Translations under genes and position numbers: made by a program
NCBI RefSeq assembly: GCF_016613535.2
Contig: NZ_CP071518.1
Location: 2,418,001 to 2,482,000 of the forward strand
Direction of reading: 5' to 3'
Length of the DNA stretch: 64,000 nt
DNA from: Lysobacter solisilvae
GTDB lineage: Bacteria > Pseudomonadota > Gammaproteobacteria > Xanthomonadales > Xanthomonadaceae
In this document: piece after piece, positions 1 through 64,000 of the stretch
How positions within the stretch are numbered: position 1 is the stretch's first letter
How the letters are laid out: each line of letters opens with the position of its first letter
The notes under the pieces: generated by a model
The model's input: the letters and a program-made list of their open reading frames with translations, nothing else
The model's database searches: none
What the model was told of the DNA's origin: nothing

Positions 1-338
1 CGGAGCAGCTCGAGCGCGAGTGCGAGAAGATCCTGCAGGCGCATGGCCTGGAGTATTCGGTGCACTGGCATCGCGGCGGGGAACCGTTCCATACGCCTGA
101 AGGCCCGCTGCGCGCGGCGGCGCGCGAAGTGCTGACGCAGTTTGCCGGCGCGGCGCCGGAGGAAAGCACCGGCGGCGGCACGTCGGATGCACGCTTCATC
201 GCGCCGCTGGGCGCGCAGTGCATCGAGATCGGTCCGGTGAATGCCAGCATCCACAAGGTGGATGAGCACGTGCGGGTGGCGGATCTGGAAGCGCTGCCGG
301 ACCTGTATCTGCAGTTGCTGGAGCGGTTGCTGGGATAA
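1..338 (+). CDS. dapE: Succinyl-diaminopimelate desuccinylase, C-terminal part
   Basis: This is the last ~112 codons of an M20-family metallopeptidase, open from the window edge (codons begin at base 3) to TAA at 336-338. DapE hydrolyses N-succinyl-LL-diaminopimelate in the lysine/peptidoglycan precursor pathway in the cytoplasm. The segment [13 protein letters not shown] and the later motif [14 protein letters not shown] are the DapE signatures; the histidine in NASIHKVDE is the usual C-terminal zinc ligand. The N-terminal metal site lies outside the window. It converges on the minus-strand acylase gene across a short gap with a hairpin. Confidence 0.9.
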
Positions 339-387
339 GAGCCCGCGGCCTGTGTTGCGCGTGTCGCGACGGGCCGCGCCATCCTGC

Positions 388-411
388 CCCTCCCCCTTGA
401 TCAGGGGAGGG
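388..411. terminator. Hairpin between convergent genes dapE and the acylase
   Basis: An 8-bp stem (CCCTCCCC at 388-395 with GGGGAGGG at 404-411) around an 8-nt loop lies between two convergent genes. There is no T-tract on either side, so it may be a bidirectional or Rho-assisted end rather than a classical terminator. Confidence 0.4.
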
Positions 412-425
412 AACGCAGCATCAGC

Positions 426-2780
426 TCAGGGCCGCAGCCGCAACACATGCTCCGGCGGACCCGGCAGGAACGGCGTCGGCCTTCCGTGCACCCAGTCGTC
501 ATGGCCCGCGCCCCAGTACGGCGACATCGGGTGCCCGCTCTGGCCGCCCGGCATGTGGATGAAGCCATCGGCTTCGCGCCCCGGAGAAACGACCATGCGT
601 TCGGATGCGCCGAAATCCGGGTGCTGCACGCGCGGCATCGAAGCGTCACCGGCCAGCGGTTCGAAGGGCATGCACAAGGCAGGCTTGAGGAAGCCGGGCA
701 GGGCACGCGACAGCGGGTGGCAGATGCGCGCGGTGTTCTGCTCGCCCCAGCTGCGCTGCGCCAGCGGGCCGATGGCTTCCAGGTCGCCGCGCACCTGTGC
801 CGCCGCATCCTCGAACAACGCGTTCCAGCTCGCAAAGCGCGGCGGCAGCAGGTGCGCGGGACGCTGGGTGACCATCGGCCAGATGAAGCCTTCCTGCTGC
901 GGCAGCCCCGGCATCTCGAAATCCTTGTCCAGCGCGGCGCGCGCCGGCCCGGTCAGGCCATCGACCACGCGCGTGTGCACCGCCAGCCGCCATGCGCGCG
1001 TCAGCCGATAGCTCACCGAATCCGGGCTGGCGCGTTCGGGCCGCGTTGCAGCGGCCGCGGCGAGCGCGCTGAGCGCGTCGGATCTGGCGACGCGCGCGCG
1101 ATCGTGGAGCAACTGCCACCACGGCTGGAGGAACAGCGCGCGGTCGTCCAGCTGCACGGCCAGCAGGTCGCGTTCGTCGAGGAATTTCTTCGCGAACAGG
1201 TCGTCGCGGATCTGCTTCGCGCGCGCGCCCAGGACGGCGCCCCCATCGCCGGCCAGGTCGAGGATCTCGTCGCCGACCACCCGGTTGTTGCCCGTCCACA
1301 GGCGCCCGCGCGTGGGCTGGAGCAGGGGCGCGCGCGATGTGCTGATCGGCCAGGGTCCGCAGGCGGTGCCGGTCGGAGCGGTCTCGACGGGAAGCTGCCC
1401 GTCGCATCCGGCTGCGCGTTGCGGGATCGGTCCGAGCCAGCGCCAGCCGATTGCGCCGTGGCGGTCGGCCAGCAGCATGTTCTGGGTTGGAATGGCCACG
1501 CGACGGGTGATCTCCACCGCGCTGGCCAGCGTGGATGCGTGGGCCATTTCGCCCAGGCCGACGTTGAGCGCCCCGGGCAGATGCGCGACCCAGCGCAGCG
1601 ACAACGCGCGGCCCTGCGCATCGCGGCCGATCACCGGGCCCCAGGCGGTTTCGTCGACGTCCATCGGCACAGGCGCGGCGCCGGCCACGACGATCGTTTC
1701 GCGGTGGCGCGTGGCCGGCACGCAGCCTGCCGTGGCGCGCTCGCCGCAGACGTCCTGCAAGGCCCAGTCCATCGTGTCGATGTAACTGTTCGTATACGCC
1801 CAGGCGACGTGGCCGTTGCTGCCGACCACCACGAACGGCAGGCCGGGCAGGGTGAAGCCGCCCATGTCGACGCGGCCGCCCGGCGCCTGGTCGTCGGCAT
1901 AGCGCAACTGCGCGCGGAACCACAGGTTGGGGGCGCGCAGGCCCAGGTGCATGTCGTCGGCGACGATCGCCCGGCCATCGCGCGTGGCCTCGCCGGAGAC
2001 GGCGAAGTTGTTGCTGCCGACGATGCGCGGGGCGGGCAGCGCGTCACCGGGATCCTTCGGGCTGGGAAGGCGGCGCAGGTCGACTTCTTCGGCGGTGGGC
2101 AGGCGCGCATCGCCGCGCACAGGGCCGGTCAACGGCGCATCCCACTGGCTGCCGTCGTGGGTCAGCAGCGCATAGAGCGGGGGCGGCAGGTGCGGGCGCA
2201 TCTTCCACAACGCCAGTTCACGTGCGTTCTCGCCGTCCTGCAGGTCGAAGTACATCGCGAAGGCCACCAGCGCAGAGTCCTCGAGCTGCCAGGGCTCGGG
2301 TTGCGTTCGCAGCAGCAGGTAGGGCCAGGGGCGCGTGCGCAGTCCGGCCAGACCCGCGTTGACGCCGTCGACATAGGCCTGCATCGACGCACGGTGCTGG
2401 CCCAGGATCGTGTCCATGCCATCGTGGACCCGCGCGCGGAAACGGTGCACGCGGTGCCGGCGATCGGTGTCCACCGCCAGCGGACCGAACAGTTCGGCCA
2501 GCTCGCCCGCCGCCGTGCGGCGCAGCAGGTCCATCTCGAAATAGCGCTCCTGCGCATGGACGTAACCCAGCGCGCGCATCGCGTCGGCCTCGTTGGCGGC
2601 CTGCACGGTGACCACGCCGCGGTGGTCGCGTTCAAGGGCGACCGGGGCGGACAGGCCGGACAGGGCGAGCTCGCCCTCGAGCGTCGGCAGGCTGCCGCGC
2701 ATCAGCCACCAGCCCACGAGCATCGCGGCCAGCACCAGCAGCACCAGGCCCAGCAGGCCGCGTCTGATCCACTTGCTCAT
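426..2780 (-). CDS. Penicillin acylase family Ntn-hydrolase, membrane-anchored
   Basis: This 784-residue protein belongs to the penicillin/acyl-homoserine-lactone acylase family, periplasmic amidases that cleave themselves into alpha and beta chains. Residues ~5-27 form an uncleaved-looking hydrophobic anchor after a basic start (MSKWIRRGLLGLVLLVLAAM). The motif GSNNFAVSG places the predicted N-terminal nucleophile of the beta chain at Ser256; DDMHLGLRAPNLWF just after it is also typical. The start at 2780 is chosen because GGGGGAGGA precedes it at good spacing, and the frame upstream of it is low-value sequence. The real substrate cannot be told from sequence: beta-lactams, N-acyl amino acids and AHLs are all possible for this family. 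It is divergent from the asnB leader region. Confidence 0.9.
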   Translation of the reverse strand: MSKWIRRGLLGLVLLVLAAMLVGWWLMRGSLPTLEGELALSGLSAPVALERDHRGVVTVQAANEADAMRALGYVHAQERYFEMDLLRRTAAGELAELFGPLAVDTDRRHRVHRFRARVHDGMDTILGQHRASMQAYVDGVNAGLAGLRTRPWPYLLLRTQPEPWQLEDSALVAFAMYFDLQDGENARELALWKMRPHLPPPLYALLTHDGSQWDAPLTGPVRGDARLPTAEEVDLRRLPSPKDPGDALPAPRIVGSNNFAVSGEATRDGRAIVADDMHLGLRAPNLWFRAQLRYADDQAPGGRVDMGGFTLPGLPFVVVGSNGHVAWAYTNSYIDTMDWALQDVCGERATAGCVPATRHRETIVVAGAAPVPMDVDETAWGPVIGRDAQGRALSLRWVAHLPGALNVGLGEMAHASTLASAVEITRRVAIPTQNMLLADRHGAIGWRWLGPIPQRAAGCDGQLPVETAPTGTACGPWPISTSRAPLLQPTRGRLWTGNNRVVGDEILDLAGDGGAVLGARAKQIRDDLFAKKFLDERDLLAVQLDDRALFLQPWWQLLHDRARVARSDALSALAAAAATRPERASPDSVSYRLTRAWRLAVHTRVVDGLTGPARAALDKDFEMPGLPQQEGFIWPMVTQRPAHLLPPRFASWNALFEDAAAQVRGDLEAIGPLAQRSWGEQNTARICHPLSRALPGFLKPALCMPFEPLAGDASMPRVQHPDFGASERMVVSPGREADGFIHMPGGQSGHPMSPYWGAGHDDWVHGRPTPFLPGPPEHVLRLRP

Positions 2781-2897
2781 GATGTCCTCCCCCGGGCCTG
2801 CGAGCTTAGCCGATGCCGTCCGCGCGGCCGATGCCGGGAGGCCCTGATGCATTCCAGTCGTTTGACAAACCCGCCGGGCCTGAAGGAGGATCGGGTC

Positions 2898-3017
2898 ATG
2901 CCCCACACCCCGGCCATCGCCCTGCTGATCTCCACCGCCCTGCGCGGTCGGGCGTCCGTGGCCGCCGTCAGCAATAACAACCGCAATAACGCCAGCCTCC
3001 CGCGGGCCGGCGATTAG
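2898..3017 (+). CDS. Asparagine-rich leader peptide of asnB
   Basis: A 39-codon ORF starts at ATG 2898, 7 nt after a strong ribosome site (AAGGAGGA). It ends at TAG 3015-3017, 28 nt before a perfect hairpin and about 120 nt before asnB. Residues 26-31 read NNNRNN: five Asn codons (2973-2981 and 2985-2990) in six. The enrichment, position and structure match an amino-acid-sensing leader peptide in which a ribosome stalls when charged tRNA-Asn is scarce. The frame also stays open upstream to an ATG at 2847, but that start has no visible ribosome site. The peptide itself probably has no function once made. Confidence 0.75.
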   Translation: MPHTPAIALLISTALRGRASVAAVSNNNRNNASLPRAGD

Positions 3018-3080
3018 CGCGCGCAACACACGCCCTATTCGCTCACGAAGCCCGCGCCGAAAGCGCGGGCTTCGTCGTTT
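2999..3080 (+). promoter_or_regulatory. Transcription attenuator upstream of asnB
   Basis: Three mutually exclusive segments are visible. CGCGGGC at 3001-3007 can pair with GCCCGCG at 3050-3056 (antiterminator). The same 3050-3056 segment is the left arm of the terminator that pairs with 3064-3075. A ribosome stalled on the Asn codons (2973-2990) would leave 3001-3007 free and allow the antiterminator; a ribosome reaching the stop codon at 3015 would cover it and allow termination. This is the classical his/trp-type logic applied to asparagine, inferred from sequence only. Confidence 0.7.
3045..3080 (+). terminator. Terminator hairpin of the asnB attenuator
   Basis: A perfect 13-bp stem runs from 3045-3057 (ACGAAGCCCGCGC) to 3063-3075, with a 5-nt loop CGAAA. 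It is followed by CGTTTC, a weak U-tract. It sits between the Asn leader peptide and asnB. Confidence 0.7.
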
Positions 3081-3139
3081 CTGGCTGTCGAAAGTCCACC
3101 CGGCCCCTTTCCAGTCCGCCATCCACCAGGAGTTCCACC

Positions 3140-4850
3140 ATGTGTTCCATCTTCGGCATGTTCGGCCTGCAGGCCGGCGACGATCTCCACAGCCTGCGCC
3201 GCCGCGCGCTCGAACTATCCCAGCGTCAGCGCCATCGCGGCCCCGACTGGAGCGGTGTCCACGTCGACGCCGGCGCGATCCTCGTGCACGAGCGGCTGGC
3301 CATCGTCGATCCGGCCGGCGGTTCGCAGCCGCTGCGGTCGGCCGACGGGCAACTGGTGCTGGCCGTCAACGGCGAGATCTACAACCACCGCGAACTGGAA
3401 AAGCAGCTGGCCGCGCCCTATGCGTTCCAGACCGGCTCGGACTGCGAGGTGATCAACGCGCTGTACGCGCAGCGGCCGGGCATCGGCGACTGGCTCACCG
3501 AGCTCAATGGCATCTTCGCCTTCGCACTGTGGGACGCCGCCGCCGGCCGGGTGGTGATCGCGCGCGACCCGCTTGGCGTGTGTCCGCTCTACTGGGGCCA
3601 CGACGCTGACGGCCGCCTGTGCGTGGCGTCGGAAATGAAGGCCCTCGCCGATGTGTGCGCCGACGTCGCGCAGTTCCCGCCGGGGCACTACTACGACAGC
3701 GCTTCCACCGCCGGCAAGGACGCCGGGCTGGTGCGCTATTACGACCGGCCCTGGCGCGATCACGCGTCCACGCAGGGCGTGGAGGTGGGGCTGGACGAAC
3801 TGCGCCAGGCCTTCGAGCGCGCGGTGCACCGCCAGTTGATGAGCGACGTCCCCTATGGCGTGCTGCTGTCGGGCGGTCTGGATTCATCGCTGGTCGCCGC
3901 CGTCGCCGCGCGTTACGCGCGCCGGCGCGTGGAGGAGGACGACCAGGCCGAAGCCTGGTGGCCGCGCCTGCATTCCTTCGCCATCGGACTGGACGGCTCG
4001 CCCGATCTCGCCGCGGCCGAGGTGGCCGCCCCAGGCACTGGGCACGGTGCACCACGGTTTCACCTACACCTTCGACGAGGGGCTGGATGCATTGCCCGAG
4101 GTCATCCGCCACATCGAGACCTTCGACGTCACCACCATCCGTGCCTCGACGCCGATGTTCCTGCTGGCGCGGCGGATCAAGGCGATGGGAGTGAAGATGG
4201 TGCTGTCGGGCGAAGGCAGCGACGAGGTGTTCGGCGGTTACCTCTATTTCCACAAGGCGCCCAACGCGCGTGAGTTCCACGAGGAGACGATCCGCAAGCT
4301 CGATGCGCTGCACAGCTACGACTGCCTGCGGGCGAACAAGTCGATGATGGCCTGGGGCGTGGAGCCGCGCGTGCCATTCCTCGACGTGGAGTTCCTCGAA
4401 GTGGCGATGCGCATGGATGCGAAGTACAAGATGGCCGGCCGGCAGCAGGACGGCACCCACCGGATGGAGAAGGCCATCCTGCGCGAGGCCTTCGCCGGCT
4501 ACCTCCCCGACTCGATCCTGTGGCGGCAGAAGGAACAGTTCAGCGACGGCGTCGGCTACGGCTGGATCGACGGGCTCAAGGCGCACGCGCAGCAGCAGGT
4601 CAGCGACCGGGTCTTCGCCGCGGCGGCCAACCGGTTCCCGCTGAACCCGCCGCAGACCAGGGAGGCCTACCTGTATCGCCACATCTTCGAGCAGTTCTTT
4701 CCCGGGGCGGCCTGCGCGCAGACGGTGCCGGGGGGCAAGTCGATCGCCTGTTCCTCCCCCGCCGCCATCGCCTGGGACGCGGCATTCGCCACGGCGGCCG
4801 ACCCCTCGGGGCGGGCGGTGGCAGGGGTACACCAGGCGGCACTGGCGTAG
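3140..4850 (+). CDS. asnB: Asparagine synthase B (glutamine-hydrolysing), with an apparent frameshift
   Basis: AsnB makes asparagine from aspartate, ATP and glutamine. The N-terminus is MCSIFGMFG, so Cys2 is the glutaminase nucleophile of the class-II amidotransferase domain (residues ~2-200). The ATP-binding SGGLDSS motif is at residues 244-250, and [12 protein letters not shown] follows in the synthase domain. The frame is broken: up to ~4028 translation runs in one frame, and from ~4033 the conserved continuation [14 protein letters not shown] lies in the +1 frame. Removing one C from the CCCC run at 4029-4032 restores a 569-residue protein close to the usual ~554, with no residues lost relative to the family as I recall it. 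The call is therefore one gene with a one-base insertion, probably a sequence error. The start ATG follows CACCAGGAGTTCCACC. Confidence 0.88.
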
Positions 4851-4941
4851 ACTGCGGCTCAGCAGCCCCACCGCCTGCGGTCGCAGGCCACTGCCCAGGA
4901 AAAGCAGTCATCCCGGCTGCAAAGGCGTTGGAATCAATGCC

Positions 4942-7908
4942 ATGGCCAGTCTGTTCCAAGGGTCGAAGGCGCGCGGGACCACCGCGCGCACGTTGAAGGG
5001 GATCTCGATTCCCGAGCCGCCCACCCGGCCGGGGGAGATCGACGAGGTCGTCCTGCGCATGGCCGAAACCGTGTTCGGTTGTCGCGACGCACGGCTGGTG
5101 TGGATTTCCGGTACCACGCGGGAAGGTCGTCTGCGCGGGCACCAGTGGCCGACCACGCCGCTGTCGCAGGAGGAGTCCGAGCTCATCGACGAGGCCCTGG
5201 CACGCAACGGGAGCGTGGCCAGCGGAAATGTGCAGGACGGTTGGCTGCGCATTGCCCACCCGCTCCAGTACGCCCAGGCCGTATTCCTGGCCCGATGGCC
5301 GCAGGCGACCGCCCTCGCCGGTGGTGATCCGCCTGGCCTGCTCGATTTCCTGACCCTGCTGGCCGCGCGCATGCGCGCGGAGATCGAGCTGGTGGCCGCC
5401 AACCACGCCACCGGTCGGATGGGAAAGGCAGCCCAGCTGCAGAAGGCGCTGTATTCGCTCGCCAGCCTCGCCAGCAGCGAGCTGGACATGCAGGAAATGC
5501 TCCCCCGCACCCATGCGGTGGTCGCCGGGCTGATGTACGCGGCGAACTTCAAGATCGCGCTGTACGCGCCCGAGCGGGACACGCTGCAGTTCGTGTACGT
5601 GGCGGACGAAAAGGGCGGGCACGGCGTGGCGGTCGGCAAGGAGATTCCGGCCGGGCAACTGCGCGAGAGCCTGACCATGGCGGTGATCCGCAGTGGTTCT
5701 CCGGCGATGGGGCCCTCGCAGAAGCTGCGCGAGCAGTTCGGGCTGGCGCCCCCGGGCGGGTTCGGGCCGGAAAGCGCCGATTGGCTGGGCGTTCCGATGG
5801 TGGCCGAAGGCATCGTGCGGGGCGCCGTCATCGTGCAGAGCTACGACCAGCGTGGTCGTTTCAGCGAGGAGGACCGCTCCCTGCTGGGCTATGTCGCCCA
5901 GCACATCCTGACGGCCCTGCAGCGCAAGCAGGCCCACGTCGAGCTGGAGAACCGCGTCGAGGACCGTACCCGCGCGTTGACGGCCGAAGTGATGGAGCGC
6001 CAGCGCGGCGAGAAGCTGCAGGCCGCGCTTTACAGCATCGCCGACCTGGCCAGCAGCGACCTGGACATGAGCGAGATGCTGCGGCGCATCCACCTCGTCG
6101 TCGCCGAACTCATGTACGCGCGCAACCTGATCATCGCCATGTACGACGCCGACCGGGAAGCCCTGCGGGTGATCTACCACGCGGACGAGAAGGACCCGGG
6201 GCTGGTCGAGATCGGAGTGGAAATTCCGGAAGCGCAGATGCGCGACACGATAACCCTGGGCGTTATCCGCACCGGGCGGGCGGTGATGGGGTCGCCGGCG
6301 CAGGTGAACCGCGAGCTTGGCATTCCGGAGGGTGTGTCGTTCGGCGCCCCGGCGGAGGACGTGCTGGGCGTGCCGATGGTATTTGAAGGCACCGTGCGCG
6401 GAGCGCTGGTGGTCCAGAGCTACGACGTCGCCGAGCGCTTCGGTGAGGAAGACCGCGCATTGCTGACCTACGTGGCCCAGCACATCCTCACCGCGCTCGA
6501 CCGCAAGCAGGCGCGCGGCGAGCTGGAGGACCGGGTGGCCGAGCGCACGCGCGAGCTGGCCAAGGCCGTGGGCAAGCTGCGCGAGCAGATCGTCGAGCGC
6601 GAGCGGGCGGAGCAGCAGCTGATGCATGAAACCATGCACGACTCGCTCACCGGCCTGCCCAACCGCAGCTACCTGTACGACGCGCTGGAGCGGTCCCTGG
6701 CGCGGATGGAACGCGATCCCAAGCATCGCTTCGCCGTGCTGTTCCTCGACCTGGACCGGTTCAAGGTGGTCAACGACAGTGTCGGCCACCTGGCGGGCGA
6801 TGAAATGCTCAAGGAGGCCGGCGCACGCCTTCAGGCCTGCGTGCGCCCGTTCGATGTCGTGGCGCGGCTGGGCGGTGACGAGTTCGCGCTGCTGCTGGAA
6901 GACGTCAACCTGCCGGAGGAAGCCTGCCACGCCGCGGAGCGGGCCATCGAACTGCTCAGCGAGCCGATGCACATCGACGGCAAGGAGTTGTTCACCTCGG
7001 CCAGCATCGGCATCGCGCTGGGACATCCCCGCTACAAGCGCGCCGAGGAACTGCTGCGCGATGCGGACGTGGCGATGTATCGCGCCAAGGCACATGGGCG
7101 GCAGCGGTTCGAGATCTTCGACGAGCGTCTCCACCAGGAGGCCATCGCGCTGCTGGAGCTGGAAAGCGACCTGCGCCGGGCCATCCAGCGCTACGAGTTC
7201 GAGCCCCATTTCCAGCCGATCGTGCGCCTGGCCGACCGCAAGGTGCTGGGCTACGAAGCGCTGCTGCGCTGGCGCCATCCGCGGCGCGGACTGGTGGCTC
7301 CGGATGAATTCCTGGCGCTGGCCGAGGAAAACGGCAGTGTCGAGCAGATCGACTGGCAGATGTTCGAGCAGACCTGTCGCGAGATCAGCCTGCTCGGCGA
7401 GGACAGTGGTTACGTGACCTTGAACGTGTCACCCCGCCACTTCCGCTCGCCCACGCTGGCGCGACAGATGCTGGAGCTGTTCGACAGCTTCCATCTTTCC
7501 CACGACCGGATCCGGGTGGAAGTCACCGAGGGCGCGCTGCTGGACAATCCCGACCAGGTGCGCGAAACGCTCCAGGCCCTTCGCACCGCCGGCGTCGTGG
7601 CCGCGCTGGACGATTTCGGCACGGGATATTCCTCCCTGAGCTATCTGCACCGTTTCCCGCTGCATACCATCAAGATCGATCGCTCCTTCGTCAGCGCGCT
7701 GCAGCGCGGCGATGGCCACGGCAGCACGCCGGTGGTGAAAGCCGTGCTGGCAATGGCGCAGACGCTCGGCATGGATGTGATCGCGGAAGGCGTGGAGACC
7801 GACGATCAACGCGAATGCCTGCTGGAAATGGGGTGCGAACTGGGGCAGGGATTCCTGTTCTCCAAGGCGCGGGCGGCGTCGGAGTGGGCGGCCCGGCTCC
7901 CGCACTGA
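4942..7908 (+). CDS. GAF-GAF-GGDEF-EAL cyclic-di-GMP signalling protein
   Basis: This 988-residue cytoplasmic protein has no signal peptide or membrane segment. An N-terminal region (~1-160) is unassigned. Two GAF-like sensory domains (~165-330 and ~355-520) are clearly copies of each other: both open with QLQKALYSLA / KLQAALYSIA-type helices and share ADEK and LGVPM. Each is followed by a helical linker (EDRTRALTAEV; AERTRELAKAV). The diguanylate cyclase domain has an intact GGDEF at 644-648. The phosphodiesterase domain has its EAL glutamate at 772, LNVSPRHF, DDFGTGYSS, IKIDRSFV and AEGVE, so both activities could be functional. ATG 4942 lacks a strong ribosome site, so the exact start is uncertain. 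What the GAF domains bind is unknown. Confidence 0.92.
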   Translation: MASLFQGSKARGTTARTLKGISIPEPPTRPGEIDEVVLRMAETVFGCRDARLVWISGTTREGRLRGHQWPTTPLSQEESELIDEALARNGSVASGNVQDGWLRIAHPLQYAQAVFLARWPQATALAGGDPPGLLDFLTLLAARMRAEIELVAANHATGRMGKAAQLQKALYSLASLASSELDMQEMLPRTHAVVAGLMYAANFKIALYAPERDTLQFVYVADEKGGHGVAVGKEIPAGQLRESLTMAVIRSGSPAMGPSQKLREQFGLAPPGGFGPESADWLGVPMVAEGIVRGAVIVQSYDQRGRFSEEDRSLLGYVAQHILTALQRKQAHVELENRVEDRTRALTAEVMERQRGEKLQAALYSIADLASSDLDMSEMLRRIHLVVAELMYARNLIIAMYDADREALRVIYHADEKDPGLVEIGVEIPEAQMRDTITLGVIRTGRAVMGSPAQVNRELGIPEGVSFGAPAEDVLGVPMVFEGTVRGALVVQSYDVAERFGEEDRALLTYVAQHILTALDRKQARGELEDRVAERTRELAKAVGKLREQIVERERAEQQLMHETMHDSLTGLPNRSYLYDALERSLARMERDPKHRFAVLFLDLDRFKVVNDSVGHLAGDEMLKEAGARLQACVRPFDVVARLGGDEFALLLEDVNLPEEACHAAERAIELLSEPMHIDGKELFTSASIGIALGHPRYKRAEELLRDADVAMYRAKAHGRQRFEIFDERLHQEAIALLELESDLRRAIQRYEFEPHFQPIVRLADRKVLGYEALLRWRHPRRGLVAPDEFLALAEENGSVEQIDWQMFEQTCREISLLGEDSGYVTLNVSPRHFRSPTLARQMLELFDSFHLSHDRIRVEVTEGALLDNPDQVRETLQALRTAGVVAALDDFGTGYSSLSYLHRFPLHTIKIDRSFVSALQRGDGHGSTPVVKAVLAMAQTLGMDVIAEGVETDDQRECLLEMGCELGQGFLFSKARAASEWAARLPH

Positions 7909-7992
7909 GTCTGGGCGGGCGGCTTCCGGCGAGCCCGGCCCCTGCGGGTTGCGGTTCGTCAGGGTCACCGCGACCCCGGCGCGGATCCCGGT

Positions 7993-8015
7993 TTCCTCCC
8001 CCTCAAGGAGAGGAA
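7993..8015. terminator. Weak hairpin between convergent genes
   Basis: TTCCTC (7993-7998) can pair with GAGGAA (8010-8015) in the 126-nt gap between the EAL gene (+) and tpm (-). The stem is short and has no T-tract, so the terminator role is only suggestive. Confidence 0.3.
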
Positions 8016-8034
8016 CGGGTCAGCGCCCGGCGAC

Positions 8035-8691
8035 TCACTTGCGGTTGAGCCGATAGACGACGGTTTCCAGCCTGGTCACGCCTTCGGCAACGAAGCCGGG
8101 TTGCTGTTCCAGGATGTCGCGGCGCTCGAGCACGTCGATGTCCCAGTCGCGTCCGAACAGTTCCGACACTTCCGCTTCGGGCACGCTGAAGGGCGGACCC
8201 TGCTTCTCGTGCGCCGGGTACTCCAGTGTGATCAGCAGCGCGCGGCAGCGCTGGGGCAGCCTGGCGTAGAGCTCGTGCACGTAGCGCCGCCGCAGGTCCG
8301 GCGGCAACGCGATGAGGGCCGCGCGGTCGAATGCCGCGGCGCAGTCGACGAGGTCGTCGGCGCCCAGGGCGAAGGCGTCGCCGTGGATGAGTTCGATGTT
8401 GCCCGCGGTGTAATGGGTGCCGTGCGGCGTGTCCCGGAACTCCGGGACCACGCCATGCTCGCTGAGGAACTGCTTGATCGCCACGGGCGAGATCTCCACG
8501 CCCAGCACGCGGTAACCCTGCGAGGCGAACCACACCATGTCCAGGCTCTTGCCTGCCAGCGGCACGAAGACCGTGGCGCCCACCGGCATCCCGACGGCGG
8601 GCCAGTGCTTGAGCAGCAAGGGCGTCGGCTTGTCCTGGTGGAAGCCGATCTGGTTGTCCTGCCAGCGCTGGAGCCAGAAGTCAGGGTGCAT
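8035..8691 (-). CDS. tpm: Thiopurine S-methyltransferase
   Basis: This 218-residue class-I SAM methyltransferase belongs to the TPMT family, which in bacteria methylates thiopurines and oxyanions of selenium and tellurium. It opens with the family's characteristic N-terminus (MHPDFWLQRWQDNQIGFHQ). VFVPLAGKSLDMVWFASQGY forms the SAM-binding motif I, and VVGVE-like VLGVEISPVAIKQF follows. The length equals that of the usual bacterial enzyme. A GAGGA ribosome site precedes ATG 8691. It lies 51 nt downstream of parC on the same strand and may be cotranscribed. Confidence 0.92.
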   Translation of the reverse strand: MHPDFWLQRWQDNQIGFHQDKPTPLLLKHWPAVGMPVGATVFVPLAGKSLDMVWFASQGYRVLGVEISPVAIKQFLSEHGVVPEFRDTPHGTHYTAGNIELIHGDAFALGADDLVDCAAAFDRAALIALPPDLRRRYVHELYARLPQRCRALLITLEYPAHEKQGPPFSVPEAEVSELFGRDWDIDVLERRDILEQQPGFVAEGVTRLETVVYRLNRK

Positions 8692-8742
8692 CGCGATCCT
8701 CGCGTCGGAGTCTTGGGTGGCGGCGCATGCGGTGGCGCTGCG

Positions 8743-10983
8743 TCAGTCGACCGCCAGGCCTTCCACCTTCTGCCATCCGCGCGGAAGCAGGCCGCCCCGC
8801 GTCGCGCGCGCGCCGACGTAGGCATCCAGGTCCTTGAAGGACAGCGACATCGTGCGCGCACCCGAACGGACCACCAGCGTGCCGCCCGGCGGCACCACGG
8901 CGATCGCCACGACGCGCTCGGTTCCCAGCTTGGCCTTGGGAATGTCGATGATCTTGTTGCCCTTGCCCTTGTCCAGTTCGGGCAGCTCGGACACCGGGAA
9001 GGCCAGCAGGTGGCCGACGTTGGTCACGGCCACCACGCGGTCCTTCTCGCCGCTGGCCACGGGCACCGGCTGCAACACCTTGGCATTCGGCGTGAGCGAC
9101 AGCATCGCCTTGCCGGCCTTGTTGCGGCCGGTGAGGTTTTCGAAGCGGGTCACGAAGCCGTAGCCGTGGCTGGAGGCCAGCACGAAGCGGGTGTCGTTGT
9201 CGCCGGTGGCCAATGCCTGGAACGAGGCGCCGGGCGTGGGCGAGAAGCGACCCGTCAGCGGTTCGCCATTGCCGCGCGCCGACGGCAGCGTGTGCGCCAC
9301 CGTCGAGTACGCGCGCCCGGTGGAATCCAGGAAGGCGACCTGTTGCGTGCTGCGGCCACGGGCAGCCTGCAGCAGGCCGTCGCCGTCGCGGTAACTCAGT
9401 GTGGCGGCGTCGATGTCGTGCCCCTTGGCCGCGCGCACCCAGCCCTTCTCGCTGAGCACGACCGTCATCGGTTCGCTGGGCACCAGTTCGGTTTCCGACA
9501 GCGCCTGGGCGGCGCCACGCGCGACCAGCGGGGAGCGCCGGGCATCACCGAACTTCTTGGCGTCCGCCAGCAGTTCGTCCTTCACCAGCTTCTTCAGCTT
9601 GGGCTTGCTGTCCAGGATGGCCAGGATGCGGTCGCGCTCGGACTTGAGCTCATCCTCCTCGCCGCGGATCTTCATCTCTTCCAGGCGGGCCAGCTGCCTC
9701 AGGCGCGTTTCCAGGATGTACTCGGCCTGCTCGTCGCTCAGGCCGAACCGCGCGATCAGCACAGGCTTGGGTTCGTCCTCGGTACGGACGATGCGGATCA
9801 CCTCGTCCAGGTTGAGGAACGCGATCAGCAGGCCTTCCAGCAGGTGCAGGCGCCGCTCGACCTTTTCCAGCCGGTGCTTGAGCCGCTTGGTGACCGTGTC
9901 GCTGCGGAAGCGCAGCCATTCGGTCAGGAAGGCCTTCAGGCCCTTCACCTGCGGACGGCCTTCCAGCGTGATGACGTTGAAGTTGACCCGGTAGCTCTTT
10001 TCCAGGTCGGTCGTCGCGAACAGGTGGCCCATCAACTGGTCGGCGTCGACGCGGTTGGACCGCGGCACCATGACGATGCGCGTGGGATTGGCGTGGTCGG
10101 ACTCGTCGCGCAGATCCTCCAGCCAAGGCAGCTTCTTGGCGCGCATCTGGGTGGCGATCTGCTCGATCACCTTGCCTGGCGAGACCTGGTAGGGCAGGGC
10201 GGTGATCACCAGGTTGTTGCCGTCGCGCTCGAACACAGCGCGGGCGCGCACGCTGCCCATGCCCGATTCGTACATCGCGCGCAGGTCCGCGCGCGGGGTG
10301 ATGATTTCGGCCGCGGTCGGGTAGTCCGGGCCGAGGATGTGCTCGCACAGGTCGGCGGTGGTCGCGTCCGGATCATCCAGCAGTCGCACGCACGCACTGA
10401 CCACTTCGTTGAGGTTGTGCGGCGGGATGTCGGTCGCCATGCCCACGGCGATGCCGGTGGTGCCGTTGAGCAGCAGGTGGGGCAGGCGCGCCGGCATCCA
10501 CGACGGCTCTTCCATCGTGCCGTCGAAGTTGGGCGTCCAGTCGACCGTACCCTGGCCCAGTTCGCCCAGCAGCACTTCGGCGATGGGCGTGAGCTTGGCC
10601 TCGGTGTAGCGCATGGCCGCGAACGACTTGGGGTCGTCGCTCGAGCCGAAGTTGCCCTCGCCTTCGATCAGCGGATAGCGGTAGGAAAAGGGCTGGGCCA
10701 TGAGCACCATCGCCTCGTAGCAGGCGCTGTCCCCATGCGGGTGGTACTTGCCGATCACGTCGCCGACGGTGCGGGCGGATTTCTTGGGCTTGGCCGCGGC
10801 ATTGAGGCCCAGCTCGCTCATCGCGTAGATGATGCGACGCTGCACCGGCTTGAGGCCGTCGCCGAGGAAGGGAAGGGCGCGGTCGAGGACGACGTACATC
10901 GAGTAGTCGAGGTAGGCGCGCTCGGCGTACTCGCGCAGGGGAATCTGTTCGAAGCCGTGGAAGGGCGGACGTACGTCGCTCAT
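8743..10983 (-). CDS. parC: DNA topoisomerase IV subunit A
   Basis: ParC is the DNA-cleaving subunit of topoisomerase IV, which decatenates daughter chromosomes. The 746-residue protein has the family start ([20 protein letters not shown]), and the catalytic tyrosine is Tyr126 in AMRYTEAKL. The quinolone-resistance region reads [15 protein letters not shown], with Ser86 and Glu90 at the positions of E. coli Ser80 and Glu84, i.e. the unmutated residues. A coiled DNA-gate arm lies around 350-480, and the C-terminal beta-pinwheel repeats follow. The length is that of a gammaproteobacterial ParC. Confidence 0.96.
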
Positions 10984-11076
10984 TTGCTGCTGCGGAGCCT
11001 GGAAGGTTCTGGAAGGGGGATTCTACCGGCGGGGGTGGCGCCGTGCCGACCGTCGGAGTGCGCACCGCGCAACGAA

Positions 11077-11098
11077 AAACCCCGCGCGGGCGGGGTTT
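11077..11098 (-). terminator. Rho-independent terminator downstream of the XRE regulator
   Basis: A 9-bp stem (AAACCCCGC 11077-11085 with GCGGGGTTT 11090-11098) has a 4-nt loop. On the minus strand it is followed by a T-rich run, so it ends transcription of the regulator gene before parC. Confidence 0.8.
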
Positions 11099-11163
11099 CG
11101 TGACGCCTTGCGGGCCTCTGGAGGGGCCAGCTGTGCTTCAGCGGGGTCGGTCAGCGCGGTCGG

Positions 11164-11799
11164 TCAGCGCGGTTTGGCGCTGTCGCCGTGGATGCTGAGC
11201 AGCGATTCCATCAGGTGCTCGTCGGAGCTCGAGCACACACCCAGCAGGACCACTTCCTCGCAACCCTCCGCCGCGATGTAGGCGTGCCCCATATTGGAGT
11301 CGATGTACACCGATTCGCCGGTGCCCAGCACGATCGGGTCGTAGAACTCGGTGTGCACTTCGGCGCGGCCTTCCAGGACATGGATGTATTCCTCGCCCGG
11401 ATGGCGGACGAGCTCGCCAAACTCCTCGATGCTCTTGGCCCGGACCCGTGTCACCACCGGGATCATCCGCTTCCGCCGCAGTTCCGGGCACAGGTAGAAG
11501 TAGTCGTAGTTCGGCGTCGTCACCCGGACGGCGTCCTCGATCCTGCCGATGCTCCGCCGCGCGGTCACGGCCGGCTCGGGGGAGCTGCCTTCCTCGGCGA
11601 ACAGCTCCGACATGCGCAGGTTCAGGCGCTCGCTGATCTGCAGAAGTTTGTCGTAGGTCAGGCTGAGGCGGTCGTGCTCGACCTTGGACAGCGTCGACAG
11701 GGGGATCCCGCAACGCTTGCTCATCTCCTTGAGGGTCCAGTCGTTGCGGGCGCGCAGCGCGCGCAGAAGGCTGCCGATGGTGGGGTGCTGCTGGGTCAT
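11164..11799 (-). CDS. XRE-family regulator with C-terminal cupin domain
   Basis: This 211-residue regulator has a helix-turn-helix domain at ~8-65 (LRALRARNDWTLKEMSKRCG, then PLSTLSKVEHDRLSLTYDKL). A cupin_2 ligand-binding domain follows at ~130-200 (HPGEEYIHVLEGRAEV, GESVYIDSNMGHAYI). HTH-cupin proteins commonly sense small metabolites and control the catabolic genes next to them. It is divergent from the serine hydrolase gene that opens the accessory block at 12017. The 217-nt gap and the promoter of the TonB-receptor unit share a motif that is a good candidate for its operator. No ligand can be named from sequence. Confidence 0.9.
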   Translation of the reverse strand: MTQQHPTIGSLLRALRARNDWTLKEMSKRCGIPLSTLSKVEHDRLSLTYDKLLQISERLNLRMSELFAEEGSSPEPAVTARRSIGRIEDAVRVTTPNYDYFYLCPELRRKRMIPVVTRVRAKSIEEFGELVRHPGEEYIHVLEGRAEVHTEFYDPIVLGTGESVYIDSNMGHAYIAAEGCEEVVLLGVCSSSDEHLMESLLSIHGDSAKPR

Positions 11800-11921
11800 G
11801 CCGGTTCGTCGCTCCTGCTGGGCCGGGCGCCAGGCCCGTATTCAGGGGGTGATTCCCCCGTCCCGGGGTGGCACCAAGGTACATCCACGTCGCAATTTTA
11901 GGCCATCGTGACCAAAGTGGG

Positions 11922-11952
11922 TTGACAATTCTCTGATCAGGATCGTTATTCT
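11922..11952 (+). promoter_or_regulatory. Promoter with operator-like motif, block part 1
   Basis: TTGACA at 11922-11927 is followed by ATTCTCTGATCAGGATC and a weak -10 region (GTTATTCT, 11945-11952). The first 16 bases, TTGACAATTCTCTGAT, recur exactly at 16462-16477. The palindrome CTGATCAG (11933-11940) lies between the -35 and -10 elements, a position where a bound regulator would block RNA polymerase. Confidence 0.65.
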
Positions 11953-12016
11953 CTCTCAAGGTCAGTGGCGCCCGGCGCCGGATTGGCCACCGCCATCGTC
12001 TAGGGGAGAGGGTCCG

Positions 12017-14038
12017 ATGCAACTGTTCAAACGAGCTCAGGTGTTCATTGCGCTGCTGGCGCTGGGCCTCGTGACGGCCACCGCCGGCGCGCAGGCGCCT
12101 GCCACCGAGGTGCCGCCGACCCTGCAGCCGCCCGCCACGTCCGCCGCTCCGCCGCCGGCCGACGCCATGCCCGGCCCGACCGACCGCCTGACCGCCAGCG
12201 ACCTGGAAGCCTGGCTGGACGGGTTCATGCCCTACGCGCTGGAGCAGACCGACGTCGCCGGCTCGGTCGTGGTGGTGGTGAAGGACGGCCAGGTGCTGCT
12301 GCAGAAGGGGTACGGGTTCTCCGACCTGGCCAAGCGCACGCCGGTCGATCCGGAGCGCACGCTGTTCCGTCCCGGCTCGGTGTCCAAGCTGTTCACCTGG
12401 ACCGCGGTGATGCAGCTGGTCGAGCAGGGCAAATTGAACCTCGACGAGGACGTCAACAAGTACATCGACTTCAAGATCCCGGCCTTCGATGGCAAGCCGG
12501 TCACCCTGCGCAACATCATGACCCACACCTCGGGCATGGAAGAGGTGATCCGCGGGCTCATCGCCAACGACGAGAAGGAGATCCTCCCGCTCGCCACGAC
12601 CCTCAAGCACTGGGTGCCCGAGCGCGAGTACGCGCCAGGCTCCACGCCGGCCTACTCCAACTACGCCACCGCGCTGGCCGGCTACATCGTCGAACGCACG
12701 TCCGGCAAGTCGTTCGACGACTACATCGAGCAGAACATCTTCCTGCCGCTGGGCATGCAGCATTCCACCTTCCGCCAGCCGATCCAGCCGAACCTGAAGG
12801 CCATGACCTCGAAGGGCTATGAGACGGCCTCCGACGGCAAGGAAAAGCCCTACGAGTACATCAACCTCGCGCCTGCCGGCAGCCTGGCCTCGCCGGGGTC
12901 GGAAATGGGCAGGTTCATGATCGCGCACCTGAACAATGGCGCGTTCGGCGACCGGCGCATCCTGCGCGATGAAACCGCACGCGAGATGCACGGCACCGGG
13001 CAGGCCTCGGTGGGCCCGCTCAACAAGATGATGCTGGGCTTCTACGAAACCACCGCCAACGGCCACCGTGCGATCGCGCACGGCGGCGATACCCAGTGGT
13101 TCCACAGCGACCTGCAGCTGTTCCTCGACGACGGCATCGGCATCTACGTGTCGACCAACAGCTCCGGCAAGGAAGGCTCCGCGCGGCTGATCCGCGACGG
13201 CCTGGTCACCGGTTTCGTGAACCGGTACCTGCCCGGCCCCGCGCGCACCGACGGGGGTGTCGATGCCGCCACCGCCAAGGCGCACGCGCAGATGATCGCC
13301 GGCTCGTACATCAGCAGCCGCCGCGCGGCTTCGAACTTCATGAGCCTCGTGTACATGATGGGCCAGACCAAGGTCGTCGCAAATGACGACGGCACCATCA
13401 GCGTGCCGATGCTCGGCACCTACAGCGGCGCCGCGAAGAAGTGGCGCGAAGTGAGTCCCTTCCTGTGGCAGGACACCAGCAGCGGTGACCGCCTGGCGGC
13501 CGACATCGTCGACGGCCACGTGACGCGCTTCAGCGCCGAGCCGCTCGCCGCGATCATGGTGTTCCAGCGTGCATCGTGGTGGCAGTCGCCGGCGGTGTTC
13601 ATGTCGCTGCTGTTCGGCAGTCTCGCCGTGCTGCTGCTCACCGTGCTCGCCTGGCCGGTGTCCGCGCTGGTACGCCGCCATTACGGCGTGCGCTACCCGC
13701 TCTCGGGCCAGGATGCGCGCGCGCACCGCTGGATCCGGCTGGCCTCGCTCGGCGTGCTCCTGTCGGTCGGTGGCATGGTCGCGATGATCTTCACGATGAT
13801 GTCGGACCTCGCGATGATGTCGCCGAGCAAGGACGGCCTGGTCATCGCCGTGCGTGCGATCACGACGATCCTGCTGCCGATCGGTGCCGCCATCGCCTTG
13901 TGGAACGCGTGGAGCGTTCTTCGCAGCGGGCGTTCGTGGTGGGCCAGGCTGTGGGCCATCGTGCTCGCCGTCGCCTGCCTGGCGCTGCTGTGGATCGGCA
14001 TTGCCTGCCATCTCGTCGGCTTCAGCGCGAACTACTGA
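12017..14038 (+). CDS. Serine hydrolase (S12 / class C beta-lactamase fold) with C-terminal membrane domain
   Basis: This 673-residue exported protein has a signal peptide (MQLFKRAQVFIALLALGLVT, cut near AGAQA). A Pro/Ala-rich linker leads to an S12 serine hydrolase domain at ~55-400. The nucleophile motif is SVSK at 121-124, then YSN in TPAYSNYATAL, and HGG in AIAHGGDTQW replaces KTG. After a beta-rich region (~420-510), the last ~160 residues hold about four membrane helices. The fold covers esterases, D-aminopeptidases and DD-peptidases. Given the neighbours, hydrolysis of D-amino-acid peptides is a reasonable inference, but resistance to beta-lactams is not indicated. It is the first gene of the accessory block, 84 nt before the epimerase. 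Confidence 0.88.
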   Translation: MQLFKRAQVFIALLALGLVTATAGAQAPATEVPPTLQPPATSAAPPPADAMPGPTDRLTASDLEAWLDGFMPYALEQTDVAGSVVVVVKDGQVLLQKGYGFSDLAKRTPVDPERTLFRPGSVSKLFTWTAVMQLVEQGKLNLDEDVNKYIDFKIPAFDGKPVTLRNIMTHTSGMEEVIRGLIANDEKEILPLATTLKHWVPEREYAPGSTPAYSNYATALAGYIVERTSGKSFDDYIEQNIFLPLGMQHSTFRQPIQPNLKAMTSKGYETASDGKEKPYEYINLAPAGSLASPGSEMGRFMIAHLNNGAFGDRRILRDETAREMHGTGQASVGPLNKMMLGFYETTANGHRAIAHGGDTQWFHSDLQLFLDDGIGIYVSTNSSGKEGSARLIRDGLVTGFVNRYLPGPARTDGGVDAATAKAHAQMIAGSYISSRRAASNFMSLVYMMGQTKVVANDDGTISVPMLGTYSGAAKKWREVSPFLWQDTSSGDRLAADIVDGHVTRFSAEPLAAIMVFQRASWWQSPAVFMSLLFGSLAVLLLTVLAWPVSALVRRHYGVRYPLSGQDARAHRWIRLASLGVLLSVGGMVAMIFTMMSDLAMMSPSKDGLVIAVRAITTILLPIGAAIALWNAWSVLRSGRSWWARLWAIVLAVACLALLWIGIACHLVGFSANY

Positions 14039-14122
14039 CCGACCGCGCCAACCCGACCCCTCGAATGAACTCGACAGCGGCCCTGCATGGGCCGCTGCTC
14101 GACCGCACCCGGAAGAAAGCCT

Positions 14123-15139
14123 GTGAGCCAAGTTGACCGCATCGAACTGGAGCTGGCGAACGAGTTGTTGCAGCTCTCCGCCCCGTTCCGGATATCCGGG
14201 CACGTGTTCCGCGACTCGCCGGTGACCGTGGCAACGTTGCGGCAAGGCGGCTGCACCGGACGCGGCGAAGCCGCCGGCGTCTATTACCTGGCCGACCGGC
14301 CCGCCGACATGCTGCCGGCTTTGGAAGCGGTCCGCGGCACGATCGAGGCGGGCATCAGCCGCGATGAGTTGCGCGAACTGCTGCCGCGCGGCGGCGCCCG
14401 CAATGCGGTCGACTGCGCCTTGTGGGAACTCGAAGCCGCGCGTGCCGGCGTTCCGGCATGGCAACTGGCCGGAATGGAGCGCCCGAGGCGCCTGCTGACG
14501 ACCTTCACCGTCGGCGCCGACGAGCCGGCGGTGATGGCCCGGCGCGCGCAGGCCTACACCCATGCCCGCGCGATCAAGGTCAAGCTCACCGGCGAACTCG
14601 AGCTGGACCAGGACCGGGTACGCGCCATCCGCGCAGCGCGGCCGGAGGTGTGGCTGGGCGTGGACGCCAACCAGGGTTACGAGGCCCAGGCACTGTCACG
14701 GCTGTTGCCGACGCTCGTCGACGCGGGTGTCAGCCTGCTGGAACAGCCGTGCGCGCGCGGTCGCGAGTCCGAGCTGGACGGGGTCGAGCACATCATTCCC
14801 ATCGCCGCCGACGAAAGCATCCTCGACCTGGCGGAGCTGGAATCGCGCGGCCGCTGGTTCGACGTGGTCAACATCAAGCTGGACAAGTGCGGCGGCCTGA
14901 CAGAAGGCCTGCTGATGGCGCGGCACGCACGCGAGCTGGGTCTGCAGGTCATGGTCGGCAACATGGTGGGGACGAGCCTGGCCATGGCGCCTGCGTTCCT
15001 GCTGGGACAGTACTGCGACGTCGTCGACCTGGACGGCCCGCTGTTCCTGACCCGCGACCGCGACCACGGCCTGGTCTACGCCGACGGCCACGTCGACTGC
15101 CCGGAGAACGTGTGGGGTGCCCCGGGCGCGGTGTCATGA
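14123..15139 (+). CDS. dgcA: Enolase-superfamily dipeptide epimerase / N-acetyl-D-Glu racemase (DgcA-like)
   Basis: This 338-residue member of the muconate-lactonizing subgroup of the enolase superfamily has the two catalytic lysines visible: the KVK motif at 152-154 and Lys252 in NIKLDKCGG. Metal ligands are expected in GVDANQGY, LEQP and ADES. Relatives epimerise L-Ala-D/L-Glu; DgcA racemises N-acetyl-D-glutamate. The DUF1611 (DgcN-like) gene in the same block favours the DgcA role, but the dipeptide epimerase role remains possible. GTG 14123 is preferred as the start because GGAAGAAAG lies just upstream and the added N-terminus of an ATG at 14087 is not conserved-looking. The stop overlaps the next gene's start (ATGA), so the two are translationally coupled. 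Confidence 0.82.
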   Translation: MSQVDRIELELANELLQLSAPFRISGHVFRDSPVTVATLRQGGCTGRGEAAGVYYLADRPADMLPALEAVRGTIEAGISRDELRELLPRGGARNAVDCALWELEAARAGVPAWQLAGMERPRRLLTTFTVGADEPAVMARRAQAYTHARAIKVKLTGELELDQDRVRAIRAARPEVWLGVDANQGYEAQALSRLLPTLVDAGVSLLEQPCARGRESELDGVEHIIPIAADESILDLAELESRGRWFDVVNIKLDKCGGLTEGLLMARHARELGLQVMVGNMVGTSLAMAPAFLLGQYCDVVDLDGPLFLTRDRDHGLVYADGHVDCPENVWGAPGAVS

Positions 15140-16434
15140 GCGTGCTGGCCCCGCCACGCGCCATCGCCCGGTCGCACTGGTTCAACCAGCCGCCGGGGCT
15201 GGCGGTTCTGTTCCTCACCCAGATGTGGGAGATCTTCTCCTACTACGGCATGCGCACGCTTCTCGTCTATTACATGACCAAGCAGCTGCTGTTCGGCCAG
15301 CAGCATGCCTCGCTGGTCTACGGCGTGTACGTGGCGACGTTCTACTTCACCCCGATCGTCGGGGGCGTCATTTCCGATCGCTGGCTGGGCCGCAAGCGCG
15401 CCGTCATCATCGGTGCGGCCATCATGTCCGTCGGGCACTTCCTGATGGCCTCGGAATCGTTGCTCTATTTCGCCCTCGCGGCGATCGCGCTGGGCAACGG
15501 CCTGTTCCTGCCGAGCCTGCCGAGCCAGATCGACGACCTGTACGCGAAGGACGATCCGCGGCGCGGCTCGGCGTACAACTTCTACTACGTCGGCATCAAC
15601 GTCGGCGGGCTGCTCGCCCCGCTGGTGTGCGGCACGCTGGGGGAGCTGTACGGCTGGCATTGGGGCTTTGGCGCGGCTGGCATCGGCATGCTGCTGGGCC
15701 TTGTCATCTACGTCCTCGGCGCGCGCTGGCTGCCGCCAGAGCGACCCAGGGCGCGCGAGCTGGCGCCCGCCACGCGCATGCCGCGTGACGCGATGCGCAA
15801 GCGGATCCTCGCCCTGCTGGGCATCGGGCTGTGCGTCATGGTGTTCCGGGGTGCGTACGAGCAGTCCGGCAACACGATCGCGCTGTGGGCCGACGTCGGC
15901 CTGGATCGCGCGGCCGGGGCCTTCACCATTCCGATGACATGGTTCCAGGCGCTCAATCCGCTGCTGGTGATCTTCCTCACGCCGTTGCTGGTCATGCGGT
16001 GGACCCGGCAGGCCGGGCGGGGCCAGGAACCGTCGCCGGCGAAGAAGATGGCGACGGGGGCGTTCGTGGTCGCGTGCGCATTCGCGATGCTCGCCTGCGT
16101 CGATGCGGGCGCCGGCGGGCACGCGCACTGGAGCTGGCTGGCGGGGTTCTTCCTCCTGTTCACCATCGGCGAGCTTTTCATCCTGCCGATCGGGCTGGGC
16201 CTGTTCGCACGGCTGGCCCCGGCGGGTTACGCCGCGACCACGATGGCCGCCTGGTACTTCGCGTCGTTCGGCGGAAATCTCCTGGCAGGTGCGCTCGGCA
16301 CCCTGTGGAGCGTGATGGGACACGCGGCCTTCTTCGGCGCGATGGCGGCGGTCGCCGCGCTGGCCGGCGCGCTGCTGGGGCTGCTGGACGCCCCGGTGCT
16401 GCGGGCCGAGGCGGACAACCGGGTGCCGGCATGA
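15136..16434 (+). CDS. POT/PTR-family peptide transporter
   Basis: This 432-residue major-facilitator protein has about 12 membrane helices. The N-terminal motif EIFSYYGMRTLLVYYM is the POT (proton-dependent oligopeptide) signature, and DRWLGRKRAVIIG is the usual cytoplasmic loop 2-3. Members import di- and tripeptides or modified amino acids across the inner membrane with protons. It overlaps the epimerase gene by 4 nt. Together they suggest import of peptides or N-acyl amino acids whose D-residue is then epimerised. Confidence 0.88.
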   Translation: MSVLAPPRAIARSHWFNQPPGLAVLFLTQMWEIFSYYGMRTLLVYYMTKQLLFGQQHASLVYGVYVATFYFTPIVGGVISDRWLGRKRAVIIGAAIMSVGHFLMASESLLYFALAAIALGNGLFLPSLPSQIDDLYAKDDPRRGSAYNFYYVGINVGGLLAPLVCGTLGELYGWHWGFGAAGIGMLLGLVIYVLGARWLPPERPRARELAPATRMPRDAMRKRILALLGIGLCVMVFRGAYEQSGNTIALWADVGLDRAAGAFTIPMTWFQALNPLLVIFLTPLLVMRWTRQAGRGQEPSPAKKMATGAFVVACAFAMLACVDAGAGGHAHWSWLAGFFLLFTIGELFILPIGLGLFARLAPAGYAATTMAAWYFASFGGNLLAGALGTLWSVMGHAAFFGAMAAVAALAGALLGLLDAPVLRAEADNRVPA

Positions 16435-16461
16435 CCGCCGTCCCGAATTGATTCTTTTCGA

Positions 16462-16504
16462 TTGACAATTCTCTGATTGGGATGATTAATCCCTGATCAG
16501 GACA
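16462..16504 (+). promoter_or_regulatory. Promoter with two operator-like motifs, block part 2
   Basis: TTGACA (16462-16467) and ATTAAT (16485-16490) are separated by 17 nt, a good sigma-70 promoter. TTGACAATTCTCTGAT is identical to the sequence at 11922. A second motif copy, CCTGATCAGGA, lies just downstream at 16492-16502. Repeated use at both transcription units suggests one regulator, most simply the adjacent XRE-cupin protein. Confidence 0.65.
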
Positions 16505-16518
16505 TCAAGGGGCGCGAT

Positions 16519-16830
16519 ATGGCAACTCAGTGGGCGGATCGGAGGCAGTGGCTCGGGGCAGCCGGCACCGCGTTGGCCGCCGCCTGGTCGCCGTCGCTCG
16601 CGGTCCCTGCCGGGGGCACCGCCGACCGCGAGCGGTGCCACGACCAGCCGTCCGACCGGCTGAAGTCGCGTCGCGGGCGCCACGACCGGCGAGGCAGCGA
16701 TGGTTTCGGCCATCCACAGAAGATCCACGAACCGACCGGGGCGCTGATGGGCCGCGGTCATTGCGATACCGACACCGGGCGCGTGCTGGCGGCGAATTTC
16801 CGCCCGCTGCCCGGGGAAATCCTGGGCTGA
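16519..16830 (+). CDS. Hypothetical small protein with Tat-like start, possibly a remnant
   Basis: A 103-codon ORF follows AAGGGG and the part-2 promoter. Its first 30 residues (DRRQWLGAAGTALAAAW) resemble a twin-arginine signal peptide, but the rest matches nothing I recognise and is basic and low in hydrophobic residues. It could be the decayed start of an exported hydrolase left in the leader of the receptor gene, or not a gene at all. It occupies most of the 446-nt gap between the transporter and the TonB receptor. Confidence 0.3.
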   Translation: MATQWADRRQWLGAAGTALAAAWSPSLAVPAGGTADRERCHDQPSDRLKSRRGRHDRRGSDGFGHPQKIHEPTGALMGRGHCDTDTGRVLAANFRPLPGEILG

Positions 16831-16880
16831 CAGAACCGGACGCAAGGCCGGCCATTTTTTCTTTGGGGGGAGACAGGGGC

Positions 16881-19259
16881 ATGCACAAGCAGCACACACC
16901 GCAAACGTCGTCGGCCATGCGACGCCGTTCGTTGACCACCGCGATCGCATTCTCCCTGGCATTGGGAATGGCCGGTCCGGTCCTGGCGCAGGAGTCCTCC
17001 GCGGACGCGCCGGCCGACGGCGCCGCATCCGGCCGCACCCAGGCAACCGACCTGGACGCGGTGACGGTGACGGCGAACAAGCGCGAAGAGAACATCCGCG
17101 AAGTCGCCACCGCCATCACCAAGATCGGCGAGCAGCAGCTGGAAAACTTCAACGCCACCCAGATGACCGACTACGCCAGCTACGTGCCCGGCCTGCAGGT
17201 GCAGTCCTCCGGCACGCCGGGGCAGTCGCAGGTGTCGATGCGCGGCATCGCGCCGTTGTCGGCGGGTTCGACGGTCGGCACGTACATCGATGAGACGCCG
17301 GTGGGCTCAAGCAGCCTCTACCAGGCCGCGACGCTCTTCGCGCTCGATCTGCTGCCCTACGACGTGGAGGCGATCGAAGTGCTGCGCGGCCCGCAGGGCA
17401 CGCTGTACGGCGCCGGGGCGATGGGCGGCCTGATCAAGTACACGATGCGCCGCCCCGACCTTGCGGACACCGAGTTCCGCGTCGGCGCCGGCGTGTCGAG
17501 CACGGAGGGCGCCGACGACCTGGGCTTCAACTACCGCCTGGGCATGAACGTGCCGCTGTCGGAAACCTTCGCCCTGCGGGCAAGCTACTCACGCAACGAC
17601 CTGGCGGGCTACGTCGACAACCTGGATCCCGACCCCATCGACGTCGGCCGCGAGGACATCAACGAAGGCTCGCAGTCCAGCGCGCGGGTCGCGCTGCTGT
17701 GGCAGGGTGAATCGACCAGGGTGCAGCTGTCGGCGATGCGCCAGGACGTCGACAGCGACAACAACGCCATCATCGCCCTGGATCCGGTGTCCCACGACCC
17801 GATCGACGGCCTGAGCAACTTTGTCCACCTCAACGAGCCCTTCGAGAAGACCCTCGACTACTACGCGCTGACCGTGGACTGGGACGCCGGCTTCGCCGAT
17901 TTCGTCTCGGCGACGAGCTATTCCGACACCCATACGTTCCTGCGTAGCGACCAGACCCTGACCTACGCCACCCTGTCGCCCGCACTGGGCGGCCCGGTGG
18001 CAAGCGCGTCCCTCGAGAACACGCTCGACCTGCAGCAGTTCACCCAGGAGTTCCGCCTGCAGTCGAAGGCCGGCCAGCCGTTCGAATGGCTGCTGGGCAC
18101 CTTCTACTCGAAGGAGGACGGCAAGAACCACCAGTTCGTCCCGATGACCGCGATGGACGGCGGACCGCTGCAGCTGCCGCCGCCGTTTGACTTCTTCGAC
18201 GGCGTGCTGGGCAACATCTACATGCCCAGCACCTACGAGGAAACCGCGCTGTTCGCCAACGGGGCCTACAAGTTCAACGAGCGGTTCAAGCTGGGCGCCG
18301 GCGTGCGCTTCTCGCGCAACGACCAGGAATTCACCCAGAACGTCACCCAGGGCTTCTTCCTGGTGAGCCCGGGCGTGACCAGCAACAGCTCCAGCGAGGA
18401 CGTGTTCACCTGGAGCATCACCCCGCAGTTCCAGCTCACGCCCGATACGCTGGTCTACGGCAAGGTCGCCACCGGCTACCAGCCGGGCGGGCCGAACTCG
18501 GTCACGCCGGGCCTGCCGCCCGCCGTTGATTCGTCGACGCTCACCAGCTACGAGCTCGGCCTGAAGACCGCCTTCGCCGACAACCGCGTGCTGCTCGACC
18601 TGGTCGCCTACCAGATCGACTGGGAGGACATCCAGGTTGCCTCGCTGGTCAACGGCGTCAGCGGCCTGGTGAACGGCGGCCAGGCCACCAGCCGCGGTAT
18701 CGAGCTGGCCACGACCTTCCGTCCGGTTGACGGGCTTACCCTCGGCTTCAATGCGGCCTACAACGACGCGAGCCTCGACGAGAACTTCCCGACGATCGTC
18801 GTGACCGCTCCGGGCGTCAGGCAGGAGCTCAACACGGGACTGAAGGGCGATCGCATGCCCTACGTGCCCGACCTGACCTGGTCGCTCACCGCCGACTACT
18901 ACCTGCCGCTCAGCGGCAGCTGGGGCGCCTCCTTCGGCGGAGGCGTGCGCTGGGTGGACGACCGCACCAACGCCACGACCCAGCGCGAGGCGCTTTTCCT
19001 CGACGGCCCGCCGGCCATGTCGTTCGAAGTGATCACGCCGCCGCTGGAGATCGACAGCTACTACGCGCTGGACCTGTACGCCGCGCTCTCCAACGACAAC
19101 TGGACGCTGCGCGCCTACATGAAGAACGTCACCGACGAACGTGCGTACTCGACGATGAACGACGTCGCCGACCAGGTCGGGGCCGCCGGTACGCACCACA
19201 CCGCCGCCACGCCAATCCAGCCGCGCATGTTCGGGCTCGAGGTCGATTACCGCTTCTGA
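16881..19259 (+). CDS. TonB-dependent outer-membrane receptor
   Basis: This 792-residue receptor has an N-terminal signal peptide (after MRRRSLTTAIAFSLALGMAG, cut near VLAQ). A TonB-box-like segment is LDAVTVTANKR. The plug domain at ~70-190 contains VLRGPQGTLYGAGAMGG. A ~600-residue beta-barrel ends in the typical aromatic terminus (VDYRF). It resembles the iron-complex/substrate receptors abundant in Xanthomonadaceae; no siderophore genes are near. Its place beside a POT transporter and D-glutamate-type enzymes suggests import of a peptide or glycan-derived ligand. ATG 16881 is chosen because GGGGGGAGA precedes it and the signal peptide begins there. Confidence 0.93.
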   Translation: MHKQHTPQTSSAMRRRSLTTAIAFSLALGMAGPVLAQESSADAPADGAASGRTQATDLDAVTVTANKREENIREVATAITKIGEQQLENFNATQMTDYASYVPGLQVQSSGTPGQSQVSMRGIAPLSAGSTVGTYIDETPVGSSSLYQAATLFALDLLPYDVEAIEVLRGPQGTLYGAGAMGGLIKYTMRRPDLADTEFRVGAGVSSTEGADDLGFNYRLGMNVPLSETFALRASYSRNDLAGYVDNLDPDPIDVGREDINEGSQSSARVALLWQGESTRVQLSAMRQDVDSDNNAIIALDPVSHDPIDGLSNFVHLNEPFEKTLDYYALTVDWDAGFADFVSATSYSDTHTFLRSDQTLTYATLSPALGGPVASASLENTLDLQQFTQEFRLQSKAGQPFEWLLGTFYSKEDGKNHQFVPMTAMDGGPLQLPPPFDFFDGVLGNIYMPSTYEETALFANGAYKFNERFKLGAGVRFSRNDQEFTQNVTQGFFLVSPGVTSNSSSEDVFTWSITPQFQLTPDTLVYGKVATGYQPGGPNSVTPGLPPAVDSSTLTSYELGLKTAFADNRVLLDLVAYQIDWEDIQVASLVNGVSGLVNGGQATSRGIELATTFRPVDGLTLGFNAAYNDASLDENFPTIVVTAPGVRQELNTGLKGDRMPYVPDLTWSLTADYYLPLSGSWGASFGGGVRWVDDRTNATTQREALFLDGPPAMSFEVITPPLEIDSYYALDLYAALSNDNWTLRAYMKNVTDERAYSTMNDVADQVGAAGTHHTAATPIQPRMFGLEVDYRF

Positions 19260-19348
19260 CCCACGCGCATCAACGCCGTACCCGCGCCATCGGGCACCGC
19301 GGCCGGATTCATTCCGCCCGCGGTCCCCGGCAGCGCCCTTCTTATCCG

Positions 19349-20386
19349 GTGATTTTCTTGAACTACGACGTCTCGCTTCCGCAGCCCTACCTGCTGTTCC
19401 TCGGCGACACGACCGAGCCGGGCTACGCGAAGACCGCGTTCGGGCTGCGCGACTGGGCTGGTGAACGCTGCGTCGGCGAATTCGCCTGCGCAGGCGCCAC
19501 CGTCACCACCGGCCTGCGCGCGATGACACCGGCGCAGGCCCATGCCGCGGGCGCGCGGGCGCTGGTGATCGGCGTGGCCAATGCCGGTGGCTTCATCCCG
19601 GCAACCTGGCTTGCGGCGCTGGTGGAAGCGATGGAGGCCGGTCTGGATATCATCAGCGGCATGCACGCCCGGCTGCGCGACTTCGATGTCCTGCGCGACA
19701 CCGCCGACCGCCTCGGCCGCCGGCTGATCGACGTGCGGCAACCGCCGGCCGGCATTCCGGTCGCGTCCGGCCGCCGTCGCGGCGGTCGGCGCCTGCTCAC
19801 GCTGGGCACCGATTGCGCGCTGGGCAAGAAATACACCGCGCTCGCGCTGACCCGGGCTTTCACTGCGCGTGGCGTCGATGCGACCTTCCGCGCGACCGGG
19901 CAGACCGGGATCCTGATCGCCGGCGGCGGCATTCCCATGGACGCGGTGGTCGCCGACTTCGCCGCGGGCGCCGCCGAGCTGCTCTCGCCCGAAACCGCCG
20001 CCGACCACTGGGACGTCATCGAAGGGCAGGGCTCGCTGTTCCATCCGGCCTACGCCGGCGTGTCGCTGGCGCTGCTGCACGGCAGCCAGCCCGATGTGAT
20101 CGTGGTCTGCCACGAACCCGGCCGCGAACGCGTACTGGGCCACCCCGGTTACGCCGTGCCCGACATCGGCGAGACCATCGAGCTGGCCTTGCGGTTGGGG
20201 GCCCGCACGAACGCCGGCATACGCTGCGCAGGCGTCAGCCTGAACACGTCGAAGCTGGATGTGGCCGCGGCACGACACGTGATCGCGCAGACCCGGGAGC
20301 GCCTGGGACTGCCGGTCGCCGACCCCCTGCGCGGCGGCGAGGCGTTTGAACTGCTCGTCGACGCCTGCCTGCGGACGGACACCTGA
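19349..20386 (+). CDS. dgcN: DUF1611 family protein, DgcN-like D-glutamate N-acetyltransferase
   Basis: This 345-residue protein starts at GTG. Its two halves are an N-terminal Rossmann-like domain (PYLLFLGDTTEPGYAKTAFG) and a C-terminal nucleotide-binding-like domain with GTDCALGKKYTA (~153-164). These are followed by RATGQTGILIAGGG and IEGQGSLFHPAYAGV, the recognised pattern of DUF1611. From memory, the characterised member DgcN N-acetylates D-glutamate, and its product is racemised by DgcA. The presence of a DgcA-like gene 4 kb upstream in the same block supports that role; other DUF1611 members are uncharacterised. The next gene starts 4 nt after the stop. Confidence 0.8.
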   Translation: MIFLNYDVSLPQPYLLFLGDTTEPGYAKTAFGLRDWAGERCVGEFACAGATVTTGLRAMTPAQAHAAGARALVIGVANAGGFIPATWLAALVEAMEAGLDIISGMHARLRDFDVLRDTADRLGRRLIDVRQPPAGIPVASGRRRGGRRLLTLGTDCALGKKYTALALTRAFTARGVDATFRATGQTGILIAGGGIPMDAVVADFAAGAAELLSPETAADHWDVIEGQGSLFHPAYAGVSLALLHGSQPDVIVVCHEPGRERVLGHPGYAVPDIGETIELALRLGARTNAGIRCAGVSLNTSKLDVAAARHVIAQTRERLGLPVADPLRGGEAFELLVDACLRTDT

Positions 20387-20390
20387 GTCC

Positions 20391-21527
20391 ATGGGCAACG
20401 TGAGCGCCACCTCGAGCCGGTTCCAGCGCCTGATCCTTCCCGGCCTGGCCTTCAAGGCCGCGGTGATCGGCGGCGGCTACGCGACCGGCCGCGAACTGGC
20501 GGAGTACTTCATCCCCAGCGGTCCGCAAGGCGGCGTCCTGGCGATCCTGGTGGCGATGGTGTGCTGGAGCGTGGTGTGCGCGCTGACCTTCGCGCTCGCG
20601 CACGCGACGCGGCGCTTCGACTACCACGGCCTCTTCGGCGACCTGCTCGGGCCGTTCGCCTTCGTGTTCGAACTGGCGTACCTGGTGTTCATGGTGCTGA
20701 TCCTCGCCGTGTTCGGCGCGGCCGCGGGGGCGATCGGGGAAGCGATGTTCGGCTGGCCCAAGCTCGTCGGCACGCTGGCGCTGATGGTGGGGATCGGCGT
20801 GTTCACCGCCTTCGGGAACCAGTCTGTCGAAAGGCTGTTCAAGTGGGTGTCGTTCTTCCTGTACGGCATCTACGTGCTGTTCGTCGTCTTCGTGCTGTCC
20901 TCGTTCGGCGACCGCGCCCTGGCGATCTTCCAGACCCCGGTACCCACCGATGGCTGGCTCTCCGGCGGGCTCACCTACGCCGGCTACAACATCGTCGGCG
21001 CGGTGATCGTGCTGCCATTGGCGCGCCACTTCACCTCGCGGCGCGACGCGGTCGTCGCCGGCGTGCTGGCCGGGCCGCTGGCGATGGTGCCCGGCCTGCT
21101 GTTCTTCATCTGCATGGTCGCCTGGTATCCGCAGATCGGCGCGCAAGCGCTGCCATCGGACTACATGCTGGGCAAACTGGACATGCCGGTGTTCCACCTG
21201 CTGTTCCAGGCAATGATCTTCAGCGCGCTGCTGGAAAGCGGCGCCGCCGCGGTGCACGCCACCAACGAACGCATCGCCGTGGCGTGGCGCGAGCGCCGCA
21301 AGGCGGAGCTGCCCCATGCCTGGCGCTTCTTCATTGCCGCGGCGGTGCTGGTCGGCTCGATCTTCATCGCCGACCGCTTCGGCCTGGTCGCGCTGATCGC
21401 GAAGGGCTACCGCGGCCTGGCCTACCTGTTCCTGGCGGTCTACGTGCTGCCGCTGTTGACCGTCGGCGTGTGGCGGTTGTGGCGGCGTGCGCCGCGTGCG
21501 GCCGTCGTCCCTTTCCATGAGGCGTGA
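20391..21527 (+). CDS. YkvI-like membrane permease
   Basis: This 378-residue integral membrane protein has ~10 helices. The first helix carries AAVIGGGYATGRELAEYF, the glycine-rich unwound-helix signature of YkvI-type proteins, which belong to the LeuT/APC fold of amino-acid transporters. The substrate is unknown. It immediately follows the DgcN-like gene, so transport of an amino acid or its acetylated form is an inference from position. Confidence 0.75.
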   Translation: MGNVSATSSRFQRLILPGLAFKAAVIGGGYATGRELAEYFIPSGPQGGVLAILVAMVCWSVVCALTFALAHATRRFDYHGLFGDLLGPFAFVFELAYLVFMVLILAVFGAAAGAIGEAMFGWPKLVGTLALMVGIGVFTAFGNQSVERLFKWVSFFLYGIYVLFVVFVLSSFGDRALAIFQTPVPTDGWLSGGLTYAGYNIVGAVIVLPLARHFTSRRDAVVAGVLAGPLAMVPGLLFFICMVAWYPQIGAQALPSDYMLGKLDMPVFHLLFQAMIFSALLESGAAAVHATNERIAVAWRERRKAELPHAWRFFIAAAVLVGSIFIADRFGLVALIAKGYRGLAYLFLAVYVLPLLTVGVWRLWRRAPRAAVVPFHEA

Positions 21528-23154
21528 TCCCTTGAAGACAAGCATGATCGCGGGCGTGTGCAAGCCCTTGCGTTGGGCGGCCCTTGCCGCGATGGCCATG
21601 GTGGCGGGCACCGCGACGGCGGCCCCGCCGGCGGACCTCGACATGCGGGTCGAAACCGCGATGCGCAGCCACGGCGTCCCCGGCATGGCGATCGCCATCG
21701 TGGAGGACGGCAAGGTCTCGCTCACCCGGGGCTATGGCGTGCGGCGGCTCGGCTCGCCCGAGCGCGTGGACGCCGACACCATCTTTCCCACCGGTTCCAC
21801 CGGCAAGGCCATCACCAGCGCCGCGCTCGCGGTGCTGGTCGACGACGGCAAACTGGGATGGGATGACAAGGTCATCGACCACATGCCGTGGTTCCGGATG
21901 TACGACCCGTGGGTGACCAACGAGATCACCGTGCGCGACCTGCTCGTGCACCGCAGCGGCCTGGGCCTTGGCGCCGGCGACCTCATGTTCGTGCCGACAT
22001 CCTCCCGCAGCCGCGCCGACACCGTGCGCGCCCTGCGCCACATCAAGCCGGCGACGGGTTTCCGCAGCGGCTATGCCTACGACAACCTGCTGTACGCCGT
22101 GGCGGGCCAGCTGATCGAGGAGGTCAGCGGACAGACCTGGGAAGTCTTCGTGCGCGAACGCGTGCTCAAGCCCGCCGGCATGGGCAGTTCGGTCACCGAA
22201 CAGTCCGCGCGCTTCGCCAACCCCAACCGCGCCTGGCCGCACGCGCGCACCGGCGGCCGCGTACGCGGCATGGGCGAACAGGCGGTGCTGGACGAGCGCA
22301 GGACCCTGGGCGACAACGGCGCGCCGGCAGGCGGTCTGTCGTCCAGTGCGAACGACATGGCGCACTGGCTGCAGGTGCAGCTGGGGCAGGGCACCTGGAC
22401 CAATGCGGCCGGCGAGCCGATCCGCGTGTTCAGCCAGGCGCAGTCCAGGCAGATGTGGACGCCGGCCGTGCTCACGCCCACGCCGACCTGGCCGGGCAAG
22501 CTCGCCGCGGCTGCGCCGAAGTTCTCGGCCTATGCGCTGGGCTGGAACGTGCGCGACTACCGCGGCGAGAAGATGATCGACCACGGCGGCGCCATCTTCG
22601 GCGTCCTCGCCTACGTCGTGATGGTTCCCGAGCGCAACTTCGGCATCGCGATGCTGATGAACGCCGAGGACATGCCCGCGATGCGCGGCGTCGCGCTCGA
22701 GCTGGTCGACCACTACCTGGGCGCGCCGAAGACCGACTGGGTGGCGGCGTTCGACGAATTCATGGAGCTGCGCTTCAACGGCGGTATCGAAGCGCTGGAC
22801 GCGGCCGCGAAGTCGCGCGTGGGCTCGACCGGCAAGGCCTCGCTGGCCACGGCCCGATATGCCGGCCGCTACCGCGATTCGTGGTACGGCGAGATCGACA
22901 TCAAGCAGGACAAGGGCGGGCTGCGGATCGACTTCACCCGCACGCCCGGGATGGTCGGGCGCCTGGAGCACGCGCAGCACGACACCTTCCGCACGGTCTG
23001 GGACGACCCGACGATCGAGCCGGCCTACCTCACCTTCGGGCTCAGCGCCGAGGGCAAGGTCGATCGCATCACCCTCAAGTCCGTCTCGCCGATCGCCGAT
23101 TTCAGCTACGACTACCAGGATCTGCTGTTCACGCCGGAGGACAAGGGCTCGTAA
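21517..23154 (+). CDS. Exported serine hydrolase (S12) with DUF3471-like C-terminus
   Basis: This 545-residue S12-family hydrolase has a signal peptide ending near GTATA. The catalytic motifs are STGK (nucleophile Ser94), YDN in YAYDNLLY, and HGG in MIDHGGAIFG. Residues ~440-545 (YAGRYRDSWYGEIDI onward) form the beta-rich C-terminal domain common in D-aminopeptidase/esterase-like members. ATG 21517 overlaps the permease gene by 11 nt; ATG 21487 and ATG 21544 are in-frame alternatives and none has a convincing ribosome site. It closes the accessory block and is the second S12 enzyme in it. Confidence 0.88.
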   Translation: MRRDPLKTSMIAGVCKPLRWAALAAMAMVAGTATAAPPADLDMRVETAMRSHGVPGMAIAIVEDGKVSLTRGYGVRRLGSPERVDADTIFPTGSTGKAITSAALAVLVDDGKLGWDDKVIDHMPWFRMYDPWVTNEITVRDLLVHRSGLGLGAGDLMFVPTSSRSRADTVRALRHIKPATGFRSGYAYDNLLYAVAGQLIEEVSGQTWEVFVRERVLKPAGMGSSVTEQSARFANPNRAWPHARTGGRVRGMGEQAVLDERRTLGDNGAPAGGLSSSANDMAHWLQVQLGQGTWTNAAGEPIRVFSQAQSRQMWTPAVLTPTPTWPGKLAAAAPKFSAYALGWNVRDYRGEKMIDHGGAIFGVLAYVVMVPERNFGIAMLMNAEDMPAMRGVALELVDHYLGAPKTDWVAAFDEFMELRFNGGIEALDAAAKSRVGSTGKASLATARYAGRYRDSWYGEIDIKQDKGGLRIDFTRTPGMVGRLEHAQHDTFRTVWDDPTIEPAYLTFGLSAEGKVDRITLKSVSPIADFSYDYQDLLFTPEDKGS

Positions 23155-23353
23155 CGGCCGCACTTCCACGGACTGCAGCCGGGCTGCGTCGGCAGTTCCA
23201 GTCCCACCCGTCCGGGCAGCCCGATGGCCGCGCGTTGCGCGCGTGGCCAGCGCCGGGCGGAGGGATCACGGCACCTGCCCCAACGGCCAATGGTGCGCCT
23301 GTGGCCGGCTAGTAGAGTAGGGCTGTCCAGAAGAGCCCGATGCACGGCGACCG

Positions 23354-24319
23354 ATGAGCCGGCCCTGGTGCGCAACCGTCCCCATGCCCCGGCCGCGGCG
23401 CCGGCAGGCAGCGTTTGGCAGTGCGGTGCTGGTGGGATCGATGCTTGCCCTGGCCGTTCCGGTGGCCCACGCGCAGGACATCGAGCCGCGCGCCTATTCC
23501 AATGCGCCCGTCGGCGTGAATTTCGTCATCGCAGGCGCCGTCTTCACCCGGGGCGGTTTGTCGTTCGACACCTCGGTGCCGATCACCGGCGCGCAACTGG
23601 AATCCTCGACGCTCGTCCTCGCCTATGCGCGCACGCTCGACCTGTGGGGCAAGTCCGGCAAACTCGACGTGATCGTGCCCTATACCCGGCTGGTGGGAAC
23701 CGCCGACTACCTGGGGCAGCCCGTGGAACGCGATGTCACCGGCTTCGGCCGCCCCGCGTTGCGGATGTCGATCAATCTCCTGGGCGCGCCGGCGCTGGGG
23801 CTGCGTGAGTTCGGTCAATGGAAGCAGGACGTGATCGTCGGCGCTAGCCTGCAGGTATCCCCGCCCTGGGGCCAGTACGACTCGAGCAGGATCGTCAACA
23901 TCGGCAGCAACCGCTGGTCGTTCAAGCCTGAAGTCGGGATTTCCAAGGCCGCCGGGCCGTGGACGCTGGAGCTGCAGGCGGCCGCCACGTTCTTCACCGA
24001 CAACGACGAGTTCTACGGCGGCAACACGCGCTCCCAGGATCCGGTGTACTCCCTGCAGGGGCATGTGATCTACGGATTTGCCTCGGGCAAGTGGGTGTCG
24101 GTCGACGCCACGTACTTCACCGGCGGACGCACCCGCATCAACGGCGTGCGCGGCGACGACCTGCAGCAGAACTGGCGCGTGGGCGCGATCCTCGCGATCC
24201 CGGTCGACCGCCACAATTCGATCAAGCTGTCGGCGAGCAGTGGCGTGTCGGCGCGCACCGGCAACAACTTCGACGCCATCGGCGTGGCATGGCAGCATCG
24301 CTGGGGAGGTGGGCTGTGA
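23354..24319 (+). CDS. Outer-membrane channel-like protein (Phenol_MetA_deg/transporter family)
   Basis: This 321-residue protein has a signal peptide cut near VAHAQ and a C-terminal part made of alternating amphipathic beta strands, as in the meta-pathway phenol-degradation 'transporter' family. The function of the family is poorly defined. ATG 23354 and ATG 23384 are both possible starts; the later one begins directly at the basic n-region MPRPRRRQ. The stop overlaps the start of the carbonic anhydrase gene (TGATG), so the two are probably cotranslated. Confidence 0.7.
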   Translation: MSRPWCATVPMPRPRRRQAAFGSAVLVGSMLALAVPVAHAQDIEPRAYSNAPVGVNFVIAGAVFTRGGLSFDTSVPITGAQLESSTLVLAYARTLDLWGKSGKLDVIVPYTRLVGTADYLGQPVERDVTGFGRPALRMSINLLGAPALGLREFGQWKQDVIVGASLQVSPPWGQYDSSRIVNIGSNRWSFKPEVGISKAAGPWTLELQAAATFFTDNDEFYGGNTRSQDPVYSLQGHVIYGFASGKWVSVDATYFTGGRTRINGVRGDDLQQNWRVGAILAIPVDRHNSIKLSASSGVSARTGNNFDAIGVAWQHRWGGGL

Positions 24320-24951
24320 TGGATTCCACTTCCGGCCACGGCACGCGGCCGGCATACACCGCGGACCAGGCGCTGGCCCGGCTGAAGCGCGGCAACGTGC
24401 GCTTCGTCGCCGGACACGCGCGATTTCCCACGGTGCAGAAGGAAATCCTGGCCAATCTCGCCAAGGGCCAGCATCCCTTCGCCACCATCCTGGGCTGCAG
24501 CGACAGCCGCGTGCCGCCCGAGCTGGTGTTCGATGCTTCGTTCGGCGAGCTGTTCGTGATCCGCGTGGCCGGCAACGTGCTGGGGCCTTCCATCGCCGGC
24601 ACGCTGCAATATGCCGGTGCCCACCTGCGTACGCCGCTGCTGGTCGTGTTGGGCCACGAGGGCTGCGGCGCGGTGGAGGCGGCGCTGGCCGATGTCTTCC
24701 ACGGGGCGGAGTTCGGCAGCCGGGTCGAATGGCTGCTGGAGAACATCGCCCCGGCGCTGCAGGAGCTCGACCCGAACCTGCCTCACGTGCAGCTGCTGAG
24801 CGCGGGCGTCGAAGCCAATGTCCGCTGGACATTGCGGCAGATCGTGGAGTCGCCCGAATGGACGGCGCACGCGGGAAGGGATGACGGGTTCAAGGCGCTG
24901 GGCGCCGTGTACGACATCGCGACCGGACGGGTCCGGTTTCTCGAGGATTGA
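24319..24951 (+). CDS. Beta-class carbonic anhydrase
   Basis: This 210-residue zinc enzyme interconverts CO2 and bicarbonate. Zinc ligands are Cys60 in GCSDSRVPPE, then His113 and Cys116 in GHEGCGAV; Asp62 and Arg64 form the usual catalytic dyad. The length and motifs are those of the plant-type beta class. It is coupled to the preceding outer-membrane protein gene. Confidence 0.93.
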   Translation: MDSTSGHGTRPAYTADQALARLKRGNVRFVAGHARFPTVQKEILANLAKGQHPFATILGCSDSRVPPELVFDASFGELFVIRVAGNVLGPSIAGTLQYAGAHLRTPLLVVLGHEGCGAVEAALADVFHGAEFGSRVEWLLENIAPALQELDPNLPHVQLLSAGVEANVRWTLRQIVESPEWTAHAGRDDGFKALGAVYDIATGRVRFLED

Positions 24952-25029
24952 CCGCGCGCCATCGCGCGGCGGGGCGGGGCGGGGCGCGGATGGAATGACC
25001 GCGGGCGCGAGCGGACCCCTGAAACGACA

Positions 25030-25051
25030 AACCCCCGATTGCTCGGGGGTT
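25030..25051 (-). terminator. Terminator downstream of tRNA-Leu
   Basis: AACCCCCGA and TCGGGGGTT form a 9-bp stem around TTGC. It is followed on the minus strand by a T-rich stretch. It may also serve the convergent carbonic anhydrase gene. Confidence 0.7.
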
Positions 25052-25073
25052 GTGTTGGAACCTTGTTGAATCG

Positions 25074-25158
<85 letters not shown>

Positions 25159-25282
25159 TTCGCTGTCGGCCGGAGCCGTGCGAGGCCGCGAATATTGGAG
25201 CGGGGCGGGACCTTTGTCAACGGATTGCGAAGAAAATATTCATGCCGACTTGGTCTTCATGATGATGTGCGACCATGAAGCC

Positions 25283-27846
25283 ATGAAAAACAAGTCTTCC
25301 GGCGGTCGCGGACCCCGAGGAAGTGCGACGGGGAAGTCCACCACAGGCCAAGGCGCCGGCCCGGGCAAGCCCGGCAGGAACGCCAACGGCCCAGCAAGAA
25401 AATCCGCCGCCGGCGCGCGACCCAAGAGCGCCGCGCCACGTCCGGCCTGGATGCCTGAACCCGATCCCCGCTCCCGTGATGGCGCTTCCCGCGCTGGCGC
25501 CTCCCGCGGCGGCGCTGCGGCCAAGCCCGCCGGCCCCTCGGGCCGGGGACCCCGGCCCCCCGGCCGCCGTCCCGGCGGGCCATCCCCCGTATTCCACGCC
25601 GATCCGGCCGCGCCGTCGGGCTTCGCCGATCCGCACGCCCAGCGCGAAGCGCACCGCTATGAGCAGCCCATCGCCAGCCGCGAGCTGATCCTGCGCGTCC
25701 TGGCCGACGGCCCGCTGGGCCCCGATGCCCTGGCCGAACGACTGGACCTCGCCGGCCCCGAGCGCTCCGACGCCCTGGGCAAGCGCCTGGCCGCGATGCT
25801 GCGCGACGGCCAGCTGCTGATGAACCGTCGAGGCGAATTCGCACCGGCCGAACGGCTCGACCTGATCCCCGGCACGGTGATCGCCAATCCCGACGGTTTC
25901 GGCTTCCTGCGCCCGGAGGGTGGCTCCGACGATCTGTTCCTGCCGCCTTTCGAGATGCGCAAGGTGATGCACGGCGACCGCGTGCTGGCCAGCGTCACCG
26001 GCATGGACCGGCGCGGCCGCCGCGAGGGCGCGATCGTGGAGGTGCTCGAGCGTCGCCTGACGCGCCTGATCGGCCGCTTCGAGACCGAATCGGGCATCAG
26101 CTACGTGGTGCCCGATGACCGCCGCATCCAGCGCAACGTACAGATCCCGCCGGATGCGCGCGGCGACGCCCGCCACGGGCAGCTGGTGGTGATCGAGATC
26201 ACCCAGGCGCCCGATTCGCACCGCCCGCCGATCGGTCGCGTGCTGACCGTGCTGGGCGAGCGCCTGACGGCCTCTCTGGCCGTGCAGGCCGCGATCCACG
26301 GCCACGAACTTCCGCACGAGTTTCCGCAGGAAGTCCTCAACGAGGCGTCCGCGGTACCGCTCACCGTCGACGCGCCGACCATTGCCGGCCGCGTGGACCT
26401 GCGCCAGCTGCCGCTGGTCACCATCGACGGCGAGGACGCGAAGGATTTCGACGACGCCGTCTACTGCGAACCCAACCGCGACGGTTTCCGCCTGGTCGTG
26501 GCCATCGCCGACGTCTCCCACTACGTGCGCCCGGGCGCGCCGCTGGATGACGAGGCGCAGAAGCGCGCGCGACGTCGGTCTACTTCCCCGGCTTCGTCGT
26601 GCCGATGCTGCCCGAGACGCTGTCCAACGGCATCTGTTCGCTCAATCCCAAGGTCGACCGCCTGTGCTTCGTCTGCGACATGCAGGTTGACCGCAAGGGC
26701 GAGGTCACCGGCTCGCGCTTCTACGAAGCGGTGATGCATTCGCATGCGCGGCTCACCTACACGGTGGTCTGGAATTCCGTCGGCGAGGTGCCCGACGACG
26801 TGCGCGAGGACGCGCGGGGCCAGGTCGGTGGCGTGCTGCCGCAGGTCGAGGCGCTGCACCAGCTCTACCAGGTGCTGGCCAAGGCGCGTAAGCGGCGCGG
26901 CGCGATCGAGTTCGAATCCAGCGAAGTACGTTTCGTGCTGGGCCCGCAGGGCGAGGTCGTCCAGGCCGGCATGCTCCAGCGCAACGACGCGCACAAGCTG
27001 ATCGAGGAATGCATGATCGCGGCCAACGTGGAGGCGGCGAAGTTCCTGCTGTCGCGCGAGGTGCCCGCGCCGTACCGCATCCACGAGCGTCCGCCGGAGC
27101 AGAAGTACGAGGACCTGCTGGAATTCCTGCAGGAGTTCGCCCTGCGCATGCCGCCGTGGTCGAAGGTGGAGCCCAGGGATTTCACCGCGCTGCTCACGCG
27201 CATCCGCGAGCGTCCCGACGCCGCGCTGCTGGAGTCCGTGCTGCTGCGCAGCCAGTCGCTGGCGGTGTATTCGCCGGACAACGTCGGCCATTTCGGCCTG
27301 GCGCTGGAGGCCTACGCGCACTTCACCTCGCCGATCCGCCGCTATCCCGACCTGCTGGTGCACCGCGCGATCAAGCACGCGCTGTCCGGCGCGCGGCCGG
27401 AGGCCTTCCGGTATTCGCCGGCGCAGATGGCGGTCCTGGCGCTGCAGTGCTCCGAGCGCGAGCGCCGGGCCGACGAGGCCGAGCGCGAGGTCGACGAGCG
27501 CTACCGCGCGGCGTGGATGGAACAGCACGTGGGCGGCCAGTTCTCCGGCGTGATCAGTGGCGTCACCAGCTTCGGCCTGTTCATCGAGCTGGACGATTCC
27601 AAGGTCAACGGCCTGGTCCACGTCACCCAGCTGCCGAGCGACTTCTACCACTTCGATCCCATCCGCAAGACGCTCACCGGCGAGCGCACCGACCGCCAGT
27701 TCCGCCTGGGCGATCGCGTCGACATCGTGGTGCTCAAGGCCAGCGTGGAAGACCGCCGCATCGACTTCCGGCTGGCCGAGGAGCGTGGGGTGAAACCGCC
27801 ACCGCCGCGCGGCAAGCCCGCCAAGCGCGAAAAGCAGAAGTACTAG
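25283..27846 (+). CDS. rnr: Ribonuclease R, with an apparent frameshift
   Basis: RNase R is the processive 3'-5' exoribonuclease that degrades structured RNA. The gene encodes an unusual ~115-residue Gly/Pro/Ala/Arg-rich N-terminal extension, then a winged helix (~135-200), cold-shock domains, the RNB catalytic domain (DGEDAKDFDDAVY with the metal-binding aspartates) and a C-terminal S1 domain (SGVISGVTSFGLFIELDD) with a basic tail. The frame breaks at 26563-26572: up to LDDEAQKRA it runs in one frame, and from TSVYFPGFVVPMLPE it runs in another. Restoring one base in the GCGCGCGC stretch gives an intact ~854-residue protein. This is most likely a sequence error. The start is uncertain; ATG 25283 begins MKNKSSGG, and several ATGs lie just upstream. 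Confidence 0.88.
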
Positions 27847-28096
27847 CCGCAGCGGTCGCGCGCGTCTTCCTGCATCGTGCATGCGGTGCAACGGGCCCTT
27901 CCCGCGCTCGCGGGAGGCCGGAAGGGGATTGATGCTCGCCTGATGGCCCGGCGCGGCCCGACGCGGCGCTGCGTTTGCCCGGGACCGCCACGGCCTGCGC
28001 CTCGCAGCCCGCGGGCGCCGTCACCCGGGGGCAGGGAGCCGGCGGCATCCGCCCGTACAATATGCCGCCCCGGCTTTTTCACGAACGACGACCCCC

Positions 28097-28858
28097 ATGA
28101 GCGCAAAACAGTGGATTGCCGGCATCAACGCCGTGGCCGCGGCCGTGGAGCACGACGCAGACAACGTCCGTGAAGTCCTGATCGAGGCCGGCGCCAAGAA
28201 TCCGCGCCTGGTCGAGATCGAGACCGCCGCGCGCCGCAAGGACATCGACGTGCGCCGCGTGGCGACCCAGGCGCTCGAGGGCGTGGTCGGGAACCTGCGC
28301 CACCAGGGCGTGGTGGCCCGCTACGCCGCGGCCAAGACCTTCAGCGAGCACGACCTGGAGGGCCTGATCGAAGCCGCGCAGGGCAAGGCGCTGGTGCTGG
28401 TCCTGGACGGCGTCCAGGACCCCCACAACCTGGGCGCCTGCCTGCGCAGCGCCGCTGCCGCCGGCGCGACGGCGGTGATCTTTCCCAAGGACAAGGCGGT
28501 GCAGATCAACGCCACGGTCCGCAAGACCTCCGCCGGCGCCGCCGACAGCATTCCGGTGATCCCGGCGACCAACCTCTCGCGCACGCTGCGCGACCTGCAG
28601 CAGATGGGCGTGTGGATCTACGGCCTGGCCGGCGAGGCGCAGGCCTCGTTCTATTCGGTGGACCTGCGCGGCAACGTCGCCCTGGTCCTGGGAGGCGAGG
28701 GCGATGGCCTGCGCCGCCTCACCCGCGAGAACTGCGACCAGCTGGTGACCATCCCCATGCCCGGCGGCGAAGCCGGTGCGGGCGTGGAGAGCCTGAATGT
28801 CTCCGTCGCCGCCGGCGTGACGCTGTTCGAGGCGGTGCGGCAGCGGGTCGCTTCCTGA
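28097..28858 (+). CDS. rlmB: 23S rRNA (guanosine-2251-2'-O)-methyltransferase
   Basis: This 253-residue SPOUT-class methyltransferase modifies G2251 in the ribosomal P-site loop. The N-terminal substrate-binding domain starts MSAKQWIAGINAVAAAVEHD. The SAM-binding trefoil knot includes VLDGVQDPHNLGACLRSA, LGGEGDGLRRL and GAGVESLNVSVAAGVTLFEA. It lies downstream of rnr, the usual gammaproteobacterial order. The 250 nt between rnr and rlmB hold no recognisable feature. Confidence 0.96.
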   Translation: MSAKQWIAGINAVAAAVEHDADNVREVLIEAGAKNPRLVEIETAARRKDIDVRRVATQALEGVVGNLRHQGVVARYAAAKTFSEHDLEGLIEAAQGKALVLVLDGVQDPHNLGACLRSAAAAGATAVIFPKDKAVQINATVRKTSAGAADSIPVIPATNLSRTLRDLQQMGVWIYGLAGEAQASFYSVDLRGNVALVLGGEGDGLRRLTRENCDQLVTIPMPGGEAGAGVESLNVSVAAGVTLFEAVRQRVAS

Positions 28859-28928
28859 GGCCTGGTCAGGCAACGCGGCTGCCGCTGGGGTAGCCTGCGC
28901 GGGGTCCGGCCAGCCGCCGGTCCATTGA

Positions 28929-28961
28929 ATGCCGGCCCGCCGCCTCGCGGCGGCCCGGCAT
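28929..28961 (+). terminator. Large hairpin after rlmB
   Basis: ATGCCGGCCCGCCGC (28929-28943) pairs with 28947-28961 with one mismatch around a 3-nt loop. There is no T-tract, so it is a stable hairpin that may end or protect the rlmB transcript. Confidence 0.45.
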
Positions 28962-28970
28962 GCAGCATCG

Positions 28971-29036
28971 GCGCAGGGACGACCCTGCCGCCTCATCGGA
29001 TTCCGGGGACGACCCCGCTCTCATGGGAGCGCGGAC
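28971..29036 (+). promoter_or_regulatory. Guanidine-II (mini-ykkC) riboswitch
   Basis: Two hairpins with identical ACGA loops stand in front of the SMR exporter gene: GCAGGG-ACGA-CCCTGC (28973-28988) and CGGGG-ACGA-CCCCG (29004-29017). Paired hairpins with ACGR loops are the defining feature of the guanidine-II class. CGCTC at 29016-29020 can pair with GAGCG at 29027-29031, which covers part of the ribosome site GGGAG (29025-29029). Because that stem shares bases with the second hairpin, guanidinium binding would free the ribosome site and turn translation on. Confidence 0.85.
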
Positions 29037-29354
29037 ATGCCCTGGTTCATCCTTTTCCTCGCCGGCGTCTTCGAGATCGGCTGGGCGATCGGCCTCAAAT
29101 ACAGCGAAGGATTCACCCGGCTCTGGCCGTCGGTGGGCACGCTCGCGGCCATGGCCGTCAGCCTGGGCCTGCTGGCCGTGGCGATGCGTTCGCTGCCGCT
29201 GGGCACGGCCTACGCGGTGTGGGTCGGCGTGGGCGCGGTCGGCACGGTCATCCTGGGCGTGGTGCTGTTCGACGAGCCGGTCAACGCCCTGCGCGCCGTC
29301 AGCGTCTGCCTGATCGTGATGGGCCTGGCGGGGCTGAAGGTCGCCGCCGGCTAG
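29037..29354 (+). CDS. gdx: SMR-family guanidinium exporter (SugE/Gdx)
   Basis: This 105-residue protein of four membrane helices is of the small multidrug resistance family. Glu13 in AGVFEIGWAIGLKYS is the essential membrane-embedded glutamate, and the SugE-type motif GTAYAVWVGVGAVGT follows. The Gdx subtype exchanges guanidinium for protons at the inner membrane. The guanidine-II riboswitch directly upstream strongly favours that subtype over the EmrE-type drug exporters. Confidence 0.93.
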   Translation: MPWFILFLAGVFEIGWAIGLKYSEGFTRLWPSVGTLAAMAVSLGLLAVAMRSLPLGTAYAVWVGVGAVGTVILGVVLFDEPVNALRAVSVCLIVMGLAGLKVAAG

Positions 29355-29369
29355 TGCCGCCGGCGCGGG

Positions 29370-30107
29370 TCAGTCGTCGAGCGCGTCCAGCGGCGCGTCG
29401 GCCGCGGCCGCCACGTCCAGCGGGGTCTGCGCCGTCGCCACCGCGGTCTCGGGCGCGCTGTCGGCCGGCGCGCCCAGCGCCGCCATGCCGGTGCCCCAGG
29501 CGTTGACGATGCGGCAGAACAGCTGGGCCGTGCGCTCGGTGTCGTAGACGGCCGAGTGCGCCTGCGCGGTGTCCCATTCCAGGCCCGCGGCCTGCAGCGC
29601 GCGCGACAGCACGGTCTGGCCATAGGCGACGCCGGCCAGGGTCACCGTGTCGAACACGCTGAAGGGATGGAACGGACTGCGCTTGTGGTTGCAGCGCGCG
29701 ATCGCGGCGTTGAGGAAGTTGAGATCGAAGTGCGCGTTGTGGCCGACCAGGATCGCGCGCTGGCAGCCGTGCTTCTTGAGCGCTTCGCGCACCGGTGCGA
29801 ACACCAGGTCCAGCGCGACGCGTTCGGGCTTGGCGTCCAGGAACGGATGGTCCAGGACGATGCCGGTGATTTCCAACGACTTGGGGTCGATCTGCGTGCC
29901 CGGCGCCGGCTGCACGTGCGTGCTCGTCATCGGCCCGACGATCAGCTGCCCGGCTTCGTCCAGGTCGATCGGCGCGACGGCGATTTCCAGCAGCGCGTGC
30001 TTGTTCCAGTCGAATCCACCGGTCTCCACGTCCACCACGACGGGCAGGAAGCCGCGGAACCGGGTGGCCAGGCGTGAGAGGGCGGGTTTCGCGGGCGAGT
30101 GCGGCAT
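29370..30107 (-). CDS. rnt: Ribonuclease T
   Basis: This 245-residue DEDDh exoribonuclease trims the 3' ends of tRNA and other stable RNAs. Catalytic residues are Asp26 and Glu28 in [10 protein letters not shown], the aspartate in [12 protein letters not shown], and the His/Asp pair in [17 protein letters not shown]. The last ~40 residues form an acidic Ala-rich tail not found in E. coli RNase T. It converges with the SMR gene, leaving only 15 nt between stops. Confidence 0.93.
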
Positions 30108-30176
30108 CGCGGCAGTGTAGCCGGGTGCGTGCGCGGGCGCGCCGTTGCCCGTGCGGCCCGGACGTGCTGTGGGTTG

Positions 30177-30944
30177 TTACGCCGGCCGCGTGCCCGTCAC
30201 GACGCCGGTGCGGTGGAACTGCTCGAGCAGCTGCACACCCTGCGCAAGAAAGGCGGCGGTGTCGTCCACGCCCGCTTCGGCGGCCAGCGCCACCAGCTGC
30301 GCGCGCCCCGTGAGCCCGGGCTCATCGCCCAGGCGCTGGACCAGCCGGAAAGCGAGCGGACTCAGGCGCGAGAAGCGCACGCTGCCATCGGCTTCCCGCC
30401 GCAGCAGCAGCAGTGTCGGCGCCGGCGGTGGCGCATCGGGCTGGTGATCGGGTCCCAGTTCCGGCACGGGCCAGGCGTAGGCCAGCGGCCAGGCCAGCGG
30501 CGAGAGCACGGGAATATCGTCCAGCAGGTCGCCATCCACGCGCAGCCCGGCCGCGGGTGGTTCGACCTGGGCAATCTGCAGGGCCAGCTCGACCCACTCG
30601 TAATGCGCCAGTTCGCGCAGGAACGGCGGATCCAGTCGATCCAGTGTGTCCAGGTAGCGCAGGAACTCGCGCGCGATCTCGGGAAACAACGGCGTCTGGC
30701 TGCGGTGGTCGCGGTAGAAATCGCGGACCAGCGACCGCCAGCGCGCCTCCCCCAGCGTGGCCCGGATCACCGGGAAATTACCGCCCAGCAGGTTCTCGAT
30801 GTTGTTGAACAGCAGGTCGCGGTACACCGCCACCCGTCGCGCTTCCAGGCCCGGCGGCGCGTCCACGCCGTCGGGATCACGCAGGTGGCGCGTGAGTTCG
30901 AGCTGCTGCTCGCGCAGGCGGATGGGCGCGTCCGGCTCAGCCAT
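30177..30944 (-). CDS. bufC: DUF2063 protein, bufferin-maturation partner (BufC-like)
   Basis: This 255-residue cytoplasmic protein has the DUF2063 N-terminal helical domain ([40 protein letters not shown]) and a C-terminal region that recalls the RiPP-recognition-type partners of MNIO enzymes. DUF2063 proteins are regularly encoded with DUF692 enzymes. ATG 30944 overlaps the end of the DUF692 gene by 8 nt, so the pair is translationally coupled. It is the last gene of the sigma-bufA-bufB-bufC unit. Confidence 0.85.
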
Positions 30945-31791
30945 GGGCGGACAGGCCGGGGTGGCCGGCCTGCGCACGGGGCATCAGGCGCCGGATGGTG
31001 TGCACCTCGCCCAGCAGTTCGGCCCATGGCGGGAAATTGAAGTCGCGTTCCAGCAGCGTGGGATGCGGGCCGAAGCGGCGGTAGGCCGCCTCCAGCAACG
31101 TCCACACCCCATCCTTCACCGCCGCGCCGTGGGTGTCGATCTTCAGGTCGTCGGCTTCGTCGAAATGCCCGGCGACGTGGAAGCTGCTGACGCGGGCGAC
31201 CGGCAGCTGTGCGATGTACTCCAGCGGATCGTAGCGATGGTTGATCGCGTTGACGTAGACGTTGTTGACGTCCAGCAGGAGGTCGCAATCCGCGCGCTCG
31301 ATCACCGCGTTGACGAAATCGATTTCCGCCATCGCCTGGTGCGGGGCGGCGTAGTAGGAGACGTTCTCCACGGCGATCCGGCGGCCCAGCAGGTCCTGCG
31401 CCTGGCGGATGCGCGCGGCGACGTGTTCGACGGCCTCTTCCGTGAAAGGAATGGGCAGCAGGTCGTAGAGCTGTCCGTCGTCGGCGCAGTAGCTCAGGTG
31501 CTCGCTGTACAGCGCGACCCGGTGCTGCTCAAGGAAGCGGCGCACGCGGCCGAGGAAGGTCTCATCCAGCGGGGCGAACCCGCCCAGCGACAACGACAGC
31601 CCGTGGCAGGTGATCGTGTGCTGCGCGGCGAGGCGCTCGAAGGCCTCGCCGTAGCGCCCGCCCACGCCGATCCAGTTCTCCGGCGCGCATTCCAGGAAAT
31701 CGAAATCGCCGGGGGCGGCGTCCTGCAGCGGGCCCAGCAGGGCCCGCCGCAATCCCAGGCCGACGCTGGTGGCCGACAGCGTGCCGCTCAT
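30937..31791 (-). CDS. bufB: MNIO (DUF692) iron-dependent peptide-modifying oxidase (BufB-like)
   Basis: This 284-residue TIM-barrel enzyme belongs to the multinuclear non-haem iron oxidase family, which modifies cysteines of ribosomal peptides. Likely metal ligands are seen in [54 protein letters not shown] and LLERDFNFP. It sits directly after a precursor rich in EGKCG motifs. In the bufferin family as I recall it, the enzyme converts the Cys of such motifs into copper-binding heterocycles. ATG 31791 is used as the start; an in-frame GTG lies 12 nt upstream. Confidence 0.9.
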
Positions 31792-31833
31792 GCCGTCATC
31801 CACGCGCCTCGCCGTGCGTCCAGCCGTCGTGCG

Positions 31834-32271
31834 TCAGGCCATGCCGCCGCACTTGCCTTCACCGCACTTGCCTTCCATGTCGGCCTTCTTGTCGACCTTC
31901 TTGTCGGCCTTCGGATCGGCCTTCTTGTCGTCGCCGCACTTGCCTTCGCCGCACTTGCCTTCCTGGTGCGCCTTCATCTCGTCGGCGCTGATGAAGCCAT
32001 CGGAATTGCCATCGTGGGCGGCGAACTTGGTGGTGTCGCCCTTGTGGGCGGCGCCGAACTCGGCCGAGGAGATCTTCCCGTCCTTGTTCGTGTCCATCTT
32101 GTCCATCCCGCACTTGCCTTCACCGCACTTGCCTTCCTCACCGGCGTGGGCGGCGGCGACCATGTAGCCGCTGGCCAGGTCGGTCATCGCGAAGGCCGAG
32201 GCGGACAGGGCCAGGCCACCGACGAGGGCGGCGCCGACAGCGAGGGCGAGGGGTTTGTTCTGCTTGGACAT
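31834..32271 (-). CDS. bufA: Bufferin-type RiPP precursor with six EGKCG motifs and two EF-hands
   Basis: This 145-residue exported protein has a signal peptide (PLALAVGAALVGGLALSASA). The mature part contains three pairs of EGKCG (46-55, 104-113, 133-142), which hold all six cysteines (49, 54, 107, 112, 136, 141). Between pair 1 and pair 2 are two canonical EF-hand loops, DTNKDGKISSAE (60-71) and DGNSDGFISADE (87-98), and a Lys/Asp-rich spacer precedes pair 3. AGGAG precedes ATG 32271. With the MNIO and DUF2063 genes downstream, this is read as a periplasmic metal-buffering peptide, probably for copper. The EF-hands suggest Ca2+ binding or a structural scaffold and are not needed for the core motif. 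Confidence 0.88.
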   Translation of the reverse strand: MSKQNKPLALAVGAALVGGLALSASAFAMTDLASGYMVAAAHAGEEGKCGEGKCGMDKMDTNKDGKISSAEFGAAHKGDTTKFAAHDGNSDGFISADEMKAHQEGKCGEGKCGDDKKADPKADKKVDKKADMEGKCGEGKCGGMA

Positions 32272-32328
32272 GACTGTTCTCCTGTTGCATTGGGTCGGGC
32301 CAGGCCCGGGGGGAAATGCCGGCCGAGT

Positions 32329-32356
32329 ATGTCGGATCGGCGTAAGGAAAAGTTGG
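32329..32356 (-). promoter_or_regulatory. Candidate ECF-type promoter before bufA
   Basis: On the minus strand CCAACTT (32350-32356) and CGACAT (32329-32334) are spaced ~15 nt. They resemble the AAC / CGA-type elements used by ECF sigma factors. It lies between the sigma gene and bufA, so the sigma factor could drive the precursor separately. This is a pattern match only. Confidence 0.35.
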
Positions 32357-32366
32357 CCTGAAGGCT

Positions 32367-32882
32367 TCAGGCGTCCAGGTACTCCCGGGCCAGCAGGCGT
32401 GCGCGGTGCAGGCGCGATTTCACGGCCTGCCGCGTGAGGCCCAGCTGCTGGGCCATCTCCTCGATGGTCAGCCCTTCCAGGTCGCGCAGCAGGATGATCT
32501 CCCGGTAATGGGCCGGCAGGGATTCCAGCGCCGCGGCCACGTCACGCCGCCAGTCCATAGGTTCGGGGTAGACGATGGGGAGGATGCACTCGGCGATCTC
32601 CTCACCGGTCACCAGCCGCATGGCGCGCTTGAGGCGGTTGCATTCGCGCTTGACGATGCGGAAGACCCACGAGGTGAAGCATTCCAGCTGGCGCAGGTCG
32701 CGCAGCTTGCGCGACACCTGCAGCAGGCTCTCCTGGACGGCGTCCTCGACGTCGTTGATCACGCAGTGGTACTCGGCATAGCGCCGCAGGTTCTGCCGCG
32801 AATGGCCGAGCACGCGTTCCAGCGCGGGACGGTCGCCCCGCTGGGCCGCTTCCAGATCACCCGTGTGCAATGACAGTTCCAT
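32367..32882 (-). CDS. ECF-type RNA polymerase sigma factor
   Basis: This 171-residue protein has only sigma regions 2 (VEDAVQESLLQVSRKLRDL, FTSWVFRIVKRECNRLKR) and 4 (LPAHYREIILLRDLEGLTIE, then LTRQAVKSRLHRARLLAREY). That is the ECF architecture. It starts at ATG 32882 (MELSLHTGDL); the open frame upstream is repeat-rich and unlikely to be coding. No anti-sigma gene is adjacent. It lies 95 nt before bufA on the same strand, so it probably controls the bufferin operon in response to metal or oxidative stress. Confidence 0.9.
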   Translation of the reverse strand: MELSLHTGDLEAAQRGDRPALERVLGHSRQNLRRYAEYHCVINDVEDAVQESLLQVSRKLRDLRQLECFTSWVFRIVKRECNRLKRAMRLVTGEEIAECILPIVYPEPMDWRRDVAAALESLPAHYREIILLRDLEGLTIEEMAQQLGLTRQAVKSRLHRARLLAREYLDA

Positions 32883-33203
32883 GCCAGGACCCCTCGCGGA
32901 CCCCGAGAATGCGCGCCGACGCCGGCGCCCGCATATCCCAAGAGTGGGGGCAGGGGCCGGCGGATGCGCGCCAGGGTGCCCTGGGGCGGTCTGGTTCAGG
33001 ATGCGTTTAGGGAATCCGCGGGTGCACGCCGTGCCGAATAGGGCGGGTCTCGACCCGCCATCACGCAATAGGGCGGGTCTCGACCCGCCATCGCGCAAAC
33101 CCGGCGTCCGGACGAACCCGTCCCCCTGGCGCGTGCAGGGCGATCGCATCGTCGGGTTACGGGCGGCGGGTCAAGACCCGCCCTATGCCGTCCTGCAGGG
33201 GAC
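32883..33203. repeat. Gap with three copies of the GGCGGGTC palindrome
   Basis: This 321-nt stretch between the sigma gene and phoU holds two direct 30-bp copies (33037-33066 and 33067-33096). They contain GGGCGGGTCTCGACCCGCC. A third, variant copy is at 33165-33186 with AA in the centre. All belong to the dispersed palindrome family described at 39614. No gene is seen. Confidence 0.8.
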
Positions 33204-33893
33204 TCAGAGCGTGCTGGACTCGTCCCGCTTCTCGCGCGGCGGCAGGGCCAGCTCGCCCTTGACCAGGAACCAGATGTTCTCGGCGATGTTGGTGGCGTGG
33301 TCGCCGATCCGCTCGACGTTCTTGGCCATGAACAGCAGATGGGTGCACGGCGTGATCGCGCGGGCGTCTTCCATCATGTAGGTCAGCAGTTCGCGGAACA
33401 GCCCGGTATAGGCCACGTCGATCTCGGCGTCGCGCGCACGCACGCGCTGGGCCAGTTCGACGTCGCTGTCGCGGTAGGCGGCCATCACGTCGCGGACCTG
33501 CGCCACCGCGAGCATGCCGAGCGCGTGCAGCCCGGCGATGTGGGGCAGGGCGGGCGACTGGTTGAGCGTGCGCGAGCGCTTGGCGACGTTGGCCGCGTAG
33601 TCGCCGATCCGCTCGATGTCCGAGGCGATCCGCACCGCGGCCAGGATCTCGCGCAGGTCGCGCGCCATCGGGCCGCGCAGGGCCAGCTTCATGACGTCAT
33701 GGCTGATCTCCTGCTCCAGCGCGTCGATGGCCACGTCGTTGGCGATGATGCGCTCGGCGGCCTTGTCGTCGCGACGCTGCACCACGTCCAGCGCGGCCTC
33801 CAGCTGCGCGGCGGCCATCTCGCCCATGCGCAGGGTCTCGTCCAGCAGGCGCTTCTGCTCGTCGTCGTAGCTCTTGACTATGTGTTCGTGCAT
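33204..33893 (-). CDS. phoU: Phosphate-signalling regulator PhoU
   Basis: This 229-residue all-helical protein consists of two PhoU repeats (~15-105 and ~120-215) with the acidic metal-binding signatures ASDIERIGDYAANVAKR and AKNVERIGDHATNIAE. PhoU links the Pst transporter to the PhoR/PhoB two-component system and keeps the regulon off when phosphate is plentiful. It is the last gene of the pst operon, 70 nt after pstB. Confidence 0.96.
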   Translation of the reverse strand: MHEHIVKSYDDEQKRLLDETLRMGEMAAAQLEAALDVVQRRDDKAAERIIANDVAIDALEQEISHDVMKLALRGPMARDLREILAAVRIASDIERIGDYAANVAKRSRTLNQSPALPHIAGLHALGMLAVAQVRDVMAAYRDSDVELAQRVRARDAEIDVAYTGLFRELLTYMMEDARAITPCTHLLFMAKNVERIGDHATNIAENIWFLVKGELALPPREKRDESSTL

Positions 33894-33963
33894 GGGAATC
33901 GCCAGGAAATGGATGCCAGTGGAGGAAGCGGGGTGGATCGCGGAAGCCGGGCCGTCGGGCCGC

Positions 33964-34800
33964 TCAGCCGAAGCGGCCGGTGATGTAGTCCTCGGTCTGC
34001 TGCCGGGTGGGCTGCGAGAAGATCGTCGAGGTCGGCCCGTGCTCGATCAGGTCGCCCAGGTACATGAAGGCGGTGAAGTCCGAGACGCGGGCGGCCTGCT
34101 GCATGTTGTGGGTCACGATCGCGATCGTGTAGTCCTTCTTCAGGTCCTCCACCAGCTGCTCGATGCGGCTGGTGGAAATCGGATCCAGCGCCGAGGTCGG
34201 CTCGTCCAGCAGCAGGACATCGGGCTTGAGCGCGACGGCGCGCGCGATGCACAGGCGCTGCTGCTGGCCGCCGGACAGCCCCAGTGCGCTCTGGCCGAGC
34301 TTGTCCTTCACCTCGTCCCACAGCGCACCCTGGCGCAACGCGCTTTCCACGCGATCGTTCATGTCCGACCGGGAGAGCTTCTCGTGGTGGCGGATGCCGT
34401 AGGCCACGTTCTCGAAGATGGTCATGGGAAACGGCACCGGCTTCTGGAACACCATGCCCACCTTGCTGCGCAGGCGGTTCATCGGGTAGCGGGCGTCGAG
34501 GATGTTCTCGCCGTCCAGCAGCACCTCGCCCTTGGCCACCAGCTTGGGGTAGAGCGCGTAGATGCGGTTGAACACGCGCAGCAGCGTGGACTTGCCGCAG
34601 CCCGAAGGACCGATCAGCGCGGTCACGCGCCTCTCCGGGATCTCCAGGTGGATGTCCTTGAGCGCGTGGAACCTGTCGTAGTGGAAGTCCAGCCCGCGCG
34701 CGGCGAGCTTGACCGGCGAGGTGGCCGCGATGGCGCGCTCGGGCGTGGCAAGGTTGAGGCGGGCGTCATTCATGGCCGGGGTCCAGGCGAGGTTGCTCAT
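33964..34800 (-). CDS. pstB: Phosphate ABC transporter ATP-binding protein
   Basis: This 278-residue ABC ATPase powers phosphate import. It has Walker [10 protein letters not shown], the signature [14 protein letters not shown], Walker [15 protein letters not shown] and the switch histidine in [13 protein letters not shown] 34800 is chosen, 2 nt after the pstA stop; ATG 34773 is an alternative that removes nine residues. Confidence 0.96.
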
Positions 34801-34802
34801 GG

Positions 34803-35705
34803 TCAGTCGTGGGTGATCTTGTTGCGCAGCAGGAGCGCGCGCGCGGCCAGGCTGATGGTCAGCACGAACAGCGTCAGCACCAGCGCGCCGGCCCAGGCGA
34901 TGTGTTCCCAGTTCTCGTAGCCCTTGCCGGCGAAGTTGTACATGACCACCGATACCGCAGCCATCGGCTCGGTCACGTCGGTGCTCCAGAACTCGTTGCC
35001 GAAGGCGGTGAACAGCAGCGGTGCGGTTTCGCCGCTGATGCGCGCCAGCGCCAGCAGGACGCCGGTGACGATGCCGGGCAAGGCGGAGCGGTAGAGCACC
35101 TGCATCGTCACCTTCCACTGCGGCACGCCCAGCGACAGCGCGGCTTCGCGCATCTGCGTGGGCACCAGGCGCAGCATCTCGTCGGTGGTGCGCACCACGA
35201 CCGGCAGCACGATGAAGGCCAGCGCGATGCCGCCGGACAGGGCGGAGAAGCCCAGCAGCGGATCGCTGTCCGGGCCGGGCTTGGCCACGAAGATCGCGTA
35301 CACGAACAGGCCCAGCACGATCGAGGGCGCCGACAGCAGGATGTCGTTGACGAAACGCACGGTGGTGCCCAGCTTGCGCGCGTTGCCGTACTCGGCCAGC
35401 CAGGTGCCCGCGGCGATGCCGAGCGGCGTGCCGATGAGCAGGCCCATCGCGCACATGACCAGGCTGCCGAAGAAGGCGTTCTTCAGGCCGCCGGCCTCCA
35501 GCGGCGGTGGCTGGTTCTGCGTGAACAGCGCCACGTTGATGTGCCCCAGGCCCTTGGCGACCAGCGTCCACAGGATCCAGCCCAGGAACAGCAGGCCCAG
35601 GATCGCGGCGGCGGTGGCCAGGATGACGGCGACGGCATTGCCCAGGCGGCGGCGACGGTACAGGTGCTGCGAGGCGGGCTTCATGGGCACGGCGACGGCG
35701 TTCAT
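34803..35705 (-). CDS. pstA: Phosphate ABC transporter permease PstA
   Basis: This 300-residue permease has six membrane helices and the ABC permease loop ([18 protein letters not shown]). It forms the membrane channel with PstC. Its start overlaps the pstC stop by one base (TGATG), which indicates translational coupling. Confidence 0.95.
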
Positions 35706-36674
35706 CAGTTGCCCTCCCTGCGCGAGAGCTGCATCAGCATCAGCCGCGCCGCGGCCAGCACGACGAAGGTCACGATGAAGAGCACGAAGCCCAGCAGCAG
35801 CAGGGCGGAGCGGTAGGTCTCGGTGGCCTCGCCGAAATCGTTGGCGATCAGCGCGGCGATGGTGGTGCTGGGCTCGAGCAGCGAGGTGGTGAACTGCACG
35901 CTGTTGCCGATCACGAAGGCCACCGCCATCGTCTCGCCCAGCGCGCGGCCCAGGCCCAGGAAGATGCCGCCGATGACGGCCGAGCGCGTGTAGGGCAGCA
36001 CGATGTCCCAGCTGACTTCCCACTTCGTCGAGCCCAGCGCGTAGGCCGATTCCTTCAGCCGCGTGGGCACGGTCAGGAACACCTCGCGCATCACCGAGGA
36101 AATGAACGGGATCACCATGATCGCCAGCACGATGCCCGCGGTGAGCATGCCCACGCCGATCGGCGGGCCCTGGAACAGGCCGCCGATCACCGGCCAGGGT
36201 ACCCAGGTGGTCGTTGAGCCACGGGGCGACCTTCTCGCCCATCACCGGCATCAGCACGAACAGGCCCCACATGCCGTAGATGATCGAGGGGATGCCGGCG
36301 AGCAGTTCGATGGCCGAGCTCACCGGTCCGCGCAGCCAGCGCGGCGCGACTTCGGTCAGGAAGAAGGCGATGCCGAAGCTGACCGGCACCGCGATCACCA
36401 TCGCGATCACGGCGGTGACGATGGTGCCGTAGATCGGCACCAGCGCGCCGTACCTGTTCTCGACCGGGTTCCAGTCCGAGGACACGAAGAAGCTCCAGCC
36501 CGCCGCCTGCAGGGCATCGCGGCCGCCCCACAGCATCGACAGCGCCGCGCCGGCGAGCGCCACCAGGACGAACATGGCCGTGCCGGTGACGATCCAGCGG
36601 AAGACGCGGTCGTTGCGCGCGTCCTTGAGGTCGCGCGTGCTGCCGGCGGGAGTGGGGAGGGCTGTGGTGGTCAT
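35705..36674 (-). CDS. pstC: Phosphate ABC transporter permease PstC, with an apparent frameshift
   Basis: The N-terminal half ([40 protein letters not shown]) and the C-terminal half ([40 protein letters not shown]) lie in different frames. The switch is at ~36197-36205. Removing one base from the triple G at 36197-36199 (plus strand) joins them as [12 protein letters not shown] and gives a 322-residue PstC of normal length with six helices. A one-base insertion, probably a sequence error, is the simplest reading. Confidence 0.87.
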
Positions 36675-37056
36675 CGTATCCGCGGGTTGGCTTACGTGGA
36701 TCTGAAGGCGTCGTTGAGAGGCTTGCTGCGCTTGTGCTCGTCACTCCCGCCAAAGCGGGAACCCAGTGACTTGGAATCGCATGGGCTCGATCGGGAGCGA
36801 AGTCGCTGGATCCCCGCGTTCGCGGGGATGACGATTTCTGCCCGAGTCGCGCCCTGGGAGCTGGTTCGGGTGCCGTTCGCCCTTTTCGCCCTGCTCGTCA
36901 TTTCCCGCGAACGCGGGAAGAGCTCTTCAACAGCGCAGCTGGTCATCCAGTGACTTGGAACGGAGCGGGCTAAATCAACAGCAGAGTCCATGGATCCCCG
37001 CCTTCGCGGGGATGACGCATTGGCAAAGCCGCGCGCTGCGCGCGCGGGCCAATGCG
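36675..37056. repeat. Gap with interspersed TGGATCCCCGC repeats
   Basis: This 382-nt stretch between pstC and pstS holds two ~68-bp copies (36764-36831 and 36949-37016). Each starts CCAGTGACTTGGAA and ends in the hairpin TGGATCCCCGC-TTCGCGGGGATGACG. There are also related inverted pieces such as TCCCGCGAACGCGGGA. It looks like a dispersed REP-type element, and no gene is seen. Hairpins here could set pstS expression higher than that of the downstream genes. Confidence 0.75.
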
Positions 37057-38127
37057 TCACTTGAATTCCTTCGCCCAGTACGCTTTCACCTGCGCCACCA
37101 GCGACGGCGGCAGCGGCACGTAGTCGAGCGAGGCGGCCTGCGCCTGGCCGTGGTCCAGCGACCACAGGAAGAAGGCGAGCGCGGCGGCGCTGCGCTGCGG
37201 GTCGCGGGGCTGCTTGTACATGAGGATGAAGTTGGTGGCGGTGATCGGCCACGACTTCTCGCCCGGTGCGTTCGTCATGACCAGGTGGAAATCCTGCGCG
37301 CTGGCCCAGTCGGCGCTGGCGGCGGCGGCCGAGAAGCTTTCGTCGGAGGGCAGAACGAACTGGCCGGCGGCGTTCTGCAGCGCGGTGTACGCCATCGAGT
37401 TCTGCAGCGCGAAGGCCAGTTCGACGTAGCCGATGGAGCCCTTGATCTGCTTCACATAGGCGGCCACGCCCTCGTTGCCCTTGCCGCCCACGCCGGTCGG
37501 CCATTCCAGCGCGGTCCCTTCGCCGACGGCGGACTTCCAGGCCGGGCTGACCTTGGACAGGTAGCTGGCGAAGTTGAAGGTCGTGCCCGAGCCGTCGGAG
37601 CGGTGCACGACGCTGATCTTGCCGGCGGGCAGGATGACGCCCGGGTTGACCGCGGCGATGGCCGGGTCGTTCCACTGGGTGAGCTTGCCCAGGAAGATGT
37701 CGGCCAGCAGCGGACCGGTCAGGCGCAGCTTGCCCGCGTCGATGCCGGCCAGGTTCACCACCGGCACCACGCCGCCGATCGCGGACGGGAACTGCCCCAG
37801 GCCCGCCGCGGCCAGTTCCCCGGGCGGCAGGGGCTTGTCGGTGGAACCGAAGTCCACCGTGCCGGCCTTGATCTGGGCGACACCGCCGCCCGAACCGATG
37901 GACTGGTAGTTGACCTGGTGGCCGGTGGCGCGGTGGTAGTCCGAGGACCACTTGGACATCAGCGGGTAGATGAAGCTCGCGCCGGCGCCGGTGATCTCCG
38001 CGGCCACGTGTTCGCCCGCGGTGGCGGGCGCCGTGGCTTGCCTGGCGCCCGTCGGAGCGTCGGCCTTGTTGCAGGCGGGCAGGGCCAGGATGAAAGACGC
38101 GGCGAGGATGGCGAACGGGTACTTCAT
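37057..38127 (-). CDS. pstS: Periplasmic phosphate-binding protein, lipoprotein form
   Basis: This 356-residue PstS protein starts MKYPFAILAASFILALPACN. The lipobox LPAC makes it a predicted lipoprotein (Cys19). Phosphate-binding segments are TGAGASFIYPLMSKW, GSGGGVAQIKAGTVDFGSTD and HRSDGSGTTFNF. It is the first gene of the pst operon on the minus strand. A good Pho box lies 60 nt upstream. A paralogue is encoded just upstream. Confidence 0.94.
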   Translation of the reverse strand: MKYPFAILAASFILALPACNKADAPTGARQATAPATAGEHVAAEITGAGASFIYPLMSKWSSDYHRATGHQVNYQSIGSGGGVAQIKAGTVDFGSTDKPLPPGELAAAGLGQFPSAIGGVVPVVNLAGIDAGKLRLTGPLLADIFLGKLTQWNDPAIAAVNPGVILPAGKISVVHRSDGSGTTFNFASYLSKVSPAWKSAVGEGTALEWPTGVGGKGNEGVAAYVKQIKGSIGYVELAFALQNSMAYTALQNAAGQFVLPSDESFSAAAASADWASAQDFHLVMTNAPGEKSWPITATNFILMYKQPRDPQRSAAALAFFLWSLDHGQAQAASLDYVPLPPSLVAQVKAYWAKEFK

Positions 38128-38186
38128 GGTCACTCCGGGCGGCCGACCGGTGGGTCGGCGAGGTGACGCCATGAAATGATGTTTTT

Positions 38187-38204
38187 GTTACAGGGGAATG
38201 ACAT
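38187..38204 (-). promoter_or_regulatory. Pho box upstream of the lipoprotein pstS
   Basis: The minus strand reads ATGTCAT-TCCC-CTGTAAC, two 7-mers spaced by 4 nt. That matches the PhoB consensus CTGTCAT-N4-CTGTCAC at 12 of 14 positions. It is ~60 nt before the pstS start, consistent with PhoB activation under phosphate limitation. Confidence 0.7.
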
Positions 38205-38404
38205 CTGCCCGAAACATGGCTGTCATCCAGGCCGATCGGCCCATAGGGCGGGTCTGGACCCGCCGGCCGGTACGGCCCAGGCAACGAGGCTTCTGGCGAT
38301 TCGACTGTCTCCCACGGATGGTTGAGCGCCGACTGCGGCGAGGGGCGGGTCAAGACCCGCCCCATCGCGGCCAGGGGCGGGTCAAGACCCGCCCTGTCAA
38401 CGAG

Positions 38405-38424
38405 AACGGGCCCGAAGGCCCGTT
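38405..38424 (-). terminator. Terminator after the second pstS
   Basis: AACGGGCC (38405-38412) pairs with GGCCCGTT (38417-38424) around CGAA. On the minus strand it is followed by CTCGTTG. It is a compact 8-bp GC stem. Confidence 0.65.
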
Positions 38425-38446
38425 TCCGTGGCGTCCGGGGAAGGTC

Positions 38447-39466
38447 TCAGAACTTCATGTTCTGGGCCCAGTAGGCCTCGACCTGGTCGACCAGCGCGTC
38501 GGGCAGCGGCACGTAGTCGAGCGCCTTGGCCGCGGCATCGCCGTTGGCGTAGGCCCAGGTGAAGAATTCCTTCGCGTTCTTCGCGCCCGCGGCGTTCTTC
38601 GGCTGCTTGTACATCAGGATGAAATTGGTGGCGGTGATCGGCCAGGACTTCTCGCCCGGGGCGTTGGTCATCACCAGGTAGAAGTCCTTCGCGTTCTTCC
38701 AGTCGGCGTTGGCGGCGGCGGCCTGGAAGGTCTCGTCGGACGGCAGCACGTAGTTGCCGGCCGCGTTCTTCATGCGGGCGTAAGCCATCTTGTTCTGCAG
38801 GGCGTAGGACAGCTCGACGTAGCCGATGCCGCCCTTGATCTGCTTGACGTAGGCGGCCACGCCCTCGTTGCCCTTGCCGCCGATGCCGATCGGCCACTTC
38901 ACGGCGGTGCCTTCACCGACCTGGGACTTCCACTGCGGGCTGACCTTGGACAGGTAGTTGACGAAATTGAAGGTCGTGCCCGAGCCGTCGGAACGGTGCA
39001 CGACGGTGATCTTGGCGTCGGGCAGCTGCACGCCACTGTTGAGCGCGGCGATCGCCGGGTCGTTCCACCGGGTGAGCTTGCCCAGGAAGATGTCGGCGAG
39101 CGTCGCGCCGTCCAGCTTCAGCGCGCCGGAGGCGACGCCCGGGGCGTTGATCACCGGCACCACGCCGCCGATCACCGACGGGAACTGCGCCAGGCCGTGC
39201 CTCGCCAGCTCTTCGGGCTTGAGCGGGGCGTCGGAGGAGCCGAAGTCGACCGTCGCCGCCTTGATCTGGGCGATGCCGCCGCCCGAACCGATGGACTGGT
39301 AGTTGACCTTCTTGCCGGTCGTCCTGGCGTACTCGGACGACCACTTCGACATGACCGGGTAGACGAACGACGCGCCGGCGCCGGTGACGTCGGCAGCCTG
39401 CGCATGGGCCGCGACCGAGACGGCGAGGGCGAGGGCGGCGACGCGCAGGGGGATGGACTTGATCAC
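38447..39466 (-). CDS. pstS: Periplasmic phosphate-binding protein, soluble form
   Basis: This 339-residue PstS has a cleavable signal peptide (SIPLRVAALALAVSVAAHAQ) and no lipobox, unlike its neighbour. Binding motifs are TGAGASFVYPVMSKW, GSGGGIAQIKAATVDFGSSD and HRSDGSGTTFNF. GTG 39466 is the preferred start because AGGAG lies 7 nt upstream and the signal peptide begins there; the longer ATG start adds a non-signal-like N-terminus. The two proteins are clearly paralogues by local duplication. Confidence 0.93.
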   Translation of the reverse strand: MIKSIPLRVAALALAVSVAAHAQAADVTGAGASFVYPVMSKWSSEYARTTGKKVNYQSIGSGGGIAQIKAATVDFGSSDAPLKPEELARHGLAQFPSVIGGVVPVINAPGVASGALKLDGATLADIFLGKLTRWNDPAIAALNSGVQLPDAKITVVHRSDGSGTTFNFVNYLSKVSPQWKSQVGEGTAVKWPIGIGGKGNEGVAAYVKQIKGGIGYVELSYALQNKMAYARMKNAAGNYVLPSDETFQAAAANADWKNAKDFYLVMTNAPGEKSWPITATNFILMYKQPKNAAGAKNAKEFFTWAYANGDAAAKALDYVPLPDALVDQVEAYWAQNMKF

Positions 39467-39529
39467 GGATGCACTCCTGGAGAGATACGACGGGTCGAGC
39501 CCGTTCGTCGTGCATTCCATAACCGTGCG

Positions 39530-39547
39530 GTTACAGCGGAAGGTCAG
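39530..39547 (-). promoter_or_regulatory. Probable Pho box upstream of the soluble pstS
   Basis: The minus strand reads CTGACCT-TCCG-CTGTAAC, followed by CGCA-CGGTTAT. This is a weaker but correctly spaced Pho box ~64 nt before the start codon. The second half-site is the same CTGTAAC as in the other pstS promoter. Confidence 0.55.
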
Positions 39548-39613
39548 GAATATTTCAGTTCGATGACGGCGCAAGGTTCCACGTCAAGGCAGGAGGAGCG
39601 ATACGTGGATTGC

Positions 39614-39838
39614 ATAGGGCGGGTCAAGACCCGCCCTATGGCTTGGGGGGAGACGCAGGGGCGGCGGGTCAAGACCCGCCCTATGGTTTTGGGGGAGACG
39701 CAGGGGCGGCGGGTCAAGACCCGCCCTATGGCTTTGGGGGAGACGCAGGGGCGGCGGGTCAAGACCCGCCCTATGGCTTTGGGGGAGACGCAGGGGCGGC
39801 GGGTCAAGACCCGCCCTATGGCTTTGGGGGAGACGAGG
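39614..39838. repeat. Tandem array of a palindromic repeat, period 45 bp, five copies
   Basis: The core ATAGGGCGGGTC-AA-GACCCGCCCTAT (39614-39639) is an almost perfect 26-bp palindrome. GGCGGGTCAAGACCCGCC restarts at 39618, 39663, 39708, 39753 and 39798, exactly 45 bp apart. The copies are separated by a near-identical GGGGGAGACGCAGGGGC-type spacer. Because 45 is a multiple of three, long open frames cross it, but they encode only a repeated 15-residue string and are not credible genes. Single copies of the same palindrome occur at 33037-33186 and 38243-38395. Confidence 0.9.
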
Positions 39839-39904
39839 GGCGGCGGCGCGTTCGAGGCCTGCGCCGGTTTGCGCTCCCCTTGGCGCGGTTCCGGGGATCC
39901 CTTT

Positions 39905-40150
39905 AAAGCATCTCTCCCATGCCTCCAAAGCGATGGGGGAATCCCTCCAGAGCTATTCCCCAATCCCTCCCGAGGGTTTCCGGAACCCTCGAGAGCTATT
40001 GCCCAATACCTCCGGAGGGATTGGGGAATAGCTTCAAAGCGATTGTCCAATACCTCCGGAGGGTCTCCGGAACCCTCGAGAGCTATTGCCCAATACCTCC
40101 CGAGGGATTGGGGAATAGCTTTAAAGCGGTTGTCGGATAGCTTTAAAGCA
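39905..40150. repeat. Second repeat array, period 87 bp
   Basis: CGGAACCCTCGAGAGCTATT recurs at 39981 and 40068 (87 bp apart). It is embedded in shuffled modules such as GATTGGGGAATAGCTT, TACCTCCGGAGGG and CTTTAAAGC. Many modules are short palindromes or inverted copies of one another. Its AT-richer composition differs from the flanking DNA. With the 45-bp array it fills the 772-nt gap between pstS and the porin gene (39467-40238), and no gene is seen. Confidence 0.7.
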
Positions 40151-40179
40151 ATGCCTGGATCCATCGGCGGACAAAAGAA

Positions 40180-40205
40180 AAGGGCGCGACCGAGGCCGCG
40201 CCCTT
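40180..40205 (-). terminator. Rho-independent terminator of the porin gene
   Basis: AAGGGCGCG (40180-40188) pairs with CGCGCCCTT (40197-40205). On the minus strand it is followed by TTCTTTTG. It lies 33 nt after the porin stop codon. Confidence 0.8.
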
Positions 40206-40238
40206 CAAACACCATCGCCGGAGAGAGAGAGAGGCGCC

Positions 40239-41423
40239 TTACCAGTAGAACTGCAGGCGCGCCTCCAGCGCGTTCGGGTTGTCTTCCAGCGCGCCCTTCT
40301 CCTGGTTGACGATCACGTAGTTCAGCATGAACTTGAAGTTCGAGCGCCAGTACCAGTTCACGCCCGCCGTGACGCTGTCCATCTCGCCGCCGACGACGAT
40401 GCCGTCGGTCAGGTCGATCGCGTCGTAGCGCAGGCCCAGCTGCCACATGCCCTTGGCCGGGTCGTCCGGCAGGCCGGTGGTCGGCACGCCGGCCTTGTAG
40501 CCCCAGGTCTCGCCGGTGATGTTCCACAGGCCGGACACGTAATAGCCGTCGCCGTCGAAGTCGGCCAGGCCTTCGGTGCGCTGGACGTCGGTCTTCATGT
40601 ACTCGCCCTGCAGCTTGAACGGCCCCTTGACCCACAGGCCCTCCACGCCGAGCGAGCTGGCGCGGTCGGTGCGGTTGCTCAGGCTGCTGGCGCTGGTGCG
40701 GCTGCTGCCGGTGTCGACGAAGCGGGTCGGCACGATGTCGGCCATCGGGCGGGCGCGCAGGCGGATGGCGTCGCCGTCGGTGTCCTTGTCGAGGAAGGAC
40801 GCGCCGATGTGGAAGATGTTGCCGGCATCGTTGATCGGAGCCCAGTAGCCGCGCAGGGCGTAGCCGCTGCCGTGCTCGCGGTTGCGGGTGAGTTCGCGGC
40901 CGAAGAAGCTGCCGGTCACGCCCCAGTTGACGTCACCGTAGTTGTACTGGACGCCGAGGCGGCGCGGGGTGCCCAGGGTGTTGGTGATCGACGACTTGGA
41001 GATGAAGTCGTTGTTCTTGGTCGACGACAGTTCTTCCATGGTGGCGCCGGGCTGCTTGAACTGGCCGACCTGGATGAAGTGGTTGGCGTTGTTGCCGAAC
41101 TTGTACTTCGCGTTGACGTCCAGCCACTTGTCGTCCTTGGCGTCGTAGCCCAGCACCCACTCGAAGTTGCCCGGGCCCTTGCCCTTGAGCACCAGCTCGG
41201 CGCGGCGCAGCTCCTGCACATAGTCCTCGCCGTCCAGGTCGGTGGCCGAGTCGGCGCCGTAATCGATGGTGTCCGTGTCGAAGTTGTAGAAGTCGGCTTG
41301 GACCAGGCCTTCGAACGAGACTTCCGAACCGCCGATGACGTCGAGCGCGACTTCGGCGTGCGCGGCCGGAGCGATCAACGCGGCGAGCAGCGCGACGGAC
41401 AGGGTGTTGCGGGAGAGTTTCAT
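40239..41423 (-). CDS. Phosphate-selective porin (OprP/OprO family)
   Basis: This 394-residue outer-membrane protein has a signal peptide ending AAHAE and a 16-strand-type barrel that ends LEARLQFYW, with an aromatic C-terminus. It has the family's N-terminal pattern (EGLVQADFYNFDTD, ELRRAELVLKGK) and DAKDDKWLDVNAKYKF. Family members pass phosphate or polyphosphate across the outer membrane. Its place next to two pstS genes and pstCAB-phoU suggests it feeds the Pst system. Confidence 0.9.
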   Translation of the reverse strand: MKLSRNTLSVALLAALIAPAAHAEVALDVIGGSEVSFEGLVQADFYNFDTDTIDYGADSATDLDGEDYVQELRRAELVLKGKGPGNFEWVLGYDAKDDKWLDVNAKYKFGNNANHFIQVGQFKQPGATMEELSSTKNNDFISKSSITNTLGTPRRLGVQYNYGDVNWGVTGSFFGRELTRNREHGSGYALRGYWAPINDAGNIFHIGASFLDKDTDGDAIRLRARPMADIVPTRFVDTGSSRTSASSLSNRTDRASSLGVEGLWVKGPFKLQGEYMKTDVQRTEGLADFDGDGYYVSGLWNITGETWGYKAGVPTTGLPDDPAKGMWQLGLRYDAIDLTDGIVVGGEMDSVTAGVNWYWRSNFKFMLNYVIVNQEKGALEDNPNALEARLQFYW

Positions 41424-41476
41424 GGGACGGGCCTGCGGATGGCTGGGAGAGGACCCGCGCAGGCTAGTTAGTAAAG

Positions 41477-41494
41477 ATTGCGTGAATGTGACAA
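41477..41494 (-). promoter_or_regulatory. Weak Pho-box-like site before the porin
   Basis: The minus strand reads TTGTCAC-ATTC-ACGCAAT ~54 nt before the porin start. The first half-site is good and the second is poor, so PhoB control is plausible from context but only weakly supported here. Confidence 0.35.
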
Positions 41495-41563
41495 CGCTGA
41501 CTTATTTCTGCAGCGTGGCTGCCGCGCATCCGGCCGCCGGTTTTCCGCGCCTTCCCGCCCGTG

Positions 41564-42463
41564 TCAGGGGCGCTGCGGACGGTCCGGATCCACGCCCGCG
41601 GGCTCGCCCGGCGTCTTGTCGGGGAAGCGGCACAGATCGCGGATCGGGCAGTGCGGACAATCGGGAGTACGGGCCTTGCAGACGTAGCGGCCGTGCAGGA
41701 TCAGCCAGTGGTGCGCGTCCTGCAGGAACCTGGGCGGCACCGCTTTTTCCAGCGCATCCTCCACCGCGCGCACGTCCTTGGCCGGGGCCAGCCCGGTGCG
41801 GTTGGCGACGCGGAAGATGTGGGTGTCCACGGCGATCGTGGGTTCGCCGAAGGCCGTGTTCAACACGACGTTGGCCGTCTTGCGGCCGACGCCGGGCAGC
41901 GCCTGCAACGCTTCGCGCGTGCGCGGCACCTGGCCGCCGTGGTCGCGCAGCAGCTGCTGCGCCATCGCCACCACGTTGGCGGCCTTGGTGTTGAACAGCC
42001 CGATCGTGGCGATGTAGGGCTTGAGTCCCTCGACGCCGAGCGCGGCGATGGCGGCGGGGGTGTTGGCCACCTTGAACAGCTTGCGGGTGGCCTTGTTGAC
42101 GCCCACGTCGGTCGCCTGCGCGGACAGCGTCACCGCCACCAGCAGCTCGTAGGGCGTGCTGTATTCCAGTTCGGTGGTGGGCGAGGGATTGAGCTGCGCC
42201 AGCCGGGAAAACATCTCGTCGACTTCGTCCGGCAGCAGGCGGCGCGGGCGTTGGGGCGATGCGGTCTTGGCCGCGGGCGTCCTGGCCTAGGTGGTCTTGG
42301 GTGCAGACGATGTTGCACCCGACGCGCCACGCCTGGCCGCCGCGGACTTCGACGCGGGACGCCTGGGTGCCGGACGCTTCGACGCCTCACCCTTCGATGT
42401 CGTCGGCGTCGGCGTCGCGTTGGCCGCGCCGCTGGAAGCCGGCCGCTTCCTGCGGGTGGTCAT
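41564..42463 (-). CDS. nth: Endonuclease III, with an in-frame amber codon in its N-terminal extension
   Basis: Endonuclease III removes oxidised pyrimidines and cuts the AP site. The conserved core from ATG 42214 (MFSRLAQLNPSPTTELEY) to the stop at 41564 is 216 residues. It has the helix-hairpin-helix LPGVGRKTANVVLNTAFG with its catalytic Lys, the Asp in AVDTHIFRVANR, and the Fe-S cysteines in CKARTPDCPHCPIRDLC. Upstream in the same frame a basic, Ala/Lys/Thr-rich stretch runs back to ATG 42463, whose ATGA overlaps the previous gene's stop. That continuous frame is interrupted only by TAG at 42286-42288. The extension plus core would be a 299-codon protein. Either TAG is an error (CAG is one base away), or translation restarts at 42214. 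Confidence 0.85.
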
Positions 42464-42894
42464 GGTTTATGCCGTACGGCCGCGCGGGCCTTGGCCCGTG
42501 CCAGCGCGGCCGCGGCGGCGCTGGGCAGGGCGGGGGCCGTCGTAGGCGGCAGTGGGGCGTCAGCAGGCACGCCGTCGGTGGGCCTGCCGCCTCCGGGCAA
42601 GTCGGCCGGCGCAGGACTGGGCGCGGCGCGTGCGGCCGCGCGCGCCTGGGCGCGGGCCTCCAGTCGCGCCTGGCGTGCGCGGAAGCGTTCGCGTGCTTCG
42701 AGTGCGCGCTGGCGTTCTTCGCGGGCCAGGGTGAACGCGTGCGTGCACGCCGGGCTGCAGTGCGGACATGCGGGCGCGTGCAGCAGGCCCGCGTCGATCG
42801 CGCGGTCGATGTCGTCGACCTGCAATGCCGCCGCCACCGCATGCGCGGGGGCGGATGCGGGGCAGCCGCAGGCTGGACAGGGCCCGGAGGTCAT
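42460..42894 (-). CDS. Hypothetical Cys-motif protein upstream of nth
   Basis: This 144-residue protein is not assigned to a known family. Its start has two zinc-ribbon-like cysteine groups (CPACGCP and CPHCSPAC, ~6-50). A long Arg/Ala-rich predicted helix follows (EERQRALEARERFRARQARL), then a Pro/Ala tail. Conserved-looking cysteines suggest metal binding. Its stop overlaps the nth-frame start (ATGA), and it begins 22 nt after the crotonase gene. Confidence 0.6.
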   Translation of the reverse strand: MTSGPCPACGCPASAPAHAVAAALQVDDIDRAIDAGLLHAPACPHCSPACTHAFTLAREERQRALEARERFRARQARLEARAQARAAARAAPSPAPADLPGGGRPTDGVPADAPLPPTTAPALPSAAAAALARAKARAAVRHKP

Positions 42895-42916
42895 CGCGCG
42901 CTCGGGGCTGCGGGGG

Positions 42917-43708
42917 TCATTCGCCGCGGAAGGCCGGCTTGCGCCGCTCCAGGAACGCCGCGGTGCCCTCGCGCATGTCCTGCGTGGAGAACACCAGGCC
43001 GAACTGCACCGACTCGTATTCCAGGCCTTCCTCGATGCCGCATTCGCCGCCGATGTTCACGCAGTCGATCATGCCGCGCAGCGCCAGCGGCGCGGCGTTG
43101 GCCAGCTGCTCGGCCAGCGCCATGGTCTGGGCTTCCAGTTCGGCCGCCGGCACCACGCGGTTGACGATGCCCAGCTGCAGCGCGCGCTGCGCATCGATGG
43201 GCGCGCCGACCAGGCACAGCTCGAGTGTGGCGGCGCGTCCGGCCAGCCGCAGCAGGCGCTGGGTGCCGCCGAAGCCGGGGATCAGGCCGAGGTTGATCTC
43301 GGGCTGGCCGAGGCGGGCGGTGTCGGCGGCCACGCGCAGGTGGCAGCACATGGCCAGCTCCAGCCCGCCGCCCAGCGCGAAGCCGTTGACCATCGCGATC
43401 ACCGGCTTGGTCATCCGTTCCACGCGCCGCATCATCCGCGTGCCGCGCAGCGAGAAGTCGCGGCCCTCGACCGGGGTGAGCGTGTTCATCTCGGCGATGT
43501 CCGCGCCGGCGACGAAGGCCTTGGCGCCGGCGCCGGTCAGCACGATCACGCGGACGGCCGCTTCGTCGGCGGCGGCGTCGAAGGCCTGGTGAAGGGCGTC
43601 CAGCGTGGCGCCGTTGAGCGCATTCAGCTTGTCGGGGCGATTGACCGTGATGACGCGGATCGCGCCGTGATCGGCCACACTCACGGGGGGGGCAGTGCTC
43701 TCGGACAT
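42917..43708 (-). CDS. Enoyl-CoA hydratase/isomerase family protein
   Basis: This 263-residue crotonase has both catalytic glutamates in place (NGFALGGGLELAMCC and LGQPEINLGLIPGFGGTQRL) and the oxyanion-hole segment AFVAGADIAEM. The likely reaction is hydration of 2-enoyl-CoA in fatty-acid beta-oxidation. ATG 43708 is preferred over ATG 43714 because AGG stands 7 nt upstream of it. The direct repeat AGGTCATACCT sits in the leader. Confidence 0.92.
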   Translation of the reverse strand: MSESTAPPVSVADHGAIRVITVNRPDKLNALNGATLDALHQAFDAAADEAAVRVIVLTGAGAKAFVAGADIAEMNTLTPVEGRDFSLRGTRMMRRVERMTKPVIAMVNGFALGGGLELAMCCHLRVAADTARLGQPEINLGLIPGFGGTQRLLRLAGRAATLELCLVGAPIDAQRALQLGIVNRVVPAAELEAQTMALAEQLANAAPLALRGMIDCVNIGGECGIEEGLEYESVQFGLVFSTQDMREGTAAFLERRKPAFRGE

Positions 43709-43906
43709 GGTCATACCTAGGTCATACCTTTTTCCGCCCGCGCGGAACTCCGCCGGGGGCTGGGTGTCGAAGGGGTTGGCGTCAGTGGCGGTTAAGCCCG
43801 GCCGCCGTTATCCTAGCGCGCCCTCCCGGTCAACCGTTCGGGCAGGACGCACATCAGTTTGCCGGGCGGCGCAGGCCGCCTTCTTTACGATAAGAGGTTC
43901 CAACGA

Positions 43907-44593
43907 ATGAAGTTGCGTCTGATCGCCGCCGCCGTCGCGGCTCTGCTCCTGACCGCCGGCAACGCTGTCGCACAGGATACTTCCTCCGAAAAGGGCAAGC
44001 TGAGCTACGCGCTGGGCTATGACCTTGGTCGCAATGCTGCCGAAAGCGGTGAGCAGGTCGACATCAATACCGTCATCAAGGGCCTGCAGGACGGCTACAA
44101 GAAGGCCGCGCCTTCGGTGCCCGTCGACCAGCTGCGCACCGCCGTCCAGGCGATGCAGAAGCGCCAGGCCGAGAAGGCCAAGGCCGACTGGGACAAGGCG
44201 GCCGCCGAGAACAAGACCAAGAGCGACACGTTCCTGAGCCAGAACAAGGGCAAGCCGACCGTCAAGGTGCTCAACGCCAACAACGTCCAGTACCGCGTGA
44301 TCGAGACCGGCACGGGCGCCAAGCCGAGCCAAGCCAGCACGGTCAAGCTCGAAGTGTCCGGTCCGTATCCGTGGGGCCAGCGCCCGCAGCAGGCCCAGCC
44401 TGCCGCCACGCCGGAACTCAAGCTGAGCGAGATCCAGATGCCGGCGATGCGCGAAGTGCTGCTGCAGATGCCGGCTGGTTCCAAGTGGGAAGTGACCCTG
44501 CCGCCGGCCCAGGCCTACGGCGCCGACCCGCGCACCAACTTCCCGCCGAACGTGGCGGTGCAGTTCGAGATCAAGCTGGTCAGCGTCAAGTAA
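43907..44593 (+). CDS. FkpA-type periplasmic protein with a degenerate FKBP domain
   Basis: This 228-residue exported protein has a signal peptide (LIAAAVAALLLTAGNAVA). Residues ~25-120 are the FkpA/Mip-type N-terminal dimerisation domain (KLSYALGYDLGRNAAESGEQ, then a long charged helix). The C-terminal half aligns to FKBP only at its ends (NNVQYRVIETGTG and the final PPNVAVQFEIKLVSVK). The strand carrying the usual YTG...GTVFDSS active-site residues is replaced by a Pro/Gln-rich stretch (GQRPQQAQPAATPELKL). Prolyl isomerase activity is therefore doubtful, and a chaperone role is more likely. The ribosome site is AAGAGG. Confidence 0.82.
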   Translation: MKLRLIAAAVAALLLTAGNAVAQDTSSEKGKLSYALGYDLGRNAAESGEQVDINTVIKGLQDGYKKAAPSVPVDQLRTAVQAMQKRQAEKAKADWDKAAAENKTKSDTFLSQNKGKPTVKVLNANNVQYRVIETGTGAKPSQASTVKLEVSGPYPWGQRPQQAQPAATPELKLSEIQMPAMREVLLQMPAGSKWEVTLPPAQAYGADPRTNFPPNVAVQFEIKLVSVK

Positions 44594-44621
44594 GCGCAAC
44601 GCTTGCTTGGCTGAGTGAGTC

Positions 44622-44649
44622 CATTGCGCCGGCCCAGGCCGGCGCAATG
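44622..44649 (+). terminator. Strong hairpin after the FkpA-type gene
   Basis: CATTGCGCCGGCC (44622-44634) is perfectly complementary to 44637-44649. There is no T-tract, but the 12-13 bp stem between two genes is a likely transcript end or stabiliser. Confidence 0.5.
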
Positions 44650-44684
44650 CGTTGGGGCGGTATCGATCGCGTAGAGTCTTTTCC

Positions 44685-44870
44685 ATGACGACCTATTTCC
44701 GTGCCGTGCTCAGCCCCTGCGTCGGCGTGTGCACCCTTGCCGACGATGGCCTGTGCGAAGGCTGTCATCGCACCGGCCCGGAAATCGCGCGTTGGCCGCA
44801 GATGAATGACGACGAGCGCCTGCAGCTGATGGAGCGCGTCCTGCCGGACCGCGAGTCGCGCCGGGGCTGA
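44685..44870 (+). CDS. DUF1289 small Cys-rich protein
   Basis: This 61-residue protein carries the DUF1289 pattern SPCVGVCTLADDGLCEGCHR, with four cysteines (presumably a metal site), followed by RWPQMNDDERLQLME. The family's function is not established. Its stop overlaps the start of the Nudix gene (TGATG). Confidence 0.85.
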   Translation: MTTYFRAVLSPCVGVCTLADDGLCEGCHRTGPEIARWPQMNDDERLQLMERVLPDRESRRG

Positions 44871-45562
44871 TGACGCGGCACCCGTTCCCCGATTCGCAGG
44901 CCGCGGGCGAGGCATCGCGCAGCGGCCCTTCACCGACGTTCGCCGACACGCTGGTCCGCCTGCGCGCCGGCCTGCATCCGCTCGATCGTCCCCCCGTCGC
45001 CGCCGGCTGGAACCAGTCCGAACTGATCGACCTGCTGCCGTCCTCGGTCCGGCTGGTGGAGGCCGCGGTCCTGGTCGGCCTGATCGATCGCCCCGATGGC
45101 GTGCAGGTGCTGCTGACCCGGCGGACCGACGACCTGCGCAACCACGCCGGCCAGGTGAGTTTCCCCGGCGGGCGGGTCGAGGCCTCCGATTTCGACGCCA
45201 CCGCCACCGCCCTGCGCGAGACCTTCGAGGAAGTGGGCGTCGCGCCCGTGCAGGTCGAGCCGATGGGGCTGCTCGATCCGCTGGTGACCATCAGTGGATT
45301 CCGCGTGCTGCCGGTGGTGGCGATCGTCGATCCGGCCTATGTCGCGCGCCCCGACCCGAGCGAGGTCGCCGAGGTGTTCGAGGTGCCGCTGGCCTTCCTG
45401 CTGGACCCCGGCAACCTGCAGCGCCACGAGATCGAGCATCGCGGCCGCGCCCGCACCGTGCTGGAATTCCGCTGGCCCGCGCAGCGGATCTGGGGCGTGA
45501 CCGCCGCCATCCTGCTCAATTTTCGCGAACGCGTGGCCCAGGTCACGGACGCGCGCGGCTGA
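44870..45562 (+). CDS. CoA pyrophosphatase, Nudix family
   Basis: This 230-residue Nudix hydrolase has a CoA-specific subfamily motif (LRNHAGQVSFPGG) directly before the Nudix box (ALRETFEEVGV). NudL/NUDT7-type enzymes cleave CoA and its thioesters to phosphopantetheine and ADP. The N-terminal ~40 residues are variable. It is coupled to DUF1289. Confidence 0.88.
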   Translation: MTRHPFPDSQAAGEASRSGPSPTFADTLVRLRAGLHPLDRPPVAAGWNQSELIDLLPSSVRLVEAAVLVGLIDRPDGVQVLLTRRTDDLRNHAGQVSFPGGRVEASDFDATATALRETFEEVGVAPVQVEPMGLLDPLVTISGFRVLPVVAIVDPAYVARPDPSEVAEVFEVPLAFLLDPGNLQRHEIEHRGRARTVLEFRWPAQRIWGVTAAILLNFRERVAQVTDARG

Positions 45563-45613
45563 AGACTCCGCTCCGACCCTACAATTGCCCCGTCCGGGTA
45601 AAGGGAGCGGGTC

Positions 45614-46474
45614 ATGGTCTGGAACACCCTCGTGCAGGCGGAAACCCTGTCAGTGGCGCTCAGCCGCCCCGACGTGGTGGTGCTGGACTGCCGCTTCTCG
45701 ATCCTTGCGCCGGCGGCCGGCGAGGACGCCTACCAGCAGTCGCATGTGCCGGGCGCGTTCTACGCGCACCTGGAGCGCGACCTGTCGGACATGTCCCGCC
45801 GGGGCCAGGGCGAAGGGCGCCACCCGTTTCCCAACGCGCAGGATTTCACCGCGCGGCTGTCCCGATGGGGCATCACGCCGCAGCACCATGTCGTGGCCTA
45901 CGACGATGGTGATGGCGCCCAGGCAGCGCGGCTGTGGTTCCTGATGCGCCTGCTGGGGCATGAGAAGGTCGCGGTGCTGGACGGTGGCTGGGCGCGCTGG
46001 AAAGCCCAGATGCTGCCGACGACGCACGAGATCCCGCGCGCCACGCCCGCGCGCTATGCGGGCCAGTTCGATGCGCGCCGGCTGCTCGACGCGCAGCAGG
46101 TGCAGGCCCACCTCGCCGCGAACGAGCTGCTGGTGGATGCGCGGGGCGCCGACCGCTTCCGCGGCGAGAACGAGATGATCGATCCGGTCGCCGGCCACGT
46201 GCCCGGCGCCGTGAGCCGTCCCTTCGTGCAGAACCTGCGCGACGGACGCTTCAAGCCCGTCGCCGAACTGGCCGACGAATTCCGCGCCCTGCTGCAGGGC
46301 CGCAGCCCCGACCAGCTGGTCGCCATGTGCGGCTCGGGCGTGACCGCCTGCCACCACATCCTGGCGATGGAACGCGCGGGCCTGAAGGGCGCGCGCCTGT
46401 ACACCGGCTCGTGGAGCGGATGGATCGAGGATCCGCGGCGCCCCGTGGCGCGCGACGTGGAAAGCGTCGACTAG
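45614..46474 (+). CDS. Two-domain rhodanese-type sulfurtransferase
   Basis: This 286-residue protein has an inactive N-terminal and an active C-terminal rhodanese domain. The active-site loop is CGSGVTAC with the catalytic Cys first, the form typical of 3-mercaptopyruvate/thiosulfate sulfurtransferases of the SseA group. GGGAGC precedes the ATG. Confidence 0.9.
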   Translation: MVWNTLVQAETLSVALSRPDVVVLDCRFSILAPAAGEDAYQQSHVPGAFYAHLERDLSDMSRRGQGEGRHPFPNAQDFTARLSRWGITPQHHVVAYDDGDGAQAARLWFLMRLLGHEKVAVLDGGWARWKAQMLPTTHEIPRATPARYAGQFDARRLLDAQQVQAHLAANELLVDARGADRFRGENEMIDPVAGHVPGAVSRPFVQNLRDGRFKPVAELADEFRALLQGRSPDQLVAMCGSGVTACHHILAMERAGLKGARLYTGSWSGWIEDPRRPVARDVESVD

Positions 46475-46499
46475 CCTCGCGCGCCGGCTGGAGCGCTGC

Positions 46500-47273
46500 C
46501 TACTTGCCCAGGCGCGCGACGAGCGCGCGCAGGCCGGCCTGGGTGTCCGGTGCGGTCCACGCGTCGATGAAGCGGGGCAGGTCGATGCGCGCCGGTGCGA
46601 GGGCTGCGATGACATCGGCGCGGGCGATCGCGCGGGTTTGCAGCACCGGCTGGCGCGGCAGCTTCAGCAGGTCCTGCAGCCAGGCCACCGCGCGGGCGGT
46701 CACCTCGTCCGCGGCGACCAGTTCGTCGACCAGGCCGATGGCCAGCGCCCGCGACGCGTCCACCAGTTCACCGGTCACCAGCAGCAGGTCGGCGCGGTGC
46801 TGGCCGACGACGCGGCGCATCAGGTGCTGGATGCCTTCCGGCGCGACCAGGCCGACCTGGGTTTCGTTGAGGCCGATGCGCAGCGGCTTGGCCGGGTCGG
46901 GCGATATGCCCATGACGCGGTAGTCGCAGCACAGGGCGAGCACGCAACCGCCCGCGGGCGCGTGGCCGGCCATCGCCGCGACCACCGGCACCGGGCTGGC
47001 GGCCAGCGTGCGGGCCGCTTCGAAGAAGGTTTCCCACGCGGCCATCAGGGCATCGCGATCCTCGCCCAGGCTCAGCAGGTGGGGGACGTCCAGCCCGGCG
47101 GAGAACACCTTCGGGTTGCCCGACAGCACCAGGCCGCGGGCGCCGTCGGCCAGGGCGCGGCCGATCGCGTCGGTCAGTGCGCGGCACAGCGCCGGATCCA
47201 GGGCATTGACCGGCGCGCGCGCCATCTGCAGTTCGACGATGTCGCCATCGTGGCGAAGGAGTTCGATGGACAT
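46500..47273 (-). CDS. Crotonase-fold protein resembling Delta3-Delta2-enoyl-CoA isomerase
   Basis: This 257-residue crotonase lacks the first hydratase glutamate (AGGCVLALCCDYRV has Val where hydratases have Glu). It carries LRIGLNETQVGLVAPEGI, the sequence characteristic of the ECI1/DCI isomerase group. It is therefore likely to shift double bonds in enoyl-CoA for oxidation of unsaturated fatty acids. ATG 47273 is used; an in-frame ATG at 47309 would add 12 residues but sits almost on the divergent gene's start. Confidence 0.82.
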   Translation of the reverse strand: MSIELLRHDGDIVELQMARAPVNALDPALCRALTDAIGRALADGARGLVLSGNPKVFSAGLDVPHLLSLGEDRDALMAAWETFFEAARTLAASPVPVVAAMAGHAPAGGCVLALCCDYRVMGISPDPAKPLRIGLNETQVGLVAPEGIQHLMRRVVGQHRADLLLVTGELVDASRALAIGLVDELVAADEVTARAVAWLQDLLKLPRQPVLQTRAIARADVIAALAPARIDLPRFIDAWTAPDTQAGLRALVARLGK

Positions 47274-47315
47274 GGGCGCGGATGCCGGCTGGGGGAGAAC
47301 CGATATCATAGGGGC

Positions 47316-47753
47316 ATGAAGATCCTGCGCACCCTCGCCCTGGTCCTGTGCACGCTGCTGGCGCTGCCCGCCTGCGCACGCGACTGCGCACCGCAGGTGC
47401 GCGAAGGCTGGGTGCGGCTGATGCCCGTGGCGATGCCGATGATGGCCGGCTTCGGCCGCATCGATAACCCCTGCGCGACGCCGGTCACCATCGTCGGCGT
47501 GAGCAGCCCGTCCTTCGGCGAGGTGTCGCTGCACGAGACGCGCATCGTCGGCGGCGTGAGCCGCATGCGCGCGGTGCCGGAACTGCGGATCGCGCCGCAG
47601 GGATCGGCCGTGCTCAAGCCCGGCGGACTGCACCTGATGCTGATGAGCCCCGGCGCTCCCTTGAAAGAAGGCAGCCGCGTGGCGGTCGAGTTCCGGCTGA
47701 AGGACGGCGGCGTGCTGCGCGGGGAACTGGAAGCGCGCCGGCCGGCGGACTAG
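47316..47753 (+). CDS. PCu(A)C-family periplasmic copper chaperone
   Basis: This 145-residue exported protein has a signal/lipobox-like start (ALVLCTLLALPACARD). The copper motif H-x10-M-x21-H-x-M is met exactly: His in SLHETRIVGG, Met in SRMRAVPEL, and HLM in GGLHLMLM. Such proteins deliver Cu(I) to cytochrome oxidase. It converges with the thioesterase gene, sharing its stop region. Confidence 0.9.
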   Translation: MKILRTLALVLCTLLALPACARDCAPQVREGWVRLMPVAMPMMAGFGRIDNPCATPVTIVGVSSPSFGEVSLHETRIVGGVSRMRAVPELRIAPQGSAVLKPGGLHLMLMSPGAPLKEGSRVAVEFRLKDGGVLRGELEARRPAD

Positions 47754-48180
47754 CCGGCGGGCCGTTCCATCGCCGCGCGCACCGCGTCCGGCAGGGGGAT
47801 CGGACGCTGGTTCTCGCGGCCGATCCAGACCACGACGACGTGGCCATCGCAGTACAGCGTGGCGCCGTCGGCCGACACGATGCGATGGCCGATGGTGACG
47901 CTGCTGCCGCCGATGCGGTCGGTGAACAGTTCGACCACGACGTCCGACGGATACGGGATCGGCAGCCGGTAATTGAGCTGCACCGCCGCCAGCAGCGGCG
48001 CCATCGCGTCGTTCACCCATTCGCCATCCCAGCTGGCGAACCAGCGGATGCGCGCTTCCTCCAGGTAGGTGAGGAAGTTGGAATTGTTGACGTGGTTGAA
48101 GGCGTCCAGGTCGCGCCAGCGCAGGGCGACCGGCATGCGGAACAGCGCAGGCCGGCCCTGCGGCGCCAGTGCCGGCGCGC

Positions 48181-48184
<4 letters not shown>
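47750..48184 (-). CDS. Acyl-CoA thioesterase, 4HBT hotdog family
   Basis: This 144-residue hotdog-fold protein has the motif [20 protein letters not shown] (Asp and the following NHVNN are the active-site signature of 4-hydroxybenzoyl-CoA-type thioesterases). YbgC/FadM-like roles are possible. Its ATG overlaps the uvrA stop (ATGA), so it is coupled to uvrA. Confidence 0.88.
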
Positions 48185-51135
<2,951 letters not shown>

Positions 51136-51419
51136 GAGTCTTTGGGAATCCGGGGGCGAACAGGGGAGCCTAGCGAGCCTGGGAAATTGGGGCAAATGGC
51201 TGCAACACCAGTTTCAGGTTGGCCGTTCGCAGGGATTGCGATTGCGAGGCGGGCAACGGTTCAGCCGGGCGGTGAATGGCGGCTTGCCCGGCGGGCAGCG
51301 CGGTTGGTGGCTGGCTGGGCAGTAGGGCGGGCGGCGCCGGATCGTCTGGGTTGAATCGTCTGGGTTGAATCGCCTGGGTCGAATCGCCTGGGTTGATGAG
51401 GGTCGTCGGTCCGGCTGAG

Positions 51420-51800
51420 GGGCGCGTGGGTCGTGCCGGGGGGCGCGTGCTTCGCGCGGAGGGTCGTGTGGGGTTGGCTGAGGGTCGCCTGGGTCGCGCC
51501 GGGGGGCGCCTGGGTCGCGCCGGGGGGCGCCTGGGTCGCGCCGGGGGGCGCGTGGGTCGGGCTGAGGGACGCCCGGGTCTGGCTGAAGGTCTCCCGGGTC
51601 GGGCTGAAGGTCGCCCGGGTCGGGCTAAGGGTCGCTTGGGTGGGGCTAAGGCTCGCGTGGGTGGGGCTAAGGCTCGCGTGGGTGGGGCTAAGGCTCGCGT
51701 GGGTGGGGCTAAGGCTCGCGTGGGTGGGGCTAAGGCTCGCGTGGGTCGGGCTGAAGGGCGCCCTGGGTCGGGCTGAAGGGCGCCCGGGTCGGGCCAAGGG
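51420..51800. repeat. Minisatellite with 21-bp period between uvrA and rplU
   Basis: CTAAGGCTCGCGTGGGTGGGG-type units repeat every 21 bp; five exact copies start at 51646, 51667, 51688, 51709 and 51730. Degenerate units extend on both sides (GGGTCGCGCCGGGGGGCGC, CGGGCTGAAGG). The period of 21 keeps frames open on both strands (minus strand SPTHASL heptads, 51261-51893), but there is no convincing ribosome site and no known product. It fills most of the 873-nt gap 51136-52008. Confidence 0.88.
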
Positions 51801-51915
51801 GCGAGTGGGTGGGGCGAGGTGACCCCCGGAGGGTGATAGCCGGGTCAGGGCCCGAGACGGGTCGGCAGGGCCGATCGCCCGCATTCCGCCCATCCTGGCC
51901 CCGGGTCAGGGGTGG

Positions 51916-51943
51916 TTGACCCTAACTTGCTGAAACCTATAGA
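51916..51943 (+). promoter_or_regulatory. Sigma-70 promoter of rplU-rpmA
   Basis: TTGACC (51916-51921) and TATAGA (51938-51943) are 16 nt apart. They lie 65 nt before the rplU start, downstream of the minisatellite. Confidence 0.7.
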
Positions 51944-52008
51944 ATTCCGCTTCTGTTCGCCCACGAGGGTGCGACAGGCGACCAAAATAACTACAGAGGA
52001 ATCTGGTC

Positions 52009-52317
52009 ATGTACGCAGTTGTACTCACCGGCGGTAAGCAATACCGCGTGATGAAAGGCGAGACGCTCCGCGTCGAGCTGCTCGATGTCGAAGCCGGCAG
52101 CGAGCTCAAGCTGGACAACGTGCTGATGCTCGGCGATGGCGAGTCCATCAAGATCGGCGACGCCCTCAAGGGCGCTTCGGTCACCGCCAAGGTCATCGGC
52201 CACGGCCGCGCCGACAAGGTGCGCATCGTCAAGTTCCGCCGCCGCAAGCACCATCGCAAGCAGATGGGCCACCGGCAGCATTACACCGAAATCGAAATCA
52301 CCGGCATTGCCGGCTAA
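52009..52317 (+). CDS. rplU: Large ribosomal subunit protein bL21
   Basis: This 102-residue protein has the bL21 start [20 protein letters not shown] and the C-terminal rRNA-binding [20 protein letters not shown]. It is part of the 50S subunit. It is followed after 15 nt by rpmA in the standard pair, and AGAGGAA precedes it. Confidence 0.98.
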
Positions 52318-52332
52318 GCAGGAGAAGCAGCC

Positions 52333-52590
52333 ATGGCACACAAAAAGGGCGTAGGTTCCTCGCGCAACGGCCGCGACTCCAACCCGAAGTACCTGGGCGT
52401 CAAGATCTACGGCGGCCAGGCCATCGAGGCCGGCAACATCATCGTGCGTCAGCGCGGTACCAACTTCCACCCGGGCATGGGCGTCGGCCTGGGCCGCGAC
52501 CACACGCTGTTCGCGCTGGTCGATGGCAAGGTCGAGTTCTCGACCAAGGGTCCGAAGAAGCGCCGCACTGTCAGCGTCGTCGCCGCGTAA
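52333..52590 (+). CDS. rpmA: Large ribosomal subunit protein bL27
   Basis: This 85-residue protein starts [20 protein letters not shown], the conserved N-terminal arm that reaches the peptidyl-transferase centre. It has the full length for bL27. It ends 22 nt before a terminator. Confidence 0.98.
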
Positions 52591-52612
52591 GCGCGACGAT
52601 GGTTGCGAAGGG

Positions 52613-52633
52613 CCCCGCTTCGGCGGGGTTTTT
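52613..52633 (+). terminator. Rho-independent terminator after rpmA
   Basis: CCCCGC-TTCG-GCGGGG is followed directly by TTTTT, a classical tetraloop terminator. Confidence 0.9.
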
Positions 52634-52705
52634 CGTTTCTGAGCGCTTGCCGGTGCGCTCGCAGATCCATCCCCGGGTTCCTGCCTTGCACGGCCCGGAG
52701 CGTAG

Positions 52706-53860
<1,155 letters not shown>

Positions 53861-54066
53861 CAGCGGGCGCCGATTCCGTGGAGGTTCCGGAAGGGCGGGC
53901 GCCCGGCGCGCCCCGCCTGCCTGGCTGCGCGCCGGTGTCGGTCGCGGCGGTCAGGCCGGCCACAGGCGTGCTGACCACGAGCGTGCTGACCACAGACGTG
54001 CCGGCCTCATCCGTGCGGGAATCCGCGGAAGCGGCAGCCGTCAATTTCCAAACTGCAGAAAGCAAA

Positions 54067-54086
54067 AACCCGGCCGAAGCCGGGTT
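54067..54086 (-). terminator. Rho-independent terminator of rpsT
   Basis: AACCCGGC-CGAA-GCCGGGTT is followed by TTTGC on the minus strand, 25 nt after the rpsT stop. The 251-nt gap between obgE and rpsT otherwise holds no feature that I recognise. Confidence 0.85.
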
Positions 54087-54111
54087 CTGCGTGTCGACCG
54101 GAGCGTGGGGC

Positions 54112-54384
54112 TCAGGCGGCGACGGACAGCGCCTTGATGCGCGCGGTCAGACGGCTCTTGTGACGGGCAGCCTTGTTCTTGTGGATCAGGCCGCGCGAGC
54201 TGAAGCGGTCGAGAATCGGCTGCGCCACGTCGAAGGCCGCCTTGGCGCCAGTGGCGTCGTTGGCGTCGAGTGCCTTGAGCACCTTCTTGACGGCGGTACG
54301 CAGCATCGAACGCTGAGCGGCGTTGCGGGCATTGCGCACGACGGTCTGCTTGGCGCGCTTCTTGGCGGACTTGATATTGGCCAC
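54112..54384 (-). CDS. rpsT: Small ribosomal subunit protein bS20
   Basis: This 90-residue, very basic helical protein starts [20 protein letters not shown], the bS20 signature. It is transcribed divergently from murJ, as is usual in this family. Confidence 0.97.
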
Positions 54385-54608
54385 GACAGGGATCCTGGAA
54401 ACTGGGTGTTGAAGAAGAAGGGTTTTGGGTCAATCAGACAGAAAATTATGGGCGATTCAGTAGCTTGCGTCAACAGCCGGGTTCGCCCCGGTGCGGGGGA
54501 GGGCCGGGCCCGGCATCCGGAACCGGTCCGGGAAGCAGCCAATCAGGCCCCCGTAGCGGTCATTTTCGCGGATCTGGGCCCCGGAAGCCCGATACAGGCG
54601 GTCCCGGC

Positions 54609-56165
54609 ATGAGCCGCGGCATGCTCCGCTCGACCGTCGTGTTCAGCACGATGACCTTCCTCTCGCGGATCGCCGGGTTCGTCCGCGACTGGCTGCAGGC
54701 CAGCATGTTCGGCACCAGCGCGGCGGTCAGCGCCTTCGTGGTCGCCTACCGGATCCCGAACTACCTGCGCCGGATTTTCGCCGAGGGCTCGTTCTCCTCC
54801 GCCTTCGTGCCGGTCCTGTCGGAGCTCAAGCAGCGCGGCGACGAGGCGGCCCTGCAGGATTTCCTCGACCACGTCGCCGGCGCCCTGCTGGGCGTGGTGA
54901 TCGTGGTGACGGGGCTCGGGATCCTGCTGGCGCCGTGGATCGCCCAGCTGTTCCTGCTGTTCGCCGACGAAAGCGCTTCCAAGATCGTCCCGCTGACGGC
55001 GCAGATGCTGCGGATCACCTTCCCCTACCTGGCCTTCATCTCGATGACGGCGCTGGCGGGGTCGGTGCTGAACACGTTCCGGCATTTCGGCCTGCCGGCG
55101 CTGACCCCGGTCCTGCACAACCTGGGCGTGATCGCCGGCATGCTGCTGCTGGCGCGGTTCTTCGCGGTGCCGGAGAAGGCGCTGGCCTGGGGCGTGGTCC
55201 TGGCCGGGGCGCTGCAGCTGCTGGTGCTCTGGCCGGCAATGGCGCGCTGGGGACTGCGGCCGCGCCTGAAGTTCAACCTGCGCCACGAAGGCGTGCGGCG
55301 GGTGTTCAAGCTGATGGCGCCGACGATCTTCTCCTCGTCGGTGGCACAGGTGAACCTGCTGGTCGGCACGATCTTCGCCTCGCTGCTGGTGCCTTCGGCG
55401 CAGTCCTGGCTGTACTACTCCGACCGTCTCACCGAATTGCCGCTGGGCCTGTTCGGCGTGGCGATCGGCACGGTGATCCTGCCCCAGCTGTCGCGGCACC
55501 ACGCCGACGCCGACACGGCGGGGTATTCGAAATCGCTGGACTGGGGCCTGCGGATGGTGCTGCTGGTGGGCATGCCGGCCGCGCTCGGCCTGGCGCTGCT
55601 GGCCGAGCCCCTGACCGCCTCGCTGTTCCGCTATGGCAAGTTCGTGGCGTACGACACCCGCATGGTCGGGTACGCGCTGACGGCGATGAGCGTGGGCATC
55701 CCGGCCTTCATGCTCAGCAAGGTGCTGCTGCCGGCCTTCTATGCACGGCAGGACACCCGCACGCCGATGCGCGTGGCCGTGACTACCGTGGTAGCCAACG
55801 TCCTGATGACGGTGGCGATCGTGACGCCGCTGTATCTGTCGGGATTCGAGGCCGCGCATGCCGGCATCGCGGCGGCCACGGCCCTGGCGGGGGTGCTCAA
55901 TGCCGCGCTGCTATGGCGGCGCCTTCGCCAGCAGGGCCTGTATGCGCCGGAGCCCGGCTGGAGGCGCTGGCTGCTGCGCATCTTCGCGGGGCTGGTGGCG
56001 ATGACCCTGGCGGTGCTGGCGGTACGCAGCGCCGTGGGGGACTGGAGCGCGCTGCGCGGCTGGATGCGCTGGCTGTGGCTGCTGGTGGCGGTCGGCGCGG
56101 GCGCGCTGGCCTACGGCGCCGCACTGCTGGCGCTGGGCCTGCGACCGCGCCACCTGCGCCACTGA
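54609..56165 (+). CDS. murJ: Lipid II flippase
   Basis: This 518-residue MOP-fold membrane protein has ~14 helices and flips lipid II for peptidoglycan synthesis. The N-terminus (MTFLSRIAGFVRDWLQASMF, AYRIPNYLRRIFAEGSFSSA) is the MurJ signature with its conserved arginines. ATG 54609 is chosen for the family start MSRGMLRSTVVF; the longer frame upstream is Pro/Gly-rich and unlikely. Confidence 0.95.
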   Translation: MSRGMLRSTVVFSTMTFLSRIAGFVRDWLQASMFGTSAAVSAFVVAYRIPNYLRRIFAEGSFSSAFVPVLSELKQRGDEAALQDFLDHVAGALLGVVIVVTGLGILLAPWIAQLFLLFADESASKIVPLTAQMLRITFPYLAFISMTALAGSVLNTFRHFGLPALTPVLHNLGVIAGMLLLARFFAVPEKALAWGVVLAGALQLLVLWPAMARWGLRPRLKFNLRHEGVRRVFKLMAPTIFSSSVAQVNLLVGTIFASLLVPSAQSWLYYSDRLTELPLGLFGVAIGTVILPQLSRHHADADTAGYSKSLDWGLRMVLLVGMPAALGLALLAEPLTASLFRYGKFVAYDTRMVGYALTAMSVGIPAFMLSKVLLPAFYARQDTRTPMRVAVTTVVANVLMTVAIVTPLYLSGFEAAHAGIAAATALAGVLNAALLWRRLRQQGLYAPEPGWRRWLLRIFAGLVAMTLAVLAVRSAVGDWSALRGWMRWLWLLVAVGAGALAYGAALLALGLRPRHLRH

Positions 56166-56323
56166 ACGCCGCCGCGCACAACCGGGCGGCGCAGGATCGG
56201 GCGGCGCAGGATCGGGCGGCTCGCGAACGGCAGGCTCGCGAACGGCAGGCGTACGGGCCTGCGTCCGCGCCTGGTGCCGGCGTCCCGGTGGCTGGTGGCC
56301 GCGCGGCTATACTTCCCGGTTCA

Positions 56324-57280
56324 ATGAGCAGGTTATTCCGCGACGTCGAGGGCGGGCCCAGGAGCCCGCACGGCAGTGTGGTCTGCATCGGCGCCTTCGA
56401 CGGCCTGCATCTGGGGCATCAGGCGCTGGTGCGCCGCACGGTTTCGCGTGCGCGCGAGCTGGGTCTGCCGGCGATCGCGTTGAGTTTCGAGCCCCTGCCG
56501 CGCGAATTCTTCGCCGCCGCCTCGCCGCCGCCCCGGCTGCTGTTGCCGCGGGCGAAGGTCGAAGGACTGCTGGCGCTGGGCGTCGACCAGGTGGGCCTGC
56601 TGCGGTTCGACCGCGCGCTGAGCGGGCTGTCGGCCGAGTCGTTCGCGCGCGCCGTGCTGCACGAGCGCGTCGCGGCGCGCGAGGTCTGGGTGGGTCCGGA
56701 CTTCCGTTTCGGCAAGGCCCGCGGGGGCGACTTCGCCACCCTGCGCGCGTCGGGCCAGGCGCTGGGTTTCGTGGCCGGCGAGATCGAACCGGTACTGCTC
56801 GATGGCGAGCGCATCTCCAGCACGCGGATCCGCGCCGCGCTGCAGGCGGGCGAATTCAGCGCCGCCGCGCGCTGGCTCGGCCGCCCGTACGCCATCGGCG
56901 GACGCGTCGTGCGCGGCCGGCAACTGGGCCGGACGCTGGGATTCCCCACCGCCAACCTGCGCCTGGCGGGCAAGATGCCCGCATTGCGCGGGATCTACGC
57001 GACCTGGGTGCACGGCGTGGGCGCGGCACCCGTCGCTTCAGTGTCGAGCCTGGGCACCCGTCCCACCGTGGACGGGGTGGAGCCCCTGCTCGAAGCGCAT
57101 CTGTTCGACTTCGATGGCGACCTCTACGGGCGCCGGATCGAAGTGGAGTTCGTCGCCCGCCTGCGCGACGAACTGCGTTTCCCCGACCTGGCCACGCTGA
57201 CCGCGCAGATGCAGCGCGACGCGGACCAGGCGCGCCACCTGCTGGCGCACACCCCGCATTCCCCACGAGTTCCTGCCTGA
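56324..57280 (+). CDS. ribF: Bifunctional riboflavin kinase / FAD synthetase
   Basis: This 318-residue enzyme makes FMN and FAD. The N-terminal adenylyltransferase has [14 protein letters not shown] and the ISSTRIR motif. The C-terminal riboflavin kinase has [11 protein letters not shown]. The 158-nt gap after murJ contains short 12- and 15-bp direct repeats (CGGGCGGCGCAGGAT, GCTCGCGAACGGCAG). The start ATG is weakly supported by a ribosome site. Confidence 0.94.
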
Positions 57281-57290
57281 GCATCCCGCT

Positions 57291-60167
57291 GTGACCGACC
57301 AAGACTCCAGCCGCTACAAGTCAACGCTCCAGCTGCCCGCGACGGATTTCCCGATGCGCGGCGACCTGCCCAAGCGCGAACCCGACACGCTTGCGCGCTG
57401 GGAGTCCGAGGACCTGTACGCGGCCATCCGCGCCAGGACCGGGCAGCGCGAGCGCCGCTTCATCCTGCATGACGGCCCCCCCTACGCCAACGGCCAGATC
57501 CACATCGGCCACGCGGTCAACAAGGTGCTCAAGGACGTGGTGGTGAAGTCCAAGCTGATGGCGGGCTTCAATGCACCCTACGTGCCCGGCTGGGACTGCC
57601 ACGGCCTGCCGATCGAGCACGCGGTGGAGAAGAAGTTCGGCAAGGTCGGCGACAAGCTCGACGCCGCCGCGTTCCGCGCCCAGTGCCGGGCCTATGCCAC
57701 CGAGCAGATCGACCTGCAGCGCCGCGACTTCAAGCGCCTGGGCGTCCTGGGTGACTGGCAGAACCCGTACCGCACGATGGATTTCGCCACCGAGGCCGGC
57801 ATCATCCGTTCGCTGGCGAAGATCGTCGAACGTGGCCACCTGGTGCGTGGCGCCAAGCCGGTGCACTGGTGCTTCGACTGCGGTTCGGCGCTGGCCGAAG
57901 CGGAGATCGAATACGCCGACAAGGTCTCGCCCGCCGTCGACGTCGCCTATGCCTCGCGCCATCCGCAGCAGTTGGCCGCCGCGTTCGGCGTGGCGGTGGA
58001 GGAGGGCATCGAGGTCGCGATGCCGATCTGGACCACGACGCCGTGGACGCTGCCGGCCAGCCTGGCGGTGACGCTCGGCCCGGACCTCGAATACGTGCTG
58101 GTCGAAGGCCCGCGCAGCGCCGACGGTGGACGCCGCCTGCTGGTGCTGGCCGAGGCACTGGCCACGCGCGCGCTGGCGCGCTACGGCATCGACGAACCCG
58201 TCGTCCATGGCCGCGTGATGGGCACCGCACTGGAAGGCCAGCACCTGCGCCATCCGTTCTACGCCGAGCGCGACATCCCGGTGATGATTGGCGACCACGT
58301 CACCGCCGAGGAAGGCACCGGCGTCGTCCACACCGCACCCGGCCACGGCCAGGAAGACTTCGCGGTCGGCCTGCGTTACGGTCTGATGGACAACTACACC
58401 GCCGCGCAGATGAATCCGGTCGATGGCCGCGGCCTGTACCTGCCTTCCACGCCGCCCGCCGACGGCGTGACCCTGGCCGGCCTGCACATCTGGAAGGCCA
58501 ACGACACCCTCGTCGAGGTGCTGCGTGCCAGCGGCTGCCTGCTGGCCTTCTCCAAGCTCGAGCACAGCTACCCGCATTGCTGGCGCCACAAGACCCCCGT
58601 GGCCTTCCGCGCGACGCCGCAGTGGTTCATCTCGATGGAGCAGCAGGGCCTGCGCCGCGACGCGCTGGCGGAGATCGGCAAGGTCGCCTGGGTGCCCGAG
58701 TGGGGCCAGGCGCGCATCTTCAACATGATCGAAGGCCGGCCCGACTGGTGCATCAGCCGCCAGCGCACCTAGGGCGTCCCGATCGCGCTGTTCGTCGACC
58801 GCGAGACGGGCGAGCCGCACCCGCAGTCCGCCCAGCTGATGCGGCAGGTCGCCGACATCGTCGAGCGCGAGGGCGTGGATGCCTGGTATTCGCTGGATCC
58901 GGCATCGCTGCTGGGCGGGGAGGCGGGCCGCTACGACCGCATCACCGACATCCTCGACGTCTGGTTCGACTCGGGCGTCACCCACGAGTGCGTGCTGGCC
59001 CAGCGTCCGCAGGACGGCCTGGGCAAGCCGGCCGATCTCTACCTGGAAGGCTCGGACCAGCATCGCGGCTGGTTCCACAGTTCGCTGCTCACCGGCGTGG
59101 CGATGGACGGCGTGGCGCCGTACCGCCAGGTGCTCACCCATGGTTTCGCCGTGGACGAGCACGGCAAGAAGATGTCCAAGTCGATCGGCAACACGGTCGA
59201 GCCGCAGAAGGTGATCAACGCGATGGGCGCCGACGTCCTGCGCCTGTGGATCGCCTCCACCGACTACCGCAACGAGATGTCGGTCTCCGACAACATCCTC
59301 AAGCGCAGCGGCGATGCGTACCGCCGCATCCGCAACACGGCGCGCTTCCTGCTGGCCAACCTGGCCGGCTTCGATCCCGCCGCGCACCTGCGCCCGCTGG
59401 ACGACATGGTCGCGCTGGACCGGTGGATCGTCCATCGCGCCCACGAGCTGCAGGTGCAGATCGCCGACGCCTACGACCGCTACGACTTCGCGGCGATCGT
59501 GCAGATGCTGTCGAACTTCTGCAGCGTCGACCTGGGCTCGCTGTACCTGGACGTCACCAAGGATCGCCTGTACACGATGCGCGAGGATTCGCGCGGCCGC
59601 CGTTCGGCGCAGAGCGCGATGTACCGCATCGCCGAGGCGTTCGTGCGCTGGATCGCGCCGATCCTGAGCTTCACGGCCGACGAGATCTGGCGCCACCTGC
59701 CGGCCAACACCGACGCCGGTCCGCGCGAGGGCAACGTGCTGTTCACCACCTGGTACGAGGGCCTGGCGCCCCTGCCGGCGGATGCGCCGCTGTCGGCGGC
59801 CGACTTCGACCGCCTGCTGGCCCTGCGCGAGGAGGTCAGCCGCACGCTGGAGCCGATGCGCGCCGCCGAGGCGATCGGCGCCGCGTTGCAGGCGCAGATC
59901 GTCCTGCGCTGCGGCGTGGCCGACCAGAACTGGCTGGCGCCGTTCGAGAACGAACTGCGCTTCCTGCTCATCAGCGGCGATGTGGAAGTGCTGGCCGACG
60001 ACGCGGTGAAGGACATCGCCGTCATGGCCACGCCCACGGCGAAATCCAAGTGCGTGCGCTGCTGGCACTATCGTGCGGACGTCGGCGCCAACGCGTCGCA
60101 TCCGGAATTGTGTGGCCGCTGCGTCGACAACGTCGACGGCGACGGCGAAGACCGCAGGTGGTTCTGA
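57291..60167 (+). CDS. ileS: Isoleucyl-tRNA synthetase, with an in-frame amber codon
   Basis: This class-I synthetase charges tRNA-Ile. With the TAG read through, it is 958 residues: HIGH at 71-74, KMSKS in [10 protein letters not shown], the editing domain between, and a C-terminal zinc motif (CVRCW...CGRC). GTG 57291 starts [18 protein letters not shown] at 58770-58772 replaces codon 494 within the conserved [13 protein letters not shown] segment, where the residue is normally Trp (TGG, one base different). Both sides are otherwise perfectly conserved, so a sequence error is most likely. The stop overlaps lspA (TGATG). Confidence 0.93.
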
Positions 60168-60682
60168 TGACGAACAATGTTCCCGTGCGCCCCAACGCGC
60201 TTGTCTGGCTGGTGCTGTCCGCGGTCGTGATCGGCCTGGACCAGTGGAGCAAGCAGTGGGTGATGTCCTCCCTGCCGGAGTTCACCCCCGTCCCCGTCGT
60301 GGATGGCTTCTGGAACTGGTACCGCACCTACAACACCGGCGCGGCATTCAGTTTCCTGAGCGACGCCGGCGGCTGGCAGAAGTACCTGTTCTCCGCGCTG
60401 GCCTTCGGCATCAGCGGGTTGCTGGCGTGGTTGCTGGCGCGCACGCCGCGCGCGGACTGGAAGACCGCGATGCCCTTCGCCCTGGTCATCGGCGGGGCCA
60501 TCGGCAACGTGATCGACCGGCTGGTGCACGGCAAGGTCATCGATTTCATCCAGTGGTACTGGCAGGACTTCCATTGGCCGGCGTTCAACATCGCCGACTC
60601 GGCCATCGTGGCCGGCGCGATCGGCATCGCCCTGTTCGGCCTGTTGGGCGGGCGTAAGGCTGCCGTCGGCGGCCGGGCGTAG
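60167..60682 (+). CDS. lspA: Signal peptidase II (lipoprotein)
   Basis: This 171-residue membrane aspartic protease has four helices. The catalytic aspartates are Asp117 in [10 protein letters not shown] and Asp144 in NIADSAIV. It removes signal peptides from prolipoproteins. It is coupled to ileS and is the standard partner in the ileS-lspA-ispH order. Confidence 0.96.
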
Positions 60683-60691
60683 AATTGCCGC

Positions 60692-61642
60692 ATGGATGTC
60701 CTGCTCGCCAATCCCCGCGGCTTCTGCGCCGGTGTCGACCGCGCGATCGAGATCGTCAAGCGCGCCCTGGAAACCCTGGGCGCGCCGATCTACGTGCGCC
60801 ATGAAGTGGTGCACAACCGCTTCGTGGTGGACGACCTCAAGAGCCGGGGGGCGGTGTTCGTCGAGGAACTCGACGAAGTGCCCGACGGCGCCACCGTCAT
60901 CTTCAGCGCCCACGGCGTCTCGCAGGCGGTGCGCACCGAAGCGGCCCGTCGCGGCCTGAAGGTCTTCGACGCCACCTGTCCGCTGGTGACCAAGGTCCAC
61001 CTGGAAGTCGCGCGCAATTGCCGTGCGGGGCGCGACGTCGTGCTGATCGGCCATGCCGGCCATCCCGAGGTCGAAGGCACGATGGGCCAGTGGCGGCGCG
61101 AGGCCGGCACGGGTCAGATCTACCTGGTGGAAGACATCGAGGATGTGCAGGCGCTGGAGATCTCCCAGCCCGGCAATGTCGCATTCACCACGCAGACCAC
61201 GCTGTCCGTCGACGACACCCGCAGCGTCATCGAAGCGCTCAAGACCCGGTTCCCGCAGATCCAGGGGCCCAAGAACGACGACATCTGCTACGCCACCCAG
61301 AACCGCCAGGACGCCGTGCGCGAGCTGGCCAGCCGTTGCGACCTGGTGCTGGTGGTCGGTTCGCCCAACAGTTCCAACTCCAACCGCCTGCGCGAGCTGG
61401 CCGAGCGCGAAGGCGTAGCGGCCTACCTGATCGACGGCGCGGATGAGATCGATCCGCGCTGGGTCGACGGCCGCAAGCGGATCGGCATCACGGCCGGCGC
61501 CTCGGCCCCCGAGGTCCTGGTCCGCGGCGTGATCGCGCGGCTGGAGGAACTGGGCGCCAGCGGCGTGGCCGAACTCGACGGCGAGCCGGAGGACATGGTG
61601 TTCGCCCTGCCCAAGGAATTGCGCCTGCAACTGGTGGATTGA
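60692..61642 (+). CDS. ispH: 4-hydroxy-3-methylbut-2-enyl diphosphate reductase
   Basis: This 316-residue Fe-S enzyme performs the last step of the MEP isoprenoid pathway. The three cluster cysteines are Cys12 ([13 protein letters not shown]), Cys96 (DATCPLV) and Cys199 ([11 protein letters not shown]). His41 and His124-type substrate residues are also present ([16 protein letters not shown]). It starts 9 nt after lspA. Confidence 0.97.
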
Positions 61643-61786
61643 GCGGCGTCCGCGCGGCCCGGATCGCGGGTCGTCGCGGGTTGCACGGGCGCGCGGCACT
61701 TTCGCGCCCCGCATGTAACCGGCCCGGGCGTTGGCGGAAGATGTCGTCCGGCTTCCGGAACCCACGGGACACGTGGACGCGTATGG

Positions 61787-62074
61787 CGGGACTGTCTCCG
61801 GGACTCTCGGCACATCTGCCCGCATATGTCGGGACACTCTCCGGAACTGTCGCGACATATGCCCGCATATGTCGGGACACTCTCCGGGACTGTCGCCACA
61901 TATGCCTGCATATGTCGGGACACTCTCCGGGACTGTCGCGACATATGCCCGCATATGTCGGGACACTCTCCGGAACTGCCGCGACATATGCCCGCATATG
62001 TCGGGACACTCGCCGGAACTCTCGGGACACATGCCCGCATATGCCGGGACAGTGTCCGGAACGCTCGAGACATC
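61787..62074. repeat. Tandem array of a 43-bp hairpin-forming repeat, seven units
   Basis: Units beginning CGGGACACTCTCCGG start at 61787 (degenerate), 61830, 61873, 61916, 61959, 62002 and 62045, always 43 bp apart. Each contains the palindrome CGACATATG-CCCG-CATATGTCG. As 43 is not a multiple of three and the unit has no stop codon, all three frames stay open across it, which produces spurious ORFs. It fills much of the 670-nt gap 61643-62312 after ispH; the rest shows nothing. Confidence 0.92.
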
Positions 62075-62312
62075 CTTCAGGCGTCGCTGGCCTGAATCCA
62101 GTATTCCGCGAGCAGTTCCAGCCTGTCGGCTCACCGGTCCGGATCCCGCGGAGCGGCGCAGGGATATCTCAACGGGTATCCAGCCTGGATCACCGGTGCC
62201 CGGGCTCCGCGGCGCGCAATCGGCCCGGCGGGGCGCGGGACCACCCGTAGCCGCCACGCCCGCCCGCTGAATTGACCTGACGCGGGCCGGCCGCCTACAA
62301 TTCCGCCCCTTC

Positions 62313-62388
62313 GCCGGAATAGCTCAGTTGGTAGAGCGGCGCATTCGTAATGCGTAGGTCGTAGGTTCGATTCCTATTTCCGGCACCA
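62313..62388 (+). tRNA. tRNA-Thr(CGT)
   Basis: This 76-nt gene including encoded CCA has acceptor GCCGGAA/TTCCGGC, D-arm GCTCAGTTGGTAGAGC, anticodon loop TTCGTAA (anticodon CGT) and T-loop TTCGATT. It is preceded by TACAATTCCG-type promoter sequence and followed by a terminator. Confidence 0.96.
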
Positions 62389-62401
62389 GCAAGACAACCA
62401 G

Positions 62402-62430
62402 GCCGCCTTCGGGCGGCTTCGTTGTTTTCG
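62402..62430 (+). terminator. Terminator of tRNA-Thr
   Basis: GCCGCC-TTCG-GGCGGC (62402-62417) is followed by TTCGTTGTTTT. Confidence 0.8.
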
Positions 62431-62563
62431 GGTTCCGCTGAACCGGCAGCGGGTGCCGCAAAGGGGCGGTGAGCCGACGTCCGGATGGTCGCGCCCATGC
62501 CGCCGACGCAGGCGGTCGTGCTTTGCGGCGACCTCGCCGGACCTATTTGCTAGGGTTGTCCCC

Positions 62564-63289
62564 ATGACCGAATTCGGCACATCCCCCAATCGCGTGGCCC
62601 TGTGGACCGCATTCCTGCGGGAACGGCAGGTGCGCAGCATGGCCGAAGTGGGTGTCTACCGGGGCAAGTTCGCCGCCCACCTGCTGGCCAATCTCCCCGA
62701 GCTGTCGCGCTACGTGATGATCGACCCGTGGCGGAACATCCCGGAGTGGAACAAGCCGCTCAACAAGGACGACGCCACCTTCGAGCGGGTCTACCAGGAC
62801 TGCCTGGCGGCCACGGACTTCGCCGCGGACCGGCGGCAGGTGCTGCGCGGCAGGACGACCGAGGTGGTCAGCCAGATTCCCGACGGCTCGCTCGATTTCG
62901 CCTATATCGACGGGGACCACACCCTGCGGGGCATCACGATCGACCTGGTCGCGATGTACCCGAAGGTTCGCGAGGGCGGCTGGATCGCCGGTGACGATTT
63001 CTGCCGCTCCATCTGGCAGCACAACGCCTCCTTCGAGCCCACGCTGGTCTTCCCGCTGGCGGTGCACTTTGCCGAGGCCCTGGGGCTGACGATCCATGCG
63101 CTGCCGCACGAGCAGTTCCTGATCCACAAGCAGCCGGGCACGTTCCGGTTCGTGGACACCGTCGGCGGTTATGAAGACGCCTGCCTCAAGTCGCAGTTCA
63201 TCGATGCCTGCGGTCCAGGTCCGCGCGACGGCGGGCCGCGCGACGGCGGGCCGCGCGACGTCTCGCATGGCGAGACAGCCAGCGTCTAA
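62564..63289 (+). CDS. Class I SAM-dependent methyltransferase (Methyltransferase_24-like)
   Basis: This 241-residue protein has a Rossmann core: SMAEVGVYRGKFAAHLL is the SAM motif I and LDFAYIDGDHTLRGITIDL the later acidic motif. The pattern resembles the family of sugar/small-molecule O-methyltransferases; the substrate is unknown. The last residues form a short repeat (PRDGGPRDGGPRD) from a 12-bp tandem duplication at 63219-63258. ATG 62564 is used because the upstream frame is Arg-rich and crosses the tRNA terminator region. Confidence 0.8.
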   Translation: MTEFGTSPNRVALWTAFLRERQVRSMAEVGVYRGKFAAHLLANLPELSRYVMIDPWRNIPEWNKPLNKDDATFERVYQDCLAATDFAADRRQVLRGRTTEVVSQIPDGSLDFAYIDGDHTLRGITIDLVAMYPKVREGGWIAGDDFCRSIWQHNASFEPTLVFPLAVHFAEALGLTIHALPHEQFLIHKQPGTFRFVDTVGGYEDACLKSQFIDACGPGPRDGGPRDGGPRDVSHGETASV

Positions 63290-63319
63290 GCTGACGATCC
63301 TCCCGCTCTCTCCGAAGAC

Positions 63320-64000
63320 ATGGCCAAGTCCGCCGGCAAGTCCAAGCTCGCCTACGTCTGCAGCGAATGCGGCGCCGAATCCAGCAAATGGCAGGGCCAG
63401 TGCGGTGAATGCGGCGCGTGGAACGCGCTCAGTGAATTCGTCGTGGAGCCGGCGTCCGCGGCCAAGGGCGTCGCGGCCAGCCGTCGCGGTAGCTGGGCCG
63501 GAGCGGTGGCGGCGCCGGCCGTCACCGCGCTGAAGGATGTCCGGCATCAGGAAGACGCACGGGTCTCCACCGGTATCGGGGAGTTCGACCGCGTGCTGGG
63601 CGGTGGACTCGTCCACGGTTCGGTCGTGCTGGTCGGCGGCGACCCGGGCATCGGCAAGTCCACGCTGCTGCTGCAGGCCGTCAGCCGCCTCGCGTCGACG
63701 CTGCCCGGCCTCTACGTCACCGGTGAGGAATCCCTGGCCCAGGTCGCCGGTCGTGGCGCCCGCCTCGGGCTGCCGCTGGAGGGCGTGGATGCGCTGGCGG
63801 AAACCTGCATCGAGCGCATCCTCGAACAGGCCGCGGCCACGCGCCCGCAGGTGATCATCGCCGACTCCGTGCAGACCCTGTGGACCGAATCGCTGACCGC
63901 CGCGCCGGGATCGGTCAGCCAGGTGCGTGAATCGGCGGCGCGCCTGGTGCGCTACGCCAAGGAAACCGGCACCGCGGTGTTCCTGGTCGGCCACGTGACC
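63320..64000 (+). CDS. radA: DNA repair protein RadA, N-terminal part
   Basis: The first 227 codons lie in the window, and the gene runs off the edge. RadA is a RecA-like helicase that promotes branch migration. The C4 zinc motif uses Cys14, Cys17, Cys28 and Cys31 (CSECGAESSKWQGQCGEC). Walker A GGDPGIGKST is at 106-115, and IIADSVQTLWTE follows. The start ATG lies 30 nt after the methyltransferase stop. Confidence 0.95.
   Translation, partial: MAKSAGKSKLAYVCSECGAESSKWQGQCGECGAWNALSEFVVEPASAAKGVAASRRGSWAGAVAAPAVTALKDVRHQEDARVSTGIGEFDRVLGGGLVHGSVVLVGGDPGIGKSTLLLQAVSRLASTLPGLYVTGEESLAQVAGRGARLGLPLEGVDALAETCIERILEQAAATRPQVIIADSVQTLWTESLTAAPGSVSQVRESAARLVRYAKETGTAVFLVGHVT

Follow-up and report, generated by a model that had tools for sequence, protein, structure and literature searches.

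Given that the asnB gene of Lysobacter solisilvae is preceded by a short open reading frame (ORF) with a run of Asn codons and then by a hairpin, it is reasonable to ask whether these elements form a switch for asparagine synthesis. Leader-peptide transcription attenuators are known for the trp, his, thr, leu, ilv, and phe operons. The initial annotation of the window (the whole stretch of 64,000 nucleotides that was analyzed) read the region upstream of asnB as a leader-peptide attenuator that responds to Asn, and this reading is now well supported by the presence and spacing of its parts and by the conservation and covariation that these show. On the basis of these sequence comparisons, we consider it very probable that the region acts as a ribosome-mediated transcription attenuator in which the level of charged tRNA-Asn sets asnB transcription. 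The features are collected in Table 1.

Table 1. Positions of the asnB attenuator elements and of neighboring genes in the window.
Feature	Position	Strand	Remarks
Penicillin amidase family gene (PF01804)	426-2780	-	Divergent; intergenic region common with the attenuator
-35 box, TTGACA	2862-2867	+	From aligned relatives; no call by the generic promoter scan
Weak -10-like element, GAGGAT	2886-2891	+	Ends 7 nt 5′ of the leader ATG; predicted +1 position at 2898
Leader peptide ORF	2898-3017	+	39 codons, MPHTPAIALLISTALRGRASVAAVSNNNRNNASLPRAGD, then stop; probably on a leaderless mRNA
Regulatory codons NNNRNN (AAT AAC AAC CGC AAT AAC)	2973-2990	+	
Antiterminator segment 2, CGCGGGC	3001-3007	+	Within the codons for LPRAG; begins 10 nt past the last Asn codon
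Intrinsic terminator	3045-3075	+	Left arm 3045-3057, loop 3058-3062 (5 nt), right arm 3063-3075
asnB, glutamine-hydrolysing asparagine synthase B	3140-4850	+	NCBIfam NF006949; frameshifted near 4020-4040

The individual parts are located where they had been proposed. The 39-codon ORF and its NNNRNN stretch, in which five of six codons specify Asn, are present as described, and the 13-bp terminator hairpin (-26.4 kcal/mol) is followed by asnB. The tail after this hairpin is a weak U-tract (CGTTTCTGG). Segment 2 was said to be identical to part of the right arm of the terminator and able to pair with nucleotides 3050-3056, and both statements hold, with a predicted energy of -15.8 kcal/mol for the pairing. 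Nucleotides 3050-3056 are common to the left arm of the terminator and to the antiterminator. Furthermore, the pattern AAYAAYAAYNNNAAYAAY occurs a single time in the 3,933,292 bases of the whole genome, exactly at the leader, and a reversed control pattern gives zero matches.

Relatives were gathered from an asnB scan of named genomes, which yielded at least 80 loci, and from a family-wide search, which detected the gene in 183 of 198 genomes and added 60 more upstream stretches; the loci from these two sources partly come from identical genomes. After identical regions were merged, the set comprised 127 distinct regions, with the window included. The 31 loci L049 and L052-L081 were left out of this set, as were two from the genome itself (L001 and L082), two paralogue pieces (L085 and L086), the negative loci L002, L029, and L096, and L117, which was removed. 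An Asn-rich ORF is present in at least 127 distinct asnB upstream regions (window counted), each with a terminator 19 to 36 nt beyond the ORF stop, and a hairpin with a T-rich tail is predicted in 127 of 127 regions. Hairpin and asnB are at no fixed spacing and lie 25 to 283 nt apart in the same regions. An automatic rule for an Asn-rich leader plus a terminator is passed by 47 of the 50 best-matching loci from named genomes (L002-L051), by 87 of 89 further loci of the family, and by the window, whereas only two pass among 139 reverse complements and none among 139 shuffled sequences. L175-L177 fail this rule solely because their terminator loop is longer than allowed, and the terminator is visible when these sequences are read.

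The alignment of relatives proposed as a check reveals the expected pattern: the Asn run is kept, and the N-terminal part of the peptide differs in length and sequence. Among 119 distinct leaders, which range from 20 to 48 amino acids, Asn accounts for 18.7% of in-frame codons compared to 0.1 to 0.2% in the other frames. The same leaders contain 721 AAY codons versus 11 AAR codons. These counts indicate that selection acts on Asn, and only in the leader frame, rather than on AAN sequence as such. A separate observation concerns codon choice, wherein AAT makes up 335 of 721 Asn codons (46%) in the leaders versus 32 of 226 (14%) in the first 1100 nt of asnB from 46 loci. This excess of AAT perhaps reflects slower decoding or a lower G+C content within the run.

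The antiterminator pairing is also retained in most relatives. The five pairs between a segment near the leader end and the core of the left arm can all form in 117 of 127 regions; with one shuffle of each region, the number falls to 20 of 127. This control is given because the best offset for segment 2 was chosen for each row. Duplex energies for segment 2 average -17.70 with the left arm from the same region and -15.06 with the left arms of others. The same-region mean is reached in 0 of 10,000 permutations, in a test that ignores the relatedness of the rows. When each leader is compared with its own shuffles, 71 of 127 give p ≤ 0.05. For the window alone, segment 2 pairs no better than do shuffled versions of its own GC-rich sequence (p = 0.22).

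Covariation in both stems had been suggested as a check, and the antiterminator pairing does contain a covarying pair. Nine regions have a leader that ends in PQAGD rather than the usual Arg form, and all nine combine an A in segment 2 with a T in the left arm. In the remaining 118 regions the left arm carries C, opposite G in 117 and opposite T in one. The right arm of the terminator retains G in seven of the nine A-T regions, and therefore the change in the left arm tracks segment 2 and not the base with which it pairs in the terminator. When the A-T label is placed on an asnB tree of 39 rows, six changes are needed, counting gains and losses alike, three of which are forced by well-supported branches. 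The paired change could have moved together with asnB by transfer of the whole unit. As judged from these alignments, the repeated swap of G-C for A-U, which joins an Arg-to-Gln codon change in the leader to a matching change in the left arm, amounts to a compensatory test of the antiterminator carried out by nature.

The geometry of the region is consistent with control by a translating ribosome. The median distance from the last Asn codon to the start of segment 2 is 9 nt, and that from the end of segment 2 to the stop codon is 6 nt. Under the assumption that a ribosome covers 10 nt beyond the A-site codon, folds with a stall at the first Asn codon contain the antiterminator in 123 of 127 regions, folds with a stall at the last Asn codon contain it in 112 of 127, and folds with the ribosome at the stop codon contain the terminator in 127 of 127. 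The initial annotation had placed the antiterminator where an Asn-stalled ribosome would expose segment 2, and the two stalled states bear this out. A search for a protector (1:2) hairpin found pairing between the 5′ part of the leader and segment 2 to be at chance level (median z of 0.01 for 95 leaders; a further 24 leaders have fewer than 24 nt before the Asn run). Protector hairpins are a feature of the classical trp and his leaders, and we do not treat them as required for the attenuator class.

Where the transcript begins determines how the leader is translated. A TTG is located 31 to 42 nt 5′ of the leader ATG for 121 of 127 leaders, at 35 to 36 nt in 112 of those 121; the other six lack such a TTG, or lack an ATG in the stretch examined. 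When 120 distinct rows are aligned on the ATG, T is found in 71% at position -7, A in 71% at -11, and C in 97% at -1. Start codons were picked by the presence of a TTG 31 to 42 nt upstream (nine leaders have several candidates), and hence the TTG itself is a selected feature, whereas its clustering at 35 to 36 nt, the -10 bases, and the C at -1 are unselected. The -10-like element reads CAGGAT, TACGGT, TAGGGT, and others in relatives. The conserved bases 5′ of the leader ATG look like a promoter that would start transcription at the A of the ATG, not like a ribosome site, and the leader transcript is probably leaderless. The trpL leader of Sinorhizobium meliloti, an alphaproteobacterium, senses Trp. 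According to passages of PMC7298713, its transcript starts with the leader ATG. For the asnB attenuator, a 5′ end at the start codon of the leader ORF, like that of trpL/rnTrpL, is a prediction from the aligned boxes.

It is also conceivable, though unlikely, that the same attenuator operates with a leader translated from a Shine-Dalgarno site (AAGGAGG, 2883-2889) in an ordinary 5′ untranslated region. The initial annotation had claimed a strong ribosome site, and the window indeed carries this 7-nt match at good spacing, but conservation of the site does not hold: a match of at least 5 nt is found in only 6 of 120 distinct leaders, compared to 77 of 115 asnB starts. Matches do not exceed 4 nt in the other 114 leaders, and a single leader has 7 nt. 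The weakness of the -10-like element favors the Shine-Dalgarno account, as does a generic scan of positions 2400-3500 that called no promoter (nor did it call this terminator), whereas the conserved bases fit -35 and -10 boxes positioned for a start at the ATG. With a start at the leader ATG, where such boxes would place it, the AAGGAGG of the window would be left untranscribed.

Taking the leaderless start as the preferred reading, the following series of events can be proposed. RNA polymerase would begin transcription at the leader ATG or within a very short distance of it, and the leaderless transcript would be loaded directly by a ribosome. When Asn-tRNA is ample, the ribosome would pass the Asn codons, reach the stop codon, and cover segment 2, whereupon the two arms of the terminator (3045-3057 and 3063-3075) would pair and transcription would end before asnB. 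In contrast, when Asn-tRNA is scarce, the ribosome would stall on the Asn codons and segment 2 would stay free to pair with 3050-3056, which would preclude the terminator and permit asnB to be transcribed. An asnS match above the cut-off is present in 188 of 196 genomes of the family (E = 2.3e-187 in the genome examined here), and thus charging of tRNA-Asn can depend on free asparagine. Because a protector hairpin is undetected, transcripts without a ribosome should read through. On balance we lean toward a widely kept, leaderless, two-hairpin Asn attenuator that lacks a protector and reads through by default when it is not translated. If this is true, tRNA-Asn charging and leader initiation would jointly switch asnB.

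Three other explanations for these elements deserve consideration. The AAY run might be an RNA motif rather than a run of codons, for example a repeat of the Hfq type, which consists of A-R-N units. The AAC and AAT triplets are compatible with such a repeat; however, AAR Lys codons would fit equally and yet are nearly absent, and the run keeps to the reading frame of the leader and is interrupted by other codons. We rejected the Hfq motif on the Asn/Lys codon ratio, and an RNA motif of any such kind appears very improbable. Scarcely credible is the notion that the ORF arose by chance in GC-rich DNA and that the hairpin is simply a terminator belonging to some other gene. It is true that the frame of the leader ORF is open back to position 447, but no Pfam family matches the long plus-strand frame leading into the leader, and conservation, frame specificity, and the controls described above oppose this idea. 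Moreover, the upstream neighbor is divergent, and so there is no upstream gene that needs this terminator.

A third explanation, which we view as improbable, is that a product of the leader, either the peptide or the RNA that ends at the terminator, acts in trans, besides attenuation or instead of it. There is precedent for such an arrangement, since passages of PMC7298713 describe trans roles for the peptide and RNA products (peTrpL/rnTrpL) of the S. meliloti trpL leader. The C-terminus of the asnB leader is conserved within clades, as might be expected of a functional peptide, but this conserved end coincides with antiterminator segment 2, and peptide length (20 to 48 amino acids) and N-terminal sequence are variable.

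The arrangement recurs in many related bacteria. Leaders with terminators are present in loci from Lysobacteraceae and Rhodanobacteraceae, and L175-L177 and L178-L179, two groups that lie deeper in the family, carry the leader as well. It is absent in 12 of 17 family loci with deeper asnB types (L180-L191), among which L182 and L190 lack the Asn run. In addition, L117 (genome G005) has an asnB gene without a leader within 420 nt upstream. Two well-matching contigs without a leader are labeled Holophagales (L002) and Rhodococcus (L029). Further exceptions are L049, on a contig labeled Deltaproteobacteria, and L096, which lies at a contig end with almost no upstream sequence. The longest distance observed between terminator end and asnB, 283 nt, belongs to L139 (genome G027), in which both leader and terminator are present.

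Outside this group, the automatic rule fails in 29 of 30 other asnB loci (L052-L081) among the matches listed. The one that passes, L054 from the AT-rich Glaciecola, has no convincing terminator after its Asn ORF on reading, and we judged it to be a chance match. Among 29 loci of the class taken from the best rows (L205-L233), which are mostly distant asnB-like paralogues and hence a weak test, only L205 passes, and this locus belongs to the family; L210 and L219 were examined for Asn alone. In 19 family genomes with a weak asnB match or none, a search for Asn leaders before other genes returned 41 matches to NN.NN, a pattern that recovers just 49 of 127 known leaders and is therefore a weak control. 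None of the 30 such loci that were read combines a near stop codon with a hairpin, and six have a hairpin-like site 42 to 472 codons past the match.

T-box riboswitches bind tRNA directly, without translation, and some control asparagine genes. The proposed switch resembles them in that tRNA-Asn charging is read to control asparagine genes, but it would use a translated leader where a T-box binds the tRNA itself; the region has no Rfam match to a T-box. The attenuators of the trp, his, thr, leu, ilv, and phe operons are similar in that they too have a short ORF in which codons for the pathway product follow one another, an intrinsic terminator, a competing antiterminator, and a pathway gene downstream. 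The asnB region differs from them in that Asn is sensed, asnB is the target, no protector is detected, and the transcript is predicted to be leaderless. Rfam models for amino-acid leaders score below their gathering thresholds (Thr_leader with 22.4 bits versus 55, and Leu_leader with 19.3 versus 50). Neither Rfam nor NCBIfam has a family for the leader of the window, and relatives of a 43-amino-acid leader, where named, are annotated as “hypothetical protein.”

The initial annotation was aware of no described Asn leader for asnB, and likewise we found no Asn leader or asnB attenuation among the open-licence PMC papers searched; earlier mention in subscription papers is possible. According to passages of PMC1262725, actinobacterial trp, ilv, leuS, and cys leader peptides were predicted by a like comparison, and a term search of its main text returns no asparagine. 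No asparagine leader is mentioned in main-text passages of PMC2965389, PMC5864092, PMC11282234, PMC12421871, and PMC9413887, nor in those from the first 300,000 characters of PMC5009743. Xanthomonas AsnB2 is found in a table of sRNAs in PMC3771888, and the term “leader peptide” does not occur there. The region would represent a new specificity, for Asn, of a known mechanism, and asparagine would join the amino acids that are sensed through leader-peptide attenuation. This would also supply a rationale for asnB regulation in Xanthomonas, Stenotrophomonas, Lysobacter, Rhodanobacter, and relatives. Moreover, the attenuator is very small and probably leaderless, and its minimal parts should be accessible to testing.

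In the window itself, asnB differs from the genes of six relatives by one base in length at 4020-4040, and this difference breaks the reading frame in this assembly. The frameshift is either a sequencing error or a real loss, and what the switch now regulates here may be a defective gene. Elsewhere in the window, a Guanidine-II riboswitch aptamer scores above the gathering threshold at positions 28971-29017 on the plus strand.
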